Below are positions 1 through 64,000 of a stretch of DNA of 64,000 nucleotides, in pieces. The DNA lies in NCBI GenBank assembly GCA_020073005.1, contig JAIQFX010000030.1:1-64000 (forward strand), given 5' to 3'. Below the pieces are notes generated by a model. That model was not told the DNA's origin, made no database searches, and saw only the letters and a list, made by a program, of their open reading frames with translations. Source of the DNA: Terriglobia bacterium (lineage in GTDB: Bacteria; Acidobacteriota; Vicinamibacteria; Vicinamibacterales; CAVVIG01). Position 1 is the stretch's first letter, and the number at the start of each line of letters is the position of its first letter. The position numbers and the translations under genes were made by a program.

Positions 1-60
1 AAGTCGACCGGCGCCGGCGGCCGGGAGGACCATCGCTCTCATCGTCCGAGCGATTATCCG

Positions 61-255
61 CTAGTCCGTGCGCTTCTGCGGATCAGGGGGCATGACGGGC
101 GGCGTCGCGACACCGGTCTCGCTTTCGAGGCTGGAAGGCGGCAGGAGCCAGGCGGCGTCCGGGTGCGGCGGCTCCCGGGGGTCAGGCCGGGGCGCGAGCG
201 GGCTGGGCGGCATCGCCCAGGGTTCCTTGGGCTTGGGTCCGAATCGAATCGCCAT
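61..255 (-). CDS. Hypothetical small proline-rich protein
   Basis: A 64-residue reading frame with an ATG start, rich in proline (about one residue in four) and without a membrane segment or signal peptide. I do not recognise a family. It sits divergently from the sigma-like gene, and the 90 bp between them is AT-rich for this genome, including a TATATATA stretch just before this ATG, as expected of a shared promoter region. The low-complexity composition makes the reading frame uncertain, because an antisense frame is also open over part of it. The first 60 bases of the window contain nothing I can assign. Confidence 0.4.
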   Translation of the reverse strand: MAIRFGPKPKEPWAMPPSPLAPRPDPREPPHPDAAWLLPPSSLESETGVATPPVMPPDPQKRTD

Positions 256-344
256 ATATATAAGGTTGGGAAGCCAAACTACCTGTCAGTAGAGAATGAC
301 GCTCGAACATCCCGCGTATTACCATCCGATTTCTCGGCGAATTC

Positions 345-1433
345 ATGCATCAAGTCATGGCGACGCAACCGGGCGGCGAGCCCCGGGTAGACCCGGCCCT
401 CGTGCCCTTTCTGCACGCGTCCGGTGAGGACGCTGAGCGGTGCCTGGCGGACCTGCTGGCCGGCGAGACCGACCGGACCATCCGCGCCATCGTCTCGCGC
501 ACGCTGTGCGGCAGCTCACGCGGCGGGCGCACGCAGGCGCTCGAAACCGAGGACGTGCGCGCGGACGTAGTCGTCCACCTGCTGTCGCGGCTGCGCCGTC
601 TGAAGACGCAGGCCGATCCGACCGCGATCGAAAACTTCCCGGCGTACGTCGCCGCCATCGCGTATCGCACCTGCTACACGCATCTGCGGCGCCTGTATCC
701 GCAGCGCGCGCGCCTGAAGAACCGGTTGCGCTACGCGCTGACCTACGACGCGGATCTCACGCTCGAACAGGACGCGCTCGGCATCTGGCGCTGCGGGCTG
801 ACGAAGTGGATCGAGCGCGACGCGCCGCTGATGCGCGCCGACGACACGATGCAGCGCTTCCGCAGCGGTCCCTCGGCGTTCGCGCGCGACATCGTGACCG
901 ATCCCGTCGGCTGTGGACTGAGCATCGCCGACACGATGAAGCTGCTGCTCGATCGCATCGGCGAGCCCGTGGATTTCGATGTGCTGGTCGACGCGATCGG
1001 CGGCGTGCTGGGCGTGGACAGCGCGGCTCCGATTTGGTCGGTCGCAGACGCCGCGGACGCCGCGCTCGAGGTCGCCGACCCCGCCGGATCGATCGCCGAC
1101 ACCCTCGTCCACCGGCAGTTCCTGGCGCGGCTCTGGACCGAGGTCCGCGAGCTGCCGGTCAATCAGCGCGTCGCGATCCTGCTCAACCTGCGCGACGAGG
1201 ATGGCATGAGCGCGCTCCCGCTGCTGCCGATGACGGGCATCGCGACGATTCGGCAGATTGCCGAAGTCCTCGCGATGTCGGCCGTCGACCTGGCCGCGCT
1301 CTGGCGGGATCTCCCGCTCGACGATGCGCGGATTGCCGCGCGGCTGCAGCTGAAACGGCAGCAGGTCATCAACCTGCGGAAATCCGGCAGAGAGCGGCTC
1401 GGGCGCCGGATGGCACGGTTTGGAGGACGATGA
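345..1433 (+). CDS. Sigma-70-like RNA polymerase sigma factor, divergent
   Basis: A 362-residue protein, longer than a standard ECF sigma factor (about 180-200 aa). Residues about 60-130 resemble a sigma region 2, with paired aromatic and basic residues (NFPAYVAAIAYRTCYTHLRR). The C-terminal 35 residues form a region-4-like helix-turn-helix (ARLQLKRQQVINLRKSGRERL). The middle of about 150 residues is unassigned. The gene lies 54 bp upstream of a membrane zinc-finger protein of anti-sigma type, which supports the sigma role. It should recruit RNA polymerase to a stress or envelope regulon. A second ATG four codons later (357) is an equally good start, and no clear ribosome binding site separates the two. 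The family call is moderately firm; the regulon is unknown. Confidence 0.7.
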   Translation: MHQVMATQPGGEPRVDPALVPFLHASGEDAERCLADLLAGETDRTIRAIVSRTLCGSSRGGRTQALETEDVRADVVVHLLSRLRRLKTQADPTAIENFPAYVAAIAYRTCYTHLRRLYPQRARLKNRLRYALTYDADLTLEQDALGIWRCGLTKWIERDAPLMRADDTMQRFRSGPSAFARDIVTDPVGCGLSIADTMKLLLDRIGEPVDFDVLVDAIGGVLGVDSAAPIWSVADAADAALEVADPAGSIADTLVHRQFLARLWTEVRELPVNQRVAILLNLRDEDGMSALPLLPMTGIATIRQIAEVLAMSAVDLAALWRDLPLDDARIAARLQLKRQQVINLRKSGRERLGRRMARFGGR

Positions 1434-1487
1434 ACGCGCGCTGGTAATACCGACTGGCGTTTGGACGACGAGGAGTGTGAGGGCTAA

Positions 1488-2504
1488 TTGACCGACCACC
1501 CGACCGATTTCGAGCTGGAACGTTACGCGCACGGCACCTTGAGCGCCGCCGACCTGCTGCGCGTCGACGACCATCTCGCGATCTGCCCGCTGTGCCGCCG
1601 GCGGGCGCTGGAAGTGGCCGATGGCTCACGGCGGCTGGCCAGCACTGTTCACGCCGTGCGCCAGGATCTCTCGGGCGCCGGGGCGGGTTTCGCGCAGAGC
1701 GCCGAGGTCGTGCCGTTCGCGCCGCGGCGATTCACGCTCGGACGCGTGACGGGCTGGGGTCCTGTGATTGCTGTCGCCGCGGTGGCCGCGACCGCGGTCT
1801 TCGCCGTGAACATCCTCTGGGGCACGCGGACGGCGCCGGTCAGCGCGCCGGCGCCCTCGACGCCCGTGGAAAACGCCGCGCCGCAAGTCGCGCGCGCGGA
1901 CACGTTGACGCCGGCGGAACGCGCGCTCGTCGACAGCGCAGCGGCGGACGGCCGGCTGCCGCGGGCGGCGGCGCTCGAGCAGGTCGCGTCGACGACGGGT
2001 GTATTGATGGGCACTCCGGCGCACGACTCGACGTTCGGACCGACAGAGCCGCGCGGCGTGGTGGTCGACGCGGATCGGCCGACGCTGATCTGGAGCTCGG
2101 CCGGGGCCGGCGCCCAGTATCAAGTGTCGGTGTTCGACGAGGCGTTCAATCTCGTCACGTCGAGCGGGTGGCAGGCGGAAACACAGTGGCGCGTCGCGCG
2201 CCCGCTGACGCGCGGCAAGTCGTTTTCCTGGCAGGTGAAGGCTCGAGTGGGCGACGCGACGATCACGGCGCCGGCGCCGCCTCAGCCGGAAGCGAGGTTC
2301 CTCGTGACGACCGTTGAACAGAACGCGCAGCTCGCGGCGATGCGCAAGCGCGCCGGCGATTCACATGTGGCGCTGGCCGTGCTTCTCGCGCAGGCTGGAG
2401 TGCTCGATGAAGCCGAGCGCGAGCTGACGCGCGCGAGCGCGGAGAATCCGAATTCGTCCGCGGTGAAGCGACTGCAGGCGAGCCTCAGCGAGTTGCGGCG
2501 CTAA
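1488..2504 (+). CDS. Membrane-bound zinc-finger anti-sigma factor
   Basis: A 338-residue single-pass membrane protein. The cytoplasmic N-terminus carries a zinc anti-sigma motif H29-x3-C33-x2-C36 (HLAICPLC). A transmembrane helix covers about residues 90-111. A periplasmic region of some 225 residues follows, with a beta-rich middle (about 180-270) and a final TPR-like helix pair. Proteins of this kind hold a sigma factor inactive until cleaved or displaced. The partner is presumably the sigma-like protein encoded just upstream. The start is TTG, preceded by GAGG-type purines. Its 3' end overlaps the convergent CHAT gene by 4 bp. The large periplasmic part suggests that it senses an envelope signal or is cut there. 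Confidence 0.75.
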   Translation: MTDHPTDFELERYAHGTLSAADLLRVDDHLAICPLCRRRALEVADGSRRLASTVHAVRQDLSGAGAGFAQSAEVVPFAPRRFTLGRVTGWGPVIAVAAVAATAVFAVNILWGTRTAPVSAPAPSTPVENAAPQVARADTLTPAERALVDSAAADGRLPRAAALEQVASTTGVLMGTPAHDSTFGPTEPRGVVVDADRPTLIWSSAGAGAQYQVSVFDEAFNLVTSSGWQAETQWRVARPLTRGKSFSWQVKARVGDATITAPAPPQPEARFLVTTVEQNAQLAAMRKRAGDSHVALAVLLAQAGVLDEAERELTRASAENPNSSAVKRLQASLSELRR

Positions 2505-5263
2505 TACCCCGCGCCGACGGTCACCAACCCCGCCCAATAGAACGGATGCCGGTAGCGCGGATCGCGCCGCAACTCGAGCGCGGCCGCGCGCAGATTCTCG
2601 GCGACGTTGCCGTCGCCGCGCAGCAGCGACGCGCGCAGCCGCCGGTGCAACGCGAGCGTCAGCGTCGTCGCGCTCGCCGAGTCGAGCTGCCACAAGCTGA
2701 CGACGGTCGTCGGCGTGCCGGCCGCGAAGAACGCCCACGCGAGACCGATCACGCCCTCGCCCGCGCCGATCTTCCCGCGCGCCGTATCGCACGCGGTCAG
2801 GACGGCGACCGCGGCGTCGAGCTTGAGCGACAGGATCTCCCACGCCTCGAGGCGGCCATCGGTCTGAGCCTCCTGCTGCCCGGCCTTCGTGAGCTGCAGG
2901 AACGAGTACATCGGATTGGTGTCGTCGACGATGCCGTGCGTGGCGAAGTGCAGAACGGTCGCGTCGGCCGTCGCGGCTCTCACGCGCGGCTCGCTGGCGG
3001 CGCCGCCGACGAAGGCTTTGGTGCGGCCGGCGCCGTACAGCGTCGTGAGCGCGGTCGCTTCGGCCTTTGCGTCGGGAATCCGCGGGAGATCGCTCTCCGG
3101 GTCGGCCGCGACGAGCAGGCGCGGCGCGCCGCTGCGCGAGGCGAGCGCCGTGCGGCGCCCTTGCATCGCGTGGAGCACGGCGATCGACGGCGCGTACGCC
3201 ACCGACGCATCATCGATCACGGCGCGGCCCGCCGCCGGCGCGAGCGCTTCGAACGGAACGGTCCACAGCGCATCGTCCGGAATGACCATGAGACGCGTGC
3301 GGCCCGCGAGCGCGTCGCGCGCCGGCTTCAGCAGCAGGTCGTACAAGGCGCGCGCGTCGTCCTGAAAATCCAGCGCGCGCGATCCGAGCTTGCGGCTGAA
3401 GCTTCCGGCCTTGGCCGCGAGCGATTCCTTCGTGACCGGCGAGACGAATTCCGACACGACCGGCGCGGCGCCGGATGCCGCGTCCCCGCGCGTGAGGACG
3501 AAGATGTACGTCACCGTGTCCGTCACCACGTACTCGACGATGGCGGTGCGGGCGTCGGACAGGAGATCGCCGGCCGATCGCACCGGATCGTCGTCGATGC
3601 CGCCGCGCGCGAGCCGTCGGACGGTGTAGCGCGCATCGAGCGAGTCGCGGAACTCGTCGCTCATCAGGCGCGCCCTGCGCAGCCGATCGGTGGCCTCCTC
3701 GACGGCGCCTGCCGGCGCCGCCTGACCGCGTCCGACCGTCCGGAGACGCGCGGTGGCCGTGACGACGTCCTGCTCGAGCGCGCGTTCCTTCTCGCGCTCG
3801 GCGGGCGTCAGCGGCCGGACCGCGACGCTGCCGCCGTCGAGCAAGTCGGCGAGCGCGCGGGCGCGGACGTGTTCGGCCACGCTGAGCGCCTCGGCGGGAC
3901 GATGGGCGTCGACGAGGAGCCCGGTCAGGTTGTGGTACGGCTCGAGCTTGTCCAGCAGGAAGCGCTGGCGCGACTGCGGTCCGCCGGCGACTTCGGCGCG
4001 CACCGCTTCGATCGTTTCGATCGCGTCGCGATACGACCGCTCGGCGCGCGCCGTCTCGTGCAGCGCCCGCAGGATGTTGCCGCCCGTCGTCTGCGGCTGC
4101 CACAGGAATTCGTTCTGCTTCTCCTCCCGCGCCACGGCGATCGCGCGCTCCGCCGACGCGAGACCCTCCGCGAACTTGCCGTCGTCGGCGAGCATGTGCG
4201 CGATGGCGTCGAGGCTCTCGACCGCGCCGGGCAGATCCTTGATCGCTTCCCGGATCGCGAGGCTGCGCCGGTAGCCCTCCAGCGCTTCGTCTTTGTTCTC
4301 GCGGCGGCGAATCGACGCGACGTTGTAGAGACCCGTCGCGATGCCGATGCGATTGCCCGTGCGCTCGTTGATGGCGACCTGCCGCTGGAAGTAGTCGAGC
4401 GCGCGATCGAACTGTCCCAGTTCGCGGTACACGGTGCCAATGTTGCCGAGCTGGTTCGCCATCGGCAGCGTTTGATCGCCGGCCTTCTCGAGGACGCTCA
4501 GTGCGCGTGTGTAGTACTCGAGCGCCAGGTCGTAATTGCCCTGCTCGTCGTGGATGACGCCGATGTTGTTGAGCGTGACGGTGATGTCGGCGGCATCGGA
4601 TGTCTGCTGCTTCAACGTCACGGCTTTTTGATAGCTGTCCAGCGCCTCGCGGTACCGACCCTGGCGCCAGTAGATGAGGCCGATGTTGTTGAACACGCGC
4701 CCCAGCGTCTGTCGATCGCCGGCCGCATCGGCGATGGCCATCGCGCGCTGATTCGCGGCGAGCGCCCGGTCGTAGTCGCTCGTCAGCCGGTAGACGATGG
4801 CGAGGTTGGCGAGCGCGGACGCGATCACGCCGTCGTTGTGAATGGCTTCCCCGGTGGCGAGCGCCCGGTTGAGCGCGTCGAGGGCGGCGGCATATTCGGC
4901 GCGCTGTCCGGGAATCGACGAGTACACGATGAGCGCCATCGCCGCCCCGCGGCGGTCGCCGCGGCGCTCGGCGATATCGTGCAGCGCGAAGTACGCGCGC
5001 GTCGCGTCGTCGGCGCGGCCCATGCGGCGCAGCTCGGCCGCGCGCACGTTGAGCGCCTGCTGCAGTTCTTCAGTGAGAGCCGCGGGCTGCGGGTCGAGCA
5101 ACGCGCCGCGGGCCTCCGGCGTCGAGGCGTCCACCAGGCGCGCGACGAGATCCGCTTTGGCGGACGCCGGCCCCGCAGGCGCCTGCGGCATCGCGCCGCT
5201 CAGCGAGACGCTCGCCAGACAGAGAAACACGACCGCCCGCCACCACCAGGTCACGCGCCGCAT
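2501..5263 (-). CDS. Secreted TPR-CHAT caspase-like protease
   Basis: A 920-residue protein with an N-terminal Sec signal peptide (about residues 1-28). At least seven TPR units follow over about residues 60-430, then a helical linker, then a C-terminal CHAT domain of the caspase/separase clan. The catalytic dyad is present: His about 776 in HFATHG and Cys about 825 in LTACDT, with the family's downstream glycine-rich GEGVIGLAWAF block and SLWQ strand. CHAT proteases are usually held inactive until their TPR region receives a signal. The gene is convergent with the sigma/anti-sigma pair. The signal peptide places it on the periplasmic side, where the anti-sigma protein has its large domain, so that protein is a candidate substrate (inference). 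Confidence 0.88.
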   Translation of the reverse strand: MRRVTWWWRAVVFLCLASVSLSGAMPQAPAGPASAKADLVARLVDASTPEARGALLDPQPAALTEELQQALNVRAAELRRMGRADDATRAYFALHDIAERRGDRRGAAMALIVYSSIPGQRAEYAAALDALNRALATGEAIHNDGVIASALANLAIVYRLTSDYDRALAANQRAMAIADAAGDRQTLGRVFNNIGLIYWRQGRYREALDSYQKAVTLKQQTSDAADITVTLNNIGVIHDEQGNYDLALEYYTRALSVLEKAGDQTLPMANQLGNIGTVYRELGQFDRALDYFQRQVAINERTGNRIGIATGLYNVASIRRRENKDEALEGYRRSLAIREAIKDLPGAVESLDAIAHMLADDGKFAEGLASAERAIAVAREEKQNEFLWQPQTTGGNILRALHETARAERSYRDAIETIEAVRAEVAGGPQSRQRFLLDKLEPYHNLTGLLVDAHRPAEALSVAEHVRARALADLLDGGSVAVRPLTPAEREKERALEQDVVTATARLRTVGRGQAAPAGAVEEATDRLRRARLMSDEFRDSLDARYTVRRLARGGIDDDPVRSAGDLLSDARTAIVEYVVTDTVTYIFVLTRGDAASGAAPVVSEFVSPVTKESLAAKAGSFSRKLGSRALDFQDDARALYDLLLKPARDALAGRTRLMVIPDDALWTVPFEALAPAAGRAVIDDASVAYAPSIAVLHAMQGRRTALASRSGAPRLLVAADPESDLPRIPDAKAEATALTTLYGAGRTKAFVGGAASEPRVRAATADATVLHFATHGIVDDTNPMYSFLQLTKAGQQEAQTDGRLEAWEILSLKLDAAVAVLTACDTARGKIGAGEGVIGLAWAFFAAGTPTTVVSLWQLDSASATTLTLALHRRLRASLLRGDGNVAENLRAAALELRRDPRYRHPFYWAGLVTVGAGY

Positions 5264-5285
5264 TACAACACGATCGGAAGTTGAG

Positions 5286-5317
5286 GATTTGGGGATTTGA
5301 GGATTTGAGGATTTGAG
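5286..5317. repeat. Left arm of inverted repeat (GGATTTGA words)
   Basis: Thirty-two bases built from an 8-bp word (GGATTTGA). Its reverse complement recurs at 5823-5854 with 31 of 32 bases identical. The two arms bracket the four-helix-bundle gene. The stretch is much richer in A and T than its surroundings. Confidence 0.9.
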
Positions 5318-5440
5318 AGAGACGTAAGAAAGTGCAAGGGCCTGATGTCAACCGGTGGGCAACTGCTGCGTACTTTCCGGGTGAATGACGTAAATCAGGC
5401 CGAAACGACGACGGCAAGAACGTTGCACCGTGGATTTCTC

Positions 5441-5863
5441 ATGGTCTCCACAGCCGACGACCTGCGTCAACGTTTGAAGCGATTCGCATTCGGCGTCATC
5501 AATCTTGTCAAGAGCCTGTCGAGGAATACGGCCACTGATGCCATCGCGCGTCAGTTGATTCGGTCGGGCACAGGGGTTGCCGCGAACCATCGAGGCGCGT
5601 GCCGTGCAAGGTCCAGGCGGGAATTCATCGCCCGGCTCGCCGTCGCGCTCGAAGAAGCCGACGAGACCGAGCTCTGGCTGGAAACCCTGATGATCTGCGA
5701 CCTCGCGGCGAAGGCCGCCGTCGCGCCGCTCTATGCCGAGGCGCGCGAAATACGCGCGATCCTTTCCGCTTCAGTCAGGACTGCGCGCGCCCGCGACAAA
5801 TCCCGTCAATCTCTTCCAACTCCTCAAATCCCCAAATCCTCAAATCCCCAAATCGAGATATAG
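5441..5863 (+). CDS. Four-helix-bundle protein (23S rRNA intervening-sequence protein family)
   Basis: A 140-residue protein from the ATG at 5441. It has the family signature: RQLIRSGTGVAANHRGACRA, then ARSRREFIARLAVALEEADE, then TELWLETL. Members form a four-helix bundle and were first found encoded in insertions inside 23S rRNA genes; their role is not established. The related Avd protein binds the reverse transcriptase of diversity-generating retroelements. No rRNA or reverse transcriptase lies nearby here. The gene is bracketed by a 32-bp inverted repeat (5286-5317 and 5823-5854), and the last 14 or so codons are made of the right arm itself, giving an unstructured SSNPQ-type tail. An in-frame upstream start at 5345 exists but lies outside the conserved domain. 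Confidence 0.85.
   Translation: MVSTADDLRQRLKRFAFGVINLVKSLSRNTATDAIARQLIRSGTGVAANHRGACRARSRREFIARLAVALEEADETELWLETLMICDLAAKAAVAPLYAEAREIRAILSASVRTARARDKSRQSLPTPQIPKSSNPQIEI
5823..5854. repeat. Right arm of inverted repeat, overlapping a gene end
   Basis: Reverse complement of 5286-5317 with one mismatch. It encodes the C-terminal tail of the four-helix-bundle protein and ends 7 bp before the probable -10 box of the next gene. Confidence 0.9.
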
Positions 5864-5866
5864 AAT
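5861..5866 (+). promoter_or_regulatory. -10 box TAGAAT for a leaderless start
   Basis: TAGAAT ends 7 nt before the GTG at 5874, and no Shine-Dalgarno sequence lies between. Transcription would begin at or next to the start codon. This supports the GTG over the upstream in-frame starts that lie inside the four-helix-bundle gene. Confidence 0.6.
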
Positions 5867-5873
5867 TCCTCCC

Positions 5874-6869
5874 GTGCCCCGTAACGCCGAAGTCATCCGC
5901 CAGTGGACGATTCTTCGCGAGATCGAGCGCACGCGCGCGACCGGCGTGACGATTGACGAGCTGGCGGCGCTGTGCGACGTGACGACGCGCACGATCCGCC
6001 GCGATCTCCAGGCGCTCGAGGAAGCCGGCTTTCCTTTGTTCGACGACCGATCGGACGAAGACGGCAAGACGCGGTGGCGGGTGAATGGGCAAGCGTTCAA
6101 GGGCCTCGCCGCGGGTCTGACCGTCTCGGAACTGTGCGCGCTCTACTTCAGCCGGACGCTGCTCGAGTCGCTGTCGGGCACGCCGTTCCGCGACGACGTC
6201 GAGAGCGCGTTCGAGAAGCTGGCGTCGGGCCTGACGCCGCACATGCGGCAGTTCCTCGATCAGCTGCCGCGCGTCCTCGCGACCAAGGCCGACCCGATGC
6301 GCCGGCGCGGCGCCGACGCCGCGCAGCCGCGCCTCGTCGCGCGCGCGCTCGAGGCGACGCTGCAGCAGCGGCAGGCGACGATCACGTATCACTCGAAGTC
6401 GAGCGATCGGACGAAGACGTATCTCGTCCATCCGTACCGCCTCGCCTACGCGCAGGGTGGACTGTATCTGCTGGCCTACGTTCCCGAGTACGGCGAAGTC
6501 CGGACGTTCGCGGCCGAGCGAATTCTGGAGATCTCGCTGCTCGAGGAGCGGTTCACTCCGATTGAAGAACTCCCGGATGCCGCGTTCCCCCACTCGCTCG
6601 GCGTCCACTCGGGTCCGCCCGAGCACGTCGAGATCGCATTCGAGCCGGCCGTGGCCGACTACGTGCGCGCGCGCGAGTGGCATCCGTCGCAGCAGCTGCG
6701 CGGCACCGAAGGCGGCGGCGTGGCCGTGACACTGGACGTCTGCCTCGATCGCGCGCTGCAGAGCTGGATCCTCAGCTTCGGTCCGTTCGCCCGCGTCCTC
6801 GCCCCAAGTCAGCTTGCGCACGACATCGCGGGACAGCTCGATGAAGCGCGATCGAGGTACGCGTCATGA
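5874..6869 (+). CDS. HTH and WYL-domain transcriptional regulator
   Basis: A 331-residue regulator. Residues about 10-60 form a DeoR/HTH_11-type helix-turn-helix (ELAALCDVTTRTIRRDLQAL). The middle holds a WYL domain, in which the motif appears as HPYRLAYAQGGLYLLAYVP, and the C-terminal 100 residues match the WCX region. WYL domains bind nucleic acid or small ligands and switch the HTH. The GTG start at 5874 is preferred because it begins right before the HTH and has a -10-like box 7 nt upstream. The last codon overlaps the next gene (ATGA), so regulator and amidohydrolase are translationally coupled and probably functionally linked. Confidence 0.88.
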   Translation: MPRNAEVIRQWTILREIERTRATGVTIDELAALCDVTTRTIRRDLQALEEAGFPLFDDRSDEDGKTRWRVNGQAFKGLAAGLTVSELCALYFSRTLLESLSGTPFRDDVESAFEKLASGLTPHMRQFLDQLPRVLATKADPMRRRGADAAQPRLVARALEATLQQRQATITYHSKSSDRTKTYLVHPYRLAYAQGGLYLLAYVPEYGEVRTFAAERILEISLLEERFTPIEELPDAAFPHSLGVHSGPPEHVEIAFEPAVADYVRAREWHPSQQLRGTEGGGVAVTLDVCLDRALQSWILSFGPFARVLAPSQLAHDIAGQLDEARSRYAS

Positions 6870-8116
6870 CTCCAAGTCAGGCAGGGCGGGTAAGGCAGGT
6901 GGGGCTGGTAGGGATGGTGGGGATGGTGGGAATGATGCTCACGACGACGCCTGCGTTCGCGGCCACGACAGCGATCAAGGCGGGCCGGCTGATCGATCCG
7001 TCCGGCCGCGTCGTCACGAACGCCGTCATCGTCATCGACAACGATCGCATCACGTCGATCGGAACGAGCGTGCCGTCAGGAGCAGAGGTGATCGACCTCG
7101 GCCGCTTCACGATCATCCCCGGCTTGATCGATCTCCACACGCACATGACGTACTACTGGGATCGCACGCCGGGCACGCGTCCGCTGAATCAGCCGCGGCG
7201 TCCGGCGGGCGTGACGACGGTCCTCGCCGCGGAGAACGCGCGGCGGACGCTCGAGACCGGCGTGACGACGGTCCGCGATCTCGGCGCGTCGAATGAGGTC
7301 GACTACGCGATGCGCGATCTGATCGACATGGGCAAGATGGTCGGGCCGCGGATGTTCGTCGCCGGCCAGGGCATTTCGGCCCCGCGCGCCGGCGCGCCGG
7401 CGCCCGACTACGCGCAACTGGCCGACGCGCGCGTCGCGGCCGGATCGGATTGGGTCAAGATCTACGGCTCGCGCGGCAGCTACCAGAGTGTCGACACGAC
7501 GCAGACGCTGACGTACGCCGAGATGAAAGCCGCCGTCGACGCCGCGCACGCGAAGCACCATCGCGTCGCGATCCATTCGTACGGGCCGTCCGGGGTGAAG
7601 GACGCCGTCCGCGCCGGCGCGGATTCCGTCGAGCACGGCATCGATCTGGACGATGAGACGATCGCGGACATGGTCGCGCGCGGGACCGTCTGGGTGCCGA
7701 CGATCGATCACAACCGCTACTACGTCGACGCGAAGGACGAATTCGGCTTCGCGCCCGACACGATTCCGCCGCTGCAGGCGTACATCGAAAGGAATCTCGA
7801 GTCGACGAAGCGCGCGTTCAAAGCGGGTGTGAGGATCGGGATGGGATCGGACGCGGTGTACACGATGTTCGGCCAGAACACGCGCGAGCTCCGCTGGTTC
7901 GTCAGGGCCGGGATGACGCCGGCGCAGGCGCTCGCGACGGCGACGACGATTCCCGCTGCCCTGCTCGGACACGAGGAGGACCTCGGCGCGCTTGCGCCCG
8001 GCTACTTCGCCGACCTCGTCGCGGTAGACGGCGATCCGCTGGCCGACATCGACGCCGTGATCAATCAGGTACGATGGGTGATGAAGGGCGGGACGGTCGT
8101 AGTCGACAAAAGGTAG
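6866..8116 (+). CDS. Secreted metal-dependent amidohydrolase
   Basis: A 416-residue enzyme of the amidohydrolase superfamily, imidazolonepropionase/prolidase-like branch. It keeps the first metal-binding pair (GLIDLHTHM), two later histidines (VAIHSYG and SVEHGIDL) and the final aspartate (RIGMGSDAV). The N-terminal 30 or so residues form a signal peptide, so it probably acts in the periplasm on a peptide or cyclic amide; the substrate cannot be told. The signal peptide is unusual: it is encoded by a G-rich repeat (6880-6935) and reads as repeated VGMVGM units. It overlaps the upstream WYL regulator by 4 bp. Confidence 0.88.
   Translation: MTPSQAGRVRQVGLVGMVGMVGMMLTTTPAFAATTAIKAGRLIDPSGRVVTNAVIVIDNDRITSIGTSVPSGAEVIDLGRFTIIPGLIDLHTHMTYYWDRTPGTRPLNQPRRPAGVTTVLAAENARRTLETGVTTVRDLGASNEVDYAMRDLIDMGKMVGPRMFVAGQGISAPRAGAPAPDYAQLADARVAAGSDWVKIYGSRGSYQSVDTTQTLTYAEMKAAVDAAHAKHHRVAIHSYGPSGVKDAVRAGADSVEHGIDLDDETIADMVARGTVWVPTIDHNRYYVDAKDEFGFAPDTIPPLQAYIERNLESTKRAFKAGVRIGMGSDAVYTMFGQNTRELRWFVRAGMTPAQALATATTIPAALLGHEEDLGALAPGYFADLVAVDGDPLADIDAVINQVRWVMKGGTVVVDKR
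6880..6935 (+). repeat. G-rich repeat inside a signal-peptide coding region
   Basis: Tandem words such as GGGATGGTG form a run of GG, GGG and GGGG tracts on the coding strand, with the pattern of a possible G-quadruplex. The 16 bp at 6894-6909 recur exactly, in reverse complement, in the intergenic region at 28444-28459. A looser relative lies at 12240-12265. Confidence 0.75.
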
Positions 8117-8180
8117 AAGTGAAAACTGAAAAGAGAAAAGTGAAAACTGAAAGCTGAAAGCTGAAAGCTGACAGCCGAGA
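8117..8180. repeat. Tandem heptamer repeat (GAAAGCT / GAAAACT words)
   Basis: Starts directly after the amidohydrolase stop codon and fills nearly all of the gap to the next gene. The unit is about 7 bp. Thirteen bases at 8166-8178 (AGCTGACAGCCGA) recur exactly at 36891-36903 inside the copper ATPase gene. Confidence 0.85.
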
Positions 8181-8188
8181 GCTCATTC

Positions 8189-8650
8189 ATGACAAAGACC
8201 ATCGTGCTCGCGTGGATGTTGGTCGCGGCGCTCGCCGGACCGGCGGCGGCGCAGACCGCGGACCAGAAAGCCGTCCAGCAGGCGGTCGAGAGTTTCCTGC
8301 TGCGCCTCGGCGATCACAAGTTCGAGTCGCTCGCTTCGGACTTCACCGAGAAGGCGCTGATCGTCGTCACGCGGCAGCGCGAGCCGCAATGGGTGACGAC
8401 GACGCAGACGGCCGACGAGTGGATCGTCGGCCTCAAGAAGAACACGAGCCCGGTGACGTTCCGCGAGCCGCTGACCAACGTCAAGGTGACGATCGACGAC
8501 GGCCATCTCGCCTTCCTGCGCGCGGACTTCCAGGTGATGCGCGACGGCAAGGCGCAGTCGCACGGCGTCGATCAGTTCACGCTCGTGCGCGACGCCTCGG
8601 GCTGGAAGATCGCCGTCGTCGCGTACACGTCGACGCCGTCGCCGCGGTGA
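8189..8650 (+). CDS. Secreted NTF2-like (SnoaL/DUF4440-type) protein
   Basis: A 153-residue protein with a clear signal peptide cleaved after AAAQ (about residue 22), then one NTF2-like fold: a helical start (QQAVESFLLRLGDHKFESL), and a set of strands ending in HGVDQFTLVRDASGWKIA. This fold is used both in small enzymes and as a binding module, and no catalytic residue can be assigned. The stop codon overlaps the GTG of the next gene, so the two are likely cotranscribed although the next product is cytoplasmic. Confidence 0.75.
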   Translation: MTKTIVLAWMLVAALAGPAAAQTADQKAVQQAVESFLLRLGDHKFESLASDFTEKALIVVTRQREPQWVTTTQTADEWIVGLKKNTSPVTFREPLTNVKVTIDDGHLAFLRADFQVMRDGKAQSHGVDQFTLVRDASGWKIAVVAYTSTPSPR

Positions 8651-9498
8651 GCCTCCGCCTCCTCGCGGTCGACATCGACGGCACGCTCCTCGACAGCCGC
8701 GGCCGTCTGCCGGACGCGCATCGCGACGCGCTCGTCGACGCGTCGTCGGGCGGCCTCGAGGTCGCGCTCGTCACGGGCCGCAGCTTTCACTTCACGCACC
8801 CGATCGCCGAGCTGCTGCCGATCCCGCTGACGCTGATCGTCAACAACGGCGCCCTCGTGAAGAGCCGCGGCGGCGAGACGGTGATGCGGCATCTGCTGGC
8901 GCGCGACGTGGCGCGGCACGTCCTCGCCGCGACGCGCGCGCACGAGGACAGCGTCGCCGTCATGTTCGACCGCCCGATCGGTCACGACTTGCGCCAGATG
9001 ATCTACGAGCGCATGGACTGGTCGCATCCGAACCGCCGCGGGTACTTCGAGAAGAACAAGGCGTTCATCGGCGAATCCGGCGTGCCGCTCGCCGACACGC
9101 TGACCGAAGATCCGATTCAGGTGATGTTCAACGGCGGCGTCGCGCCGATGCGCGCGCTGGTGGCGATGCTGCGGGCCCTGCCGATCGCGGATCGGTTCTC
9201 GGTGGCGGTCACGGAGTACGAGAAACGCGACTTCACGCTGATCGACGTCAACGGCGCCGGCTGCTCGAAAGGATCGACCCTCGCCCGCTGGGCCGCCTCG
9301 CGCGGCCTCGCGCGCGATGAGGTCATGGCCGTCGGCGACAACCTCAACGACGTCGAGATGCTGGACTTCGCCGGCACGGCCGTCGTGATGGGCAACGCGA
9401 CGGACGCGATCAAGGCGCGCGGCTACCGGGTGACGGGAACCAATGACGAGAACGGGCTGGCTGAGGCTGTAAAGTCAACACTGAAAAGTGAACACTGA
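8647..9498 (+). CDS. HAD-superfamily Cof-type phosphatase
   Basis: A 283-residue cytoplasmic hydrolase of the HAD IIB (Cof) group. The nucleophile motif DIDGTLLD is at residues about 8-15, the lysine motif is in CSKGSTL, and the metal-binding motif is GDNLNDVEML. The C2 cap lies between them. Relatives dephosphorylate sugar phosphates or flavin-type cofactors, and specificity cannot be read here. The GTG at 8647 overlaps the preceding stop (GTGA) and lies right before the first motif; longer frames upstream have no support. The last four or so codons (KSEH) are encoded by the downstream repeat. Confidence 0.88.
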   Translation: MSLRLLAVDIDGTLLDSRGRLPDAHRDALVDASSGGLEVALVTGRSFHFTHPIAELLPIPLTLIVNNGALVKSRGGETVMRHLLARDVARHVLAATRAHEDSVAVMFDRPIGHDLRQMIYERMDWSHPNRRGYFEKNKAFIGESGVPLADTLTEDPIQVMFNGGVAPMRALVAMLRALPIADRFSVAVTEYEKRDFTLIDVNGAGCSKGSTLARWAASRGLARDEVMAVGDNLNDVEMLDFAGTAVVMGNATDAIKARGYRVTGTNDENGLAEAVKSTLKSEH

Positions 9499-9558
9499 AA
9501 AGTGAAGCGGGAAAGTGTGCCGTCAGTTTTCTCTTTCAAGTTTTCTCTTTTGAGTTTC
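9474..9558. repeat. Heptamer-type repeat with imperfect inverted half
   Basis: CTGAAAAGTGAA-type words at 9474-9506 run through the end of the HAD gene. An opposite-sense set (TTTTCTCTTT) lies at 9527-9556. The halves could pair as a loose hairpin between the HAD and lactamase-fold genes. Confidence 0.7.
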
Positions 9559-9585
9559 TAATCAACGCGTCCAAGGAGGGTCGTC

Positions 9586-10629
9586 GTGAGGACACATCTC
9601 ATCGGCGTCGCGCTGGCGATCGGTGTCGCGTCGGGGCTGGCCGCTGCGCACGCGAGGGCGCAGTCCCCCAACAGTCGCGTCGACGCGCACGTCGCGGCCG
9701 CAAAGGCCGCCGCGGGGACGGACTTTGCCGGCGTCTTCACCCGGATTTGCACCGAGGCCGTCCCGCCTGCCGCGCCCGCGACGCCCGCTCGAGGGGCCGC
9801 CGCACGCGGTGGCGCACCACGACCCGCCGGACCTCCGCCGCGCGAGTCGTGGCACGCCGACCCGGTGAAGGTCTTCGACAACCTCTACTTCCTCGGCCAG
9901 ACGGAGTACTCGGTGTGGGCCGTGACCACATCCGCCGGCATCATCCTCATCGACGCGATCTTCGATTACTCGGTCGACGATGAGGTGTCGGGCGGATTGC
10001 GGACGCTGGGATTGGATCCGGCGACGATCAAGTACGTCGTCATCAGCCACGGGCATTCCGATCATTCCGGCGGCGCGAAGTTCCTTCAGGATCGCTACAA
10101 CGCGCACGTCCTGCTCACGGCCGCCGACTGGGATCTGCTCGACAAGAGCACGCAGACCAGGCCCAAGCGCGACATGGTCGCGACCGACGGCCAGAAGCTC
10201 ACGCTCGGCGACACGACGCTCACGCTCTACAACACGCCGGGCCACACGATGGGCACGCTCTCGACGCTGATTCCCGTCACCGACCACGGGACGAAGCACG
10301 TCGCCGCGCACTGGGGCGGCACCGCGTTCAACTGGATGGCGAACCGCGCGGCGTACATCACGCCCGAGCGTCCCGCCAGCTTCTGGTTCCAGACGTACAG
10401 CGCGTCGGCGCGGCGCTTCAAGGAGATCACCACGCAGGCCGGCGCCGACGTGCTGATTTCGAATCACACGATCTTCGACGGATCGAAGACGAAAATCCCC
10501 GCGCTCGCCCAGCGCAAGCCCGGCGATCCGCATCCGTACGTGATCGGCGCGCAAGGCGTCCAGCGCTACCTGACGACTGTCGACGAGTGCGCGCAAGCCG
10601 GCCTTGCCAACGTGACTTCGAATCGATGA
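9586..10629 (+). CDS. Secreted metallo-beta-lactamase-fold hydrolase, subclass B3-like
   Basis: A 347-residue protein with a signal peptide (to about residue 25), a Pro/Ala-rich linker (58-85) and a metallo-beta-lactamase domain. The zinc motif H155-x-H157-x-D159-H160 (SHGHSDHSGG) has the order seen in subclass B3. Further ligands are His in NTPGHTMGT and His in SNHTIFDG. The layout therefore resembles B3 beta-lactamases, though many environmental relatives are lactonases or other hydrolases. A strong AAGGAGGG site ends 6 nt before the GTG and supports this start. It stands alone rather than in a clear operon. Confidence 0.85.
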   Translation: MRTHLIGVALAIGVASGLAAAHARAQSPNSRVDAHVAAAKAAAGTDFAGVFTRICTEAVPPAAPATPARGAAARGGAPRPAGPPPRESWHADPVKVFDNLYFLGQTEYSVWAVTTSAGIILIDAIFDYSVDDEVSGGLRTLGLDPATIKYVVISHGHSDHSGGAKFLQDRYNAHVLLTAADWDLLDKSTQTRPKRDMVATDGQKLTLGDTTLTLYNTPGHTMGTLSTLIPVTDHGTKHVAAHWGGTAFNWMANRAAYITPERPASFWFQTYSASARRFKEITTQAGADVLISNHTIFDGSKTKIPALAQRKPGDPHPYVIGAQGVQRYLTTVDECAQAGLANVTSNR

Positions 10630-10654
10630 CCAGATGACTCGATGACCACATTCG

Positions 10655-11509
10655 GTGCCTGATCGCACCCTCGATCGCGTCCTCGGCCTTCGCGATCTGA
10701 TTCTCATCGTCATCGGCACGGTGATCGGCTCCGGCATCTTCCTGGTGCCGGGCGGCGTGGTGCGTCAGGCGAGCGGATTCGCGGGGCCCGCGCTGCTGGT
10801 CTGGGTCATCGGCGGCCTGTCGCTGCTCGGCGCGCTCGCGTACGGAGAGTTCGGCGCGATGAATCCGGCGGCCGGCGGTCTGTACGTGTACCTGCGCGAG
10901 GCGTTCGGACCGCTCACGGCGTTTCTGTACGGCTGGACGTTCTTCCTCGTGATTGCCACCGGCTCCGCGGCCACGCTCGCGGTCGCGTCCGCGTCGTATC
11001 TGCAGCAGTTCGTCACGCTCGGACCGATCGGGCAGAAGGCGGCGGCAGTCGCGCTGCTGGCGACCGTTGCCGCGATCAACATCCGCAGCACGCGGCGCAG
11101 CGCCGACGTCCAGAACTGGAGCACCGCGCTCAAGATCAGCGCGCTGCTGGTCATGAGCGCCGTCCTCGTCGTCTCGCGCCGGAGCGCGCCGGCCGGCGCC
11201 GCGGCGTTCTGGCCCGCGTCGATCACGCCGTCCCTGCTCTCAGGGATGGGCCTCGGGATGATCGGCGTGCTGTGGGCGTACGAAGGCTGGCAGTACGTCA
11301 CGTTCTCGGCGGGCGAGGCCGCGAATCCGCAGCGCACGTTCCCTCGCGCGATCGTCATCGGCACGGCGGCGCTCATCGGAATCTACCTGTTCGCGAACGC
11401 CGGCGCGACACAACCGGGCCGGGCGGCCGTCGGCATCGCCGTCGTGCTCGCCGGCGTCCCGGTCTACTTCATCTGGCGCGGCGCGAGCGCCCGCCACTCT
11501 GAAATCTGA
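10655..11509 (+). pseudogene. APC-family amino-acid permease with internal deletion
   Basis: The 284-residue product starts as a normal APC/LAT-type permease: first membrane helix with GTVIGSGIFLVPGG, then about six further helices as far as IGTAALIGIYLFAN. It then jumps directly to the family's last helix (AVGIAVVLAGVPVYFIW). Full-length members have about 440-480 residues and 12 helices, so about 160-180 residues are missing in frame at about 11395-11415. A transporter lacking helices 8-11 is unlikely to work. The last residues (HSEI) come from the TCTGAAATCT repeat at 11499-11527. The GTG start is 25 bp after the previous gene. Confidence 0.7.
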
Positions 11510-11527
11510 ATTCTTACGTCTGAAATC

Positions 11528-11914
11528 TCACGCCGGCGCGATGTCGGTGCGCGCGAAGTCGTCGCCGGTGAACAGCAGCGAATCGTTCGCGACGTGCGCC
11601 GAGGCGTAGGCCAGGCAGTCGCCGACGTTCAGCGCCGCTTTGTGGTGGCCGCGACCAAAGCGGAGAAACGCCGCGACCGCCGCATGCCACTCCCGCTCGC
11701 CGAACGGAACGACGGTCACGCCCAATTCGTGGAGCAGCGCCTCCACCTCGCCCACCGCGGCGCGCCGCCGCCGTCCGGCGAACACGAGGCTCGTTTCGAC
11801 GAGCGTGGGGGTCCCGATTCGCACCGTCTCGGCGGTGAGAATCCGGTCGATCAAATCCAGATGCCCGGCTTCGGCGAACAGGATGGCGATGAGCGCCGAC
11901 GAGTCGAGCGTCAT
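11528..11914 (-). CDS. vapC: PIN-domain ribonuclease toxin (VapC family)
   Basis: A 128-residue PIN-domain protein. Acidic residues expected to bind Mg2+ are visible: Asp4 in LDSSALIAIL, Glu in PTLVETSL, Asp in NVGDCLAYA and Asp in FTGDDFA. VapC toxins cut RNA, often initiator tRNA or rRNA. The start codon overlaps the stop of the antitoxin gene (ATGA), the usual VapBC arrangement. It ends next to the repeat that also forms the tail of the broken permease on the other strand. Confidence 0.88.
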   Translation of the reverse strand: MTLDSSALIAILFAEAGHLDLIDRILTAETVRIGTPTLVETSLVFAGRRRRAAVGEVEALLHELGVTVVPFGEREWHAAVAAFLRFGRGHHKAALNVGDCLAYASAHVANDSLLFTGDDFARTDIAPA

Positions 11915-12180
11915 ACGCCACCGGGGCCGAACCCGAGGATCTCGTCTTCTTCCTCGCGGGTCAGCCGGCGGCCGCGCTCGCCCTTCGGCAGCGTCGGCCA
12001 CACCTGTTTGTCGAGGAACCGCACGACGCGCGCGCGCCGCTCGCCGGCGGATGGCCCCTTGAGCCGCCGCCGCCGCTCGTCGAGCGCGCGGCGGATCGCC
12101 TCGGTCTTCGACTCGCCAGTCATCCGCGCCAGTTCGGCGGCGAGGCGCTCCACCGCGGCGTTCTTGATGTTCAGAGGCAT
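11911..12180 (-). CDS. vapB: VapB-type antitoxin
   Basis: An 89-residue protein. The N-terminal MPLNIKNAAVERLAAEL and KTEAIRRALDERRRRL segments match the VapB/Rv0623-type ribbon or helix DNA-binding family. The C-terminal half is charged and would wrap around the toxin. The ATG at 12180 starts the conserved domain; longer upstream frames are not supported. An inverted repeat immediately upstream is a likely autoregulatory operator. Confidence 0.85.
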   Translation of the reverse strand: MPLNIKNAAVERLAAELARMTGESKTEAIRRALDERRRRLKGPSAGERRARVVRFLDKQVWPTLPKGERGRRLTREEEDEILGFGPGGV

Positions 12181-12182
12181 GA

Positions 12183-12220
12183 CTACACCATGGTATATCA
12201 GGATCGGTGTAAAGGTGTAG
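12183..12220. promoter_or_regulatory. Candidate VapBC operator
   Basis: CTACACC at 12183-12189 and GGTGTAG at 12214-12220 form a perfect 7-bp inverted repeat with a 24-bp spacer, just upstream of the vapB start. The palindrome ACCATGGT is inside it at 12188-12195. VapB proteins usually bind such sites to repress their own operon. Confidence 0.5.
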
Positions 12221-12322
12221 CAGCCGGCCTTGCCGCCTCCCACCCGCCCCGCCCGCCTCACCAGCCCCACTCGACGCACCGGCCCTCCCCGTCCGTATAG
12301 GTCGAGCCCTTCTCTCCCGACG

Positions 12323-12328
12323 TATCAT
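12323..12328 (+). promoter_or_regulatory. -10 box TATCAT for a leaderless start
   Basis: TATCAT ends 7 nt before the ATG of the ABC exporter at 12336, and there is no Shine-Dalgarno sequence. Confidence 0.55.
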
Positions 12329-12335
12329 TGTCGGA

Positions 12336-14243
12336 ATGGCCCGTATGCCTCACGCTGAACGCACCCCACGCTCGACCACGGCGCTGGCCGCAGCGCCAGC
12401 CGGCAAGACGCCCGGTCCGAAGAAGAAGGCGCTCACGCCCGGCGCGTGGGAAGAAGCGCGCGCGCTCATCTGGGTGCACCGCAAGCGCCTCGCGCTCGGG
12501 TTGTTCCTGATGCTCATCAACCGTCTGTCGGGCCTCGTGCTGCCGTTCACGACGAAGTACCTGGTGGACAATGTGATCTCGAACAAACAGTGGGATCTCC
12601 TGCCGACGCTGGCGTTCGCGGTTGGCGCTGCCACGATCGTCGACGCGGCCACGTCGTTCGCCAACTCGCAGGTGCTCGGCGTCGCCGCGCAGCGCGCGAT
12701 CACCGAGATGCGCAAGGACGTCGAAGCGCACGTCATGCGCCTGCCGATCCGCTACTTCGACTCGACGAAGACCGGCATTCTGATCTCGCGGATCATGAGC
12801 GACGCGGAAGGGATCCGGAATCTCGTCGGCACGGGCCTCGTCCAGCTGACGGGATCGATCCTGACGGCGACGATCGCGACCGGCTTTCTGTTCTATCTGA
12901 ACTGGAAGCTGACGCTCGTCACGCTCTTCATCCTGGCGGTGTTCGGCGGCGGCATGGCGACGGCGTTCAAGCGGCTGCGCCCGCTCTTCCGCGAGCGCGG
13001 TCAGATCAACGCTGAAGTCACCGGCCGGCTCTCCGAATCGCTCGGCGGCGTCCGCATCGTCAAGTCGTATGTCGCCGAGAAACGCGAGGAGCTCGTCTTC
13101 GCCAGGGGCGCCCATCGACTGTTCAGAAACGTGGCGCAATCGCTGACCGGTGTGTCGGCGGTCACGGCGTCTTCGTCGATCGTGATCGGCGCGACCGGCA
13201 TCGCGATGATGGTGATCGGCGGCAACTCGATCAGGAACGGATCGATGACGATCGGCGACCTGTTCCGATACCTGTCGTTCACGGCGCTGATGACGATGCC
13301 CGTCATTCAGCTTGCGTCGATCGGCACGCAGATGTCGGAGGCCTTCGCGGGCCTCGACCGGATCCGCGAGATCAAGAAGATGGCGACCGAGGATCAGGAG
13401 GACGCGTCCAAGGCGGCGCTCCCCCACATCCGCGGCGAAGTGGCGTTCGAGGACGTCGTGTTCGAGTACAACGAGAACACGCCGGTGCTGAAGCACGTGA
13501 CGTTCCGCGCGCCGGCCGGCTCGACGACGGCGCTGGTCGGCTCGAGCGGATCCGGCAAGAGCACGCTGATCAGTCTGGTGATGACGTTCAACCGGCCCAA
13601 GAGCGGACGCGTGCTCGTCGACGGCCACGACCTGACGTCGGTGAAGCTGCGCGACTACCGGTCGCAGCTCGGCGTCGTGCTCCAGGACAATTTCCTGTTC
13701 GACGGCACGATCGCCGAGAACATCGCGTACGGCAACCCGCACGCGTCGCGCGACGAGATCAAGGCCGTCAGCCAGATCGCCCACTGCGACGAGTTCATCG
13801 AGGGCTTCGAGAAACAGTACGACACGATCGTCGGCGAGCGCGGCGTCCGCCTGTCGGGCGGCCAGCGGCAGCGCGTCGCGATCGCGCGCGCGATTCTGGC
13901 GAACCCGCGCGTGCTGATTCTCGACGAAGCGACGTCGAGCCTCGACAGCGAGAGCGAAGCGCTAATTCAGGACGGCCTGAAGGCGCTGCGGCAGGGCCGC
14001 ACGACGTTCGTCATCGCGCACCGTCTGTCGACGATTCGCAGCGCCGATCAGATTCTCGTCCTCGAGCAGGGCGAGATCGTCGAGCAGGGCACGCACGAAG
14101 AGCTGCTCGCGCTGAACGGCCGCTACCGCCAGCTCTACGACAAGCAGTACCGCTTCGAGAAGGATCGCTTCATCAATCCTGGCGAGGACTTCACGCCCGA
14201 GCCGGAGAAGGTGGTCGCGCCAAGAGCAAGCACGGCGCTGTAG
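12336..14243 (+). CDS. ABC exporter, MsbA/multidrug type (fused TMD-NBD)
   Basis: A 635-residue half-transporter that would work as a homodimer in the inner membrane. A six-helix exporter domain covers about residues 60-345, and the ATPase domain about 365-605. The ATPase has Walker A GSSGSGKST, signature LSGGQRQRVAIARA, Walker B VLILDEAT and the H-loop histidine in VIAHRLST. Related proteins export lipid A precursors, other lipids or drugs, and the cargo cannot be decided from sequence. It lies apart from LpxB (63 kb). Codon use and GC match the neighbours. Confidence 0.93.
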   Translation: MARMPHAERTPRSTTALAAAPAGKTPGPKKKALTPGAWEEARALIWVHRKRLALGLFLMLINRLSGLVLPFTTKYLVDNVISNKQWDLLPTLAFAVGAATIVDAATSFANSQVLGVAAQRAITEMRKDVEAHVMRLPIRYFDSTKTGILISRIMSDAEGIRNLVGTGLVQLTGSILTATIATGFLFYLNWKLTLVTLFILAVFGGGMATAFKRLRPLFRERGQINAEVTGRLSESLGGVRIVKSYVAEKREELVFARGAHRLFRNVAQSLTGVSAVTASSSIVIGATGIAMMVIGGNSIRNGSMTIGDLFRYLSFTALMTMPVIQLASIGTQMSEAFAGLDRIREIKKMATEDQEDASKAALPHIRGEVAFEDVVFEYNENTPVLKHVTFRAPAGSTTALVGSSGSGKSTLISLVMTFNRPKSGRVLVDGHDLTSVKLRDYRSQLGVVLQDNFLFDGTIAENIAYGNPHASRDEIKAVSQIAHCDEFIEGFEKQYDTIVGERGVRLSGGQRQRVAIARAILANPRVLILDEATSSLDSESEALIQDGLKALRQGRTTFVIAHRLSTIRSADQILVLEQGEIVEQGTHEELLALNGRYRQLYDKQYRFEKDRFINPGEDFTPEPEKVVAPRASTAL

Positions 14244-14296
14244 TCGTTAGTCGTTGGTCGTTGGTCGTTGGTCGTGGTGTCCGGCTTCAGCCGGAC
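14241..14296. repeat. Heptamer repeat plus REP-like hairpin
   Basis: GTCGTTG words repeat from the ABC exporter stop codon to about 14277. The palindrome GTCCGGCTTCAGCCGGAC follows at 14279-14296 (7-bp stem, TTCA loop) and could act as a terminator. Related palindromes lie at 34654-34671 and 34694-34711. Confidence 0.8.
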
Positions 14297-14310
14297 TACG
14301 GGAGGGCGCG

Positions 14311-14619
14311 ATGCCAGGGGTGCCAGCCGGCGCGATCGCCGAACGACGATTGATCCAGCGGCTGCTCAAAGCTGACGCCGTTCGATCCGACTCGGCCCAG
14401 CCGCTCGAGAATCTGCGATGGGTCCAACAGCGGCGGCTGGAGCGATTGATTGGTCTCGGCGTGATCCGTGAAGCGTCGGCCGGCCGGTACTATCTCTATC
14501 CGCCGGCGCTGGCCGATCGCATGGCGGCGCGCCGCGTGCGCGTCGTGATGGCGCTGCTGGCGGTGATCACGGCGCTGGCCCTCATGACCGGCCTGGCGAC
14601 ATTCAGGACCTGGTGGTGA
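14311..14619 (+). CDS. Small protein with C-terminal membrane anchor, unknown
   Basis: A 102-residue product from the ATG at 14311, preceded by GGGAGGG. The first 75 residues look like a small winged-helix or helical domain (QRRLERLIGLGVIREAS followed by YYLYPPALADRM), and one membrane helix lies near the end (about residues 77-97). It resembles no family I can name with confidence. The upstream in-frame start at 14254 lies inside the repeat and is rejected. It converges with the ABM-domain gene and overlaps it by 17 bp. Confidence 0.65.
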   Translation: MPGVPAGAIAERRLIQRLLKADAVRSDSAQPLENLRWVQQRRLERLIGLGVIREASAGRYYLYPPALADRMAARRVRVVMALLAVITALALMTGLATFRTWW

Positions 14620-14923
14620 CCTCGCCCGGACGCTCGAACGCGTTTGCGCGGATCACTTCGGCGACTTCCAGCTTGTAGTACTGGTACCACTTCTCGCGGC
14701 CGAGGCGCTGCGCCACGCGGTGCCGCACCTGCTCGCGCCAGCCTTTCAGCGTCGCCTCGTCCTGCCACCACACGACGGTCAAGCGCTCGCCGTCTTCAGC
14801 CTTGAACGATTTCACGTCGACGAAGCCCGGCATCGTCCGTGCGAGATCGTCCATCTCCTGCGCCATCTCGGCATAGCCGTCCGGCGCGTCGACCAGTTTC
14901 GATCGGAACAGCACGATGATCAT
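14603..14923 (-). CDS. ABM-domain (antibiotic biosynthesis monooxygenase-like) protein
   Basis: A 106-residue protein with the dimeric ferredoxin-like ABM fold: first strand IIVLFRSKL, a helix with GYAEMAQEMDDLARTMPGF, and the typical TVVWWQDEATLKGWREQ segment. Family members include cofactor-free monooxygenases, heme-degrading enzymes and many uncharacterised stress proteins. It has no heme-binding histidine I can point to. It is compact and cytoplasmic, and stands alone between convergent and divergent neighbours. Confidence 0.82.
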   Translation of the reverse strand: MIIVLFRSKLVDAPDGYAEMAQEMDDLARTMPGFVDVKSFKAEDGERLTVVWWQDEATLKGWREQVRHRVAQRLGREKWYQYYKLEVAEVIRANAFERPGEVTTRS

Positions 14924-14949
14924 GTGTTGATTGTCGCCGACGCGCGCAC

Positions 14950-15309
14950 CTAGTGCCCGCGCCCGACGACGTTGACGGTCTGGCGGACCTGGCCGCGCGA
15001 TTTGCCGTCGGATCCGAACAGCGTCGCGGTCACCTGGTATTCGCCTTCAGGCAGACCTGGAAACTCGACGGTGTTCGTGCGCGCGGCTTTGTCGCCCTCG
15101 AGCTGAATCGTGCTGCTGCGGTAGAAGTCGCCGGAGTCGGCGGTAATCTCGACGGCGCGGTTGTCGGCGTCGCCGTTGATCGTCGCCTGGATCCGGACGA
15201 CGGCCGGCGCGAACGACACCGGCGGCGTCACTTTGATCGTCAGCGGCTCGCTCGCGCCCAGCGACAACGAACCGAACATCAGCACTCCGCAAAGAATCGC
15301 CCGTCTCAT
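14950..15309 (-). CDS. Secreted hypothetical protein, Ig-like
   Basis: A 119-residue protein from the ATG at 15309, with a signal peptide (about 1-19) and a single beta-sandwich-like domain (FAPAVVRIQATINGDADNR, then GLPEGEYQVTATLFG). The pattern resembles a fibronectin/Ig-like domain of an envelope protein. A GGGGG-rich ribosome binding site precedes this start, and upstream extensions of the frame are not supported. Divergent from the M28 peptidase gene, with about 110 bp between them. Function unknown. Confidence 0.7.
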   Translation of the reverse strand: MRRAILCGVLMFGSLSLGASEPLTIKVTPPVSFAPAVVRIQATINGDADNRAVEITADSGDFYRSSTIQLEGDKAARTNTVEFPGLPEGEYQVTATLFGSDGKSRGQVRQTVNVVGRGH

Positions 15310-15421
15310 CGCTGCCCCCTTGCCGGGTCCGCCGGTCTGTAGTGCAAGGGACGGTCCACTCCAGGCACTCGAGAAAATCGGCCCGTGCTTGAGGTACGCT
15401 GTGCAAACCCGGAGGGACCGC

Positions 15422-16825
15422 ATGAGACGGTGTGTCAGATATGCATGGGTGCTGGTGTGCGGCGTTGTCGCGGGAACCACAGTCGGCGCGCAGGCGCCGC
15501 ACGATCGAACGTCGAGCAACCACGCCCCGTGGGTGGATCAATATCGTGATCCGGCCGCCCGCTTGATTGGCGAAGCTGTCGGAAGCACGTTCGCCTGGCA
15601 GCGGCTCGCGGTCCTCACCGATACGATCGGCAACCGTCTGAGCGGCACGCCGCAGCTCGATCGCGCGATCGCATGGGCGGCCGACGAGATGAAGCGCGAC
15701 GGTCTCGAGAACGTCCACACCGAGAAGGCGATGGTCCCGCGCTGGGTGCGCGGCAGCGAGAGCGCGGAGATCGTCGAGCCGGCGCAGCACCAGATCGTCA
15801 TGCTCGGCCTCGGCGACAGCGTCGCGACGCCGCCGGACGGCGTGCAGGCGGACGTCCTCGTCGTGCACAGCTTCGAGGAGTTGGACGCAAAGTCCACCGC
15901 CGTGCGCGGCCGCATCGTCCTGTTCAACGTGACCTACACGAACTACGGCGAGACGGTGCGGTTCCGTTCCGGCGGACCGTCACGCGCGGCGCGCTACGGC
16001 GCCGTCGCGATGCTGATCCGCGCCGTCGGCAATCCCGGCCTCCGCACGCCGCACACCGGCGCGCTGCAGTACGCGACCGACGCGCCGAGGATTCCGGCCG
16101 CGGCGATCTCGACCGAAGACGCCGATCGCCTGCAGCGCATGGCCGACCGCGGATCGAAGGTCGTCGTCCGGCTCAAGATGGAGGCGCACTTCGAAGCGGA
16201 GGCCGAGTCCGCGAACGTCGTCGGCGAGATTCGCGGGCGTGACAAGCCGGACGAGATCGTCGTCGTCAGCGGGCACCTCGACTCGTGGGACGTCGGCGCC
16301 GGCGCGACCGACGATGGCGGCGGGTGCATCGTGACGTGGGAAGCGCTGCGGATCATGAAGAAGCTGAACCTGCGTCCGCGGCGCACGGTGCGCGTCGTGC
16401 TGTGGACGAACGAGGAGAACGGCGGCCGAGGCGGACTCGCGTACCGCGATTCGCATCGCGCCGAGCTCGGCAAGCACGTGCTGATGCTGGAGTCGGACGG
16501 CGGCGTCTTCCGGCCGCTCGGCTTCGGCTTCACCGGCAGCGATCGCGCGCTCGAACGCGTGAAGGCGATCGCGACGCTGCTGTCGGGAATCGCGGCCGAT
16601 CAGATCGTGCCCGGCGGCGGCGGCGCGGACATCGGCCCGAGCGTGCAGGAGGGGCACATGCCCAGCATGTCGCTCGACGTCGACGGCTCGAAGTACTTCC
16701 TGATCCACCACACGCCGGCGGACACGATCGACAAGATCGATCCGGTGGAGATGGCCAAGTGCGCGGCGGCGATCGCAGTGATGGCGTATGTGGTCGCGGA
16801 CATGCCTGAACGGCTGGGACAGTGA
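15422..16825 (+). CDS. Secreted M28 metallopeptidase, carboxypeptidase Q-like
   Basis: A 467-residue zinc peptidase with a signal peptide (about 1-23), a protease-associated insert, and the M28 catalytic core. Two-zinc ligands and catalytic residues are visible: GHLDSWDVGAGATDDGGG supplies His and Asp, WTNEENGG the catalytic and binding Glu, LESDGG an Asp, and HHTPADTID the last His. Carboxypeptidase Q-like enzymes release amino acids from dipeptides and N-blocked substrates. GGAGGGA lies 5 nt before the ATG and decides the start. It is one of three M28 enzymes in the window and probably acts in the periplasm. Confidence 0.9.
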   Translation: MRRCVRYAWVLVCGVVAGTTVGAQAPHDRTSSNHAPWVDQYRDPAARLIGEAVGSTFAWQRLAVLTDTIGNRLSGTPQLDRAIAWAADEMKRDGLENVHTEKAMVPRWVRGSESAEIVEPAQHQIVMLGLGDSVATPPDGVQADVLVVHSFEELDAKSTAVRGRIVLFNVTYTNYGETVRFRSGGPSRAARYGAVAMLIRAVGNPGLRTPHTGALQYATDAPRIPAAAISTEDADRLQRMADRGSKVVVRLKMEAHFEAEAESANVVGEIRGRDKPDEIVVVSGHLDSWDVGAGATDDGGGCIVTWEALRIMKKLNLRPRRTVRVVLWTNEENGGRGGLAYRDSHRAELGKHVLMLESDGGVFRPLGFGFTGSDRALERVKAIATLLSGIAADQIVPGGGGADIGPSVQEGHMPSMSLDVDGSKYFLIHHTPADTIDKIDPVEMAKCAAAIAVMAYVVADMPERLGQ

Positions 16826-16865
16826 TAGTGATTCACATCCCTGCGATCGGGACAGACGTACACGC

Positions 16866-16884
16866 AACCACGGAGGACACGGAG
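16866..16884. repeat. Single copy of a dispersed word (AACCACGGAGGACACGG)
   Basis: The 17 bp at 16866-16882 recur exactly at 40790-40806. Both copies are intergenic. Confidence 0.8.
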
Positions 16885-16924
16885 TTGCGGATGCGGGTAT
16901 CATGGGCGAGGGAGATCTGATCGC

Positions 16925-17962
16925 ATGAGACAAGTTGTCGCCACTGCTCTTCTTGTTCTGTTGACCGCGTGCTCGTCTGGATCGGCCCAGCAGGCGAAAC
17001 GGCCGGCGCCGACCGATGTCGTGGCCACCGTGGGATCGACGCCGATTACGCTGGCCGAGGTCGACGACAAGGCGCTGCAGCAGACGACCGCGAACTTCGG
17101 CAACGTCAAACTCTCGCAGGCGCTGTACACCGCGCGCCGGGCGGCGCTCGACGAGCTGATCGCGACGCGGCTGATGGACGATGCGGCCAAGGCGCAGGGG
17201 ATCGATCGGACGACGCTCATCGAGAAGGAAATCACGTCGAAGATTCCGATGGTGACCGACGCGGAGATCGCGTCGTGGTACGCGGCCAACCAGAATCGCG
17301 TCCAGGGCGCGACACTCGAGCAGGTGCGGCAGCCGATTCGCCAGTACCTCACGCAGGAGCGGATGCAGGCGGTCCGCGAACAGTACGTCGACTCTTTGAA
17401 GGCGAAGACGCCGGTGCGCGTCATGCTCGACCCGCCGCGGCAGACCGTGAAGATGGCGTCGGCGAGCCCGACCCGCGGGCCGGCGAACGCGCCCATAGAA
17501 ATGATCGAGTTCTCAGACTTTCAGTGACCGTTCTGTCAGAGGGTCGGTCCGACCCTCACGCAGATCTTCGCGACCTACGGCGACAGGATCCACTTCATCT
17601 ATCGCGAGTATCCGCTTCCGAACCATCAGAACGCGCGCGGCGCCGCTGAAGCCGGGCAGTGCGCGAGCGAACAGGGCAAGTTCTGGCCGTATCACGATCG
17701 GCTGTTCGCGAATCAGCAGCGGCTGAGCGTCCCGGATCTCAAACAGCACGCCGCCGAACTCGGGCTCGACACCGCGAAGTTCAACGCGTGCGTCGATTCG
17801 CGCAAATACAAGGACGCCGTCGAGGCGGACATCGCCGAGGGCAACAACGTGGGGGTCGACGGCACGCCCGCGATCTTCATCAACGGCCGGATGGTGAGCG
17901 GCGCGCAGCCCTACGACGTCTTCAAGAAGATCATCGACGAAGAGCTGGCGATGAAGAGATGA
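16925..17962 (+). CDS. Probable selenocysteine DsbA-like lipoprotein with SurA-like N-terminal domain
   Basis: Read through one in-frame TGA (17525-17527), this is a 345-residue protein. Residues 1-16 are a lipoprotein signal (LLTAC). About 29-165 resemble the SurA/peptidyl-prolyl isomerase N-terminal chaperone region. About 175-345 are a DsbA-type thioredoxin domain. The TGA is codon 201, exactly where DsbA-like proteins have the first Cys of CxxC: EFSDFQ-U-PFCQR. The frame beyond is intact for 144 codons, including the cis-Pro loop VDGTPAIFING and a normal C-terminus. A SECIS-like hairpin begins 11 nt after the TGA. The likely job is thiol-disulfide exchange during envelope protein folding. 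A nonsense mutation of a TGC codon is the alternative. No sel genes lie in the window. GAGGGAG precedes the ATG. Confidence 0.8.
17525..17557 (+). promoter_or_regulatory. Recoded TGA and bacterial SECIS-like hairpin
   Basis: TGA at 17525-17527 is followed by a perfect 7-bp stem (GAGGGTC at 17539-17545 with GACCCTC at 17551-17557) and a 5-nt loop, GGTCC. The loop starts 18 nt after the TGA. The E. coli fdhF SECIS also presents GGUC in its apical loop at a similar distance, and SelB recognises that loop. Confidence 0.7.
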
Positions 17963-17963
17963 T

Positions 17964-18071
17964 GAGAATTAGGAATTAAGAATTAGGAATTAGGAATTAG
18001 GAATTAGGAATTAGGAATGCTTTCGACCAACCTGAATTACATTCTGAATTCTTAATTCCGAATTCATAATT
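17964..18071. repeat. AGGAATT heptamer array with inverted right half
   Basis: About seven AGGAATT units run from 17964 to 18018. An opposite-sense, less regular half (CTGAATTCTTAATTCC) lies at 18033-18068. It sits between the convergent DsbA-like and rhomboid genes and could fold as a long AT-rich hairpin, possibly a bidirectional terminator. Confidence 0.8.
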
Positions 18072-18929
18072 TCATCGAAACAACGACAGCCCCGTCAGGA
18101 TCGACGCGGCGATTGACAGCGCGGTCGCGGCCAGACAGACCGCCGCGACGATCATGTGGTCGCCGCGCTCGCGCGTCATCGGATTCAGAAACGCCGACAT
18201 CAGGTAGCCGCCCGCGAATCCACCCGCATGGGCGTAGTTGTCCACGCCCGGCATGATCAATCCGAAGATGAAGAACGGGATGATGAAGCTCATCACCTGC
18301 TGCTTCATGAAGCTGCTCGTGTTCCGGCTGTAGTGCAGCAGCGCGCCGAGCAGGCCGAAGATCGGCGCCGACGCGCCGACGGTGAAGCCGGCGCCGCGCA
18401 GCATCGGAATCGGAATCCAAGTCAAGTAGGCGCCCGCGAACGAGCTCAGCGCGAAGCCCGTCACGCCGGCGACCGTATAGATGATGACGGTCCGCGCCGG
18501 GCCGATCACTTCCGCCGTCGCCGGACCGAACATCCGCACGTAGTACATGTTGAACGCGATGTGCAGCAGGCCGGCGTGCAGCCAGCCGGCGCTCAGCACC
18601 GTCCACCAGCGGCCGAACCCGAAGACGGGAACTGCTCCGCTCGCGCCCAGCAGGAACAGCACCGGCGTGCTCGGCGCGAGCAGCGACATCAGCCCGTCCA
18701 TGCGGATCGCGCTGCCTGACAGCAGCAGCGACACGAGATACAGAATCGCGCACGTGCCGATCACCATCGGCACGAAGCCCATGTCGTTGCCGAGCTGTTT
18801 CAGGAGCGGGCCGAAGCCCCACAAGCCGGGATTCGCGCGGCCGCACGTGTAGCACGACTCGTCGCGCACGCCGACGAGCGAGCCGCAGGACGGACAGACG
18901 ACGGATCCGGTCGTTCGACGCTGGAACAT
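18072..18929 (-). CDS. Rhomboid-family intramembrane serine protease with zinc ribbon
   Basis: A 285-residue polytopic protein. An N-terminal zinc ribbon with two CxxC pairs (CPSC, CYTC) precedes a six-helix rhomboid domain. The catalytic serine is in GASAPIFG, the catalytic histidine in NYAHAGGFAGG, and the conserved HAGLLHIAFNMYYV helix is present. It cleaves transmembrane helices of substrate proteins inside the membrane. The ATG at 18929 is preferred over 18938 because a TACAAT box ends 7 nt upstream of it and overlaps the longer start. Confidence 0.9.
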   Translation of the reverse strand: MFQRRTTGSVVCPSCGSLVGVRDESCYTCGRANPGLWGFGPLLKQLGNDMGFVPMVIGTCAILYLVSLLLSGSAIRMDGLMSLLAPSTPVLFLLGASGAVPVFGFGRWWTVLSAGWLHAGLLHIAFNMYYVRMFGPATAEVIGPARTVIIYTVAGVTGFALSSFAGAYLTWIPIPMLRGAGFTVGASAPIFGLLGALLHYSRNTSSFMKQQVMSFIIPFFIFGLIMPGVDNYAHAGGFAGGYLMSAFLNPMTRERGDHMIVAAVCLAATALSIAASILTGLSLFR

Positions 18930-18936
18930 GGTCACC

Positions 18937-18942
18937 ATTGTA
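18937..18942 (-). promoter_or_regulatory. -10 box TACAAT for a leaderless start
   Basis: On the minus strand TACAAT ends 7 nt before the rhomboid ATG at 18929, with no Shine-Dalgarno sequence. Confidence 0.55.
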
Positions 18943-18945
18943 CCG

Positions 18946-19031
18946 GTGCCGGGTGCCGGGTGCGGAGCGCCTGGTGCCGTGCGGGGTGCTCAGTCACCAG
19001 TCACCAGCCACCAGCCCCCAGTCCCCAGCCA
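18946..19031. repeat. Heptamer-type repeat (GTGCCGG, GTCACCA words)
   Basis: Two word sets follow one another: GTGCCGG/GTGCGGG and then GTCACCA/GCCACCA. They fill the whole interval between the typA stop and the rhomboid promoter. GTGCGGGGTGC recurs at about 36835 inside the copper ATPase gene. Confidence 0.8.
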
Positions 19032-19032
19032 C

Positions 19033-20853
19033 CTAGTCTCTGTCAGGCTTGGGCCGCTGGTTGGCCGCGAGGATGCGCTTGCGCAGGCGGATGCTTCCCG
19101 GCGTGACTTCGACCAGCTCATCGTCGTTGATGAACTCGATCGCCTGCTCGAGACCGAGGCGGCGCGGCGGAATCAGACGGATCGCTTCGTCGGCCGACGA
19201 GGCGCGCATGTTCGTCTGCTTCTTTTCCTTCGTGACGTTGACGTCCATGTCGCTCGGCCGCGCGTTCTCGCCGATGATCATGCCTTCGTAGACCTGCGTC
19301 GCCGGGTCGATGAAGATCTCGCCGCGCTCCTGCAGATTGAAGATCGCGTAGGCCGTCGCCGGACCGGATCGATCGGCGACGAGCGCGCCGTTCGATCGCG
19401 CGGGAATCGCGCCGTGCCACGGCTCCCAGCTCGAGAAGATGTGGTTCATGATCCCGGTGCCCTTGGTGTCGGTCATGAACGTCGAGCGGAAGCCGATCAG
19501 CCCGCGCGCGGGAATGCGGAACTCGAGCCGCACGCGGCCGCTGCCGTTGTTCACCATCTTCGTCATCACGCCCTTGCGCTCGCCCACCTGCGCGATGACG
19601 ATGCCCTGGTACAACTCGGGCACATCGATGACCAGTTCCTCGACCGGCTCGACGATCTGTCCCTTGATCTCTTTCGTGACGATGTCCGGGCGCGACACTT
19701 GGAGCTCGAAGCCTTCGCGCCGCATCATCTCGATGAGAATCGACAGCTGCAACTCGCCGCGGCCGACGACTTTCATCTGCTCCGGCGTGTCCGTCGGCTC
19801 GACGCGAATCGAGACGTTGCCCAGCAGCTCCTTGTCGAGCCGATCCTTCAACTGGCGCGACGTGACGTACTGCCCTTCGCGGCCGGCCATCGGCGACGTG
19901 TTGACGCCGAAGATCATCGACACGGTCGGCTCGTCGATCGCGATCGGCGGGATCGCGATCTGGTGCTCCATGTCCGTGATCGTTTCGCCGATCGTGATGT
20001 CCTCGATGCCGGCGAGGCAGACGATGTCGCCCGCCGCCGCTTCCTGGATGTCCACGCGCTTCAGGCCATCGAAGGCGAAGAGTTTGGTGACCTTCGTGTG
20101 CTGCACGGCGGTGTCGAGCTTCACGACGGCTACGGGGTCGCCGATCTTCACACGGCCGTTGAAAATGCGGCCGATCGCGATGCGCCCGAGGTAGTCGCTC
20201 GAATCGAGATTCGCGACCAGCAGCTGCAGCGGAGCGTCCGGGTTCCCGCGCGGCGGCGGGACGTGCTCGATGACGGCGTCGAACAGCGGCCGCAGATCCT
20301 CTCCCCCGCCGTCCGCCTTCAGCGTCGCCGTGCCGATTCGCGCGTTGGTGTACAGCACGGGAAAGTCGAGCTGCTCCTCGCTCGCGTCGAGGTCGATGAA
20401 GAGATCGTAGATCTCGTTCAGCACTTCGCCCGCGCGCGCGTCGGGCCGGTCGATCTTGTTGATGACGACGATCGGCGTCAGCCGGCGCTCGAGCGCCTTG
20501 CGCAGGACGAACCGCGTCTGCGGCAGCGGCCCTTCGGACGCGTCGACGAGCAGCATGACGCCGTCGACCATCGACAGCGTCCGCTCGACCTCGCCGCCGA
20601 AATCGGCGTGGCCGGGCGTGTCGACGATGTTGATCAGGATGTCCTTGTAGTGGACGGCCGTGTTCTTGGCGAGAATCGTGATGCCGCGCTCGCGTTCGAG
20701 CACGTTGGAATCCATGGCGCGCTCGGCGACGCGCTCGTTGGCCCGGAAGGTGCCGCTCTGGTGCAGGAGGGCGTCGACCAGCGTGGTCTTGCCGTGATCG
20801 ACGTGAGCAATGATGGCGACGTTGCGCCGGAGCGGATTTGCGACGGAAGACAT
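19033..20853 (-). CDS. typA: Ribosome-associated GTPase TypA/BipA
   Basis: A 606-residue translational GTPase, the normal length for TypA. The G domain has [27 protein letters not shown] and NKIDRPDA. Domains II, III and V and the TypA-specific C-terminal domain follow. BipA/TypA binds 70S ribosomes and helps 50S assembly and growth under stress or cold. The ATG at 20853 gives the family N-terminus ([10 protein letters not shown]); a longer GTG start at 20871 lies on the promoter. A TACACT box ends 6 nt upstream. The left arm of the 39-bp inverted repeat lies where the -35 region would be. Confidence 0.95.
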
Positions 20854-20859
20854 CTCACC

Positions 20860-20865
20860 AGTGTA
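20860..20865 (-). promoter_or_regulatory. -10 box TACACT for a leaderless start
   Basis: On the minus strand TACACT ends 6 nt before the typA ATG at 20853, with no Shine-Dalgarno sequence. Confidence 0.5.
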
Positions 20866-20873
20866 CAGCACAA

Positions 20874-20912
20874 ACGACGATCAACGCAGAACTCGCGGAA
20901 CACGCAGAGTAA
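20874..20912. repeat. Left arm of 39-bp inverted repeat
   Basis: Thirty-nine bases (beginning ACGACGATCAACGCAGAA) match the reverse complement of 21410-21448 at 35 of 39 positions. The arm is built from 9-bp words of the CGCAGAACA type. The pair brackets an orphan secreted-protein gene. Confidence 0.9.
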
Positions 20913-20965
20913 ATGGTGGTGCCGTATTTTCGGTTGAGCGGCCAGGATCAGAAGTGCGAGGTCAC

Positions 20966-21388
20966 CTATTGTTCAACATTCTCGATCACGACGTTGACGC
21001 CCTGAAGTGTCAGCACGAATGGTGCTTGGTTGATGATCTGTCGGATTCTCGGACCAAACGACTGCGCGCTTGATGGCAAGGCATTACTCGTGATGTCTGA
21101 AGGTGTCATTGCAATGACGGCCGCCGCACGAAGTTCGACGGTTCCATGGAACTCCCATCGGCCAGTGGCGACAGCTGGTTGCGGGTCGTCATAGAAAGCG
21201 CTCAGGAATGTCCCTTTGGGTATCGTGAACGAAGCCAGCACAATCGCGTCGTGAGTAACGGTCACCCGGCGAGCAGAGTTAGGTGCCAGGAAGATCCCGC
21301 CAGGGAAACGGTCGGATTGGGCGTGACTGTGATCCGCGGGAAGGAGGAGGAACGCCATAGCAAGGGCCACGACGATTCTTGCTTTCAT
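20966..21388 (-). CDS. Orphan secreted protein between inverted repeats
   Basis: A 140-residue protein with a signal peptide (about 1-23, ending in SHAQ) and a beta-rich mature part (VTVTHDAIVLASFTIPKG, then RWEFHGTVELRAAAVIAM) ending in VVIENVEQ. I do not recognise a family. The third codon positions are clearly less GC-rich than in the neighbours, and the gene is bracketed by a 39-bp inverted repeat, so it may have arrived by transfer. An RNA or lipid-binding envelope role is possible but not supported. Confidence 0.65.
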   Translation of the reverse strand: MKARIVVALAMAFLLLPADHSHAQSDRFPGGIFLAPNSARRVTVTHDAIVLASFTIPKGTFLSAFYDDPQPAVATGRWEFHGTVELRAAAVIAMTPSDITSNALPSSAQSFGPRIRQIINQAPFVLTLQGVNVVIENVEQ

Positions 21389-21409
21389 GAGATCAGTCCA
21401 TCCATGTTC

Positions 21410-21448
21410 TTACTCTGCGGGTTCGGCGGTTTCTGCGTTGATCGTCGT
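21410..21448. repeat. Right arm of 39-bp inverted repeat
   Basis: Reverse complement of 20874-20912 with four mismatches. It lies immediately before the stop codon end of the TPR lipoprotein gene. Confidence 0.9.
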
Positions 21449-21449
21449 C

Positions 21450-23018
21450 TTACTTCAGTCTGTTGAGGATCTCTCGCGCGCGAGCGCCGAATTGGTCGTC
21501 GTCCACCACTTTCAAGGCGAACAGCCTCGCGTCGTCTTTCCTGGAGAGATTCAGAAACGCCACGGCCGTGTTGAACCACGACGTCGCGATCATCCGGCGG
21601 CCGTTCGCGATCGCCTTCTCGCGGCGCGCGATCTGGCGCTCCTTGCGCGCCGGCGGGTCGTCCGACGCGCGAATCCGATCGATCTCGAGGCGATAGCCCT
21701 TCTCCGCGCCCTCGAGACAGCGGACCGCATCGCCGAGCACCTTGGCGGCCTGCTCCCACGTGCGCTGATCGGTATGCACGATCCCGAGATAGAACGTCGT
21801 CTCGCAGTCCGAAGGATTCCGCTCGTGCGAGATTTCGAACTTCGCGCGCGCGACGTCGAGCCGCGGCAGCAGCGCAGCGTCGGCCTGTTGCTGCCGGTAC
21901 GCGATGATGCCGGCCAGCTTCGGCACCTCGGCGTTGACGAGCAGCCGGTCCGCCAGTTCGACGTCGTCCCAGGCGGCGTCGAGCCGGTTCAGCTGCGCCT
22001 CGTTCAGCGCCCGCCAGTAGCGCGCGTCACCGATGTACCACTGCTGCTGGAGCATCTGGTCGACCGTCGCGATCGCCTCCTCGGGGCGGCCGAGGTACGT
22101 CAGCGCGCGCACCTTTCCGAGGAGCGCATCGGGCGTGCGCTCGAGCGCGATCGTCTTGTCGTAGAAGTCGAGGGCGCGGTCGAATTCCTCGCCCGTCATC
22201 GCGACGTTGCCGATGAGCATCGTGTCGCGCGGCCACCGTGGATGCCAGTCGTACGCCTCCTGCAGCAGCTTGTCCGCTTCGTCGAGCTTGGACTGGCCGA
22301 TCTGGAACGCGCCGAGCAGCGCCGTCACCTCGACGAAGCGCGGATCGCGCTCGCGCAGCCCGGTCAGCAGCTCCGGCTGGGCGCCCCGGCACGTCGCGCG
22401 TCTGAATGTCATCAGCGGCGTGTCACGAAACGCGGCGGCCGCCGCGAAAATCTGACCGGTGGCCGTCTCGCGCTCCTCTGGCGCGCCGCACATCAGCGAG
22501 ACCCAGGCGTACGCGGCCAGCACGTCAGCGTCGAGCGATTCGCCGAGAAACGCCTTCCACGCGACGCGGTTGACCCGGAACCGCTGCGCGCGTTCCAGGG
22601 CGTCGTCCGTGATTTGCCCGCGACCGGCGGCCAGCAGTCCGGGCGGCAGCGCGTCGACGACGTCCAGCAGCTTCGCCAACGTCGTCACCTGGGGCGACGC
22701 GCCGGGCTGCGCGGCCAGTTCGCGCGCGATCTTCAAGTAACCCTCGTCGACCATGCCGAGCTCGCGCTCGCGGAGGGCCAGGAGCGCGCTGGTCCGAATC
22801 GCGCCGGCGGTCGCCTGGTCGGCGGCCGCGGGGATCTGGCGCAACGCGTCGTACTCGCGGTAGGCCGAGGCGAGGCAGTCGTAGCAGCCGGCGCGGACGA
22901 GCGCGTCAGCCGCGGCGAGGCGTTCGGCCGGGGAGGGCCCGGGGGCCACCACCGGCTTCTTCGGCGCGGCGCAGGCCGCCGAGAGCGTCAGAACGACGAG
23001 GATGGAGAGACGGCGCAC
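21450..23018 (-). CDS. TPR-repeat lipoprotein
   Basis: A 522-residue lipoprotein with lipobox SAAC at about residues 13-16. The rest is almost wholly helical, with several recognisable TPR-like units (for example RALDFYDKTIALERTPDALL, ALTYLGRPEEAIATVDQM). It would be anchored in the envelope and serve as a protein-interaction scaffold. The GTG start at 23018 gives the signal sequence directly. It is transcribed away from the FmdB-like gene, with both promoters near the 23-bp repeat array. No catalytic motif is visible. Confidence 0.78.
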   Translation of the reverse strand: MRRLSILVVLTLSAACAAPKKPVVAPGPSPAERLAAADALVRAGCYDCLASAYREYDALRQIPAAADQATAGAIRTSALLALRERELGMVDEGYLKIARELAAQPGASPQVTTLAKLLDVVDALPPGLLAAGRGQITDDALERAQRFRVNRVAWKAFLGESLDADVLAAYAWVSLMCGAPEERETATGQIFAAAAAFRDTPLMTFRRATCRGAQPELLTGLRERDPRFVEVTALLGAFQIGQSKLDEADKLLQEAYDWHPRWPRDTMLIGNVAMTGEEFDRALDFYDKTIALERTPDALLGKVRALTYLGRPEEAIATVDQMLQQQWYIGDARYWRALNEAQLNRLDAAWDDVELADRLLVNAEVPKLAGIIAYRQQQADAALLPRLDVARAKFEISHERNPSDCETTFYLGIVHTDQRTWEQAAKVLGDAVRCLEGAEKGYRLEIDRIRASDDPPARKERQIARREKAIANGRRMIATSWFNTAVAFLNLSRKDDARLFALKVVDDDQFGARAREILNRLK

Positions 23019-23050
23019 GTGTATGCCTGCTTAGACACCGACTTTGAGGT

Positions 23051-23142
23051 TGTAGCGCGAGCCTGCGAGTTCTTGTAACGCGAGCCTGCGATCCCTTGTA
23101 GCGCGAGCCTGCGATCCCTTGTAGCGCGAGCCTTTCAGGCGA
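23051..23142. repeat. Four tandem copies of a 23-bp repeat
   Basis: Copies start at 23051, 23074, 23097 and 23120 (unit TGTAGCGCGAGCCTGCGATCCCT, truncated or changed in the last). The TGTAGCGCGAGCCT core resembles the REP-like sequences at 42085 and 50344. It lies in the divergent promoter region of two genes. Confidence 0.88.
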
Positions 23143-23147
23143 GCGTG

Positions 23148-23153
23148 TAAAAT
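23148..23153 (+). promoter_or_regulatory. -10 box TAAAAT for a leaderless start
   Basis: TAAAAT ends 6 nt before the ATG at 23160, with no Shine-Dalgarno sequence. Confidence 0.6.
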
Positions 23154-23159
23154 ACCCGC

Positions 23160-23393
23160 ATGCCTCTCTACGAATACGAATGCCTCGGGTGCCACAACAA
23201 GTTCGAATATTTGACGCGCGGCGACCAGACGCCCTCGTGCCCGTCGTGCAAGAGCGAGGACCTGCAGAAGCTGCTGTCGGTCTTCGCCGCGCAGACGAGC
23301 AGCCCCGCCAAGTCGTTCGCGCACCCGACGGCGAAGTCCCCGTGCATGACGTGCGGCGATCCGCGCGGCGCCGGCTCCTGCTCGGTGAACTGA
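23160..23393 (+). CDS. FmdB-family zinc ribbon protein
   Basis: A 77-residue protein starting MPLYEYECLGCHNKFEYL, the hallmark of the FmdB/CxxC_CXXC_SSSS family, with the second zinc pair in CPSCKSEDLQKL. A third CxxC (PCMTCGDP) lies near the C-terminus. The family is linked to regulation of formamidase and amidase genes in a few organisms, but the function is generally unknown. Here the next gene encodes a cyclase/formamidase-like enzyme on the opposite strand, which may be coincidence. Confidence 0.88.
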   Translation: MPLYEYECLGCHNKFEYLTRGDQTPSCPSCKSEDLQKLLSVFAAQTSSPAKSFAHPTAKSPCMTCGDPRGAGSCSVN

Positions 23394-23414
23394 GGGATTG
23401 AAGCACTGACGGTC

Positions 23415-23491
23415 GCCACGACAACACGAAAACACGAAGAAGAGAGAAGATGTACCAGCTATTCTTCTTCGTGGTTTCATGGCTTCGTGGC
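23415..23491. terminator. Long imperfect hairpin between convergent genes
   Basis: Arms 23415-23443 and 23463-23491 pair at 24 of 29 positions around a 19-nt loop. The arms are CACGAA-type words; 20 bp (23424-23443) recur exactly at 40760-40779. The position between two convergent genes fits a bidirectional terminator, though no U-tract follows. Confidence 0.55.
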
Positions 23492-23497
23492 CATCGT

Positions 23498-24304
23498 TCA
23501 GTCAACAAGGGCAAGCGGTCTCATCGGCGATCCCGTCGCGCCGCGGAATTTCAGCGGCACTCCCACAAAACTGAACTCGTGATGGCCGGCGGCGGCGAGT
23601 TCGTCGAGGTTCAGGTTCTCGATGATGTGGATGCCGTTGGTGACGAGCAGATGGACATGGCCGAACAGCGCCATGTTCGTCTCGGGATCGCGATCCTCCA
23701 TCGCGTCCCACGCCATGTTGTCCGCGCCCACCGCGCGGACTTTCTTGTCCGCAGCCCAGATGTTCGCGGACTTCGATACGCCCGCCGCCGTCAGATAGGT
23801 CGCTTCGTCGTTCCAGTGACGCGCGTAGCCGGTGCGCACCAGCAGCACGTCGCCGGCACGCACCTCGACGCGCTGCGCCTTCGCGCACGCCGCCAGTTCG
23901 TCCGCGCTGATTGAATAATTCGGCGGCAGCGAGTCGACCTTCTTCCAGCCCGCGACGTCGAGCAGGACGCCGCGCCCGAGCAGCGGTTTCATCGTCTCGG
24001 CGCCGTACTCCCTGAAGCCGTCGGCGCGCTCGACGTCTTCGACCTTCACGCCCTTGTACAGCGTCATGTCGCACGCCTGATGGCAGAGCGCGTCGATGTG
24101 CGTCCCGCTGTGCTCCATCATCGTGAGGACGCCTGACGAGCCCGTCCGCGGGCCGAACTTGTCCGGGCGGTACGAATCCTTGTGCCGGCGATGCAGCGCG
24201 TAGAAGTATCCGGGCTTGTGCGCGGGATGCAGCGGCATCCCGGCGAAGCGCGGCTGCTCGAGGTCGAACACGCGCGCCGTGGCGATCTGATCGATGAGCG
24301 TCAT
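23498..24304 (-). CDS. Cyclase-family (kynurenine formamidase-like) hydrolase
   Basis: A 268-residue enzyme of the cyclase family, with the metal-binding signature HSGTHIDALCH at about residues 65-75 and the conserved GVLLDVAG and RAGDVLLVRTGYARHW segments. Relatives hydrolyse N-formylkynurenine or other cyclic amides and esters, and specificity is not evident. No signal peptide. It lies 10 bp downstream of a secreted M28 peptidase gene on the same strand, so the two are probably one transcript. Confidence 0.87.
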   Translation of the reverse strand: MTLIDQIATARVFDLEQPRFAGMPLHPAHKPGYFYALHRRHKDSYRPDKFGPRTGSSGVLTMMEHSGTHIDALCHQACDMTLYKGVKVEDVERADGFREYGAETMKPLLGRGVLLDVAGWKKVDSLPPNYSISADELAACAKAQRVEVRAGDVLLVRTGYARHWNDEATYLTAAGVSKSANIWAADKKVRAVGADNMAWDAMEDRDPETNMALFGHVHLLVTNGIHIIENLNLDELAAAGHHEFSFVGVPLKFRGATGSPMRPLALVD

Positions 24305-24314
24305 CGCGCGTCCC

Positions 24315-26438
24315 CTATGGCTTGCGCGTGAGCGTGATCGCGCCGGCCTGCTCGCGCGCGCGCAGGTAGCGCATCACGTCCGCGAGCGCGATCGGTTCCA
24401 ACTCGCCGGACAGGAAGTCGCGGAACTCGAGCGCCGTCTTCTTCTGCCCGAGCAGGATCGTCGCCTCGGCCGTCATGTGCTGCGGTATTCCGGCTGCGCC
24501 ACCCCCGCGTCCGCCGCCACCGCCGCCTCCTCCACCGCCGCCGCCCCGGCCGCCGCCTGCGCCAGGCGCGGCATTGCAGCCGGAGAACGAGCTGCCGTTC
24601 ACGCACTCGATCAAGAGTGTCGACGCGTCCTGCTCTTCAGCCGTCATCGCCGGCTCGCTCGCGGTCACGCGGCGCTGCGCGGCCTGAAGCGCGTACGCGG
24701 CCTTCACCTCATTGAGCATCGCCGCCGCGCGTTGATCGATCAGCGGTTCGAATGCCTGGACGTTCTTTTCGCCGTCGGCCGGATTGTCGAACAGCACTTT
24801 CGCCGAACGCACGACGCCCTTCTCGACGCCCGCTTGATGCTCGATCGCGACGATGGCCTCCTTGTACGCGTTGGGAAGCGCACTCGCGTCCGTCACGTCA
24901 GCCATGTACGACAGGCCCTTGCGATGCGAATCGCCCATGCGCTCGGCGCCGCGCGCCAGATTCTCAGACACGACGCGCGCCGCCATTTCGTCGCCGCCGG
25001 TCGCGAGGACCGTGAGCGCGCCCGTCGCGACGACGGCCGCGCGCTTGTACTGCGTCGAGTCCTGCTTGTCCGGCGTGTCCTGCGACGAGTGATACCAGTT
25101 GTCCGGCCACGTGATGAACATGACGGCCGGGATGCCGTGCTGCATGTACGTCACGTGATCGCTCGAGCCGTAGTGCTTGTCGATCTTGATATAGAACGCA
25201 TCGTCCGACCCGTTGGGCGCCTGCACCGGAAGCGACGGCCCGTAGCCGTTCGCGCGATAGCGCACGCGCTCGCGCGTGATCTCGGAGACGAACTCCATCA
25301 TGCTCTGGCCGATGTCGTTCAGGAACGACGGGAACGTGTCCGGCGTGCGCTGCAGGATCCAGTAGCTGCGCGACGTCGTGAGCCGGATGCCTTCCATGTC
25401 GAAGTTGAGATCGGCGACGACGCGCTTCGCGATGTCGGGATGCGCGTTGAGCCAGGCGTTGGTGCCGCTGATCTCCGGCACCCAGAGGAAATGGATCGTG
25501 TGTTTCGGCTTCGGCAGCTTGCCTTCCTGGACGAGCTTGATGTACGCGCGGCCGACCTCGAGCGTCAGCGCGCAGCCGGAGTTGTCGTCGTTCGCGCCCT
25601 GCTTGAGATAGCCCTCGTAGAGATGGCCCGAGATGATCACGTCCTGCGTCGACCGCGGATCGCCGGCAATCGTCGCGTGGACCATTTCCAGCTCGCCGGG
25701 TTCCGTCTCGGCGCGGATCATCGACCGCAGCGAGATCTTCTCTCCGCGCGCGAGACGCGCGACGAGGTCGTGTCCCATGCGCGGCGACACGGCCCAGCCG
25801 AAACCCTGCGCGTTGACCATGATGCTCGACGAGGGGATGACGTCGACGCCGCGGTCGGGATACAGCGTGCTGTAGCCGACGGCCCCGAGCGCGCCGCGCT
25901 GCGAGGCCTGCGCGTAGATCTGCGCGACGCCGCCCGATCCGATCGCGATCTTCCCTTTGACGTCCTTGCCGGTGTAGTCCTCGGCGCGCGTGCCGGGGCC
26001 GACGTCGACGAGCTCGCCGGTCACGTCGCCGTTCGCGCTGTTGGACGCGACCGAGACGGCGACGTCGTGGATGTCGTACAGCTTCCGCTGCTCCGTCGGC
26101 GTGATCATCCACAGCTCGCCCAGCGTCGGCGCCCAGCTGCGCTGCGCATTCGGGAACGACTCGATCTCGACCGTCGAGTAGCCGTACTCCTTCGCGAAGC
26201 GGGCCATGACCTCGCTTTCCTGGAAGTGGCCCTGATACTCGGCGGTCGGCCGGATGCGCGGGTACGGCACGAGCTCGAGCACGTGGTGCATCGCGCGCTC
26301 GCCCGACGCTTCGCTGACGATCGCGCGCATCTGCTCGTGGGTGAGGAGCGTCCGATCCTCGCGCTCCTGCGCGAACGGACGCGAGACGCACACCGCGGTG
26401 AGGCCGGCGCACAGGGAGAACAGCAGCCGTCTTTTCAT
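24315..26438 (-). CDS. Secreted M28-family metallopeptidase with poly-Gly insert
   Basis: A 707-residue protein from the ATG at 26438, with a signal peptide (about 1-23) and a protease-associated domain around residues 130-260. The M28 core has ISGHLYEGY and GANDDNSG (His, Asp), WVPEISGT (Glu), LNFDMEG (Asp) and the final His in SSDHVTY or NWYHSSQ. A glycine run of about 20 residues broken by Arg lies near residues 625-650, an unusual flexible linker before a C-terminal helical tail. It probably acts as an aminopeptidase in the periplasm. A TATTCT box ends 7 nt before the ATG; longer starts overlap the divergent gene. Confidence 0.87.
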   Translation of the reverse strand: MKRRLLFSLCAGLTAVCVSRPFAQEREDRTLLTHEQMRAIVSEASGERAMHHVLELVPYPRIRPTAEYQGHFQESEVMARFAKEYGYSTVEIESFPNAQRSWAPTLGELWMITPTEQRKLYDIHDVAVSVASNSANGDVTGELVDVGPGTRAEDYTGKDVKGKIAIGSGGVAQIYAQASQRGALGAVGYSTLYPDRGVDVIPSSSIMVNAQGFGWAVSPRMGHDLVARLARGEKISLRSMIRAETEPGELEMVHATIAGDPRSTQDVIISGHLYEGYLKQGANDDNSGCALTLEVGRAYIKLVQEGKLPKPKHTIHFLWVPEISGTNAWLNAHPDIAKRVVADLNFDMEGIRLTTSRSYWILQRTPDTFPSFLNDIGQSMMEFVSEITRERVRYRANGYGPSLPVQAPNGSDDAFYIKIDKHYGSSDHVTYMQHGIPAVMFITWPDNWYHSSQDTPDKQDSTQYKRAAVVATGALTVLATGGDEMAARVVSENLARGAERMGDSHRKGLSYMADVTDASALPNAYKEAIVAIEHQAGVEKGVVRSAKVLFDNPADGEKNVQAFEPLIDQRAAAMLNEVKAAYALQAAQRRVTASEPAMTAEEQDASTLLIECVNGSSFSGCNAAPGAGGGRGGGGGGGGGGGGRGGGAAGIPQHMTAEATILLGQKKTALEFRDFLSGELEPIALADVMRYLRAREQAGAITLTRKP

Positions 26439-26444
26439 GGCGGA

Positions 26445-26451
26445 TAGAATA
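26445..26451. promoter_or_regulatory. Overlapping divergent -10 boxes
   Basis: TAGAAT (26445-26450) points right and ends 8 nt before the GTG at 26459. TATTCT (complement of 26446-26451) points left and ends 7 nt before the ATG at 26438. Only 20 bp separate the two start codons, so both genes appear leaderless and their promoters exclude each other. Confidence 0.55.
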
Positions 26452-26458
26452 GCGCGCA

Positions 26459-28431
26459 GTGTCACGGCCACGCCAATCGACCTGGTCCCGCCCATCGATC
26501 GTGACGGCGGTGTATCTGGCCGCAGCGCTGCTGCTGACGTGGCCGCTCGCGACGGTCATGCACCGGCAGATTGCCGGCGACATGGGCGACCCGCTGTTCA
26601 ACTGCTGGGCGCTGCTGTGGACGAGCGGTCAGCTGCTGCGCGCGCTCGGCGGCGACTGGACCGCGCTCTCCCGCTACTGGAGCGGCAACATCTTCTATCC
26701 CGCGCCGCTGGCGCTCGCGTATTCCGAGCACCTGACGCCGCAGATGCTGCAGGCGCTGCCCGTCCTCGCCGTGACGCACAACGTCATCCTCGGCTACAAC
26801 CTGGTGCTCCTCGGCACGTACGTGCTGTCCGGCCTCGGCATGTACCTGCTGGTCCGTGAGCTGACGGGACGGCCGCTCGCGGCGTTTCTCGCGGGCCTCG
26901 CCTTCGCGTTCGCGCCGTACCGGCTCGACCAGTACGGCCACATCGAAGTGCTGTCGAGCCAGTGGATGCCGTTCACGCTGTACGGGATGCGGCGGTTCTT
27001 CGCGACGGGACGGCTGCGCCCGCTCGCGGGCGGCGCGAGCGCGCTGGTCGCGCAGGCGCTGTCGTGCGGGTACTATCTCGCGTACTTTCCGCCGTTCGTC
27101 GTCGCGTACTGCCTGTACGAGATGGGCGCGCGCGGACGATTTCGCGATCGCCGCACCTGGCGCGCGATGATCGTCACCGGCGGCGCCGTGCTCGTCGTCG
27201 TCGTCGCGTTCCTCTGGCCGTACTTCACCGTGCGGCGGACGTTGTCTGATGTCGGCGTGCGCCATCCGTCCGAGGTGCTCGAGTTCTCGGCTGACACGCA
27301 CGGCTTCGCGACGGTGTCCGATCATTCGACGCTGTGGGGATCGCGCGTGCGCGCCATGCCGCGCAGCGAGAATCAGGGCTTCCCGGGGTTTGCGGTGCTC
27401 GCGTTCTTGGTCGCAGCGATCATGGCCGGCAGCGCCGCGGCACTCCAGCAGGCGCGCCGGGGCGGCGTCCGCGCGGAACGTCGGTCGCAGATCCTCCCGG
27501 TGATTCTTGGAACGCTCCTGATCGTCCTGGTCGTCCTGCTGGTGAACGTCCTGGTGACTGGACGCGTTCCACAGCGGGCCGCGTTCCTCTTCTCGCTCGG
27601 CCGCGACGCGGGCACGCGGACGCTCGCCTGGATCGCCGGCGCCGCAGCCGCGCTGGCCGCCGTGTCCGCGGTCTTCCGGCGGATCCTGCGCGGCGTACCC
27701 GGATCGTCGGTCGCGTTCTTCGCGTGGGCCGCCGTCGCCGCCGCATGGATGTCGCTCGGTCCTGAAATGCACGCGAACGGCCGGGACGTGGGGCCCGGCG
27801 TGTACGCCGTCTTCTATCGCTGGGTACCCGGCTTCGACGGTCTGCGCGTCGTGTCGCTCCACTTCATGATCGTCGCGCTGTTCCTGGCCGTCCTCGCGGG
27901 CCTTGGCGCCGCCATGCTCATGACGCGCTGGCCGGCGGCGGGACGCATCGCGGCGTGCCTCGGCGCGACGTCGCGGAGAGCTGGAGTCTGCCGACCGACA
28001 CCAACATCCGCCCGCTCGTGCCCGGCTTCGTGCGTCCGCCGGTCGAGATCGCCGGCGAACGGAATCTCGCTCCGGCGTACACGTTCATTCGTGATTTGCC
28101 GCCGGGGACGGTCGTGGCCGAATTTCCCTTCGGCGAGATCGGATTCGAAATTCAGTACGTGTTCTATGCGGGCTTTCACCGGCAGCCGCTGCTCAACGGG
28201 TATTCCGGATTCTTCCCCGCCCGGTATGAGCAACTCGTGACGCGGCTGGCCGGCGTGCCGAAGGACGCGGCCGCGTGGACGGCGCTGCGCGAATCAGGCG
28301 CGACGCACGCGCTCGTGCACGAAGGGTCGTACCTGAACGACGACGGGGAACGCGTCGCCGCGTGGCTGCGCCTGAACGGCGCGCGCGGCGTGTTTGCGGA
28401 CGGCGGGGATCTCCTCTTTCAACTGCGGTGA
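26459..28431 (+). pseudogene. Polytopic membrane protein (GT-C-like), frameshifted
   Basis: The first 500 or so codons encode a multi-helix membrane protein with early loop GDMGDPLFNCW and a NIFYP segment, resembling GT-C-type glycosyltransferases or YfhO-like proteins. Around 27945-27965 the frame changes. The hydrophilic C-terminal domain (RPPVEIAGERNLAPAYTFIR to GDLLFQLR) continues in the next frame to 28431. Read in one frame, the product ends in about 80 unrelated Arg/Ser-rich residues. Either a real frameshift or an assembly error is possible. The GTG start follows a TAGAAT box by 8 nt. Intact, it would be about 655 residues and probably transfer sugars from a lipid carrier. Confidence 0.7.
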
Positions 28432-28477
28432 GCCGCTCTCGCCACCAGCCCCACCTGCCCTTCCCGCCCTTCCCGCC

Positions 28478-29980
28478 TTACCTCTTGAACGGCAGCTTCC
28501 GATCGAGATTCGCGGCGTTGTACGCGTAGGTCGCCATGACAATCGCGGCTTCCTTGATGTCGTTTATGTCGAGGCGGTCCTCCGTGTCCATGTTCGTATG
28601 GTGCGTGCGGATGTCGTAGTTCACGTAATCCTGCACCGGATTGAATCCGGGCACGCCGGCGTCGATGAAGCTGAGGTGATCGGTCGAGCCGACCGGCTCG
28701 ATCGTGTTGCGCTTCGCGCCGAGGCTCTTGAGCGGCTCGAGCCACGAGTCGAAGATCCCGCGGATTTCCTCGTTGTTCTGGAGATACCAGCCGTAGATCT
28801 TGCCGGTGCCGTTGTCGATGTTGAAGTAGGTGTCGAACTTCGCGCGCGCGACGGCGTTGGCATCGCCGGCCAGATGCTGCTGCACCCACGCTTTCGATCC
28901 GAGCAGGCCCTGCTCCTCACCGCCCCAGAGCGCGACGCGGATCGTTCTGCGCGGACGCGCGCCGACGGCCTTCAGGATGCGCATCGCTTCGATGACGGTG
29001 GCCGAGCCGTCGGCGTTGTCGGTCGCGCCGACGCCGGTGTGCCAGGAGTCGAGGTGGCCGCCGATCATGACGACCTCGTCCTTGAGGACGGGATCGGTGC
29101 CGGGCAGTTCGGCGATGACGTTGTAGGCGTTCCCGCCGTCGTTGTCGTAGAACCTGCCCTGCACGTTGACGCGCAGCCTGACCGGCGCGTTCCGGCGCTC
29201 GAGCGCGCGCGCGACCATGTTGTAGTGCTCGCCGCTCATCGTGATCGCGGGCACTGCGCCGGGTCCGCCGTCGCGGCCGGTGACGAAGACGGTCCCGTGC
29301 TCGCCGATGCTCGGCTTGAGGATGACGCCGGCGCCGGCCTCCTTCAGGATCTGTGTCATGCGCTGCGCCGCCGCCTGCGCCGCACCTCGTCCTCCGGCGG
29401 GCGCCGATCCGCGTCCCACGCTCGTGGCGTACGCGGCAGAGTTCGGGACGTAGGTGTCGTCGGTGGGATTGGGCCGATCCTTGCGCACGAAGTTCGCCAT
29501 CATGGGCTGGGTCATGACGATCGCGCCCTTCAGCTGCGCGCGCATCGCGTCGACCTGATCGGGCGTCTTGCCGCCGATGAACACGGGCGTCGCGGTGATC
29601 TCGCCGGCGGTCGACGCCGACCAGCCGTCCGCGTAGCCGACGAGCGGCATGTAGCGCGGCTCGACCAGCTCCAGCGTCAGCTTCTCGAGCGTCCAGCCGC
29701 GGCCGAACTGCCACGGCTCGAGGCGCGGATTGTCGAGCCCGTAGGACGCGAGCTCCGCGCGCACGAACTCCGCCGCGCGCTTGTGCGCGGGCGACGCGGT
29801 GAGCCGCGGACCGATCTCGGCGGTCAGCATGGAGAAAACCTTCTCCACCTGCGAGTGCTGCAGACCCTCTGCGCGAATCTTGTCGAGGATGTCGCGGTCG
29901 GAGGCCGGCTGTGCCGAGCCGAGACCGGTCCACGCCACCGCGAGCACGCCAACCAGCGCCAGCTTCCGCATCATCGCCAT
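28478..29980 (-). CDS. Secreted M28-family metallopeptidase
   Basis: A 500-residue zinc peptidase with a signal peptide (about 1-24) and the M28 core: GGHLDSWHTGVGATDNADGS (His, Asp), WGGEEQG (Glu pair), FNIDNG (Asp) and DIRTHHTNMD (final His). The protease-associated insert lies between about residues 110 and 270. GGAGGCGG 5 nt upstream of the ATG at 29980 decides the start. It resembles the carboxypeptidase Q-like enzyme at 15.4 kb in layout but is a separate paralogue. Both would feed peptide catabolism. Confidence 0.9.
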   Translation of the reverse strand: MAMMRKLALVGVLAVAWTGLGSAQPASDRDILDKIRAEGLQHSQVEKVFSMLTAEIGPRLTASPAHKRAAEFVRAELASYGLDNPRLEPWQFGRGWTLEKLTLELVEPRYMPLVGYADGWSASTAGEITATPVFIGGKTPDQVDAMRAQLKGAIVMTQPMMANFVRKDRPNPTDDTYVPNSAAYATSVGRGSAPAGGRGAAQAAAQRMTQILKEAGAGVILKPSIGEHGTVFVTGRDGGPGAVPAITMSGEHYNMVARALERRNAPVRLRVNVQGRFYDNDGGNAYNVIAELPGTDPVLKDEVVMIGGHLDSWHTGVGATDNADGSATVIEAMRILKAVGARPRRTIRVALWGGEEQGLLGSKAWVQQHLAGDANAVARAKFDTYFNIDNGTGKIYGWYLQNNEEIRGIFDSWLEPLKSLGAKRNTIEPVGSTDHLSFIDAGVPGFNPVQDYVNYDIRTHHTNMDTEDRLDINDIKEAAIVMATYAYNAANLDRKLPFKR

Positions 29981-30020
29981 CGGACCGCCTCCATCAAGAA
30001 GACCGCGACGAAGAAGTATG

Positions 30021-30137
30021 AACCACAGAGGCACAGAGATAAGAGTCCTTGGAGGGACAGGTCCACGCGGGGTGCCGCGCGACCGGCCTGCGAAGCAGGC
30101 GCGACACGCGTCTCTGTGTCTCCGCGTCTCTGTGGTT
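30021..30137. repeat. Inverted pair of ACCACAGAG-type words
   Basis: AACCACAGAGGCACAGAGA at 30021-30039 has an opposite-sense partner at 30111-30137 (ending CTCTGTGGTT). A small hairpin (GCCTG CGAAG CAGGC) lies between, at 30086-30100. The region lies between two genes on the minus strand and contains no reading frame of its own. Confidence 0.8.
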
Positions 30138-30156
30138 ATTTCCTCTTCGTCTGCCT

Positions 30157-33312
<3,156 letters not shown>

Positions 33313-33318
33313 CGAGGT

Positions 33319-34554
33319 CTACTCCGTGGCCTTCCCGCCACCCACTTTGACTTTCATTCCGTCGTTGAGGCGATCGACGTCATTGGTCGCGACCACGTCG
33401 CCGGCCTTCACGCCGCTCACGATCTCGATGCGGTCGCCGAGCCGCTCGCCGACGCGGAGCTCTTTCGCCGACAGATGATCGCCGGTGAGCACGAACACGC
33501 GGTTCACACCGTAGCGATACTGCAGCGCCGAGTACGAGACGGTCAGCACCTGATCGACTTTGCTGCTCACGATCCGCACGCGGGCGAACGTGCCCGGCTT
33601 GAGCACGGCCTCCGCGTTGGGCACGAGCGCCTCGAACGCGAACGCGCGCGTCGCCGTGTTCACCGACGGGCTGATGCGCGAGACCCTGCCGGTGAACGCG
33701 CGATCCGGATACGCATCGACGTGCAGCTCGACCGGCTGCCCGCTCTGAATCCACGGCGCCATCTTCTCGGGAATCTCCGCCGTCACCTTCAGCGGATCGA
33801 CGCGCACGACGGCCATCACCGGCGTCTGCACCTTGACGTACTCGCCGAGGTTGACCAGGCGCTTCTGGACGATGCCGTCGAACGGCGCGCGAATCGCGGT
33901 GTCGCGCAGCTGGCGCGCGGCGAGCTTCATCGCCGCGTCCGACGCGTCGATCGTCGCGCGCAGGTTCTTGGCGTTCTGGAGAGAAGAATCGTAGCTCGCC
34001 TGCTTCGACCGCAGCATGGCGTCGGCATCGTCGAGCGTCTGCTTCGGCACGAGCTGCCGCTTGTGCAGCTCGTCGGCGCGGTCGTACGCCTGCTTCGCCT
34101 GCACGAGCTCGGCCTGCGCCTTCACGACGTCGGGGGTTCGTTCGATCGGGGGCAGGTGCGCGGTGTCGGTCGCGCCGTACCGGGCGAGCGTGCTCTCGAG
34201 CGCGGCCTTCTGCTGATCGAAGGTGTACTGCGGCTTCTCGTTGTCGAGTTCCAGCAGCGCCTGGCCGGCCTTCACCCGGTCGCCCAGATCGCTGAGCAGC
34301 TTGCTGACCCGGCCTTCGGCTTCAGACGAGATCGTGACTTCGTCGACCGCCGCGAGGGTTCCGACGACCTCGATCGTGCGGTGAATCGCTTCCTCGCGAA
34401 TCGGCTCCACCTTGACGGGCTTCGCGGCATCGTCGCGGCCGCGCGCCTGGGCCTTCTCGGCCCTGGAACATCCAGCCGTCACGGACCCCAGAAGCGCCAG
34501 AGCCGCGGCGGCGGCTGCACATCGACACGTACGAATCACAGACATTGAACGCAT
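33319..34554 (-). CDS. RND efflux periplasmic adaptor lipoprotein
   Basis: A 411-residue membrane-fusion protein from the ATG at 34554, with lipobox VTAGC. It has the split lipoyl domain (TISSEAEGRVSKLLSDLGDR and RAPFDGIVQKRLVNLGEYV), a long helical hairpin between them, and the beta-barrel and membrane-proximal domains. It would couple the downstream RND pump to an outer-membrane channel. Six bp separate the two genes, so they form an operon with the adaptor first. A TATACT element about 36 nt upstream is a possible -10, so this transcript, unlike several neighbours, has a leader. Confidence 0.92.
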   Translation of the reverse strand: MRSMSVIRTCRCAAAAAALALLGSVTAGCSRAEKAQARGRDDAAKPVKVEPIREEAIHRTIEVVGTLAAVDEVTISSEAEGRVSKLLSDLGDRVKAGQALLELDNEKPQYTFDQQKAALESTLARYGATDTAHLPPIERTPDVVKAQAELVQAKQAYDRADELHKRQLVPKQTLDDADAMLRSKQASYDSSLQNAKNLRATIDASDAAMKLAARQLRDTAIRAPFDGIVQKRLVNLGEYVKVQTPVMAVVRVDPLKVTAEIPEKMAPWIQSGQPVELHVDAYPDRAFTGRVSRISPSVNTATRAFAFEALVPNAEAVLKPGTFARVRIVSSKVDQVLTVSYSALQYRYGVNRVFVLTGDHLSAKELRVGERLGDRIEIVSGVKAGDVVATNDVDRLNDGMKVKVGGGKATE

Positions 34555-34653
34555 AAGAGATGGACCGGGAAGCGAACGCGAAAACCGGTAAAGAGTATAC
34601 GATGCGGCCCGGCGCCGGTTTTTCTTGTACACGATTGTCTCGCTTGCACTTGG

Positions 34654-34711
34654 GTCCGGCTGACGCCGGACGCCACGGATCCGGACTCGTGGTGTCCGCC
34701 TTCAGGCGGAC
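34654..34711. repeat. Pair of REP-like hairpins
   Basis: GTCCGGCTGACGCCGGAC (34654-34671) and GTCCGCCTTCAGGCGGAC (34694-34711) are perfect 7-bp stems with 4-nt loops. The second resembles the element at 14279-14296. They lie between the adaptor promoter and the end of the copper ATPase gene and may terminate transcription of the latter. Confidence 0.8.
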
Positions 34712-34713
34712 TT

Positions 34714-37119
34714 TCAGAGCGACACGCGTCTGAGCCGCAGCGCGTTGCCGATGACCGACAGCGAGCTGAGCGTCATCGCGGCGCTGGCCCAGATCGGGCT
34801 GATGAGCAGTCCGAAGAACGGATACAGCAGGCCGGCGGCGATCGGCACGCCGAGCGTGTTGTAGACGAAGGCGAGAAAGAGATTCTGGCGGATGTTGCCG
34901 ACGGTCGCGCGCGACAGACGGCGGGCGCGCACGATCGCCCGGAGATCGCCTTTGACGAGCGTCAGACCCGCGCTTTCCATCGCGACGTCGGTGCCGGTCC
35001 CCATCGCGATGCCGACCGAGGCTTCCGCGAGCGCCGGCGCGTCGTTGATCCCGTCACCGGCCATCGCGACCACGCGCCCGCCGCGCTGAAGCTCGGCGAC
35101 GATGTCGCGCTTCCCCGCGGGGAGCACGCCCGCGCGAACGTCGTCAATGCCGAGGCGTCGAGCAATCGCCTCGGCCGTCAGATGGTTATCACCGGTGACC
35201 ATGACGATCGCTAGACCGTCAGCCTTCAGGAGACGCAGCGCGTCGGCGGTCGACTGTCGAATCGGATCGGCGACGGCGATCAGTCCGGCGACGCGGCGGT
35301 CGACGGCGGCGATGAGCACCGTCTGCCCGTCCTGCCGCCGCGCGTCGGCGCGAGCGGTCCACGCGCCCGGATCGACCCCGCGCGTCTGCATGAACTCGAT
35401 CGTGCCGAGCGCGACCTCGCGCTGATCGACGCGGCCGCTGACGCCTTTTCCCGGCGTCGCGGAAAAATCGGCGACCGCGGGAATCGCGATCCGCCGCGAC
35501 TCGGCCGCGCCGACGATCGCCGCGGCGAGCGGATGCTCGCTCCCGCGCTCCACGGCCGCGGCCAGGCGCAGCACGTCCGATTCGGTCCACGGCTCCGCGG
35601 GATCGATCGCCGTCACGCGCGGACGGCCTTCGGTCAGCGTGCCCGTCTTGTCGACGACGAGCGTATCGACGCGCGCGAGCCGTTCGAGCGCTTCGGCATT
35701 TCTGATCAACACGCCGGTCTTCGCGCCCTGACCCGTGCCGACCATGATCGCCATCGGCGTCGCGAGACCGAGCGCGCACGGGCACGCGATGATCAGGACG
35801 GCGACCGCGTTCACGAGCGCGTGGGCGAAGCGCGGTTCCGGTCCAAGGACAAACCACGCGATGAACGTGACCACGGACGTGCCGACGACCGCGGGCACGA
35901 AGTACGCCGCGACGCGATCGGCCAGCCGCTGCAGCGGCGCGCGCGTGCGCTGCGCCTCGCCCACCATCCGGACGATCTGCGCCAGCAGCGTGTCGCGGCC
36001 GACGCGCTCCGCGCGCATCGTGAACGTGCCGGTGCCGGCGATCGTCGCGCCGATCACGCGGTCGCCCGCGCGCTTGTCGACGGGAATCGATTCGCCGGTC
36101 ACCATCGATTCGTCGACCGCCGCGCCGCCGTCGATGAGCACGCCGTCCACGGGAATCTTCTCGCCCGGCCGGACGCGCAGCACGTCGCCCACCTGCACCG
36201 CGTCGAGCGGAATATCTTCTTCATTTCCCCCGGGGCCGTCTCTGACGACGCGGGCCGTCTTCGGCGCGAGGCCGAGCAGCTGTCGAATCGCGGCGCCGGT
36301 CCGATGCCGGGCGCGCAGCTCGAGCACCTGCCCGAGCAGCACGAGGACCGTGATGACAATCACCGTATCGAAGTAGGTCTCGACCCCTCCTGCCTCTCCC
36401 GCCCCGGCCGGGAATATTCCAGGCGCGACCGTGGCAACCGCGCTGAATCCGTACGCCGCTCCGACTCCGATCCCGATCAACGTGAACATGTTCGGGCTCG
36501 CGTTCACGAACGACCGCCACATGCGCTCGAAGAACGGCCAGCCGCACCAGAAGACGACGGGCGTCGCGAGCGCGAAACCGATCCAGTTCACCCACGTCAT
36601 GCCGAGGCGATGCATCAGCATCCCGCCGGTGACCATGTCGCCCATCGTCAGGAGAAACACGGGCGCGCCGAGCACGACGCCGAACGTGAAGCGGCGCGTC
36701 ATGTCGACGAGCTCGGGGTTCGGCGCGTCGGAGAGATCGGCGATGCGCGGCTCGAGCGCCATGCCGCACTTCGGGCAGGGGCCGGGACGATCGCTCACGA
36801 CCTCGGGATCCATTGGGCAGACGTACTCGACGGGTGCGGGGTGCGGGGTGCGGGGTGCCGCGTGCTGGGTGCTGGGTGCCGCGTGCTGAGAGCTGACAGC
36901 CGACGGCTGAGAGCTCTTCTTCAGCCCGCCGAGCGAGATCACCTGCGGCGCGCCGTGCGTCATCGGCTCGCGCTTGCCTTCGAGATACTTCTTGGGGTCC
37001 GCGGTGAACTTGGCGACGCAGCCCTTCGAGCAGAAGTGGTACGTCGTGCCTTCGTGGTCGACGTGGCCGGCGGCTTTCGCGGGGTCGACGGTCATGCCGC
37101 AGACGGGGTCGAGCGCCAT
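34714..37119 (-). CDS. copA: Cu(I)-transporting P1B-type ATPase
   Basis: An 801-residue pump. An N-terminal YHS domain ([16 protein letters not shown]) is followed by a repeat-derived linker (about 70-95) and a heavy-metal-binding module ([14 protein letters not shown]). Eight membrane helices surround CPC ([11 protein letters not shown]), with the phosphorylation site [18 protein letters not shown], the hinge [13 protein letters not shown], and [10 protein letters not shown] plus [12 protein letters not shown] in the last helices, as in Cu(I) exporters. It replaces the usual CxxC metal-binding domains by YHS. A TACTAT box ends 6 nt before the ATG. It removes copper from the cytoplasm. Confidence 0.94.
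36832..36915. repeat. Heptamer repeat inside the copA coding sequence
   Basis: GTGCGGG and GTGCTGG words followed by AGCTGACAGCCGA fill an in-frame segment of copA. It encodes the Ser/Gln/Pro/His-rich linker between the YHS and metal-binding modules. The 13 bp at 36891-36903 match 8166-8178 exactly. Confidence 0.85.
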
Positions 37120-37125
37120 CCTTCA

Positions 37126-37131
37126 ATAGTA
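37126..37131 (-). promoter_or_regulatory. -10 box TACTAT close to the copA start
   Basis: On the minus strand TACTAT ends 6 nt before the ATG at 37119. GAAGG lies directly against the ATG, too close to act as a normal ribosome binding site. Confidence 0.5.
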
Positions 37132-37150
37132 CGCGTTTACGCGCGCACTG

Positions 37151-38851
37151 TCAGACGGTGCCGGGGTGCTGGCGCGCAATCCATTCGCGCATCGCCGGCG
37201 CGCTCCCGGGCTCGCAGATGAACGAGCCCTGGACGGCGTCGCAGCCCATCGACATGAGCCAGGCCTGCGCGGCCTCGCTTTCCACGCCCTCCGCGACGAC
37301 CGAGAGGCCCATGTTGTGCGCGAGATCGATCGTCGATCGCACGATGACTTCGTCCTGCCCGCTCGCCAGGCCGGTGACGAACGAGCGGTCGATCTTCAGC
37401 TCGTCCACGGGCAGGCGGCGCAGGTAGCTGAGCGACGAGTATCCCGTGCCGAAATCGTCGATCGTCAGCCGGACGCCCATCGCGTGCAGCCGTTTGAGCG
37501 ACTCGAGCGATCGCGCGGGGTCGGACATGAGCATGTGCTCCGTGATCTCGAGCGTCAGCGACGCGGGCGCGGCGGCGGCGGCGGCGAGCATGTCGGCGAC
37601 GCGCTCCGGGAAGTCGGGCGAGAGCAGCGTCCGCGGCGAGAGATTGACGGCGACGGTCAGCGGCGACGTCCCGAGCGACACGCCCCAGTCGCGAATCGCC
37701 GTGTTCAGCACGATGGACGTGAGCGGGTTGATCAGTCCCGTCTGCTCGGCGAGGTCGATGAAGTCGGCCGGCTGCACGCGGCCGTGGCGCGGGTGATTCC
37801 AGCGCACGAGCGCCTCGACGCCGGCGATCGCGCCGGTCCGCAGATGCAGAATCGGCTGGTACTCGAGCTCGAACTGCTGCTCCTCGATCGCGGTCAGGAG
37901 ATCGGAAATCAGCGCGAGCCGCCGGTGCGTCTGCCGGTCGCGCAGCGGATCGTAGACGGCGACGCCGCCGCCGTCCATTTTCGCGCGGTACATCGCGTTG
38001 TCCGCCTTCTGCATCAGCACTTCGGCGGTCGTGCCGTGGACGGGAAAGCACGCGATGCCGAGGCTCGCGCGAATGCTCAGCGGGCGCCGTTCGACGACGA
38101 CGGGCTGCCCCATCTCCTGCAGGATTTTCTGCGCGGCGGGCACGGCGCCGTCGGCGTCGGTGAACGGCAGAAGAATCGCGAACTCGTCCGCCCCGAGCCG
38201 CGCCACGGTGTCGGCGTCGCGCAGCGTGCCGCGGATCTGCGACGCGACGTGCTGCAGCACGCGGTCGCCGGCGTGATGGCCGAGCGCGTCGTTCACGTCT
38301 TTGAAGTCGTCGAGGTCGAGGACGAGCAGCGCGATCGACGTTCCCTCGCGGCTCGCGACGCGCGTCGCCTGATCGAGGCGGTCCTGCAGCAGCGTCCGGT
38401 TCGGCAGATCCGTGAGCGCGTCGTGGTGCGCGAGGTGGACGAGGCGCTGCTCGGCGCGGCGGCGTTCGCGACGCGCGGTCGCGTCGCGCAGCTCCCGGGC
38501 CGCCGACGGCGCCAGGCGCGCGAGGCTGTCCTTGAGCACGTAATCGTGCGCGCCGGCGCGCATCGCCGCGACCGCGGCCTCCTCGCCGTGGTGCGCGGAG
38601 ACGAAGATGAACGGCAGGTCGGCGTCACGCTCGCGCACGAGGCGCAGCGCCGAGACGCCGCTGAACGAGGGCATCGCGTAGTCGGCGATCGCGAGATCCC
38701 AGCGCTGGCGATCGAGTGCGTCGGCGAGCGCGGCGGGCGTGTCGACGCATTCCTCCGCGACGTCGTAGCCGTCGGCCGCGAGCACGGACACGACGGCCGC
38801 GGCGTCCTCGGCCGAATCTTCGATCAAGAGCAGGCGGAGCCTGGAGGTCAC
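37151..38851 (-). CDS. Response regulator with GGDEF and EAL domains
   Basis: A 566-residue c-di-GMP signalling protein. A receiver domain (1-120) has the phosphoacceptor Asp in LAIADYAMP and Lys in YVLKDSL. The GGDEF domain (about 145-305) has the signature as GADEF, which may or may not be active. The EAL domain (about 320-560) keeps EALVRW, NLSPRTL, DDFGTGYSS and KIDRSF, as in active phosphodiesterases. The balance therefore favours c-di-GMP breakdown, perhaps activated by GTP at the GGDEF domain. No partner histidine kinase is nearby. The GTG start has a GATAAT box only 3 nt upstream, so translation may begin slightly downstream. Confidence 0.92.
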   Translation of the reverse strand: MTSRLRLLLIEDSAEDAAAVVSVLAADGYDVAEECVDTPAALADALDRQRWDLAIADYAMPSFSGVSALRLVRERDADLPFIFVSAHHGEEAAVAAMRAGAHDYVLKDSLARLAPSAARELRDATARRERRRAEQRLVHLAHHDALTDLPNRTLLQDRLDQATRVASREGTSIALLVLDLDDFKDVNDALGHHAGDRVLQHVASQIRGTLRDADTVARLGADEFAILLPFTDADGAVPAAQKILQEMGQPVVVERRPLSIRASLGIACFPVHGTTAEVLMQKADNAMYRAKMDGGGVAVYDPLRDRQTHRRLALISDLLTAIEEQQFELEYQPILHLRTGAIAGVEALVRWNHPRHGRVQPADFIDLAEQTGLINPLTSIVLNTAIRDWGVSLGTSPLTVAVNLSPRTLLSPDFPERVADMLAAAAAAPASLTLEITEHMLMSDPARSLESLKRLHAMGVRLTIDDFGTGYSSLSYLRRLPVDELKIDRSFVTGLASGQDEVIVRSTIDLAHNMGLSVVAEGVESEAAQAWLMSMGCDAVQGSFICEPGSAPAMREWIARQHPGTV

Positions 38852-38974
38852 GGGATTATCGAGCGACGCGCGGCGGCCTCGGAAGCACGCGGGGGAGCGT
38901 GGATGTCGGGCAGGGCGGAGGGCTGCGCGTTCGAACGGGTCTTACGCGCAGCCTGACAGATTCCTAACGTTTCT

Positions 38975-40693
38975 TCAACGCTTTGTTGCCGGCGCTTTCG
39001 CGCGCGGGCGCGGCGGCGCCAGAAGTTGTGCAGCCGTCGTGAAACGCGGCTCGATGTCGACAGGCACGGCCTTCAGCGCGTCGAGCGCCTTCTGGACCGG
39101 CGGCCGGACGATGCCGAGCCGTTCGCCGAGCGCCTTCGACTTCGCGTAATCGCCTTCCGCCTGAATCGTCATGATCTCGCGCGTCAGCCCGGCGACGCCG
39201 TTCTTCACCTTCGCGAAATCCACGGCGAACGTGCCGTCCGGTGTTGCGACGAACGCGCCCTGGTCGAGCAGGTAGTTCAGCTGGACCGCGATGCCCTTGC
39301 CGTGCGCCTCGTTCACACCGAAGCGAATCGATCGGAACGCCGACGCGAGGTACGTCGTGTAGAGCGGGCGCTCGAGCGTCTTCGGCAGCACGCCCTTGTC
39401 GATCATGTGCTGGATCGCGAACAGCCCGGAGATGTCCGCCTTCGCTTCCTCGAGGAAGCTGTACGTCTCTTTGAGCTCCTGACGAACCGTCGTCTGGCGC
39501 CCGCCGACGGTGATGCTGTGCGGCCCGAGGCCGTGCATCAGCTCGTGCACGACGATGTGCGTGAAGAAAGCGTCGAAGGACAGATCTTTCTGATCGGCCA
39601 CGGCCAGCACGATCTTCGAGATCGGCGTGAGCGTCTTCGCGAACTTCGCGTCCTGGACGTTCTTCAGCATCACGCGCTTCGCGCCCTTCTCCCGAATCAC
39701 GCGCTCGTCGTTCGGCAGATTGAACGCGGCTGTCTGGACGCCGCGGTTGCCGTCGCCCGCCGCGAAGATTTCGTTGACGACGACGATCGGCGCCATGCCG
39801 CCGAGCTTGGGATTGCGGTACTGCGGATCGATCGGCAGATGGTCTTCGATGTCCTGGAGCTCGGCCGCGAACTTCTGCAGCTTCGCCGTCTCGCCTTCGT
39901 CCTGAATCGTCACGTACGATTCGAATCCGGCTTTGTAATTGAAGAGCTCGTCCTCGTAGACCTCGTAGGGACCGATAGTCGGCTCGATGGCGCCCTTGAG
40001 CTCCATCCACGCGACGTCGCTTTCGTAGTAGTCGTTCGTCAGAAACGCGTCGGCGCGCTTCTCGAGGAACGCCTTCAGCGTCGGCTCGGTCGCGAGCGCG
40101 GCGGCCTCACGCAGGAGCGCGGACGCGTGCGACAGCTCGCCCTGATACTCGATGTTGTAGGGCACGACGCTGAAGCCGTTGGCCGCGTTCGTCGCGTTCC
40201 GCAGGACCGTGAAGAAATTCGTCACGCGCGGGCGCGCGCTCTCGGGCAGCGACTGAATCCACTTCTCGAGATCCGCCTTCGCCATCGTCGGCGGATAGTA
40301 GTTCGCGCCCGCGGGCTTCGGCGGCGCGCCGGAAACGAACGGCTCGTTGTGATCGAGGCGCGACCACGGACCTTTGTTGATGAGGAAGTAGTGCAGCCGC
40401 GCGCGGCCTTCCGGCGACTGATCGCGCGCCAGATCCATCAGCATCGCTTCGTTGCCCGCCCACACCTGCCGCAGGAAAAGGCCGTCGATGATCTTCGAGG
40501 CGTCGACGAGCTTCGCGAGGACCTGTCGATCCGCCGCGGACAGCTTCGAGACGTCGGCGGTGATGTCGGTCGGCGCGAAGCGCGCGGCCATGCGTTGGAG
40601 TTTCAGTGTTTCGGACACCTGGGTCTCCTGAAAGGCGATTAGCGGCGCGCAACACACCACGAGCAACGCCGCGGGAAGAAACTTGGAATTCAT
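38975..40693 (-). CDS. M49-like (DPP III-related) zinc metallopeptidase
   Basis: A 572-residue protein with a signal peptide (about 1-20). The zinc motif VHELMHGLGPHSI (HEXXH) and, about 50 residues later, the third-ligand motif EEAKADISGLFA resemble the EECRAE block of the M49 family. Classical DPP III has HEXXGH and is longer, so this belongs to the smaller nudix-associated or bacterial branch. It would cleave dipeptides or oligopeptides in the periplasm. The ATG at 40693 has TAAACT 6 nt upstream and no Shine-Dalgarno sequence. Confidence 0.82.
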   Translation of the reverse strand: MNSKFLPAALLVVCCAPLIAFQETQVSETLKLQRMAARFAPTDITADVSKLSAADRQVLAKLVDASKIIDGLFLRQVWAGNEAMLMDLARDQSPEGRARLHYFLINKGPWSRLDHNEPFVSGAPPKPAGANYYPPTMAKADLEKWIQSLPESARPRVTNFFTVLRNATNAANGFSVVPYNIEYQGELSHASALLREAAALATEPTLKAFLEKRADAFLTNDYYESDVAWMELKGAIEPTIGPYEVYEDELFNYKAGFESYVTIQDEGETAKLQKFAAELQDIEDHLPIDPQYRNPKLGGMAPIVVVNEIFAAGDGNRGVQTAAFNLPNDERVIREKGAKRVMLKNVQDAKFAKTLTPISKIVLAVADQKDLSFDAFFTHIVVHELMHGLGPHSITVGGRQTTVRQELKETYSFLEEAKADISGLFAIQHMIDKGVLPKTLERPLYTTYLASAFRSIRFGVNEAHGKGIAVQLNYLLDQGAFVATPDGTFAVDFAKVKNGVAGLTREIMTIQAEGDYAKSKALGERLGIVRPPVQKALDALKAVPVDIEPRFTTAAQLLAPPRPRAKAPATKR

Positions 40694-40699
40694 GCGGTT

Positions 40700-40705
40700 A
40701 GTTTA
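40700..40705 (-). promoter_or_regulatory. -10 box TAAACT for a leaderless start
   Basis: On the minus strand TAAACT ends 6 nt before the ATG at 40693, with no Shine-Dalgarno sequence. Confidence 0.5.
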
Positions 40706-40724
40706 CACTCTGCGAGCGGACGAG

Positions 40725-40824
40725 ACTGAAGGGCTGAAGGGCTGACGGGTGCCACGAAGACACGAAAACACGAAGAAGAAAAAGATGGGAACCACGGAGG
40801 ACACGGGGAAGCGGAGGGAACACG
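40725..40824. repeat. Three adjacent word repeats
   Basis: CTGAAGGG-type octamers (40725-40748) are followed by ACACGAA words (40751-40780) and ACCACGGAGGACACGG words (40788-40824). Twenty bp at 40760-40779 match 23424-23443, and 17 bp at 40790-40806 match 16866-16882, both exactly. Confidence 0.88.
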
Positions 40825-40837
40825 GACCAGATCCTCG

Positions 40838-40963
40838 TGGACGCCTCACCTCTGGGTGCTTGTGGTACCAATCGCCCTCACCACCATTGCGTACGTGATC
40901 AGCATGCTACTGATCTACGGGCCAACAGCGATTGTAAAGGCGATCTACCATTTCCTTGGGTGA
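40838..40963 (+). other. Short hydrophobic reading frame, possible membrane peptide
   Basis: This frame encodes about 41 residues containing one strong membrane helix (VLVVPIALTTIAYVISMLLI) and a short tail (YGPTAIVKAIYHFLG) before a stop. No in-frame ATG exists; a GTG at 40853 or a frameshift from the ATG at 40785 would be needed. It could be a small membrane protein or the remnant of one. From 40694 to 41080 the stretch otherwise holds only repeats. Confidence 0.3.
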
Positions 40964-41080
40964 GGTTGGGAGCCGGAGACTCGGACGATGAAGCGCGTAC
41001 AATCTGTCACGGACACGTGGCGCCCAAGCGCACCGAGACGTGCCGGCAGGCTGTCCTATGCCGACTCTTAACGAGAAACA

Positions 41081-41561
41081 ATGGTGGGTGATCTGGGCGA
41101 CGTCGGGAAGCACTACCGCTGGCACCGGGACACCTCCGAGATCGAGGACACGCGCAATGGCACGCGCCGGGCCGATTCCGATTACTCGGCAAAGGTGGAT
41201 GTCTATGAGGATCGGGTGCGATGGTGGTTGCTCGAGATCGCGCAAGGCTACACGGAAAAGGGAGAGTCACCAGCCGATTATGTCGTCTTGGCCATCGCGC
41301 TGTCGTACCTCGAGGGCGTTGAGCAGTACAGGCAAGGGGACGCGGCACGAAATCAATCGAAGGCGCGGTTTACATCTAGCGATCGACATTGCGGATGGGT
41401 ACCTCTACCTCAATCCAGCGGCGTTCATCCGGTCCGTGACGACGGACTTCGCGGCGTACGTGGCAGACCTCCGCGCGAATCCTGGAGGGCCGCTGGGAAT
41501 GAACTTCGTCAAGCTGTGGGACAAGCGTTGGAACGAGACCGAGGTGGGTCACACGGAGTGA
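41081..41561 (+). pseudogene. Orphan ORF with a one-base frameshift
   Basis: From the ATG at 41081 the frame reads as a plausible protein (KVDVYEDRVRWWLLEIAQGY, ADYVVLAIALSYLEGVEQY). At the GGGG run near 41336-41341 the protein-like sequence moves to the next frame (LHLAIDIADGYLYLNPAAF, GMNFVKLWDKRWNE) and stops at 41561. Removing one G would give one protein of about 160 residues. I recognise no family. GC is lower than in the neighbours, and the gene lies in a repeat-rich accessory stretch, so recent acquisition and decay is plausible, as is a sequencing error. Confidence 0.5.
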
Positions 41562-41574
41562 ACGTGGCGTGGCG

Positions 41575-42110
41575 GGCATCGGCGAGGTCGCGTCCAGCGG
41601 CCGTTGCGACCTCGCGTGCGCCATCGAAGCCGGTCAACGCGTCCGCAAGCGGATAGTCGCACGTCGCCGCTGATTCGCCACTGACGACGGGATCACCCGT
41701 ACGCCCAACTGATTATTGGCTGTCGCTCGAACGAGATCTGGCGACGTGCTGATCGACAGCGCCATCGCTGGAGGACGCGTTGACCACGCGAGCCGTCGCC
41801 CGGCCGCTGGACGCGACCTCGCCGATGCCGGCCACGCTCGGCTGAAAGCCTCGCGCTACTGCACGCAGATCGCGACCCTGAAAGGGTCAGCGCTACGACG
41901 GGACAACAACCCGTACACCCAACTGATTATTGGCTGTCGCTCGAACGAGATCTGGCGACGTGCTGATCGACAGCGCCATCGCTGGAGGACGCGTTGGCCA
42001 CGCGAGCCGTCGCCCGGCCGCAGGACGCGACTTCGCCGATGCCGGCCGCGCTCGGCTGAAAGCCTCGCGCTACAACACGGGATCGCGACCCTGAAAGGGT
42101 CGCGCTACGT
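41575..42110. repeat. 214-bp tandem duplication with an extra inverted copy
   Basis: Copies begin at 41695 and 41909 (ACCCGTACGCCCAACTGATT and near-identical) and end in GACCCTGAAAGGGTC-type hairpins at 41874-41888 and 42085-42103. A further partial copy lies inverted at about 41566-41615: 24 bp from 41575 are the exact reverse complement of part of copy 1 near 41803. Between 41562 and 42113 I see no convincing gene. Confidence 0.85.
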
Positions 42111-42113
42111 GTG

Positions 42114-42671
42114 CTAATGGACTCCGCGAGACATTTGTAGCGCGGAGGGATCCGCGCCCAGGCGCCGAATCGCCCGCTCCCACAACTTCTCCGGCGGCGT
42201 GCTGAAGATCAGATCGCGATCGACGTCGCTCATCAGCCACGCGGACTGCTCGAGCTCCGCTTCGAGCTGACCCGGTCCCCAGCCGGCGTAACCGACGATG
42301 AGCCGCGCCATCGGCGGCGGCGAGGGCTGCAGCAGGCGCAGCAGCAGATCGGGCGACGCCGAGAGGTAGAGGTGATCGGCGATGCGCATGCCGCTCAGCT
42401 CTTCGTCCGCGTCCGGCTCCTGCCCCACCAGAATCCAGCTGCGCTCCGGCTCGACCGGTCCGCCGATCCACAACTGCAGCTCGCGGTCGGTCGAGACGGG
42501 CGGATCGAGGTTGACGGTGACGGTCCCCGTCGTCAGCAGCGGCCGGTTGATGATCAGACCGAACGCGCCCTCGTCGTTGTGCCGGCACAGCAGCACCACG
42601 GACCGCTGGAAATTGGGGTCGTTCATCTGCGGCATCGCGAGGAGGAACACGGGGGCGAGCGACGGGGCCAT
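42114..42671 (-). CDS. YqgE/AlgH family protein
   Basis: A 185-residue protein of the YqgE/AlgH family (DUF179). Characteristic segments are MNDPNFQRSVVLLCRHNDEG, AFGLIINRPL, IGGPVEPE and VGYAGWGPGQLEAEL. AlgH was linked to alginate regulation in Pseudomonas, but the biochemical role of the family is not known. The ATG at 42671 overlaps the stop of the upstream queG gene (ATGA), so it is cotranscribed with it. A TAGAAT sequence 7 nt before the ATG lies inside queG and may be chance. Confidence 0.92.
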   Translation of the reverse strand: MAPSLAPVFLLAMPQMNDPNFQRSVVLLCRHNDEGAFGLIINRPLLTTGTVTVNLDPPVSTDRELQLWIGGPVEPERSWILVGQEPDADEELSGMRIADHLYLSASPDLLLRLLQPSPPPMARLIVGYAGWGPGQLEAELEQSAWLMSDVDRDLIFSTPPEKLWERAIRRLGADPSALQMSRGVH

Positions 42672-43618
42672 CACACCGATTCTAGCGCGGCGGCGACGTT
42701 CCGGCGCAGCCCCTGCACGTCAGCCCGCCGCATCGCGCTGCCCTCGAGCGCGGCGGCCAGTTCGTCGTCGCTTCGCTGCGACAGCGTGCGCAAATCCACG
42801 CGATCCCAGGCCTTGCGCGGCTGCCACGCCGGATCCGCCGATCGCGGCGCGACGGCGTTCCACGGGCACACTTCCTGGCAGACGTCGCAGCCGTAGACAT
42901 GCGATCCAATCGCCTCGCGATCCTCCGACTGCAGCGCGCCGCGCTTTTCAATCGTGAGATACGAGATGCAGCGCGTCGCGTCGAGGACGCCGGGCGCCAG
43001 GATCGCGCGCGTCGGACACGCGTCGAGGCACAGCGTGCACGTCCCGCATTGATCGAGCGACGGCGCGTCGACGTCGAGCGGCAGGCTGCAGATGATCTCG
43101 CCGAGGAAGATCCACGAGCCGAGCGTGGGATTGATGACGCACGTGTTCTTGCCGATCCAGCCGATGCCGGCGTGCTGCGCGAAGACGCGCTCCTGCACCG
43201 GACCCGTGTCGACGTAGGCGCGCGCGTCGAACGGCTCAGGCGACGTCTCGCGCATCCACGCGAGGAGCGCCTCGAGGCGCCCGCCGACGACGTCGTGGTA
43301 GTCGTCGCCCCACGCGTACCGCGCGATCTGCGCACGATTGGGATCCGTGCACTCGGTCGAGTACGGACGATCGGTGTTGTAAACAGTGGCCGTGACGATG
43401 ACCGTCTGCGCGGTGGGAACGACCGTGCGGACGTCGGCGCGCTTCTTCGCCGAGCGATGCAGGTACGTCATCGTGCCGCCGTACCCGCGGTCGAGCCACT
43501 CGCGAAAGAAGTTCAGCTCAGGATGCGCGGCCGCCGGCGCGATGCCGCACAGATCGAACCCCAGCTCGCGCGCACGGGCCTTGACGTCAGCGCTTTTCAA
43601 CAAGCTGCCTGAGCACAT
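42671..43618 (-). CDS. queG: Epoxyqueuosine reductase QueG, compact form
   Basis: A 315-residue cobalamin-dependent enzyme that reduces epoxyqueuosine in tRNA to queuosine. Two 4Fe-4S clusters are indicated by [13 protein letters not shown] and [10 protein letters not shown]. The N-terminal domain has [19 protein letters not shown], and the active-site region has [21 protein letters not shown]. coli QueG has about 380 residues; here the C-terminal HEAT-like tail is short. The 5' end overlaps the aconitase stop by about 32 bp if the ATG at 43618 is used; a TTG at about 43603 is an alternative. Confidence 0.92.
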
Positions 43619-46301
43619 ACGGGAGAATCCCGCCGTGCTTGAAGGCGACGAGCTCTTCCGGCGTGTCGATCCGCGCGACGGCCTGAAACTCGATCGTCTT
43701 GCCGTTCTCACCGTGCGCTTTGACGGTCACGAGGCCGCGCGGCGCCAGTCCCTTCGCGATGCCGGTCAGCTCGTACCGCTCCTTGCCCGTCAGCCCGATC
43801 GACGCGGCGTTCGCGCCGTCCTTGAACTGCAGCGGCAGGACGCCCATGTTGACGAGGTTGCTGCGGTGAATGCGCTCGAAGCTCTCGGCGATGACGGCCT
43901 TCGCGCCGAGCAGCGCCGTGCCCTTCGCCGCCCAGTCGCGCGACGACCCTGACCCGTACTCCTTGCCGGCGATCACGAGCAGCGGCACGCCGGCGTCCTT
44001 GTACTTCATGGCGGCGTCGTAGATCGTCATCACCTCATTGTTCCCAGGGCCGGGCGCGAAATACGTCGTCCAGCCGCCTTCGGTCCCCGGCGCGAGCTGA
44101 TTGCGCAGCCGCACGTTCGCGAACGTGCCGCGCATCATCACCTCGTGATTGCCGCGGCGCGCGCCGTAGGAGTTGAAGTCCTTCACGTCGACGCCGCGCG
44201 CGATCAGATACGTTCCCGCCGGGCTGTCCTTCTTGATCGATCCGGCCGGCGAGATGTGATCGGTCGTGATGCTGTCGCCGAGCACGGCGAGCACGCGGCC
44301 GCCGGCGATGTCCTGCAGCGGCGCCGGCTCCATCGTCACGTTCTCGAGGAACGGCGGATTGCGAACGTAGGTCGAGTCCTTTTCCCACGCGAAGCGATCG
44401 CCCTCCGGCACCTCGAGCTTCTGCCAGTGCGCGTCGCCCTTGAACACGTCCGCGTACTGCTTCTTGAACTGCTCGGCCTTCACGGCCGTCAGCATCGTTT
44501 CCTGAATCTCGCGCTCCGTCGGCCAGATGTCGCGCAAGTACACCGGCTTGCCGTCTTTGCCCTTGCCGAGCGGCTCGGTCGTCAGATCCATCGTCATCGT
44601 GCCGGCGAGCGCATACGCGACGACGAGCGGCGGCGAGGCGAGATAGTTCGCGCGCACCTGCTGCTGCACGCGGCCTTCGAAGTTGCGATTGCCGCTGAGC
44701 ACGGATGCGACGACCAGTCCGCGCGCGTCGACTTCCGCCGAAACGTCTTCAGGCAACGGACCGCTGTTGCCGATGCACGTCGTGCAGCCGTAGCCGACGA
44801 GGTTGAAGCCGAGCTGATCGAGATAGCGATCGAGACCGGCCTGCTTCAGGTAATCCGTCACGACCTTCGAGCCGGGCGCGAGGCTCGTCTTCACCCACGG
44901 CTTGCGCGTCAGTCCTTTTTCGACGGCCTTCTTCGCGACGAGACCGGCGCCGATCATGACGCTCGGGTTCGACGTGTTCGTGCAGCTCGTGATCGCGGCG
45001 ATCACGACCGAGCCGTGATCGATCGCGACCTCGGGCGGCGCGGCCACGGCAGTGCCACCGCTGGATCCGCCCGACTTTGCTTTCGGGGCGACCATCATGC
45101 CCGGCAAGGCCGACGCGAAACCCTGCTTCGCGCTCTTGAGCGGCACGCGATCCTGCGGCCGCTTCGGCCCGGCGAGGCTCGGCTCGATCGCGTTGAGGTC
45201 CACGTCGATCGTTTCCGTGTAGACAGGATCCGCCGCGCCCTTCTCGACGAAGAGTCCCTGCGCCTTCGCGTACGCCTCGACGAGCGCGATCCGATCCGCG
45301 TCGCGCGAGCTGAGGCGCAGATAGTCGAGCGTCATCTCGTCGATCGGGAAGATCGCGATCGTCGCGCCGTACTCGGGGCACATGTTGCCGAGCGTCGCGC
45401 GGTCCGCGAGCGTGAGATGCGCGAGTCCCGGCCCGTAGAACTCGACGAACTTGCCGACGACGCCGTGCTTGCGCAGGCGCTCGGTGATCGTCAGGACGAG
45501 ATCGGTCGCCGTCGTGCCTTCAGGCAGCCGGCCCGAGAGCCTCACGCCGAGCACCGGCGGAATCAGCATCGATGACGGCTGACCGAGCATCGCCGCTTCC
45601 GCTTCGATGCCGCCGACGCCCCAGCCCACCACTCCGAGGCCGTTGACCATCGTCGTATGCGAGTCGGTGCCGACGAGCGTGTCGGGATACGCGAACGTGC
45701 CGTCGGGCGAGTCGGACGTCATGACGACGCGCGCGAGGTACTCGAGATTGACCTGGTGGACGATGCCGGTGTCCGGCGGAACGACGCGGAAGTTACGGAA
45801 CGCGTTCTGTCCCCAGCGCAGGAACGCGTAACGTTCCTTGTTGCGCGAGAACTCGAGCTCCGCGTTGAGCTGAAACGCGTTCGCCTGCCCGAAGTAATCC
45901 ACTTGCACCGAGTGATCGATGACGAGCTCGACCGGCTGCAGCGGGTTGACCCTGTTCGGATCGCCGCCGAGCCGGACGATGCCGTCGCGCATCGCGGCGA
46001 GATCGACGACGCAAGGGACCCCGGTGAAGTCCTGCAGCAAGACACGCGCGGGCATGAACGAGATCTCGCGCTGCGCCGTGCTCTTCACGTCCCACTTCGC
46101 GAGCGCCTCGATGTCGGCCTTCTTGACGAAGCGGCCGTCCTCCTGACGCAGCAGGTTCTCGAGCAGGATCTTCAGCGAGTACGGGAGCCGCGCGATTTCC
46201 GGAAAGCCGGCCTTCTGCAGCGCGGGCAGGCTGTAGATCTGGAAGGAGCGGCTTCCGACCGAAAGCGACGTTCTTGTCTTGAAGCTGTTGACTGTCGACA
46301 T
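43587..46301 (-). CDS. acnA: Aconitate hydratase A
   Basis: A 904-residue TCA-cycle enzyme that converts citrate to isocitrate. The 4Fe-4S ligands are Cys in [12 protein letters not shown] and the pair in [11 protein letters not shown]. The N-terminal [40 protein letters not shown] and the C-terminal swivel domain ([10 protein letters not shown]) are complete. The length and order match bacterial AcnA/IRP1-type enzymes. A GAGGAAC ribosome binding site lies just upstream of the ATG. The start codon overlaps head-to-head with the start of the damaged decarboxylase gene (shared CATG). Confidence 0.96.
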
Positions 46302-47667
46302 GAAAGTTCCTCAGCGGAAAACCTCATCGTATCACCTTGAGACTTCAGCCTTCAGCCTTCAGACTTGGGAGCATGAAGCGAGCGCGGACGAGGTCCTGCG
46401 CGAATTCAGCGAGACGATCGAGCCCTATCCGTTCGGCAACGGGCATCCGCGCTTCTGGGGCTGGGTGAACTCGCCGCCCGCGGTGATGGGCGTGTTCGCC
46501 GACGCGCTCGCCGCCGCGATGAATCCGAGCTGCGCGGGCGGTAATCACGCGGCGATCTACGTCGAGCGCCAGGTGATTCGGTGGTTCCGCGACATGCTCG
46601 GCTTCCCGGACTCGTCGATGGGACTGCTGGTCAGCGGCGGATCGATGGCGACGCTGACGGCGCTCGCCGTCGCGCGCCACGTGAAAAGCGGCGTCGACGT
46701 GCGCGCCAAAGGACTGCGTGACGCGCCCGCGCCGTTCTCGTTCTACATGACCAGCGAAGGCCACACGTGCGCGCGCAAAGCGATCGAGCTGCTCGGCTTC
46801 GGCAGCGAGTCCATCCGCACGATCCCGACAGACGATGACTACCGGATGCGCGTCGACGCGCTGGCGTCCGCGATCGCCGAGGATCGCGCGCGGGGCGTGC
46901 GGCCGATCGCCGTCGTCGCCACCGCCGGCACGACCAACACGGGCGCGATTGATGACATCGAGGCGGTCGCGCTCCTCTGCCGGCAGCACGACATCTGGCT
47001 GCACGTCGACGCCGCGTACGGCGGGCCCGCGATCCTGACCGCCGAGTACGGCACGCGCCTGCGGCGCGCCTTCGCGGGCGCCGACAGCGTTGCGCTCGAC
47101 CCGCACAAGTGGATGTTCGTCCCGGTCGAAGCGGGATTCGTGATTGTGCGCGACGCCGGGGCGATGCGTGCCACGTTCAGCCTGGTGCCGCCGTACATTC
47201 GATCCGCCGGCAGTCCGACCGGCGTCTACGGCCTCCCGTGGTTCAGCGAGTACGGGTTTCAGCAGACACGCGGCTTCCGCGCGCTGAAAGTCTGGATGAC
47301 GATCAAGCACGCGGGGCTCGGCGGCTTGAAGTCGGCGATCGAAGAGAACATCGCGCTCGCAGGCTATCTCGCCGACCGCATTCGCGCCACGCCACAGCTC
47401 GAACTGATCGCGTCGGGTCTCAGCGTCGTCTGTTTCCGTTACGTCGGCGGCGGTAGCGCAGCCCTTCAGGGCCCGAACGAGGAGGACGCCGTGCGTGTGA
47501 ATCGCGCGATTCTCGATCGCCTGCAACTCGGCGGCGACGCGTTCATCACGAGCACCGAGCTCAAAGGCCGTTTCGTCCTGCGCGCCTGCATCGTCAACTA
47601 CCGCAGCACGCGCGAGGATGTCGACTTGCTGATCGACGCCGTTCTCGGAATTGGCGCGGCGGTATAA
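46300..47667 (+). pseudogene. PLP-dependent (aromatic amino acid-type) decarboxylase, 5' end lost
   Basis: From about codon 35 this is a good group II decarboxylase: EVLREFSETIEPYPFGNGHP, the PLP-phosphate binding SGGSMATLTAL, HVDAAYGGPA, and the PLP lysine in ALDPHKWMFV. Family members normally have 60-80 more residues before this point. Here the only in-frame ATG (46300) lies on the aconitase start codon, and the first 30 or so codons are unrelated and include the CTTCAGC repeat. The upstream part appears to have been replaced. Whether any product is made is unclear. An intact enzyme would decarboxylate an aromatic amino acid or similar. Confidence 0.65.
46336..46362. repeat. CTTCAGC heptamer repeat at a gene junction
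   Basis: About three CTTCAGC units lie exactly at the point where homology to decarboxylases begins, suggesting that the repeat marks a deletion breakpoint. Confidence 0.75.
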
Positions 47668-47668
47668 T
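47663..47668 (+). promoter_or_regulatory. -10 box TATAAT upstream of the kinase gene
   Basis: A consensus TATAAT ends 12 nt before the ATG at 47681, implying a leader of only about 5 nt without a ribosome binding site. Confidence 0.55.
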
Positions 47669-47680
47669 CCCCGCGCCACC

Positions 47681-50347
47681 ATGCCCCTTCAACCCGGTCT
47701 CCGCCTCGGCCCGTACGAAATCATCGCCCCGCTCGGCGCCGGCGGCATGGGAGAGGTCTACAAGGCCCGCGACACGCGGCTCGATCGCACGGTCGCCGTC
47801 AAAGTACTGCCGGCGTCGCTCGCCGCCGATCCCGAGCGTCGCGAGCGGTTCGAGCGCGAAGCGCGCGCCGTCTCGGCGCTGAATCATCCGAACATCTGCA
47901 CGCTGTACGACATCGGCCATCAGGACGGCGTCGACTACCTCGTCATGGAGTTGATCGAGGGCGAGTCGCTCGAGAGCCGGCTGACGAAAGGTCCGCTGCC
48001 GCTCGATCAGGTGCTGCGTCTCGGCACCGAGATCGCCGACGCGCTGAGCAAGGCTCATCGTCAAGGCATCGTCCATCGCGATCTCAAGCCCGCGAACGTG
48101 ATGCTGACCAAGCAGGGATCGAAACTGCTCGACTTCGGTCTCGCGCGCGTCGATGCGCCGGCGACGCAATCGTCCGTGTCGTTTCTGCCGACGCAGCAGC
48201 AGGCGCTCACGCAGGCGGGCACGGTCCTCGGCACCTTTCAGTACATGTCGCCCGAGCAGCTCGAGGGCCGCGACGCCGACGCGCGCACCGACATCTTCGC
48301 GTTCGGCGCGCTGCTCTACGAGGCGATGACCGCGCGCAAGGCGTTCGAGGGCAAGAGCCAGGCGAGCCTCATCAGCTCGATCATGTCGAGCACGCCGCCG
48401 CCGATCACGACGCTGCAGCCGATGACGCCGCCGGCGCTCGACCGCGTCATCAAGACGTGCCTGAACAAGGATCCCGACGAGCGCTGGCAGACGGCGCAGG
48501 ATCTCGCCGCCGAACTGAAATGGATTGCCGACGGCGGATCGCAGGTCGGCGTGCCGGCGCCCGTCGTCTCGCGGCGGAAATCGCGCGAGCGCTGGGCGTG
48601 GACTGCGGCGGCCGTGTTCGCGATCGCGGCCGCGCTGACGGGCGCGCGACTCCTGCTGCAGCGCGACGCGCCGCGCCTGCCGACGCGTTTCTCCGTCGCC
48701 CCGCCGAAGGACGTCAAGATCGAGTGGCCACGCATTTCGCCCGACGGACGCGCGGTCGCGTTCGTCGGCGTGGATCTCAGGGGCCGGCGATCGATCTGGG
48801 TCCGGCCGATGGACGCGTTCGACGCGATCCACCTCGACGGCACCGAGAACGTGCAGCGGCCGTTCTGGTCGCCCGACAGCCGCTACCTCGCGTTCTTCGC
48901 CAACGGCCAGCTGAAGAAGGTCCTGGCGTCGGGCGGCCCGACGCAGCTCGTCTGCGAATTCGCCGGCGGATCGGACGGCTCGTGGGGCCGCGGCGTCATC
49001 CTGTTCGACGGACGCGCGACCGATCCCGTGCGGCGCGTGCCGGATTCGGGCGGCGTGCCAGAGATCGCGGTGAAGCCGGACACGGCGAAACAGGAAGTCG
49101 GCACGGCGTGGCCGTTCTTCCTGCCCGACGGCCGCCACTATCTCTTCCTGTCGAATAACGCGAAGGGCCCCGTCACGATCAAAGTCGCCTCGCTCGACAG
49201 CCCCGGCGTCACGGTGCTCGTCGATTCCGAGTCGCGCGCGGAGTACTCGTCGGGCCACATCTTCTACGTGGCGCAGCGGACGCTGATGGCGCGGCCGTTT
49301 TCGCCGGACAAGCTCGCGTTCACGGGCGAGCCGTTTCCGGTGACCGATCGCATCCAGATCCAGAGCCTGGGTCTCGTGGATTTCTCGACCTCCCAGTCGG
49401 GCGATCTGGCGTACGCCAACGACGCGCAGGATCTGCGCAACCGCCTGCTGTGGTTCGATCGGGCCGGCAAGGAACTGGGCGCGGTCGGCGAGCCGGCGCT
49501 CTATCGCAATCCCGCGCTGTCGCCGGATGACACGCGCGCGGCCGTCGGCGTGGCCGGCAGCGGCACCGGGTCGGCGAACGACGACAGCATCTGGGTCATC
49601 GACCTCAAGCGCAACGTCTCGTCACGACTGACGTTCGGCGACGGCCTTCGCTCGTTTACGGTCTGGTCCCCGGATGGCGCGCACGTGGCGTACTCCTCCA
49701 CCGGCAAGAACGGTCCGTTCTACACGCTGCAGCAGAAGCTGGCGAGTGGCGGCGGCGACGAGTCGAAGATCTTCGAATCGACGGAGACCGCGCTCCTGCC
49801 CACGGACTGGTCTCCCGACGGCACGCACGTCCTCCTCACGACGCTGACCGCGTCCGGCGACAATTTCGATCTCGCGACGATTGCCGCCGACGGAAGCGCG
49901 GGCCCGGTCGATCTCGTGAAGACGCCCGGACCCACCCGTGAGATTAACGGACGCTTCTCGCCCGACGGCCGGTGGTTCGCGTATCAGTCGAACGAGTCGG
50001 GACGTTACGAGATCTTCGTCCAGGCGTTCCCGAAATCGGGCGGCAAGTGGCAGATCTCAACGGCCGGCGGGAACGTGCCGTGGTGGCGCGGCGACGGCAA
50101 GGAGATCATCTATCAGGGACCGGAGGAGACGTTCTACGCGGTCACGATGCGAACCGCGGGCGCGGGATTCGAAATCGGCGTGCCCGTGAAACTGTTCCAG
50201 CACCGGATGGCGCACGGGAGCTACGAGCGCAACAGCTGGACCGTGACGCGCGATGGACAACGCTTCCTGCTCATCGTGCCGCTGGACGACAACAACGCGC
50301 GCACCATTCAGGTCGTCTTGAACTGGGCCGCGGGATTGAAGAAGTAG
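47681..50347 (+). CDS. Membrane Ser/Thr protein kinase with TolB-like beta-propeller
   Basis: An 888-residue Hanks-type kinase. The kinase domain (about 10-275) has GAGGMGEVYKARD, VAVKVL, HRDLKPANVML, DFGLARVD and GTFQYMSPEQLEG. One membrane helix lies near residues 305-325. The outer part is a TolB/WD40-like propeller with repeated WSPDSRYLAF, WSPDGAHVAY and FSPDGRWFAY strands. The propeller would sense an envelope ligand or partner, and the kinase would signal inside. This architecture is common in acidobacteria. The ATG at 47681 follows a TATAAT box; earlier in-frame starts overlap the previous gene. Confidence 0.93.
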   Translation: MPLQPGLRLGPYEIIAPLGAGGMGEVYKARDTRLDRTVAVKVLPASLAADPERRERFEREARAVSALNHPNICTLYDIGHQDGVDYLVMELIEGESLESRLTKGPLPLDQVLRLGTEIADALSKAHRQGIVHRDLKPANVMLTKQGSKLLDFGLARVDAPATQSSVSFLPTQQQALTQAGTVLGTFQYMSPEQLEGRDADARTDIFAFGALLYEAMTARKAFEGKSQASLISSIMSSTPPPITTLQPMTPPALDRVIKTCLNKDPDERWQTAQDLAAELKWIADGGSQVGVPAPVVSRRKSRERWAWTAAAVFAIAAALTGARLLLQRDAPRLPTRFSVAPPKDVKIEWPRISPDGRAVAFVGVDLRGRRSIWVRPMDAFDAIHLDGTENVQRPFWSPDSRYLAFFANGQLKKVLASGGPTQLVCEFAGGSDGSWGRGVILFDGRATDPVRRVPDSGGVPEIAVKPDTAKQEVGTAWPFFLPDGRHYLFLSNNAKGPVTIKVASLDSPGVTVLVDSESRAEYSSGHIFYVAQRTLMARPFSPDKLAFTGEPFPVTDRIQIQSLGLVDFSTSQSGDLAYANDAQDLRNRLLWFDRAGKELGAVGEPALYRNPALSPDDTRAAVGVAGSGTGSANDDSIWVIDLKRNVSSRLTFGDGLRSFTVWSPDGAHVAYSSTGKNGPFYTLQQKLASGGGDESKIFESTETALLPTDWSPDGTHVLLTTLTASGDNFDLATIAADGSAGPVDLVKTPGPTREINGRFSPDGRWFAYQSNESGRYEIFVQAFPKSGGKWQISTAGGNVPWWRGDGKEIIYQGPEETFYAVTMRTAGAGFEIGVPVKLFQHRMAHGSYERNSWTVTRDGQRFLLIVPLDDNNARTIQVVLNWAAGLKK

Positions 50348-50348
50348 C

Positions 50349-50365
50349 GCGACCCTTAGGGTCGC
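50349..50365. repeat. REP-like hairpin GCGACCC-TTA-GGGTCGC
   Basis: A perfect 7-bp stem with a 3-nt loop directly after the kinase stop codon, within GTAGCGCGACCCT, the same flank as the elements at 42085 and 23051. It may terminate transcription from both convergent genes. Confidence 0.75.
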
Positions 50366-50375
50366 GATCCAGACG

Positions 50376-50750
50376 CTAGTCCCGCCAGTAATCGCGCCAC
50401 GCGTCGCGCATCGCTCGGCGCGCTTCGCGGGCCGCGTCGCGCGCATCCTGGGTCGCGCGCCGGATCGCGTCGCGCAGTTCCTGCCGCGTCTCCGTCCGGT
50501 AGCGCAGCGCGTCTGACCGCGCCCGCATCGCCTCGCGGCGTGCCTCCGCCCGGGCTCGCATCGCCTCGCGCCTCGCCTCGGCTCTGGCCCGCATCGCTTC
50601 CCGCGTCGCCTCGCGGCGCGCCTGCCAGGCGGCATCGTCGCGGCCGGCCTGCCAGTGATAGATGACCCTGTCCTGCGACGCCGCGGACGCCAGCGTCCCC
50701 GCCACCAGCAGGCTCGCCACGATTACAAGGACCTTCGTCGTCAGTTTCAT
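50376..50750 (-). CDS. Secreted Arg/Ala-rich helical-repeat protein
   Basis: A 124-residue protein from the ATG at 50750, with a GGGAGC ribosome binding site and a signal peptide (about 1-24, ending ASAAS). The mature part has three near-identical 11-residue repeats (RREAMRARAEA), followed by more Arg/Asp/Ala-rich sequence (RDAAREARRAMRDAWRDYW). It has no Pro or Gly for about 85 residues and should form one long charged helix or coiled coil. I recognise no family. It might bind a polyanion such as nucleic acid or LPS, or act as a metal or stress-response periplasmic helix (speculation). Confidence 0.7.
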   Translation of the reverse strand: MKLTTKVLVIVASLLVAGTLASAASQDRVIYHWQAGRDDAAWQARREATREAMRARAEARREAMRARAEARREAMRARSDALRYRTETRQELRDAIRRATQDARDAAREARRAMRDAWRDYWRD

Positions 50751-50866
50751 CGCGTGCTCCCTGCCGCTTAGACGGATGTCGCCGGGCAAACGTTGTCGGC
50801 GGGACCGAGTGTGCCGCAGCCGTTTGACAGGGTCACGCCACTCTGGCATGCTCCCATCGACAAACG

Positions 50867-51202
50867 ATGGGAAAGGCCGGATCGCTCGAATTGCTGCCGG
50901 GCACGCTCGATCTGCTGATTCTGAAGACGCTCGCCGCCGGCGCCGAGCACGGCTACGGCATCGCGTCGCGGCTGAAGGCGCTCTCCGAGGACGTCCTGCA
51001 GGTCGGCGAGAGCTCGCTCTACCCCGCCCTGCAGCGCCTGCTCCTCAAGGGCTGGGTGAAGGCGGAATGGGGCGCGTCAGACAACAACCGGCGCGCGCGC
51101 TTCTACACGCTGACCGCGGCCGGCCGGAAGCAACTGAGCGCGGAGCGCGACGAGTTCGATCGGTTGATTCTGGCGATTCACAAGGTACTGAACGCGACGT
51201 GA
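50867..51202 (+). CDS. PadR-family transcriptional regulator
   Basis: A 111-residue winged-helix regulator with the PadR signature: LLPGTLDLLILKTLAAG, HGYGIASRLKAL, VGESSLYPALQRLLLKGWV and RARFYTLTAAGRKQL. This is the short form without the C-terminal helical domain. In acidobacteria such genes precede ADOP permeases and probably repress them. The stop codon overlaps the ATG of the next gene (TGATG), so regulator and permease are coupled. Confidence 0.94.
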   Translation: MGKAGSLELLPGTLDLLILKTLAAGAEHGYGIASRLKALSEDVLQVGESSLYPALQRLLLKGWVKAEWGASDNNRRARFYTLTAAGRKQLSAERDEFDRLILAIHKVLNAT

Positions 51203-53880
51203 TGCGCGAACTGCTCCGCCGCGCGTGGTACTTCCTCCGGCAGCGCCGGCTCGACGATGAGCTTGCCGAGGAGATGGAGTTTCATCGCGCGATGACGCAG
51301 TGCGAGATCGAGAATCGCGGCGTCGAATCGACCGAGGCGTCGTTGGCTGTGCGCCGCGCGTTCGGGAGTTCCGCGCTGGCAAGAAACCAGGCGCGCGATG
51401 TGTGGATCTGGCCCTGGCTGCAGGACGTCGCGCAAGACGTGCGATTCGCCGCGCGCCTGTTGGCCAAGGACCGACGTTTCACGCTCGCAGCCGTTGTCGC
51501 GCTGGCGCTCGGGATCGCCGCCAACAACACGGTGTTCACGTTCATCAACGCTGCGCTGATTCGCGACCTGCCGTTCCACAAACCGAATCAGTTGATGTCG
51601 ATCGGCTCGCTCGACGCGCGCGGTCGAGCGCGCGGCGTGTCCTCCCTCGATTTCCAGGATTGGCGCCGTGGAGCCCGGGCCTTTCAGGGCATCGCCGCCC
51701 ACGCCGGATCAGCGATGAACCTCAGCGACGAAGGCCGGGCGCCCGATCGGTTCCGCGGTGTCTACATCTCCGCCAACGGCTTCGATCTCCTGCGAGCCAC
51801 ACCCATTCTCGGCCGCAGCTTCGTTGCCGACGATGAACGGCCGGGTGCACCGGCGGTCGTCATTCTCAGCAGCAGCGTCTGGAAGAGCCGCTATGGCGGC
51901 GACCCGAGCCTGATAAGACGCACGGTCCGTGTGAACGACATGCCGTCGATTGTGATCGGCGTCATGCCGCCGGGGTTCAGCTTCCCGGGAACCGCCGAAG
52001 TCTGGCAGCCGCTCACGCTGCTGGCCGGCGTGACCACGGCCAGGCGCGACGCGCGCACGCTGTCGGCGTTCGGTCGCCTCCGCGAGGCGGTCACCGTGCA
52101 GCAGGCGCGCGCGGACCTGGGCGCAATCGCCGAGGCCATCGCGCGCGAGTATCCGGAGACGAATCGCGGGGTCACGCCGTCCGTCGCGCCGCTGCTCGAA
52201 GCCTACAGACGGCTCACCACGCCGATCCTGATGACGTTGATGGGCGCGGTCGGCTTCGTCCTGCTGATCGCGTGTGCGAACGTCGCCAACCTGCTGCTCG
52301 CTCGCGCGGCGCACCGCTCGCGCGAGATCGCGATTCGCGCGTCGCTCGGCGCGACCCGGTGGCGCATCGTCCGCCAGTTGTTGATCGAAAGCCTGCTGCT
52401 CGCGATGCTCGCCGGCGCGATTGGGCTCATGCTCTCGGTGTACGGCGTCCGCTACTTCGGCGTCGCCTTCGACGCCATGGAGCAAGGGGCACCCGATCGC
52501 GCCGCGACGCCGTACTGGATCAATCTGGGGATGAACGGCACGGTGTTCGCGTTCGTCGCGGCGCTGTGTCTCGGGTCAAGCATCCTGTTCGGGCTGGCTC
52601 CCGCACTGCACATTTCTCGAACGGACGTGAACGACGTCCTCAAAGCAAGCGGCCGGAGCGCCGCCGGCAACCTGCGCGCGCGGCGCTGGACTGGTGCGCT
52701 GATGGTCGCGGAGCTCGCGCTCTCCGTCGTCCTGCTCGCGGAGGCGGGCCTTTTCGTTCGCAGCTTCCTGACCCTCTACACCACGAATCTCGTCATTGAC
52801 GCGTCGCACCTGTCGACGGCGCGACTGGCCTTGCCCCTCCAGAAGTACCGCACGCCTGAAGCGCGCAAGGCGTTCTTCGAACGGCTGGACGAGCGTCTCG
52901 CCACCAATCCCGCACTCACAGCGGTCACGGTGGCGAGCGACATCCCGTTCGCCTCGCTGGGCGGCTCGTTGCGACAGGTCACGATCGACGGGCGTCCAGG
53001 AACGCCGGGAGAGTCGCAGCCCGATGTTTCATACGTCTACGTCGGCGGGCGCTACTTCGACACGCTCGGGCTCCGTCTGCTTCAAGGGCGAGCGTTGGTG
53101 AACACCGATGGCTTGGCCGGACAGGAAGGCGCGGTCGTCAATCAGCGGTTTGCGGCGATGTTCTTTCCACACGAAGACGCTCTCGGGCGCCGGATCCGGA
53201 TCGCCAGCCCCGGAGGGGCGGCCCCGTCGCCGACGCCGCTGACGATTGTCGGTATCGCGCCGACGCTCCCGCAATTCGGCCCGCGCGAACTGGCGGCCGT
53301 GCCCGCGGTGTACGTGCCCGTCGGCGCCGAGCCGGCCCCTGGGCGATTCGTATCGATCGTCGTGCGCGGACCCGGGCTGGCGGCAGCGACCGCACTCTTG
53401 CGCGAGGACGTCGGCGCGCTCGATCCGGACCTGCCCTTGTACTCCATCCAGACGACGGACGACATCGTCGCGGCGATGCGGTTTCCAAACCGTCTGATGG
53501 GCTCGTTGCTTGGCCTGCTGGCGCTCATCGCGCTCGTCCTGGCATCGGTCGGGCTGTTCGCGCTCACCGCGCACAGCGTGACCCAGCGCACGCAGGAAAT
53601 CGGCGTGCGGATGGCACTCGGCGCGCAGACATCGCAGGTGGTCTGGCTGCTGATGTGGCGCACGATCGTGCAGCTTGCCGTGGGGCTCGCCATTGGGCTG
53701 ACCGGTGCGCTCGCTGTCGGTCAATTGCTGCAGACATTCCTCGTGGGAACGGGCGCCCGCGATCCGCTCACGCTGACGGCCGTGGCAGCGTTGCTGATTG
53801 TCGTCTCGCTGGCCGCGTCCTTTTTCCCTGCGAGGCGTGCGGCCCGCGTCGATCCAGTCGTCGCGCTTCGCTACGAATAG
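51202..53880 (+). CDS. ADOP-type ABC transporter permease (MacB/FtsX-like)
   Basis: An 892-residue permease of the acidobacterial duplicated orphan permease type. The N-terminal cap (LRRAWYFLRQRRLDDELAEE) is specific to the group. Two FtsX/MacB-PCD units follow, each with a periplasmic domain. Membrane helices lie near residues 95, 350-480 and 760-880, with LLIACANVANLLLARAAHRS and the C-terminal RAARVDPVVALRYE. No ATPase gene is adjacent, as is usual for the group, so the partner ATPase must be elsewhere or absent. The substrate is unknown; MacB relatives move peptides, lipoproteins or drugs. Confidence 0.92.
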   Translation: MRELLRRAWYFLRQRRLDDELAEEMEFHRAMTQCEIENRGVESTEASLAVRRAFGSSALARNQARDVWIWPWLQDVAQDVRFAARLLAKDRRFTLAAVVALALGIAANNTVFTFINAALIRDLPFHKPNQLMSIGSLDARGRARGVSSLDFQDWRRGARAFQGIAAHAGSAMNLSDEGRAPDRFRGVYISANGFDLLRATPILGRSFVADDERPGAPAVVILSSSVWKSRYGGDPSLIRRTVRVNDMPSIVIGVMPPGFSFPGTAEVWQPLTLLAGVTTARRDARTLSAFGRLREAVTVQQARADLGAIAEAIAREYPETNRGVTPSVAPLLEAYRRLTTPILMTLMGAVGFVLLIACANVANLLLARAAHRSREIAIRASLGATRWRIVRQLLIESLLLAMLAGAIGLMLSVYGVRYFGVAFDAMEQGAPDRAATPYWINLGMNGTVFAFVAALCLGSSILFGLAPALHISRTDVNDVLKASGRSAAGNLRARRWTGALMVAELALSVVLLAEAGLFVRSFLTLYTTNLVIDASHLSTARLALPLQKYRTPEARKAFFERLDERLATNPALTAVTVASDIPFASLGGSLRQVTIDGRPGTPGESQPDVSYVYVGGRYFDTLGLRLLQGRALVNTDGLAGQEGAVVNQRFAAMFFPHEDALGRRIRIASPGGAAPSPTPLTIVGIAPTLPQFGPRELAAVPAVYVPVGAEPAPGRFVSIVVRGPGLAAATALLREDVGALDPDLPLYSIQTTDDIVAAMRFPNRLMGSLLGLLALIALVLASVGLFALTAHSVTQRTQEIGVRMALGAQTSQVVWLLMWRTIVQLAVGLAIGLTGALAVGQLLQTFLVGTGARDPLTLTAVAALLIVVSLAASFFPARRAARVDPVVALRYE

Positions 53881-53888
53881 GAGCAGGG

Positions 53889-56612
53889 ATGCGAGGACTC
53901 CTCCGCCGTGCGTGGTACTTCCTCCGGCAGCACCGGCTCGATGACGAACTCGCCGAGGAGATGGAGTTTCATCGCGCGATGGCGCAGCGCGAGATCGAAA
54001 ACCGCGGCGTCGACGCGCGCGATGCCGGGTTCGCGGCGCGACGCGCGTTCGGGAGCGCCGCACTCGCCGCCGATCGATCGCGCGATGTGTGGGTCCCGCG
54101 GGCGCTCCAGGGGCTCGGCCAGGATTTCCGCCTGGCCGTGCGCACGATGTTCGCGAACCGGCTCGTGTCGTTCGTCGCGATCGTGTCGCTCGCGCTCGGC
54201 ATCGGCGCCAACACCGCGATCTTCTCGCTCGTCAACAGCTTGATGCTGCGCGCGCTGCCTGTGAAGGATCCCGCGCAACTCGTGCTCGTCAAAGGTCGCG
54301 AACCCACCGGCTATCCCGAGTGGAGCTATCCGTTGTTCGAGCAGCTCCGTCAGCGGCCAGAGTTGTTCGACGGCATCGTCGCATGGTCGCCGACCGCGCG
54401 CGCGACGGTGACTGCGGGCGCCGAGTCGCAGCACGTGGACGGCCTGCTCGCCAGCGGCTCGTTCTTCGACGTGCTGGGCGTCCGGGCCGCGATCGGCCGC
54501 ACGTTTGCCGAGACCGACGATGTGCGAGGCGGCGGGCCCGACGGTCCGGTCGCCGTCATCAGCCACGACTTCTGGCAGCGGCAGTTCGGCGGCGCGGCCG
54601 ATGCGATCGGCCGCACGCTGACGGTCGAGAACGTGCCGCTGACGATCATCGGTGTCACGCCGCCGGATTTTTTCGGTCCCGACGTCGGCCGGATGTTCGA
54701 CCTCATCGTGCCGCTGGGCGTGGAGCCGCTCCTCAGCCGGAGCGAGGCCAGGCTCGACAACCGCGATGCCACGAGCTGGCTCAACATCATGGCGCGCCTG
54801 AAACCCGGGCAGGCACGGGACGCCGCGACAGCCGGCCTGCGCGGCGTCCAGGCGCAGATGTTCGACGCGACAGTGCCCGAGCATTGGGACGCGCGCTCAC
54901 GCGACGAGTACCGCCACGAGTCGATGACCCTGCTGCCCGCGCTCACCGGTGACTCCACTGTCCGTCAGCTCTACGCACGGCCGCTGACGACGATTCTCGT
55001 CGTCGTGGTCCTGGTCCTGCTGATCGCGTGCGCCAACCTCGCCAACCTGCTGCTTGCGCGCGCGACCGCGCGCCGGCACGAGCTGAGCGTCAGGACGGCG
55101 CTCGGCGCCTCGCGCTGGCGACTGGTCCGGCAACAGCTGGCCGAAAGCGCGGTCCTCGCCGGCGCAGGCGCGGCGGGCGGGATAGTGATGGCGTCGTGGG
55201 CAAGTCGCGTGATCGTGCGACAACTCTCGACCGACGCCAAACCGGTGTTTCTCGATCTGTCGATGGACTGGCACGTGCTCGCGTTCACGATCGGCATCGC
55301 GATCGCGACGGCATTGCTGTTCGGCGTCGCGCCCGCGCTGCAGGCCTCGGGCGTCGCGCCCATGGACGCGCTGAAAGCGCGCGGCGATCGCTCGGGACCT
55401 GCTGAACGGCGGCGCGTCGGTTTCTCGAGCGGACTCGTCGTCGCGCAAGTCGCGCTGTCCGTCGTGTTACTGGTCGCCGCCGGTCTCTTCGTCCGGACGT
55501 TTACATCGCTCGTCACCCGTCACCTCGGGTTCGAGCGCGATCGCGTCCTCGTCGTCAGCGTCAACGCGCACAGCGCCGCGATCGATCCGTCACGACGCAT
55601 CGCGATGTACGAACAGGCACGCGAGGCCGTCGGCGCGCTGCCGGGCGTCGCGGCAGCCGCGGTCTCGACCCTGACGCCGCCGGTGGACGGCCCGATGTCG
55701 ATTCTCCCGCTGGCGGATGTCGGCGGCCGTCAGCCCGAGGGCGAGCGTCCGCACGCGACGATCAACGCGGTCTCTCCGGATTGGTTCGCGACGTTCGGCA
55801 CGCCGATCGTCGCGGGGCGGGATTTCTCGACGCTGGATCGCAGCGGCGCGCCGCGCGTCGCGATCGTGAACCGGGCGTTCATCCGGAAGTTCCTGGCCGG
55901 TCTGAACCCGGTCGGCCAGTCGTTCACGCCGAAGCTGCCTCCACCCAGGGACGCATCGCCGGTCACGATCGTGGGCGTCGCCGAGGACGCCGTCCTGTGG
56001 TCGCTTCGCTCCCCGATCGAACCGGCGATCTACGTGCCGATCGCGCAGGGCTTCTTGCCCGCGCCGTGGCTGGCGCAGGTGCACCTCAGCGTGCGATCGA
56101 CGAACGGTCCGCCGGCGCGGCTCGCGCGAAGCATCGGTTCGGCGGTCAGTGCGGTGAATCGCGAACTGGCGCTGACGTTCCAACCGCTCGCCGATCAAGT
56201 CGATGCGTCGCTGACGCAGGAACGCGTCGTCGCGCAGTTGTCCGGATTCTTCGGCGCGCTCGCGCTGCTGCTCGCGGGACTCGGGCTGTACGGCGTGACG
56301 GCTTACGCCGTATCGCGTCGCCGACGCGAGATCGGCATCCGCGTGGCGTTGGGCGCCGCGCCGGCCGGCGTCGTGCGTCTCGTGTTGTCGCGCGTCACGA
56401 TGCTGGTCGGACTCGGCGTCGTGATTGGGACGGGCGTCAGCCTGTGGGCGTCGCGCTACGTCGCATCCTTACTGTACGGTCTGCAGCCGCGCGATCCGGC
56501 GACGCTCAGCGGCGCGGTTGTCGTCCTGGCCGTCGTCGGCGGCCTCGCCGCCTGGCTCCCCGCCCGCCGCGCGTCGCGCATCGACCCCGCGGTCGTGTTG
56601 AGGTGCGAGTAA
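53889..56612 (+). CDS. ADOP-type ABC transporter permease, second copy
   Basis: A 907-residue paralogue of the preceding permease, 8 bp downstream. The first 60 or so residues are nearly identical (LRRAWYFLRQHRLDDELAEE), and the rest is diverged but has the same layout, including LLIACANLANLLLARATARR and the terminal RASRIDPAVVLRCE. The ATG at 53889 lies 5 nt after GAGCAGGG and matches the paralogue's start. The pair presumably arose by tandem duplication and may form a heteromer. No ATPase is linked. Confidence 0.92.
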   Translation: MRGLLRRAWYFLRQHRLDDELAEEMEFHRAMAQREIENRGVDARDAGFAARRAFGSAALAADRSRDVWVPRALQGLGQDFRLAVRTMFANRLVSFVAIVSLALGIGANTAIFSLVNSLMLRALPVKDPAQLVLVKGREPTGYPEWSYPLFEQLRQRPELFDGIVAWSPTARATVTAGAESQHVDGLLASGSFFDVLGVRAAIGRTFAETDDVRGGGPDGPVAVISHDFWQRQFGGAADAIGRTLTVENVPLTIIGVTPPDFFGPDVGRMFDLIVPLGVEPLLSRSEARLDNRDATSWLNIMARLKPGQARDAATAGLRGVQAQMFDATVPEHWDARSRDEYRHESMTLLPALTGDSTVRQLYARPLTTILVVVVLVLLIACANLANLLLARATARRHELSVRTALGASRWRLVRQQLAESAVLAGAGAAGGIVMASWASRVIVRQLSTDAKPVFLDLSMDWHVLAFTIGIAIATALLFGVAPALQASGVAPMDALKARGDRSGPAERRRVGFSSGLVVAQVALSVVLLVAAGLFVRTFTSLVTRHLGFERDRVLVVSVNAHSAAIDPSRRIAMYEQAREAVGALPGVAAAAVSTLTPPVDGPMSILPLADVGGRQPEGERPHATINAVSPDWFATFGTPIVAGRDFSTLDRSGAPRVAIVNRAFIRKFLAGLNPVGQSFTPKLPPPRDASPVTIVGVAEDAVLWSLRSPIEPAIYVPIAQGFLPAPWLAQVHLSVRSTNGPPARLARSIGSAVSAVNRELALTFQPLADQVDASLTQERVVAQLSGFFGALALLLAGLGLYGVTAYAVSRRRREIGIRVALGAAPAGVVRLVLSRVTMLVGLGVVIGTGVSLWASRYVASLLYGLQPRDPATLSGAVVVLAVVGGLAAWLPARRASRIDPAVVLRCE

Positions 56613-56639
56613 ACGCGTGATCGACGACAGTCAGACGCG

Positions 56640-57425
56640 TCAGCGATCGCGCGCGCCTGTCACGACGGCTTCCGTTGACGGCGTGCTCGCGATGATCATG
56701 TCCTGGTAGGGCAAGGCGTGGACGCCGCGCCGCCAATTTCCCTCGACCGTTCGCGTCACGTTCAATCCCGCCAGACGGTAGATCTCGACGATGAGCGACT
56801 CCGGAATCGCGACGACGGCCTCAGGTTTATCTCTCCGCGCGACTCGGTGCGAATCGCAATCGACCGGAAACAACTGCAGTGCGTCTTCTGTCGCGGGAAC
56901 ATCAGCTTGCCAGACGAACCAGGTGGCAAACAGCCGTCCGCCAGGGCGGAGCACGCGGCGGGCCTCGCGCAGGTATCTCGATACGGCGTCGGGCAGCATG
57001 TGCGTAAACACGGACACACCGATGATGACGTCGAAACTGCCGTCTGCGAACGGAAACGCGAGATCTTCAGGACGAAGCCGGCCGCGCGGATTGTACAAGC
57101 TGTTCGCGACGTCCAGACATTGAAAGTGAAAGCGCGGGTAGCGAGGCGAGATCGTTTTCGTGCACCAGGAAACGCTCGAGCGCACGACGTCGAATCCTTC
57201 GTAGCGGCCCGGTTCCTGCAGCCACGTCGTGAGCGGGCCGGCCATGCGACCGATCCCACAGCCGATTTCCAGGACGGCGTCGTGGCGGCCCAGCGAGGCG
57301 AAGTCCTTGAAGTACTCCAGGAACTGACAGCCGACCGCCACGTAGTCGCCGCCGCCGATGCCGGCGGCACGCAGGGCACGGGCGGGCGGCACCAACGGAT
57401 TGTCGTTGCGAGTGCGCCACCGCAT
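56640..57425 (-). CDS. SAM-dependent class I methyltransferase
   Basis: A 261-residue methyltransferase. Motif I is VLEIGCGIGRM, the acidic end of strand 2 is YEGFDVV, motif IV is FDVIIGVSVFTHM, and RRVLRPGGRLFATWF follows. This Methyltransf_11-type fold methylates small molecules, lipids or sugars; the substrate is not evident. The N-terminus is uncertain: an upstream GTG at 57443 is in frame, but the ATG at 57425 is chosen. It lies between the ADOP pair and a lipoprotein gene, without an operon partner. Confidence 0.85.
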   Translation of the reverse strand: MRWRTRNDNPLVPPARALRAAGIGGGDYVAVGCQFLEYFKDFASLGRHDAVLEIGCGIGRMAGPLTTWLQEPGRYEGFDVVRSSVSWCTKTISPRYPRFHFQCLDVANSLYNPRGRLRPEDLAFPFADGSFDVIIGVSVFTHMLPDAVSRYLREARRVLRPGGRLFATWFVWQADVPATEDALQLFPVDCDSHRVARRDKPEAVVAIPESLIVEIYRLAGLNVTRTVEGNWRRGVHALPYQDMIIASTPSTEAVVTGARDR

Positions 57426-57530
57426 CTGCGGCGATGCTCTCACTCGGCTCGCTCGCGTTCAAGCGACAAAAGGCCGCATCGTCTTTTCCGGGTTCGGGAA
57501 CCGTTGCGCGAATTCGGTGTCCAAGCCTGC

Positions 57531-58034
57531 ATGACCTGGCTCTACACGTTGTTGCATCGCGCGCTGCTCTTCCTTTTCGCGGCCGCGTGCGCGGCGCTGA
57601 CGGGCTGCGGGCCGTCAGTCGACCTCACGCGAGGACTGACCATCGAAGCCGTCTCGACCGGCTGGCTCGACGCCGGCCTGGTCGGCGGCCAGAACAAACT
57701 CGTCCCGACCGTCTCGCTGAAGCTGAAGAACGTCTCCGACCGTCCACTGCCGGCGCTGCAGGTGAACGCCGTGTTCCGGCGGGTCGGCGAAGACGACGAG
57801 TTCGGCAGCCGCTTCCTGACGGCGGCCACTGGCGACGGCCTCGCCTCGAGTGCGACGACGGACACACTCGTGCTGAAGTCGAATCTGGGCTACACGAGCA
57901 GCGATCCGCGCGACGAGATGCTGAAGAACTCGGAGTTCGTCGACGCGAAGGTCGACGTGTTCGCGAAATACGGATCGACGCAGTGGACGCGCGTCGGCGA
58001 ATACCGGATTGATCGCCGCCTGCTCGCGCGTTAG
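57531..58034 (+). CDS. Lipoprotein with Ig-like domain, unknown
   Basis: A 167-residue lipoprotein from the ATG at 57531, with lipobox LTGC at about residues 23-26. The mature part is one beta-sandwich-like domain (TVSLKLKNVSDRPLPALQVN) of the kind found in small envelope proteins called DUF2393-like or LEA-like. Upstream in-frame sequence lacks any domain and is excluded. The 3' end overlaps the start of the PQQ-type gene by 26 bp. Confidence 0.72.
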   Translation: MTWLYTLLHRALLFLFAAACAALTGCGPSVDLTRGLTIEAVSTGWLDAGLVGGQNKLVPTVSLKLKNVSDRPLPALQVNAVFRRVGEDDEFGSRFLTAATGDGLASSATTDTLVLKSNLGYTSSDPRDEMLKNSEFVDAKVDVFAKYGSTQWTRVGEYRIDRRLLAR

Positions 58035-59033
58035 CGTCGCGACCCTGCTCCTCGCCTGCTGCCCGCCGGTCGGCGCGCAGGTCCTGACGTCCCAGTACGA
58101 CAACGTACGCACGAGCGCGACGCTGACCGAGACGGCGCTGACGCCCGCCAACGTCAACGCGGCGCAGTTCGGCAAGCTGCGGACGATCAAGGTCGACGGC
58201 GACGTCTACGCGCAGCCGCTCTACATCCCGCGCGTCGAGATCCCCGGCAAGGGCGTCCACAACGTCGTCTACATCGCCACCGAGCACGACAGCGTGTACG
58301 CGTTCGACGCCGGCGGCCAGCCGGCCGGGCCGCTCTGGCACGTGAGCTTCCTCAAGGACGGCTTCTCGCCCGTGCCCGCGCCGGACACGAAGTGTCCGTT
58401 CATCTCGCCTGAAGTCGGGATCACCCCGACACCCGTGATCGATCTGCCGTCGGGCACGCTCTACGTCCTCGCGCGCACGAAGGAAAAGACCGGGCTGCTG
58501 ACGTCGCGCTACGTGCAGAGGCTGCACGCGCTCGCGGTCAATACCGGCGTCGAGAAATTCGGCGGGCCCGTCGAGATCAAGGCGTCAGTGAAAGGCACGG
58601 GCGGTGGGGCGACGGCTGGCGCGTCCCATTTGATCCGCTGCTCGAACTGCCGCGCGCCGGCCTCGCGCTCGCCGCCGGCCAGGTGTACCTGACGTGGGCA
58701 TCGTCGTGCGACGTGCGGCCGTATCACGGCTGGGTGATGGCGCACGACGCGCGCACGCTGCGGCAGACCGCCGTCTTCAACACGTCGCCCGACGACAACG
58801 AGAGCGGAATCTGGCAGGCCGATATGGCGCCCGCCGTGGACGCCGAGGGCGACGTCTACGTCGTCACCGGCAACGGCAGATTCGACGTGGCGGACGGCGG
58901 ACGCGACTACGGCGACAGCATGCTGAAGCTGCACTTGAACGGCGTCGATCTCGGCGTGAAGGACATCGGCGCGAAGGGCGAGGTCGACGTGTACGGGCGC
59001 CTCACGCCGCCTGCCGGTGCGGAGAAGCGATGA
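58009..59033 (+). pseudogene. PQQ-type beta-propeller protein, frameshifted and truncated
   Basis: Codons from the TTG at 58009 encode a signal peptide and the start of a quinoprotein-like propeller (YDNVRTSATLTETALTPANV, VVYIATEHDSVYAFDAGG). At the G-rich stretch near 58605-58612 the frame shifts by one. The propeller goes on in another frame (WGDGWRVPFDPLLELP, TWASSCDVRPYHGWVMAHD) until 59033. Adding one G would restore it. The protein also ends abruptly (LTPPAGAEKR), well short of a full propeller, and overlaps the convergent acyltransferase gene by 32 bp. It is probably a remnant. Confidence 0.72.
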
Positions 59034-60042
59034 TCGGCGGGAACGGCGCGGTCCGGTTCAGGAAACGGCGCTCGACGACGAGATGGAACGCGACGCCGGC
59101 GAGGAGGCTGACCGCCACCGCCAGCGCGAAGCCGGCCATGAACGGCGCGTCCCAGCGCTGCGCCAGTTTGGCAAGGCGAAGGCAGAGGGGCGCGTGGACG
59201 AGATACAGGCTGTAAGACATCACGCCGAGCGTCATCAGGACGCGGCCGAGGCGCGTCGCCGCGATCGCGGTGTCGAACGGCGCGAGCAGCACGAACGCCA
59301 CCGACACGCCGAAGCTGATCGCCAGCGGCCCGTTCCGTCCCGCGAGCGCCGACGCGAGGGCGATTGCGAAGACCGCGGCCGCCCACGCGCGCCGGCCCGG
59401 GACGCGCAGCCAGGCGAACGCCGCGATGCCGCACGCGAACTCGAGCCAGTATTCGAGGAACACGCCATCCCAGCGCCATGACGCCGGCCACTGCGCGAGA
59501 TGGTACAGCCCGGCCAGCAGCGTCAGGGCCATCAGCCAGTGCCAGCGGTGTCGCGCGGGCGCCAGCAGCGTCAGCGCGACGAGCAGATAGAACTGCTCTT
59601 CGAAGCATAGCGACCAGTACGCGGCGTTGACCGCGCCAGGCGCGCCGGCCAATCCCTGCGTCAGCGTCACCACGGCGAGCCACCGGCCGGCGCCGATGTT
59701 CACGTACGACGGGGGCTGCGTGAACGCGGCGGCCGCGAACGCGACAACGAGCGTGAAGGCGATGCTCGCCCAGTACGGCGGAACGATGCGGCGCCAGCGG
59801 TGCGCGAGGAACTGCGCGAGCGTGGCGTTCTCGCGGCGCGACACCGCCGCGAAGATGCAGTAGCCGCTGACCGGAAAGAACACGAACACGCCGGTCCAGC
59901 CGGCGAGCAGCGCTCTCGCCCACCAGCCCCGCTCCGGCGGGATCACCTTGGCCGTGCTGTGAAACGCGATCACCATCAGCGCGCCGACGGCGCGCCAGAC
60001 GTCGAGCGTGCGATAGGTGTAAGCAGACCCTCCGGGGTTCAT
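59002..60042 (-). CDS. Acyltransferase 3 family membrane protein (OafA-like)
   Basis: A 346-residue protein with about ten membrane helices. The family's LDVWRAVGALMVIAFH start (catalytic His), RRIVPPYWASI and NAAYWSLCFEEQFYLL segments are present, as is MSYSLYLVHAPL near the end. Such enzymes O-acetylate or succinylate exported polysaccharides, lipopolysaccharide or lipids. There are no sugar-biosynthesis genes nearby except the damaged GT-C-like protein at 26 kb. The ATG at 60042 is chosen over an upstream start at 60066. Confidence 0.9.
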   Translation of the reverse strand: MNPGGSAYTYRTLDVWRAVGALMVIAFHSTAKVIPPERGWWARALLAGWTGVFVFFPVSGYCIFAAVSRRENATLAQFLAHRWRRIVPPYWASIAFTLVVAFAAAAFTQPPSYVNIGAGRWLAVVTLTQGLAGAPGAVNAAYWSLCFEEQFYLLVALTLLAPARHRWHWLMALTLLAGLYHLAQWPASWRWDGVFLEYWLEFACGIAAFAWLRVPGRRAWAAAVFAIALASALAGRNGPLAISFGVSVAFVLLAPFDTAIAATRLGRVLMTLGVMSYSLYLVHAPLCLRLAKLAQRWDAPFMAGFALAVAVSLLAGVAFHLVVERRFLNRTAPFPPIIASPHRQAA

Positions 60043-60125
60043 TGTCACCAGGGAATGCAGGGGCAATGCCAGAGGGGCTCGCGAGCGGCGGAGCGCGTTC
60101 GTGCAGGGGCGCTGCCGGGATCTCG

Positions 60126-61649
60126 TCAGCGATCCAGGAAATCGCGGGCGATCGCTCTGACGTCGCGGTGTTCGACGTCGGCGGCGTAGTTCATCGCGCG
60201 CATCGCGTCCGGCGACACGCGACCCGAGAGCCGCTCGAGCGCGCGGCGCGCCTGCGGATAGCGCAGCAGCGTTTCGGCGCGGGCGACGGCGGCGGCATCG
60301 TACGGCGGGAAGTAATGCCGGTTGTCGTCGAGCTGGACGAGATCGAGCCCCTTGATCAATCCGGCGGTCGCATCTCCCGCGATCATGTCGACTTGTCCTG
60401 ACGCCAGCGCGCGATAGCTCAACGTCAGGTCCATCACATGCGGAGGCTGAGGAAAGCGCATGCCGTACGCCTTCGCCAGCCCCGTGTAGCCATCCGGACG
60501 CTCGACGAACTCATAGCCGAAGCCCGCTCGCCAATGCGCCGACTCGCGCGCCGCATCGTCGATCGTCGTCAGGCGAAGCGATCGCGCGTCCGATCCGCGC
60601 ACGAGAATCGCGAACGTGTTGTTGAAGCCGAGCGGCGGCAGGAGGGTCCGTCCCGTGCGCGCGTAGAGATCGCGCACTGACGAGAAGACGCCGGTCGAAT
60701 CCATGCTGACGGGTTGATGGAAGACCGCCGTCAGCGCCGTGCCGGTGTACTCGACGTAGACGTCGATGTCGCCGGTCAGCAGCGCGCGATCGCAAATCAG
60801 CGTGCCGCCGAGATTGAGCCGCCGCTGAACCGGCAGGCCTTCGCGCTCGATGGATTGCGCAATCAGCTCGCCGAGGACGAGCTGTTCCGTGAAGTTCTTC
60901 GATCCGACGACGATCGCGCCGCCCGCCTGCCGTGCCGCAACGCCGCTCGACACCAGCACGATCCCTGTGACAACCGCGGCCGCACTGGCGACCACCCGCC
61001 GAGACCAAGAGCGCCGCCGTGCCGACAACTCCCGCTCCATCCAGAGCAGCGATCCGTCGACGGCGAGCGCCAGCACCGCGGCGGGCACAGCGCCGGCGAG
61101 AATCACGGTCGTGTCCACCATCGACAGCCCGCGGTAGATGTACTCGCCGAGGCCGCCCGCGCCAATCGCGGCGGCGATCGTCGCCGACCCGACGCCGACG
61201 ACGGCCGCGACGCGGACGCCGGCGACGATGGACGGCAACGCCAACGGCAACTCGACCAGCCGTAACAACTGACGGGGCGTCATGCCGAGCGCGACGCCCG
61301 CCTCCCTGATCGTCGCGTCGATCCCCTGCAGCCCGGCGATCGTGGTGCGGACGATCGGCAGCAGTCCGTACAGGATCAACACGAGGAGCGCGGCGCGCGC
61401 GCCGACGCCGCCGACGAACGGCACCGGCAGCAGGAAGCCGAACATCGCCAGGCTGGGCACGGTCTGGACGATATTGGCGATCGCCGTCAGCGGCGCGGCG
61501 AGACGTGGCCGCCGCGCGGCGAAGATGCCCAGCGGCACGGCGATCGCGACGGCGACCAGCGTCGATCCGGCGACGAGCAGCACGTGCTGACCGAGCAGCG
61601 ACGCGAGCTCGACGCGGTGCGCGATCCAAAAGGAGAAGAGAGCGTTCAT
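60126..61649 (-). CDS. Osmoprotectant ABC transporter: fused permease and substrate-binding protein
   Basis: A 507-residue fusion. The first 215 residues are a BPD permease with five or six helices and the EAA loop (GVALGMTPRQLLRLVELPLA). From about residue 245 the protein is an OpuAC/ProX-type substrate-binding domain (VVGSKNFTEQLVLGELIAQ, DIDVYVEYTGTAL, DLTLSYRALASGQVDMIAGD). Proteins of this type import glycine betaine, choline, carnitine or, in the EgtU group, ergothioneine. It is encoded 1 bp downstream of the ATPase, so the two form an operon. The ligand cannot be decided from this sequence alone. Confidence 0.92.
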   Translation of the reverse strand: MNALFSFWIAHRVELASLLGQHVLLVAGSTLVAVAIAVPLGIFAARRPRLAAPLTAIANIVQTVPSLAMFGFLLPVPFVGGVGARAALLVLILYGLLPIVRTTIAGLQGIDATIREAGVALGMTPRQLLRLVELPLALPSIVAGVRVAAVVGVGSATIAAAIGAGGLGEYIYRGLSMVDTTVILAGAVPAAVLALAVDGSLLWMERELSARRRSWSRRVVASAAAVVTGIVLVSSGVAARQAGGAIVVGSKNFTEQLVLGELIAQSIEREGLPVQRRLNLGGTLICDRALLTGDIDVYVEYTGTALTAVFHQPVSMDSTGVFSSVRDLYARTGRTLLPPLGFNNTFAILVRGSDARSLRLTTIDDAARESAHWRAGFGYEFVERPDGYTGLAKAYGMRFPQPPHVMDLTLSYRALASGQVDMIAGDATAGLIKGLDLVQLDDNRHYFPPYDAAAVARAETLLRYPQARRALERLSGRVSPDAMRAMNYAADVEHRDVRAIARDFLDR

Positions 61650-61650
61650 G

Positions 61651-62415
61651 TCATCGCTCGGCTGAAGCCTCGCGCTGCGTCGCGATCACGGCGTCCAGGA
61701 GTTGACGGACGCGCGGATCCGTCGATGCGGCCACCGCCGCGGGAACATCGCACACCACGAGACGGCCGGCATCGATGACGCCGACGCGATCGCCGAGCGC
61801 GAAGGCCTCGCCCATGTCGTGCGTGACGATGATCACCGTCTTCCTGACCTTCTGCTGGATGCGACGGAATTCGGCGCGCAGCTCGGCGCGCGTCATGGGA
61901 TCGAGCGCGCCGAACGGCTCGTCCATCAGAAGTACCGGTGGATCGGCCGCGAGCGCGCGCGCGACGCCGACGCGCTGGCGCTGTCCGCCCGACAATTCGT
62001 CCGGCCATCGCGCGGCGAACTGCTGCGGCGGCAGTCCGACCAGATCGAGCAACTCGCGGACGCGCGCATCCGTGCGCTCGGCGGTCCATCGCTCGAGGCC
62101 CGGGACGACCGCGACGTTGTCCGCCACGGTCATGTGCGGGAACAGCCCGATGTCCTGCAGCACGTAGCCGACGCGGCGGCGCAGCGCGATCGGATCCCAC
62201 TCGCGCGCGTCGCGGCCCTCGACCAGGACGGTGCCGGCGTCCGCCGTCAGCAATCGATTGACGAGCTTGATGACCGTCGTCTTGCCGGCGCCGCTCCGGC
62301 CGACGAGCGCGAGGACCTCGCCGGCCTCGACGCCGAGGCTGAAATGGTCGAGCGCGCGCGCGCCGTTGGGCCGCGTGAGTGACACGTCTCTGAACTCGAT
62401 GGAGAACGTGGACAT
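61651..62415 (-). CDS. Osmoprotectant ABC transporter ATP-binding protein
   Basis: A 254-residue ATPase with Walker A LVGRSGAGKTTVIKL, signature LSGGQRQRVGVARAL, Walker B PPVLLMDEPFGALD and the switch His in VTHDMGEA. The N-terminal DVSLTRPNGARALDHFS is typical of the OpuCA/ProV group without the C-terminal CBS domains, which are absent here. It energises the fused permease/binding protein encoded next. The ATG at 62415 follows GCCCTCTG and no clear ribosome binding site. Confidence 0.93.
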   Translation of the reverse strand: MSTFSIEFRDVSLTRPNGARALDHFSLGVEAGEVLALVGRSGAGKTTVIKLVNRLLTADAGTVLVEGRDAREWDPIALRRRVGYVLQDIGLFPHMTVADNVAVVPGLERWTAERTDARVRELLDLVGLPPQQFAARWPDELSGGQRQRVGVARALAADPPVLLMDEPFGALDPMTRAELRAEFRRIQQKVRKTVIIVTHDMGEAFALGDRVGVIDAGRLVVCDVPAAVAASTDPRVRQLLDAVIATQREASAER

Positions 62416-62546
62416 CAGAGGGCGACACTAACATCAAACCGGGGGGCCACGAATCCTATCGCTGGCATCCGCTCAGATCGCGCCGGCGGCGCATCACTCA
62501 CGATGGAGGGAGGCAACGGTTTCTTCGGGCGGAACTATCGTGGCGG

Positions 62547-62930
62547 TCAGGAATACCGGGCTCGCCGCAGCAGGCCCCGTAACGATTCGACCAGCAAATC
62601 CTGCTGGATCGTGTGGCTCGTGATTGGCAGCATGGGGATGGGACGGCCGGCCTGACCGGTCGGCAGCCGGACGCGGAGCCTCGCCGCCGCGGGCACGCTG
62701 GCGATGACGGCCTCCGCGCGCAACGTCCGCATGGACACGAGGGCCGTCTCGACAGAATAGAACGGGGCGACGGCGAAGTGGCACCGAGCAAGAATGCCTT
62801 CGGCGACGTCACGCCGCGCCGAATCCTCATCGATCACGACGATCAGCGGCGCGCTGCCGCCGCGGTCGGGGACGCGACGGCCACCGCGTAAGTTCATTCG
62901 ACGATCTGCTCTGTGGCGCCGGTCCTTCAT
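62547..62930 (-). CDS. Degenerate receiver-like protein
   Basis: A 127-residue protein. From about residue 28 it follows the CheY-like fold: PLIVVIDEDSARRDVAEGIL (first strand and acidic pair), then strands with AEAVIASVPA and PMLPITSH. At the position of the phosphorylated Asp after strand 3 there is Ser or Val, so it is unlikely to be phosphorylated. It may act as a stand-alone scaffold or be a decayed response regulator. The basic N-terminal tail (KDRRHRADRRMNLRGGRR) is of doubtful reality; ATG codons at 62930 and about 62897 are both possible. From 62931 to 63145 nothing is seen. Confidence 0.6.
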   Translation of the reverse strand: MKDRRHRADRRMNLRGGRRVPDRGGSAPLIVVIDEDSARRDVAEGILARCHFAVAPFYSVETALVSMRTLRAEAVIASVPAAARLRVRLPTGQAGRPIPMLPITSHTIQQDLLVESLRGLLRRARYS

Positions 62931-63145
62931 TCGTTCTCCCTCACGGCCCGTCGCGTCAGGTTGCCATTCTTACAGGTCCCCCACTGCAAATGCCTCCGCC
63001 GCCGGGACGACTGGATTCGTCAGGAGCAACTGTGCGCTGAGACGCGGTCGAGCGCAAGGCGGCAAATCATGGTACGGAGGACAGGAAAGACATAGCCACG
63101 GGGCTGCGACCGAGCTGCGCCGAAGTGTGACGTCCCGCGCTGCAG

Positions 63146-64000
63146 TCACGCCGTGAGGCGTTTCTCCCCAACGACCCTCAGGATCGCTTCCGCCGCCCTT
63201 CTGCTCGCGCCTGGGCCGCCCAGCTTCTCGCGCACCGTCGCGAGGCCGGCGCGGATGCGCGCGGCGCGGTCACGATCCGTCAGCATCGACACGGCTTCGG
63301 CGGCGACCGCTTCCGGCGTGAACGCTTTCTGCGCGAGCTCCGGGACGATCTTCTCGCCGGCGATCAGGTTCACCATCGCGAACATGTCGAGCGAGACGAG
63401 CTGTCGCGCCAGCATATAGGTCACATTCGACAGTCGATAGACGACGACCATCGGCGTGTCGTGCAGCGCGGCCTGCAGCGTCGCCGTGCCCGAGGCCGTG
63501 AGCGCGACGTCCGCGGACACGAGCACGGTGTCGGCCTCGCCCTCGACCATCGTCAAGCCACGCGCGGACTCGAAGAGGTGATCGTCCAGGTGCGGCGCGC
63601 GCGCGACGATGAACTGGACGCCGGGGACGCGCGACTTGATGAGCGCGGCCGACGCGACGAGATCGGGAAGGATGCGCGACACTTCGTTCGGCCGGCTGCC
63701 CGGGAGAATCGCGACCGTCGGCGCCGCCGGCGAAAAGCCGCGCGCGGCGAGAAACTGATCGCGCGTCGAGGAAGCCTTCGCCAGATCGACGAGCGGGTGC
63801 CCGACGAATTCCACCGGCACGCCGCCGTCGCGGTAGATCGCCTCCTCGAACGGAAAGATCACGAGCACGCGATCGGCGATCGCGCGAATCGTCGCGAGCC
63901 GGCCGGCGCGCCACGCCCAGATCTGCGGGCTGATGTAATAGACGACCGGAATGCCGAGGCGCTTCACTTCGCGCGCGAGCCGCAGATTGAAATCGGGAAA
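63146..64000 (-). CDS. lpxB: Lipid-A-disaccharide synthase, partial
   Basis: The C-terminal 285 residues of LpxB, running off the right edge of the window (the frame stays open to 64000, reading FPDFNLRLAREVK). Characteristic segments are YYISPQIWAWRAGR, FPFEEAIY, FVGHPLVD, ILPGSRPNEV and the nucleotide-sugar binding ALTASGTATLQAAL, then VVVYRLSNVTY. LpxB joins UDP-2,3-diacylglucosamine and lipid X to make the lipid A backbone, which shows that the organism makes a lipopolysaccharide outer membrane. The stop codon and C-terminus are complete. Confidence 0.95.
   Translation of the reverse strand, partial: FPDFNLRLAREVKRLGIPVVYYISPQIWAWRAGRLATIRAIADRVLVIFPFEEAIYRDGGVPVEFVGHPLVDLAKASSTRDQFLAARGFSPAAPTVAILPGSRPNEVSRILPDLVASAALIKSRVPGVQFIVARAPHLDDHLFESARGLTMVEGEADTVLVSADVALTASGTATLQAALHDTPMVVVYRLSNVTYMLARQLVSLDMFAMVNLIAGEKIVPELAQKAFTPEAVAAEAVSMLTDRDRAARIRAGLATVREKLGGPGASRRAAEAILRVVGEKRLTA

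Follow-up and report, generated by a model that had tools for sequence, protein, structure and literature searches.

A divergent sigma factor, a membrane anti-sigma factor and a predicted exported TPR-CHAT cysteine protease are encoded side by side in the DNA studied here, and this trio is a real, widespread unit across many soil acidobacteria. Apparently undescribed so far, it is a variant of a kind already known. The trio suggests a widespread gene switch, not described before, in which the inhibitor is cut from outside the membrane.

Organization of the module

The whole stretch of DNA that we analysed, 64,000 nucleotides, is called the window below. Open reading frames and domain matches place the three genes where a preliminary description of this DNA had put them. 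The stop codons of the anti-sigma gene and the convergent CHAT gene overlap. The anti-sigma reading frame starts with TTG, with GAGGG in front of it. The features are as follows.

345 to 1433, forward strand: divergent ECF-like sigma factor gene (362 aa)
1488 to 2504, forward strand: zinc-finger, single-TM anti-sigma factor gene (338 aa)
1488 to 1598, forward strand: cytoplasmic zinc-binding anti-sigma domain (zf-HC2; H29, C33, C36)
1758 to 1823, forward strand: transmembrane helix, residues 91-112
1824 to 1910, forward strand: flexible periplasmic linker of low pLDDT, residues 113-141, candidate cleavage region
2040 to 2306, forward strand: predicted fibronectin-III/Ig-like ectodomain, residues 185-273
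2313 to 2498, forward strand: C-terminal TPR-like hairpins of the anti-sigma factor, residues 276-337
2501 to 5263, reverse strand: predicted exported TPR-CHAT cysteine protease gene (920 aa), convergent with the anti-sigma gene
2513 to 3361, reverse strand: CHAT protease domain, residues 635-917
2789 to 2791, reverse strand: codon of catalytic Cys825
2936 to 2938, reverse strand: codon of catalytic His776
5192 to 5263, reverse strand: predicted Sec signal peptide, residues 1-24 (by eye and hydropathy)

No CRISPR-like repeat array was found within the window, in agreement with the earlier claim that these parts occur here without CRISPR. A PADLOC defence-system search with the three proteins gave only a generic TPR model, and on this result an anti-phage defence role was rejected.

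Properties of the three proteins

The window copy of the sigma factor had no Pfam match and scored 24.4 bits against the NCBIfam sigma70-ECF model (TIGR02937), below the cut-off of 42.9 bits. The sigma factor of one relative (L082) scored 46.7 bits, above the cut-off, with a match that spans both ends, and Sigma70_r2 was detected in 24 of 67 relatives. An AlphaFold2 model was obtained with a pLDDT of 88.5; most of the top Foldseek matches to this model were sigma factors, at weak E-values. Thus, by TIGR02937, Sigma70_r2 and the model, the sigma2 and sigma4 regions are both detectable in the family. The short sigma2-sigma4 linker of ECF (group IV) factors was not found in this protein; an extra structured insert of about 100 residues separates region 2 from region 4 and resembles, weakly (E 0.002), the HARE-HTH domain of RNA polymerase delta. 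Because of this long insert, we class the sigma factor only as a divergent ECF-like subfamily.

In the anti-sigma factor, Pfam detected zf-HC2 at the cut-off and a TPR match at the C-terminus. The N-terminal helical domain with the H-x3-C-x2-C zinc motif is present in this protein and in nearly all relatives; it is a single copy here, and relatives frequently have two. A profile of the family matched the structures of ChrR, DdvA and RsiW. Judging by the zinc motif, the protein fits the zinc-binding anti-sigma factors (ZAS) of the ChrR/RsiW type. The transmembrane helix is followed by 226 residues, in accordance with the periplasmic part of 225 residues described earlier. The best-conserved portion of this ectodomain is the fibronectin-III/Ig-like domain, and the linker has the lowest conservation of the whole protein. 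Cysteine is absent from 56 of 65 anti-sigma ectodomains.

The third protein has a CHAT domain (PF12770, 201 bits) and many TPRs, and by its predicted fold together with the catalytic His and Cys it is assigned to the CHAT cysteine proteases. Its N-terminus is MRRVTWWWRAVVFLCLASVSLSGA. The signal peptide and intact His/Cys dyad of the preliminary description were both recovered, the former as a prediction. Cys825 is the only cysteine beyond the signal peptide. Among the relatives, the dyad is intact in all 44 module CHATs, and nearly all of these have signal peptides, as assessed from hydropathy. They are also poor in cysteine, with a mean of 2.7 Cys per 780 aa vs 8.1 at the rate of the sigma factor. 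From these features the CHAT protein is predicted to be exported and to lie outside the inner membrane; topology and folds are likewise predictions. Extra N-terminal domains occur in the CHATs of some relatives, PDZ in L050 and SnoaL-like in L049, and these are better sensor candidates than the TPR region, to which the preliminary description had assigned the sensing of envelope stress. Two related CHATs outside the module, in G056 and G046, were rejected as module members: there is no sigma/anti-sigma pair, and the His and Cys are lost.

A comparison with solved structures identified PDB 8ROT, in which a single polypeptide carries an anti-sigma zinc finger and a TM helix at its N-terminal end and a CHAT domain at its C-terminal end. 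The anti-sigma profile matched its residues 7-104 (E 4.5e-7), and the CHAT profile matched residues 836-974 (E 3e-6). In Myxococcus xanthus, DdvA pairs with DdvS, and the chain of 8ROT/8RW5 is most probably this DdvA. The other solved relatives were Csx29-type CHATs.

Linkage and distribution

With the sigma profile as query, 74 loci besides that of the window were detected, most of them in Acidobacteriota and the rest in Verrucomicrobiota and other groups. The anti-sigma gene accompanies the sigma gene in 66 of 75 loci, and several of the remainder are cut by contig ends. From this adjacency, the anti-sigma factor putatively binds and inhibits the sigma factor. In 49/75 loci the pair has a CHAT gene as its neighbour. 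The share rises to 32/38 among loci that have 3 kb or more of flank on both sides, so that the conservation of the three-gene neighbourhood, which the preliminary description had proposed as a check, is confirmed. The module loci show four gene orders, and about 12 changes of order fall on the sigma tree, many branches of which are weak; the trio thus stays together through rearrangement. Among strong sigma copies in whole genomes, 11 of 12 have a CHAT within 6 kb, with about 0.13 expected by chance. Chance clustering was rejected on this count, on the order changes and on the matched presence described next.

Among 193 genomes of the class, all ten with module-type CHATs also carry the sigma factor. 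Module-type CHATs score 320-445 bits, and every other CHAT scores 275 or less. A few pairs have no CHAT next to them; a CHAT was found elsewhere in the genome in 13/13 such cases, and no substitute protease was found among the large genes scanned near these pairs. Terriglobus albidus has a single CHAT, which is module-like (347.6 bits) and lies on its own, apart from the pair. Divergence of the three proteins is correlated (mirror-tree r about 0.5), which is weak evidence because linked genes share history. On contig C163, from the genome to which the window belongs, an ordinary ECF sigma factor and an anti-sigma factor with the same type of ectodomain are encoded together with a TPR-CHAT that has TM segments at its C-terminus as well as a similar domain. 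This operon is an independent ECF/anti-sigma/CHAT case in the window's own genome.

The module, its linkage and the intact dyad are well supported. It is likewise well supported that the trio is one functional unit with the protease, by predicted export, on the periplasmic side. This rests on linkage that is conserved in several phyla, with four gene orders, and on matched presence across genomes; on the intact dyad in every copy, the signal peptides and the cysteine-poor exported parts; and on the second, different operon in the same genome.

Proposed mechanism and alternatives

The part of the earlier reading that stands on linkage, dyad and signal peptides is the single unit with a periplasmic protease; that the protease cuts the anti-sigma factor, we infer. 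We take a cut by CHAT in the ectodomain, freeing the sigma factor, as the best reading of the trio, and transmembrane signalling of this kind is, in our estimate, probable. Through its zinc-finger domain, the anti-sigma factor would tether the sigma factor to the cytoplasmic side of the inner membrane. It would cross the membrane once, with the linker, the fibronectin-III-like domain and the TPR-like hairpins facing the periplasm, where the exported TPR-CHAT protein would meet them. A signal (an unfolded envelope protein, a ligand or a partner) may be read by the TPR and N-terminal region of CHAT. It would activate the caspase-like site, and the ectodomain would be cut, probably in the membrane-near linker. 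Such a cut would be a site-1 cleavage, after which intramembrane and cytoplasmic proteases would free the sigma factor. Conservation across relatives revealed no conserved cut site in the candidate linker, and this weakens the cleavage reading; Craspases, too, cut at non-conserved sites (PMC11106740). The few pairs with no CHAT beside them also count against the proposed mechanism, as does the negative search for a promoter common to the sigma and CHAT genes.

It is possible, but unlikely, that the sigma factor controls CHAT and is not triggered by it; the pair would then sense envelope change in some other way and induce an exported protease acting on other envelope proteins. Neighbouring genes are often under sigma-factor control, and the CHAT gene forms its own, often opposite, transcription unit. 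Exported surface proteins also recur near the loci (DUF1800/DUF1501 pairs, NHL propellers, outer-membrane barrels), as this explanation would expect. However, this sigma factor and the module-type CHAT go together even when unlinked, and in 8ROT the CHAT domain belongs to the anti-sigma factor itself. A promoter common to the sigma and CHAT genes was also rejected, since own-locus motif scores were no better than cross-locus scores, although this is a weak test. There is little chance that CHAT acts by binding without cutting, its TPR region docking on the ectodomain and altering its conformation. The anti-sigma factor does end in TPR-like hairpins, and the active site of DdvA is said, in 2024 work by Bernal-Bernal et al., to be incomplete. 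Nevertheless, the catalytic residues are kept in every module CHAT over deep divergence and are lost in related CHATs outside the module.

The direction of action may also be reversed: the ectodomain would restrain the protease, and release of the sigma factor would report that the protease was freed on another substrate. The ectodomain is conserved and has protein-binding folds, but an extra substrate is needed and we know of no precedent among characterised CHAT/sigma systems, so we consider this improbable. Finally, the genes might be neighbours by shared ancestry or chance alone. Kinship among many of the 74 loci would favour this, as would the abundance of CHAT genes in some genomes, with up to 23 matches in one. 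It is countered by the four gene orders, by matched presence across genomes, by co-occurrence without linkage and by the independent operon with another ECF sigma factor, and it is very unlikely that a functional tie is absent.

Discussion

To our knowledge, the role of most bacterial CHAT proteases outside CRISPR and cell-death systems is an open question. The module points to a particular candidate substrate of dozens of these proteases and is directly testable in E. coli. If cleavage is true, caspase-like proteases take part in ordinary gene control across the bacterial membrane, and the sigma branch of Craspase would look like one form of a wider scheme, not a CRISPR invention. We advance only tentatively a broader reading, in which exported TPR-CHATs would be to ECF signalling what DegS is elsewhere: a general, caspase-like class of site-1 proteases, found in Acidobacteriota and neighbouring phyla. 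They would carry exchangeable N-terminal sensors (PDZ, SnoaL-like or none) and act in trans on membrane anti-sigma factors whose sigma partners come from more than one ECF family, and the CRISPR Craspase and the fused DdvA would be special cases of the same logic.

Judging by profile matches, the fused anti-sigma/TPR-CHAT protein of 8ROT is the closest relative with a solved structure, closer than type III-E CRISPR. The two share the zinc-finger anti-sigma domain, the TM helix, the CHAT domain and an ECF sigma factor as partner. In 8ROT the parts are fused, whereas here the protease is a separate protein, predicted to be exported, with a complete His/Cys dyad, and a predicted FnIII-TPR ectodomain belongs to the anti-sigma factor itself; two separate genes were found in every module locus read.

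The preliminary description had compared the module with type III-E CRISPR. The analogy is apt as mechanism and logic, but 8ROT, which it did not name, is a nearer relative. In type III-E CRISPR, Csx29, a TPR-CHAT protease working with Cas7-11, cleaves Csx30, the inhibitor of CASP-sigma (PMC10028731). In both cases a TPR-CHAT protease would act on the inhibitor of a sigma factor. Craspase, however, is RNA-guided and CRISPR-encoded; here the protease has a predicted signal peptide and the anti-sigma factor is a zinc-finger membrane protein, and the repeat search of the window and the defence search with the three proteins gave no Cas7-11 with a CRISPR array. At E <= 1, the structure matches of the anti-sigma profile included no chain named Csx30, and zinc-finger anti-sigma factors were found instead.

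Regulated intramembrane proteolysis of anti-sigma factors is known from DegS-RseA-RseP and RsiW. The module resembles these systems in its anti-sigma factor spanning the inner membrane, its predicted outer protease and its ECF-type sigma factor, and the PDZ domain of DegS also occurs on one module CHAT (L050). DegS is a serine protease, in contrast to the caspase-like CHAT enzyme. In the ECF54 group, CHAT, subtilase or carboxypeptidase genes occur in the context and proteolytic control was proposed (PMC8999054). A CHAT gene near an ECF sigma gene is thus common to both; ECF54 is described as having no anti-sigma factor, whereas the sigma family of the module comes with one in 66/75 loci.

Organization of the Three Genes

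The preliminary description had placed a sigma-like protein, a zinc-finger anti-sigma factor with a 225-residue outer part and a TPR-CHAT protease with a signal peptide and a His/Cys dyad in one cluster. The three genes are indeed found within 4.9 kb at the window start, on contig C100 of a 5.86 Mb genome (179 contigs) whose relatives are acidobacterial:

345-1433, forward strand: sigma-like protein, 362 residues, weak whole-length NCBIfam ECF match
1488-2504, forward strand: anti-sigma factor; zinc finger H29, C33, C36; transmembrane (TM) helix 91-112, then 226 residues
2501-5263, reverse strand: TPR-CHAT protein; signal peptide (predicted), TPRs, CHAT domain with His776 and Cys825

The proteins have the features ascribed to them. 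The anti-sigma and CHAT genes are convergent, their stop codons overlap, and Cys825 is the sole cysteine of the CHAT protein apart from the signal peptide. Right beside CHAT lies a gene (5345-5863, forward strand) for a 23S rRNA-intervening-sequence four-helix protein. Short tandem repeats occur at 17966-18066 (14 bases) and 23050-23133 (23 bases) of the window.

The window sigma has no match in Pfam. One of its relatives exceeds the cut-off of the NCBIfam ECF model, and 24 of 67 match sigma region 2. The solved structures closest to its structure model (pLDDT 88.5) are mostly sigma factors, with weak E-values. Unlike in ordinary ECF factors, its regions 2 and 4 are separated by an insert of ~100 residues. 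At profile positions 175-220 this insert is similar to the HARE-HTH domain of RNA polymerase delta (E 0.002), a domain that is unusual within a sigma factor. In the anti-sigma model (pLDDT 84), the zinc domain is helical and residues 113-141 form a flexible linker. Two short helices come next, then a fibronectin-III-like sandwich (185-273) and a pair of TPR-like hairpins.

Linkage of the Genes Across Genomes

A search of 84,980 species genomes with the sigma profile found 74 loci, almost all in Acidobacteriota and some in Verrucomicrobiota; Armatimonadota and Abditibacteriota gave single records each. Locus L048 is labelled Acidimicrobiia but matches G152, a genome of the window's class, and the label may be wrong. 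With the window counted, the anti-sigma gene comes after the sigma gene in 66 of 75 loci. The preliminary description made its module depend on a neighbourhood conserved across acidobacteria, and this was confirmed: CHAT adjoins in 49 of 75 loci, and in 32 of the 38 where both flanks reach at least 3 kb. Its position is convergent downstream (30), downstream in the same direction (10), upstream in the same direction (5) or upstream divergent (4); these counts take account of L048 being a tandem double module. The order changed ~12 times on the sigma tree, a rough number because the tree was a quick one with many weak branches. Thus, the trio stays linked despite reshuffling. The tandem pair of modules lies on G152:C109 (L048/L127). 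A second long-sigma copy of the window's own genome (L134; G000:C103:1-666, reverse strand) is broken off at a contig end.

Of the 193 genomes in the window's class, 11 have sigma at E <= 1e-60. With 1-19 CHAT genes per genome in this set, chance alone would place ~0.13 CHATs within 6 kb of the 12 sigma copies; they were observed at 11 of 12. Module-CHAT profile scores in the class split into 320-445 bits and at most 275 bits, with a profile that included some of the scored sequences, though none from three of the ten high-scoring genomes (G004, G105, G068). All ten belong to the 11 sigma-bearing genomes; in the eleventh, G146, CHAT is truncated by a contig end. Where no CHAT adjoins sigma, one is present elsewhere in 13 of 13 genomes examined, and the only CHAT of Terriglobus albidus is module-like and unlinked. 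Therefore, sigma and CHAT presence are matched even without linkage. The module is real and conserved.

The window's genome contains another such operon:

G000:C163, 2692-6848 (L015), reverse strand: ECF sigma, zinc-finger TM anti-sigma and TPR-CHAT

Its genes are codirectional, and the sigma is an ordinary 187-residue ECF factor. The short anti-sigma factor has an ectodomain of the module's kind (hhalign against the module profile, E 5e-20). At the C-terminal end of the CHAT protein lie TM segments, together with a domain similar to the anti-sigma FnIII-like fold (E 2e-5, probability 76%). At about one third of ~40 further class CHAT loci, genes for an ECF-like sigma and for a zinc-finger TM protein both lie next to CHAT, and 5 of 8 sampled sigma-like neighbours have Pfam sigma regions. 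Thus, the pairing extends beyond the window's sigma family.

Catalytic Dyad and Predicted Export

His and Cys are retained in all 44 module CHATs of checkable length. Two related non-module proteins have lost the dyad:

L022:5254-8850: TPR-CHAT-like protein, His/Cys replaced
L023:6616-10134: TPR-CHAT-like protein, His/Cys replaced

Judged by their sequences, these are conserved pseudo-proteases. In the two related genomes that encode them, genes nearby resemble those for an ABC transporter and alanyl-tRNA synthetase.

In almost every module CHAT, the N-terminus includes a hydrophobic stretch of the kind seen in signal peptides. A TM segment is present in all anti-sigma factors checked, and their outer parts measure ~130-315 residues (the shortest truncated by a contig end). 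Module CHATs contain 2.7 cysteines per 780 residues versus 8.1 at sigma's rate, and 56 of 65 anti-sigma ectodomains are cysteine-free. Both the protease and the ectodomain are predicted to be on the outer side of the membrane.

Proposed Mechanism and Candidate Sensors

The simplest reading is outside-in signalling, in which the exported CHAT protease would make the first cut in the membrane anti-sigma factor, likely in its flexible, poorly conserved membrane-proximal linker. The absence of a conserved motif there is no obstacle, because Craspases cleave their partner at non-conserved sites (PMC11106740).

The N-terminal domains of module CHATs differ: SnoaL-like in L049, weak PPC in L054 and PDZ, reminiscent of DegS, in L050:

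L050:10408-14070: module CHAT with PDZ ahead of TPRs (45.7 bits)

The surroundings of the module repeatedly include genes for exported surface proteins. DUF1800 occurs at 6 loci on several sigma-tree branches (L048, L053, L076, L086, L094, L037), in most cases alongside DUF1501. Outer-membrane barrel genes occur at 7 loci and NHL-type propellers at up to 6. Homologous genes adjoin the module at L042, L066, L077, L080, L089 and L039; the four scanned (L042, L066, L080, L039) all encode NHL/teneurin-type propellers, and at L042 the propeller gene occupies CHAT's place. The varied domains and exported neighbours are consistent with a possible envelope role.

Comparison with Known Systems

The preliminary description drew a parallel with Craspase, where a sigma factor is relieved once Csx29 cuts Csx30 (PMC10028731). 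As a precedent for a TPR-CHAT protein relieving a sigma factor the parallel holds, but a structure search revealed a nearer relative. In 8ROT/8RW5, a single 991-residue chain matches the module anti-sigma profile over its first 100 residues and the module CHAT profile at its C-terminus, whereas in the module these parts are separate genes. The neighbouring entry 8RLZ bears the name anti-sigma factor DdvA. The active site of DdvA is reportedly incomplete. Work on DdvS/DdvA is cited in a review (PMC12288465).

A search of mainly open-access papers found no description of the split sigma/anti-sigma/exported TPR-CHAT module, which is likely, though not certainly, new to the literature. It is best filed as CHAT-controlled ECF signalling divided over three genes, with an intact, apparently exported protease and predicted cleavage. 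Such signalling is itself already known from other systems; the apparently new part is its three-gene split with a protease of this kind.
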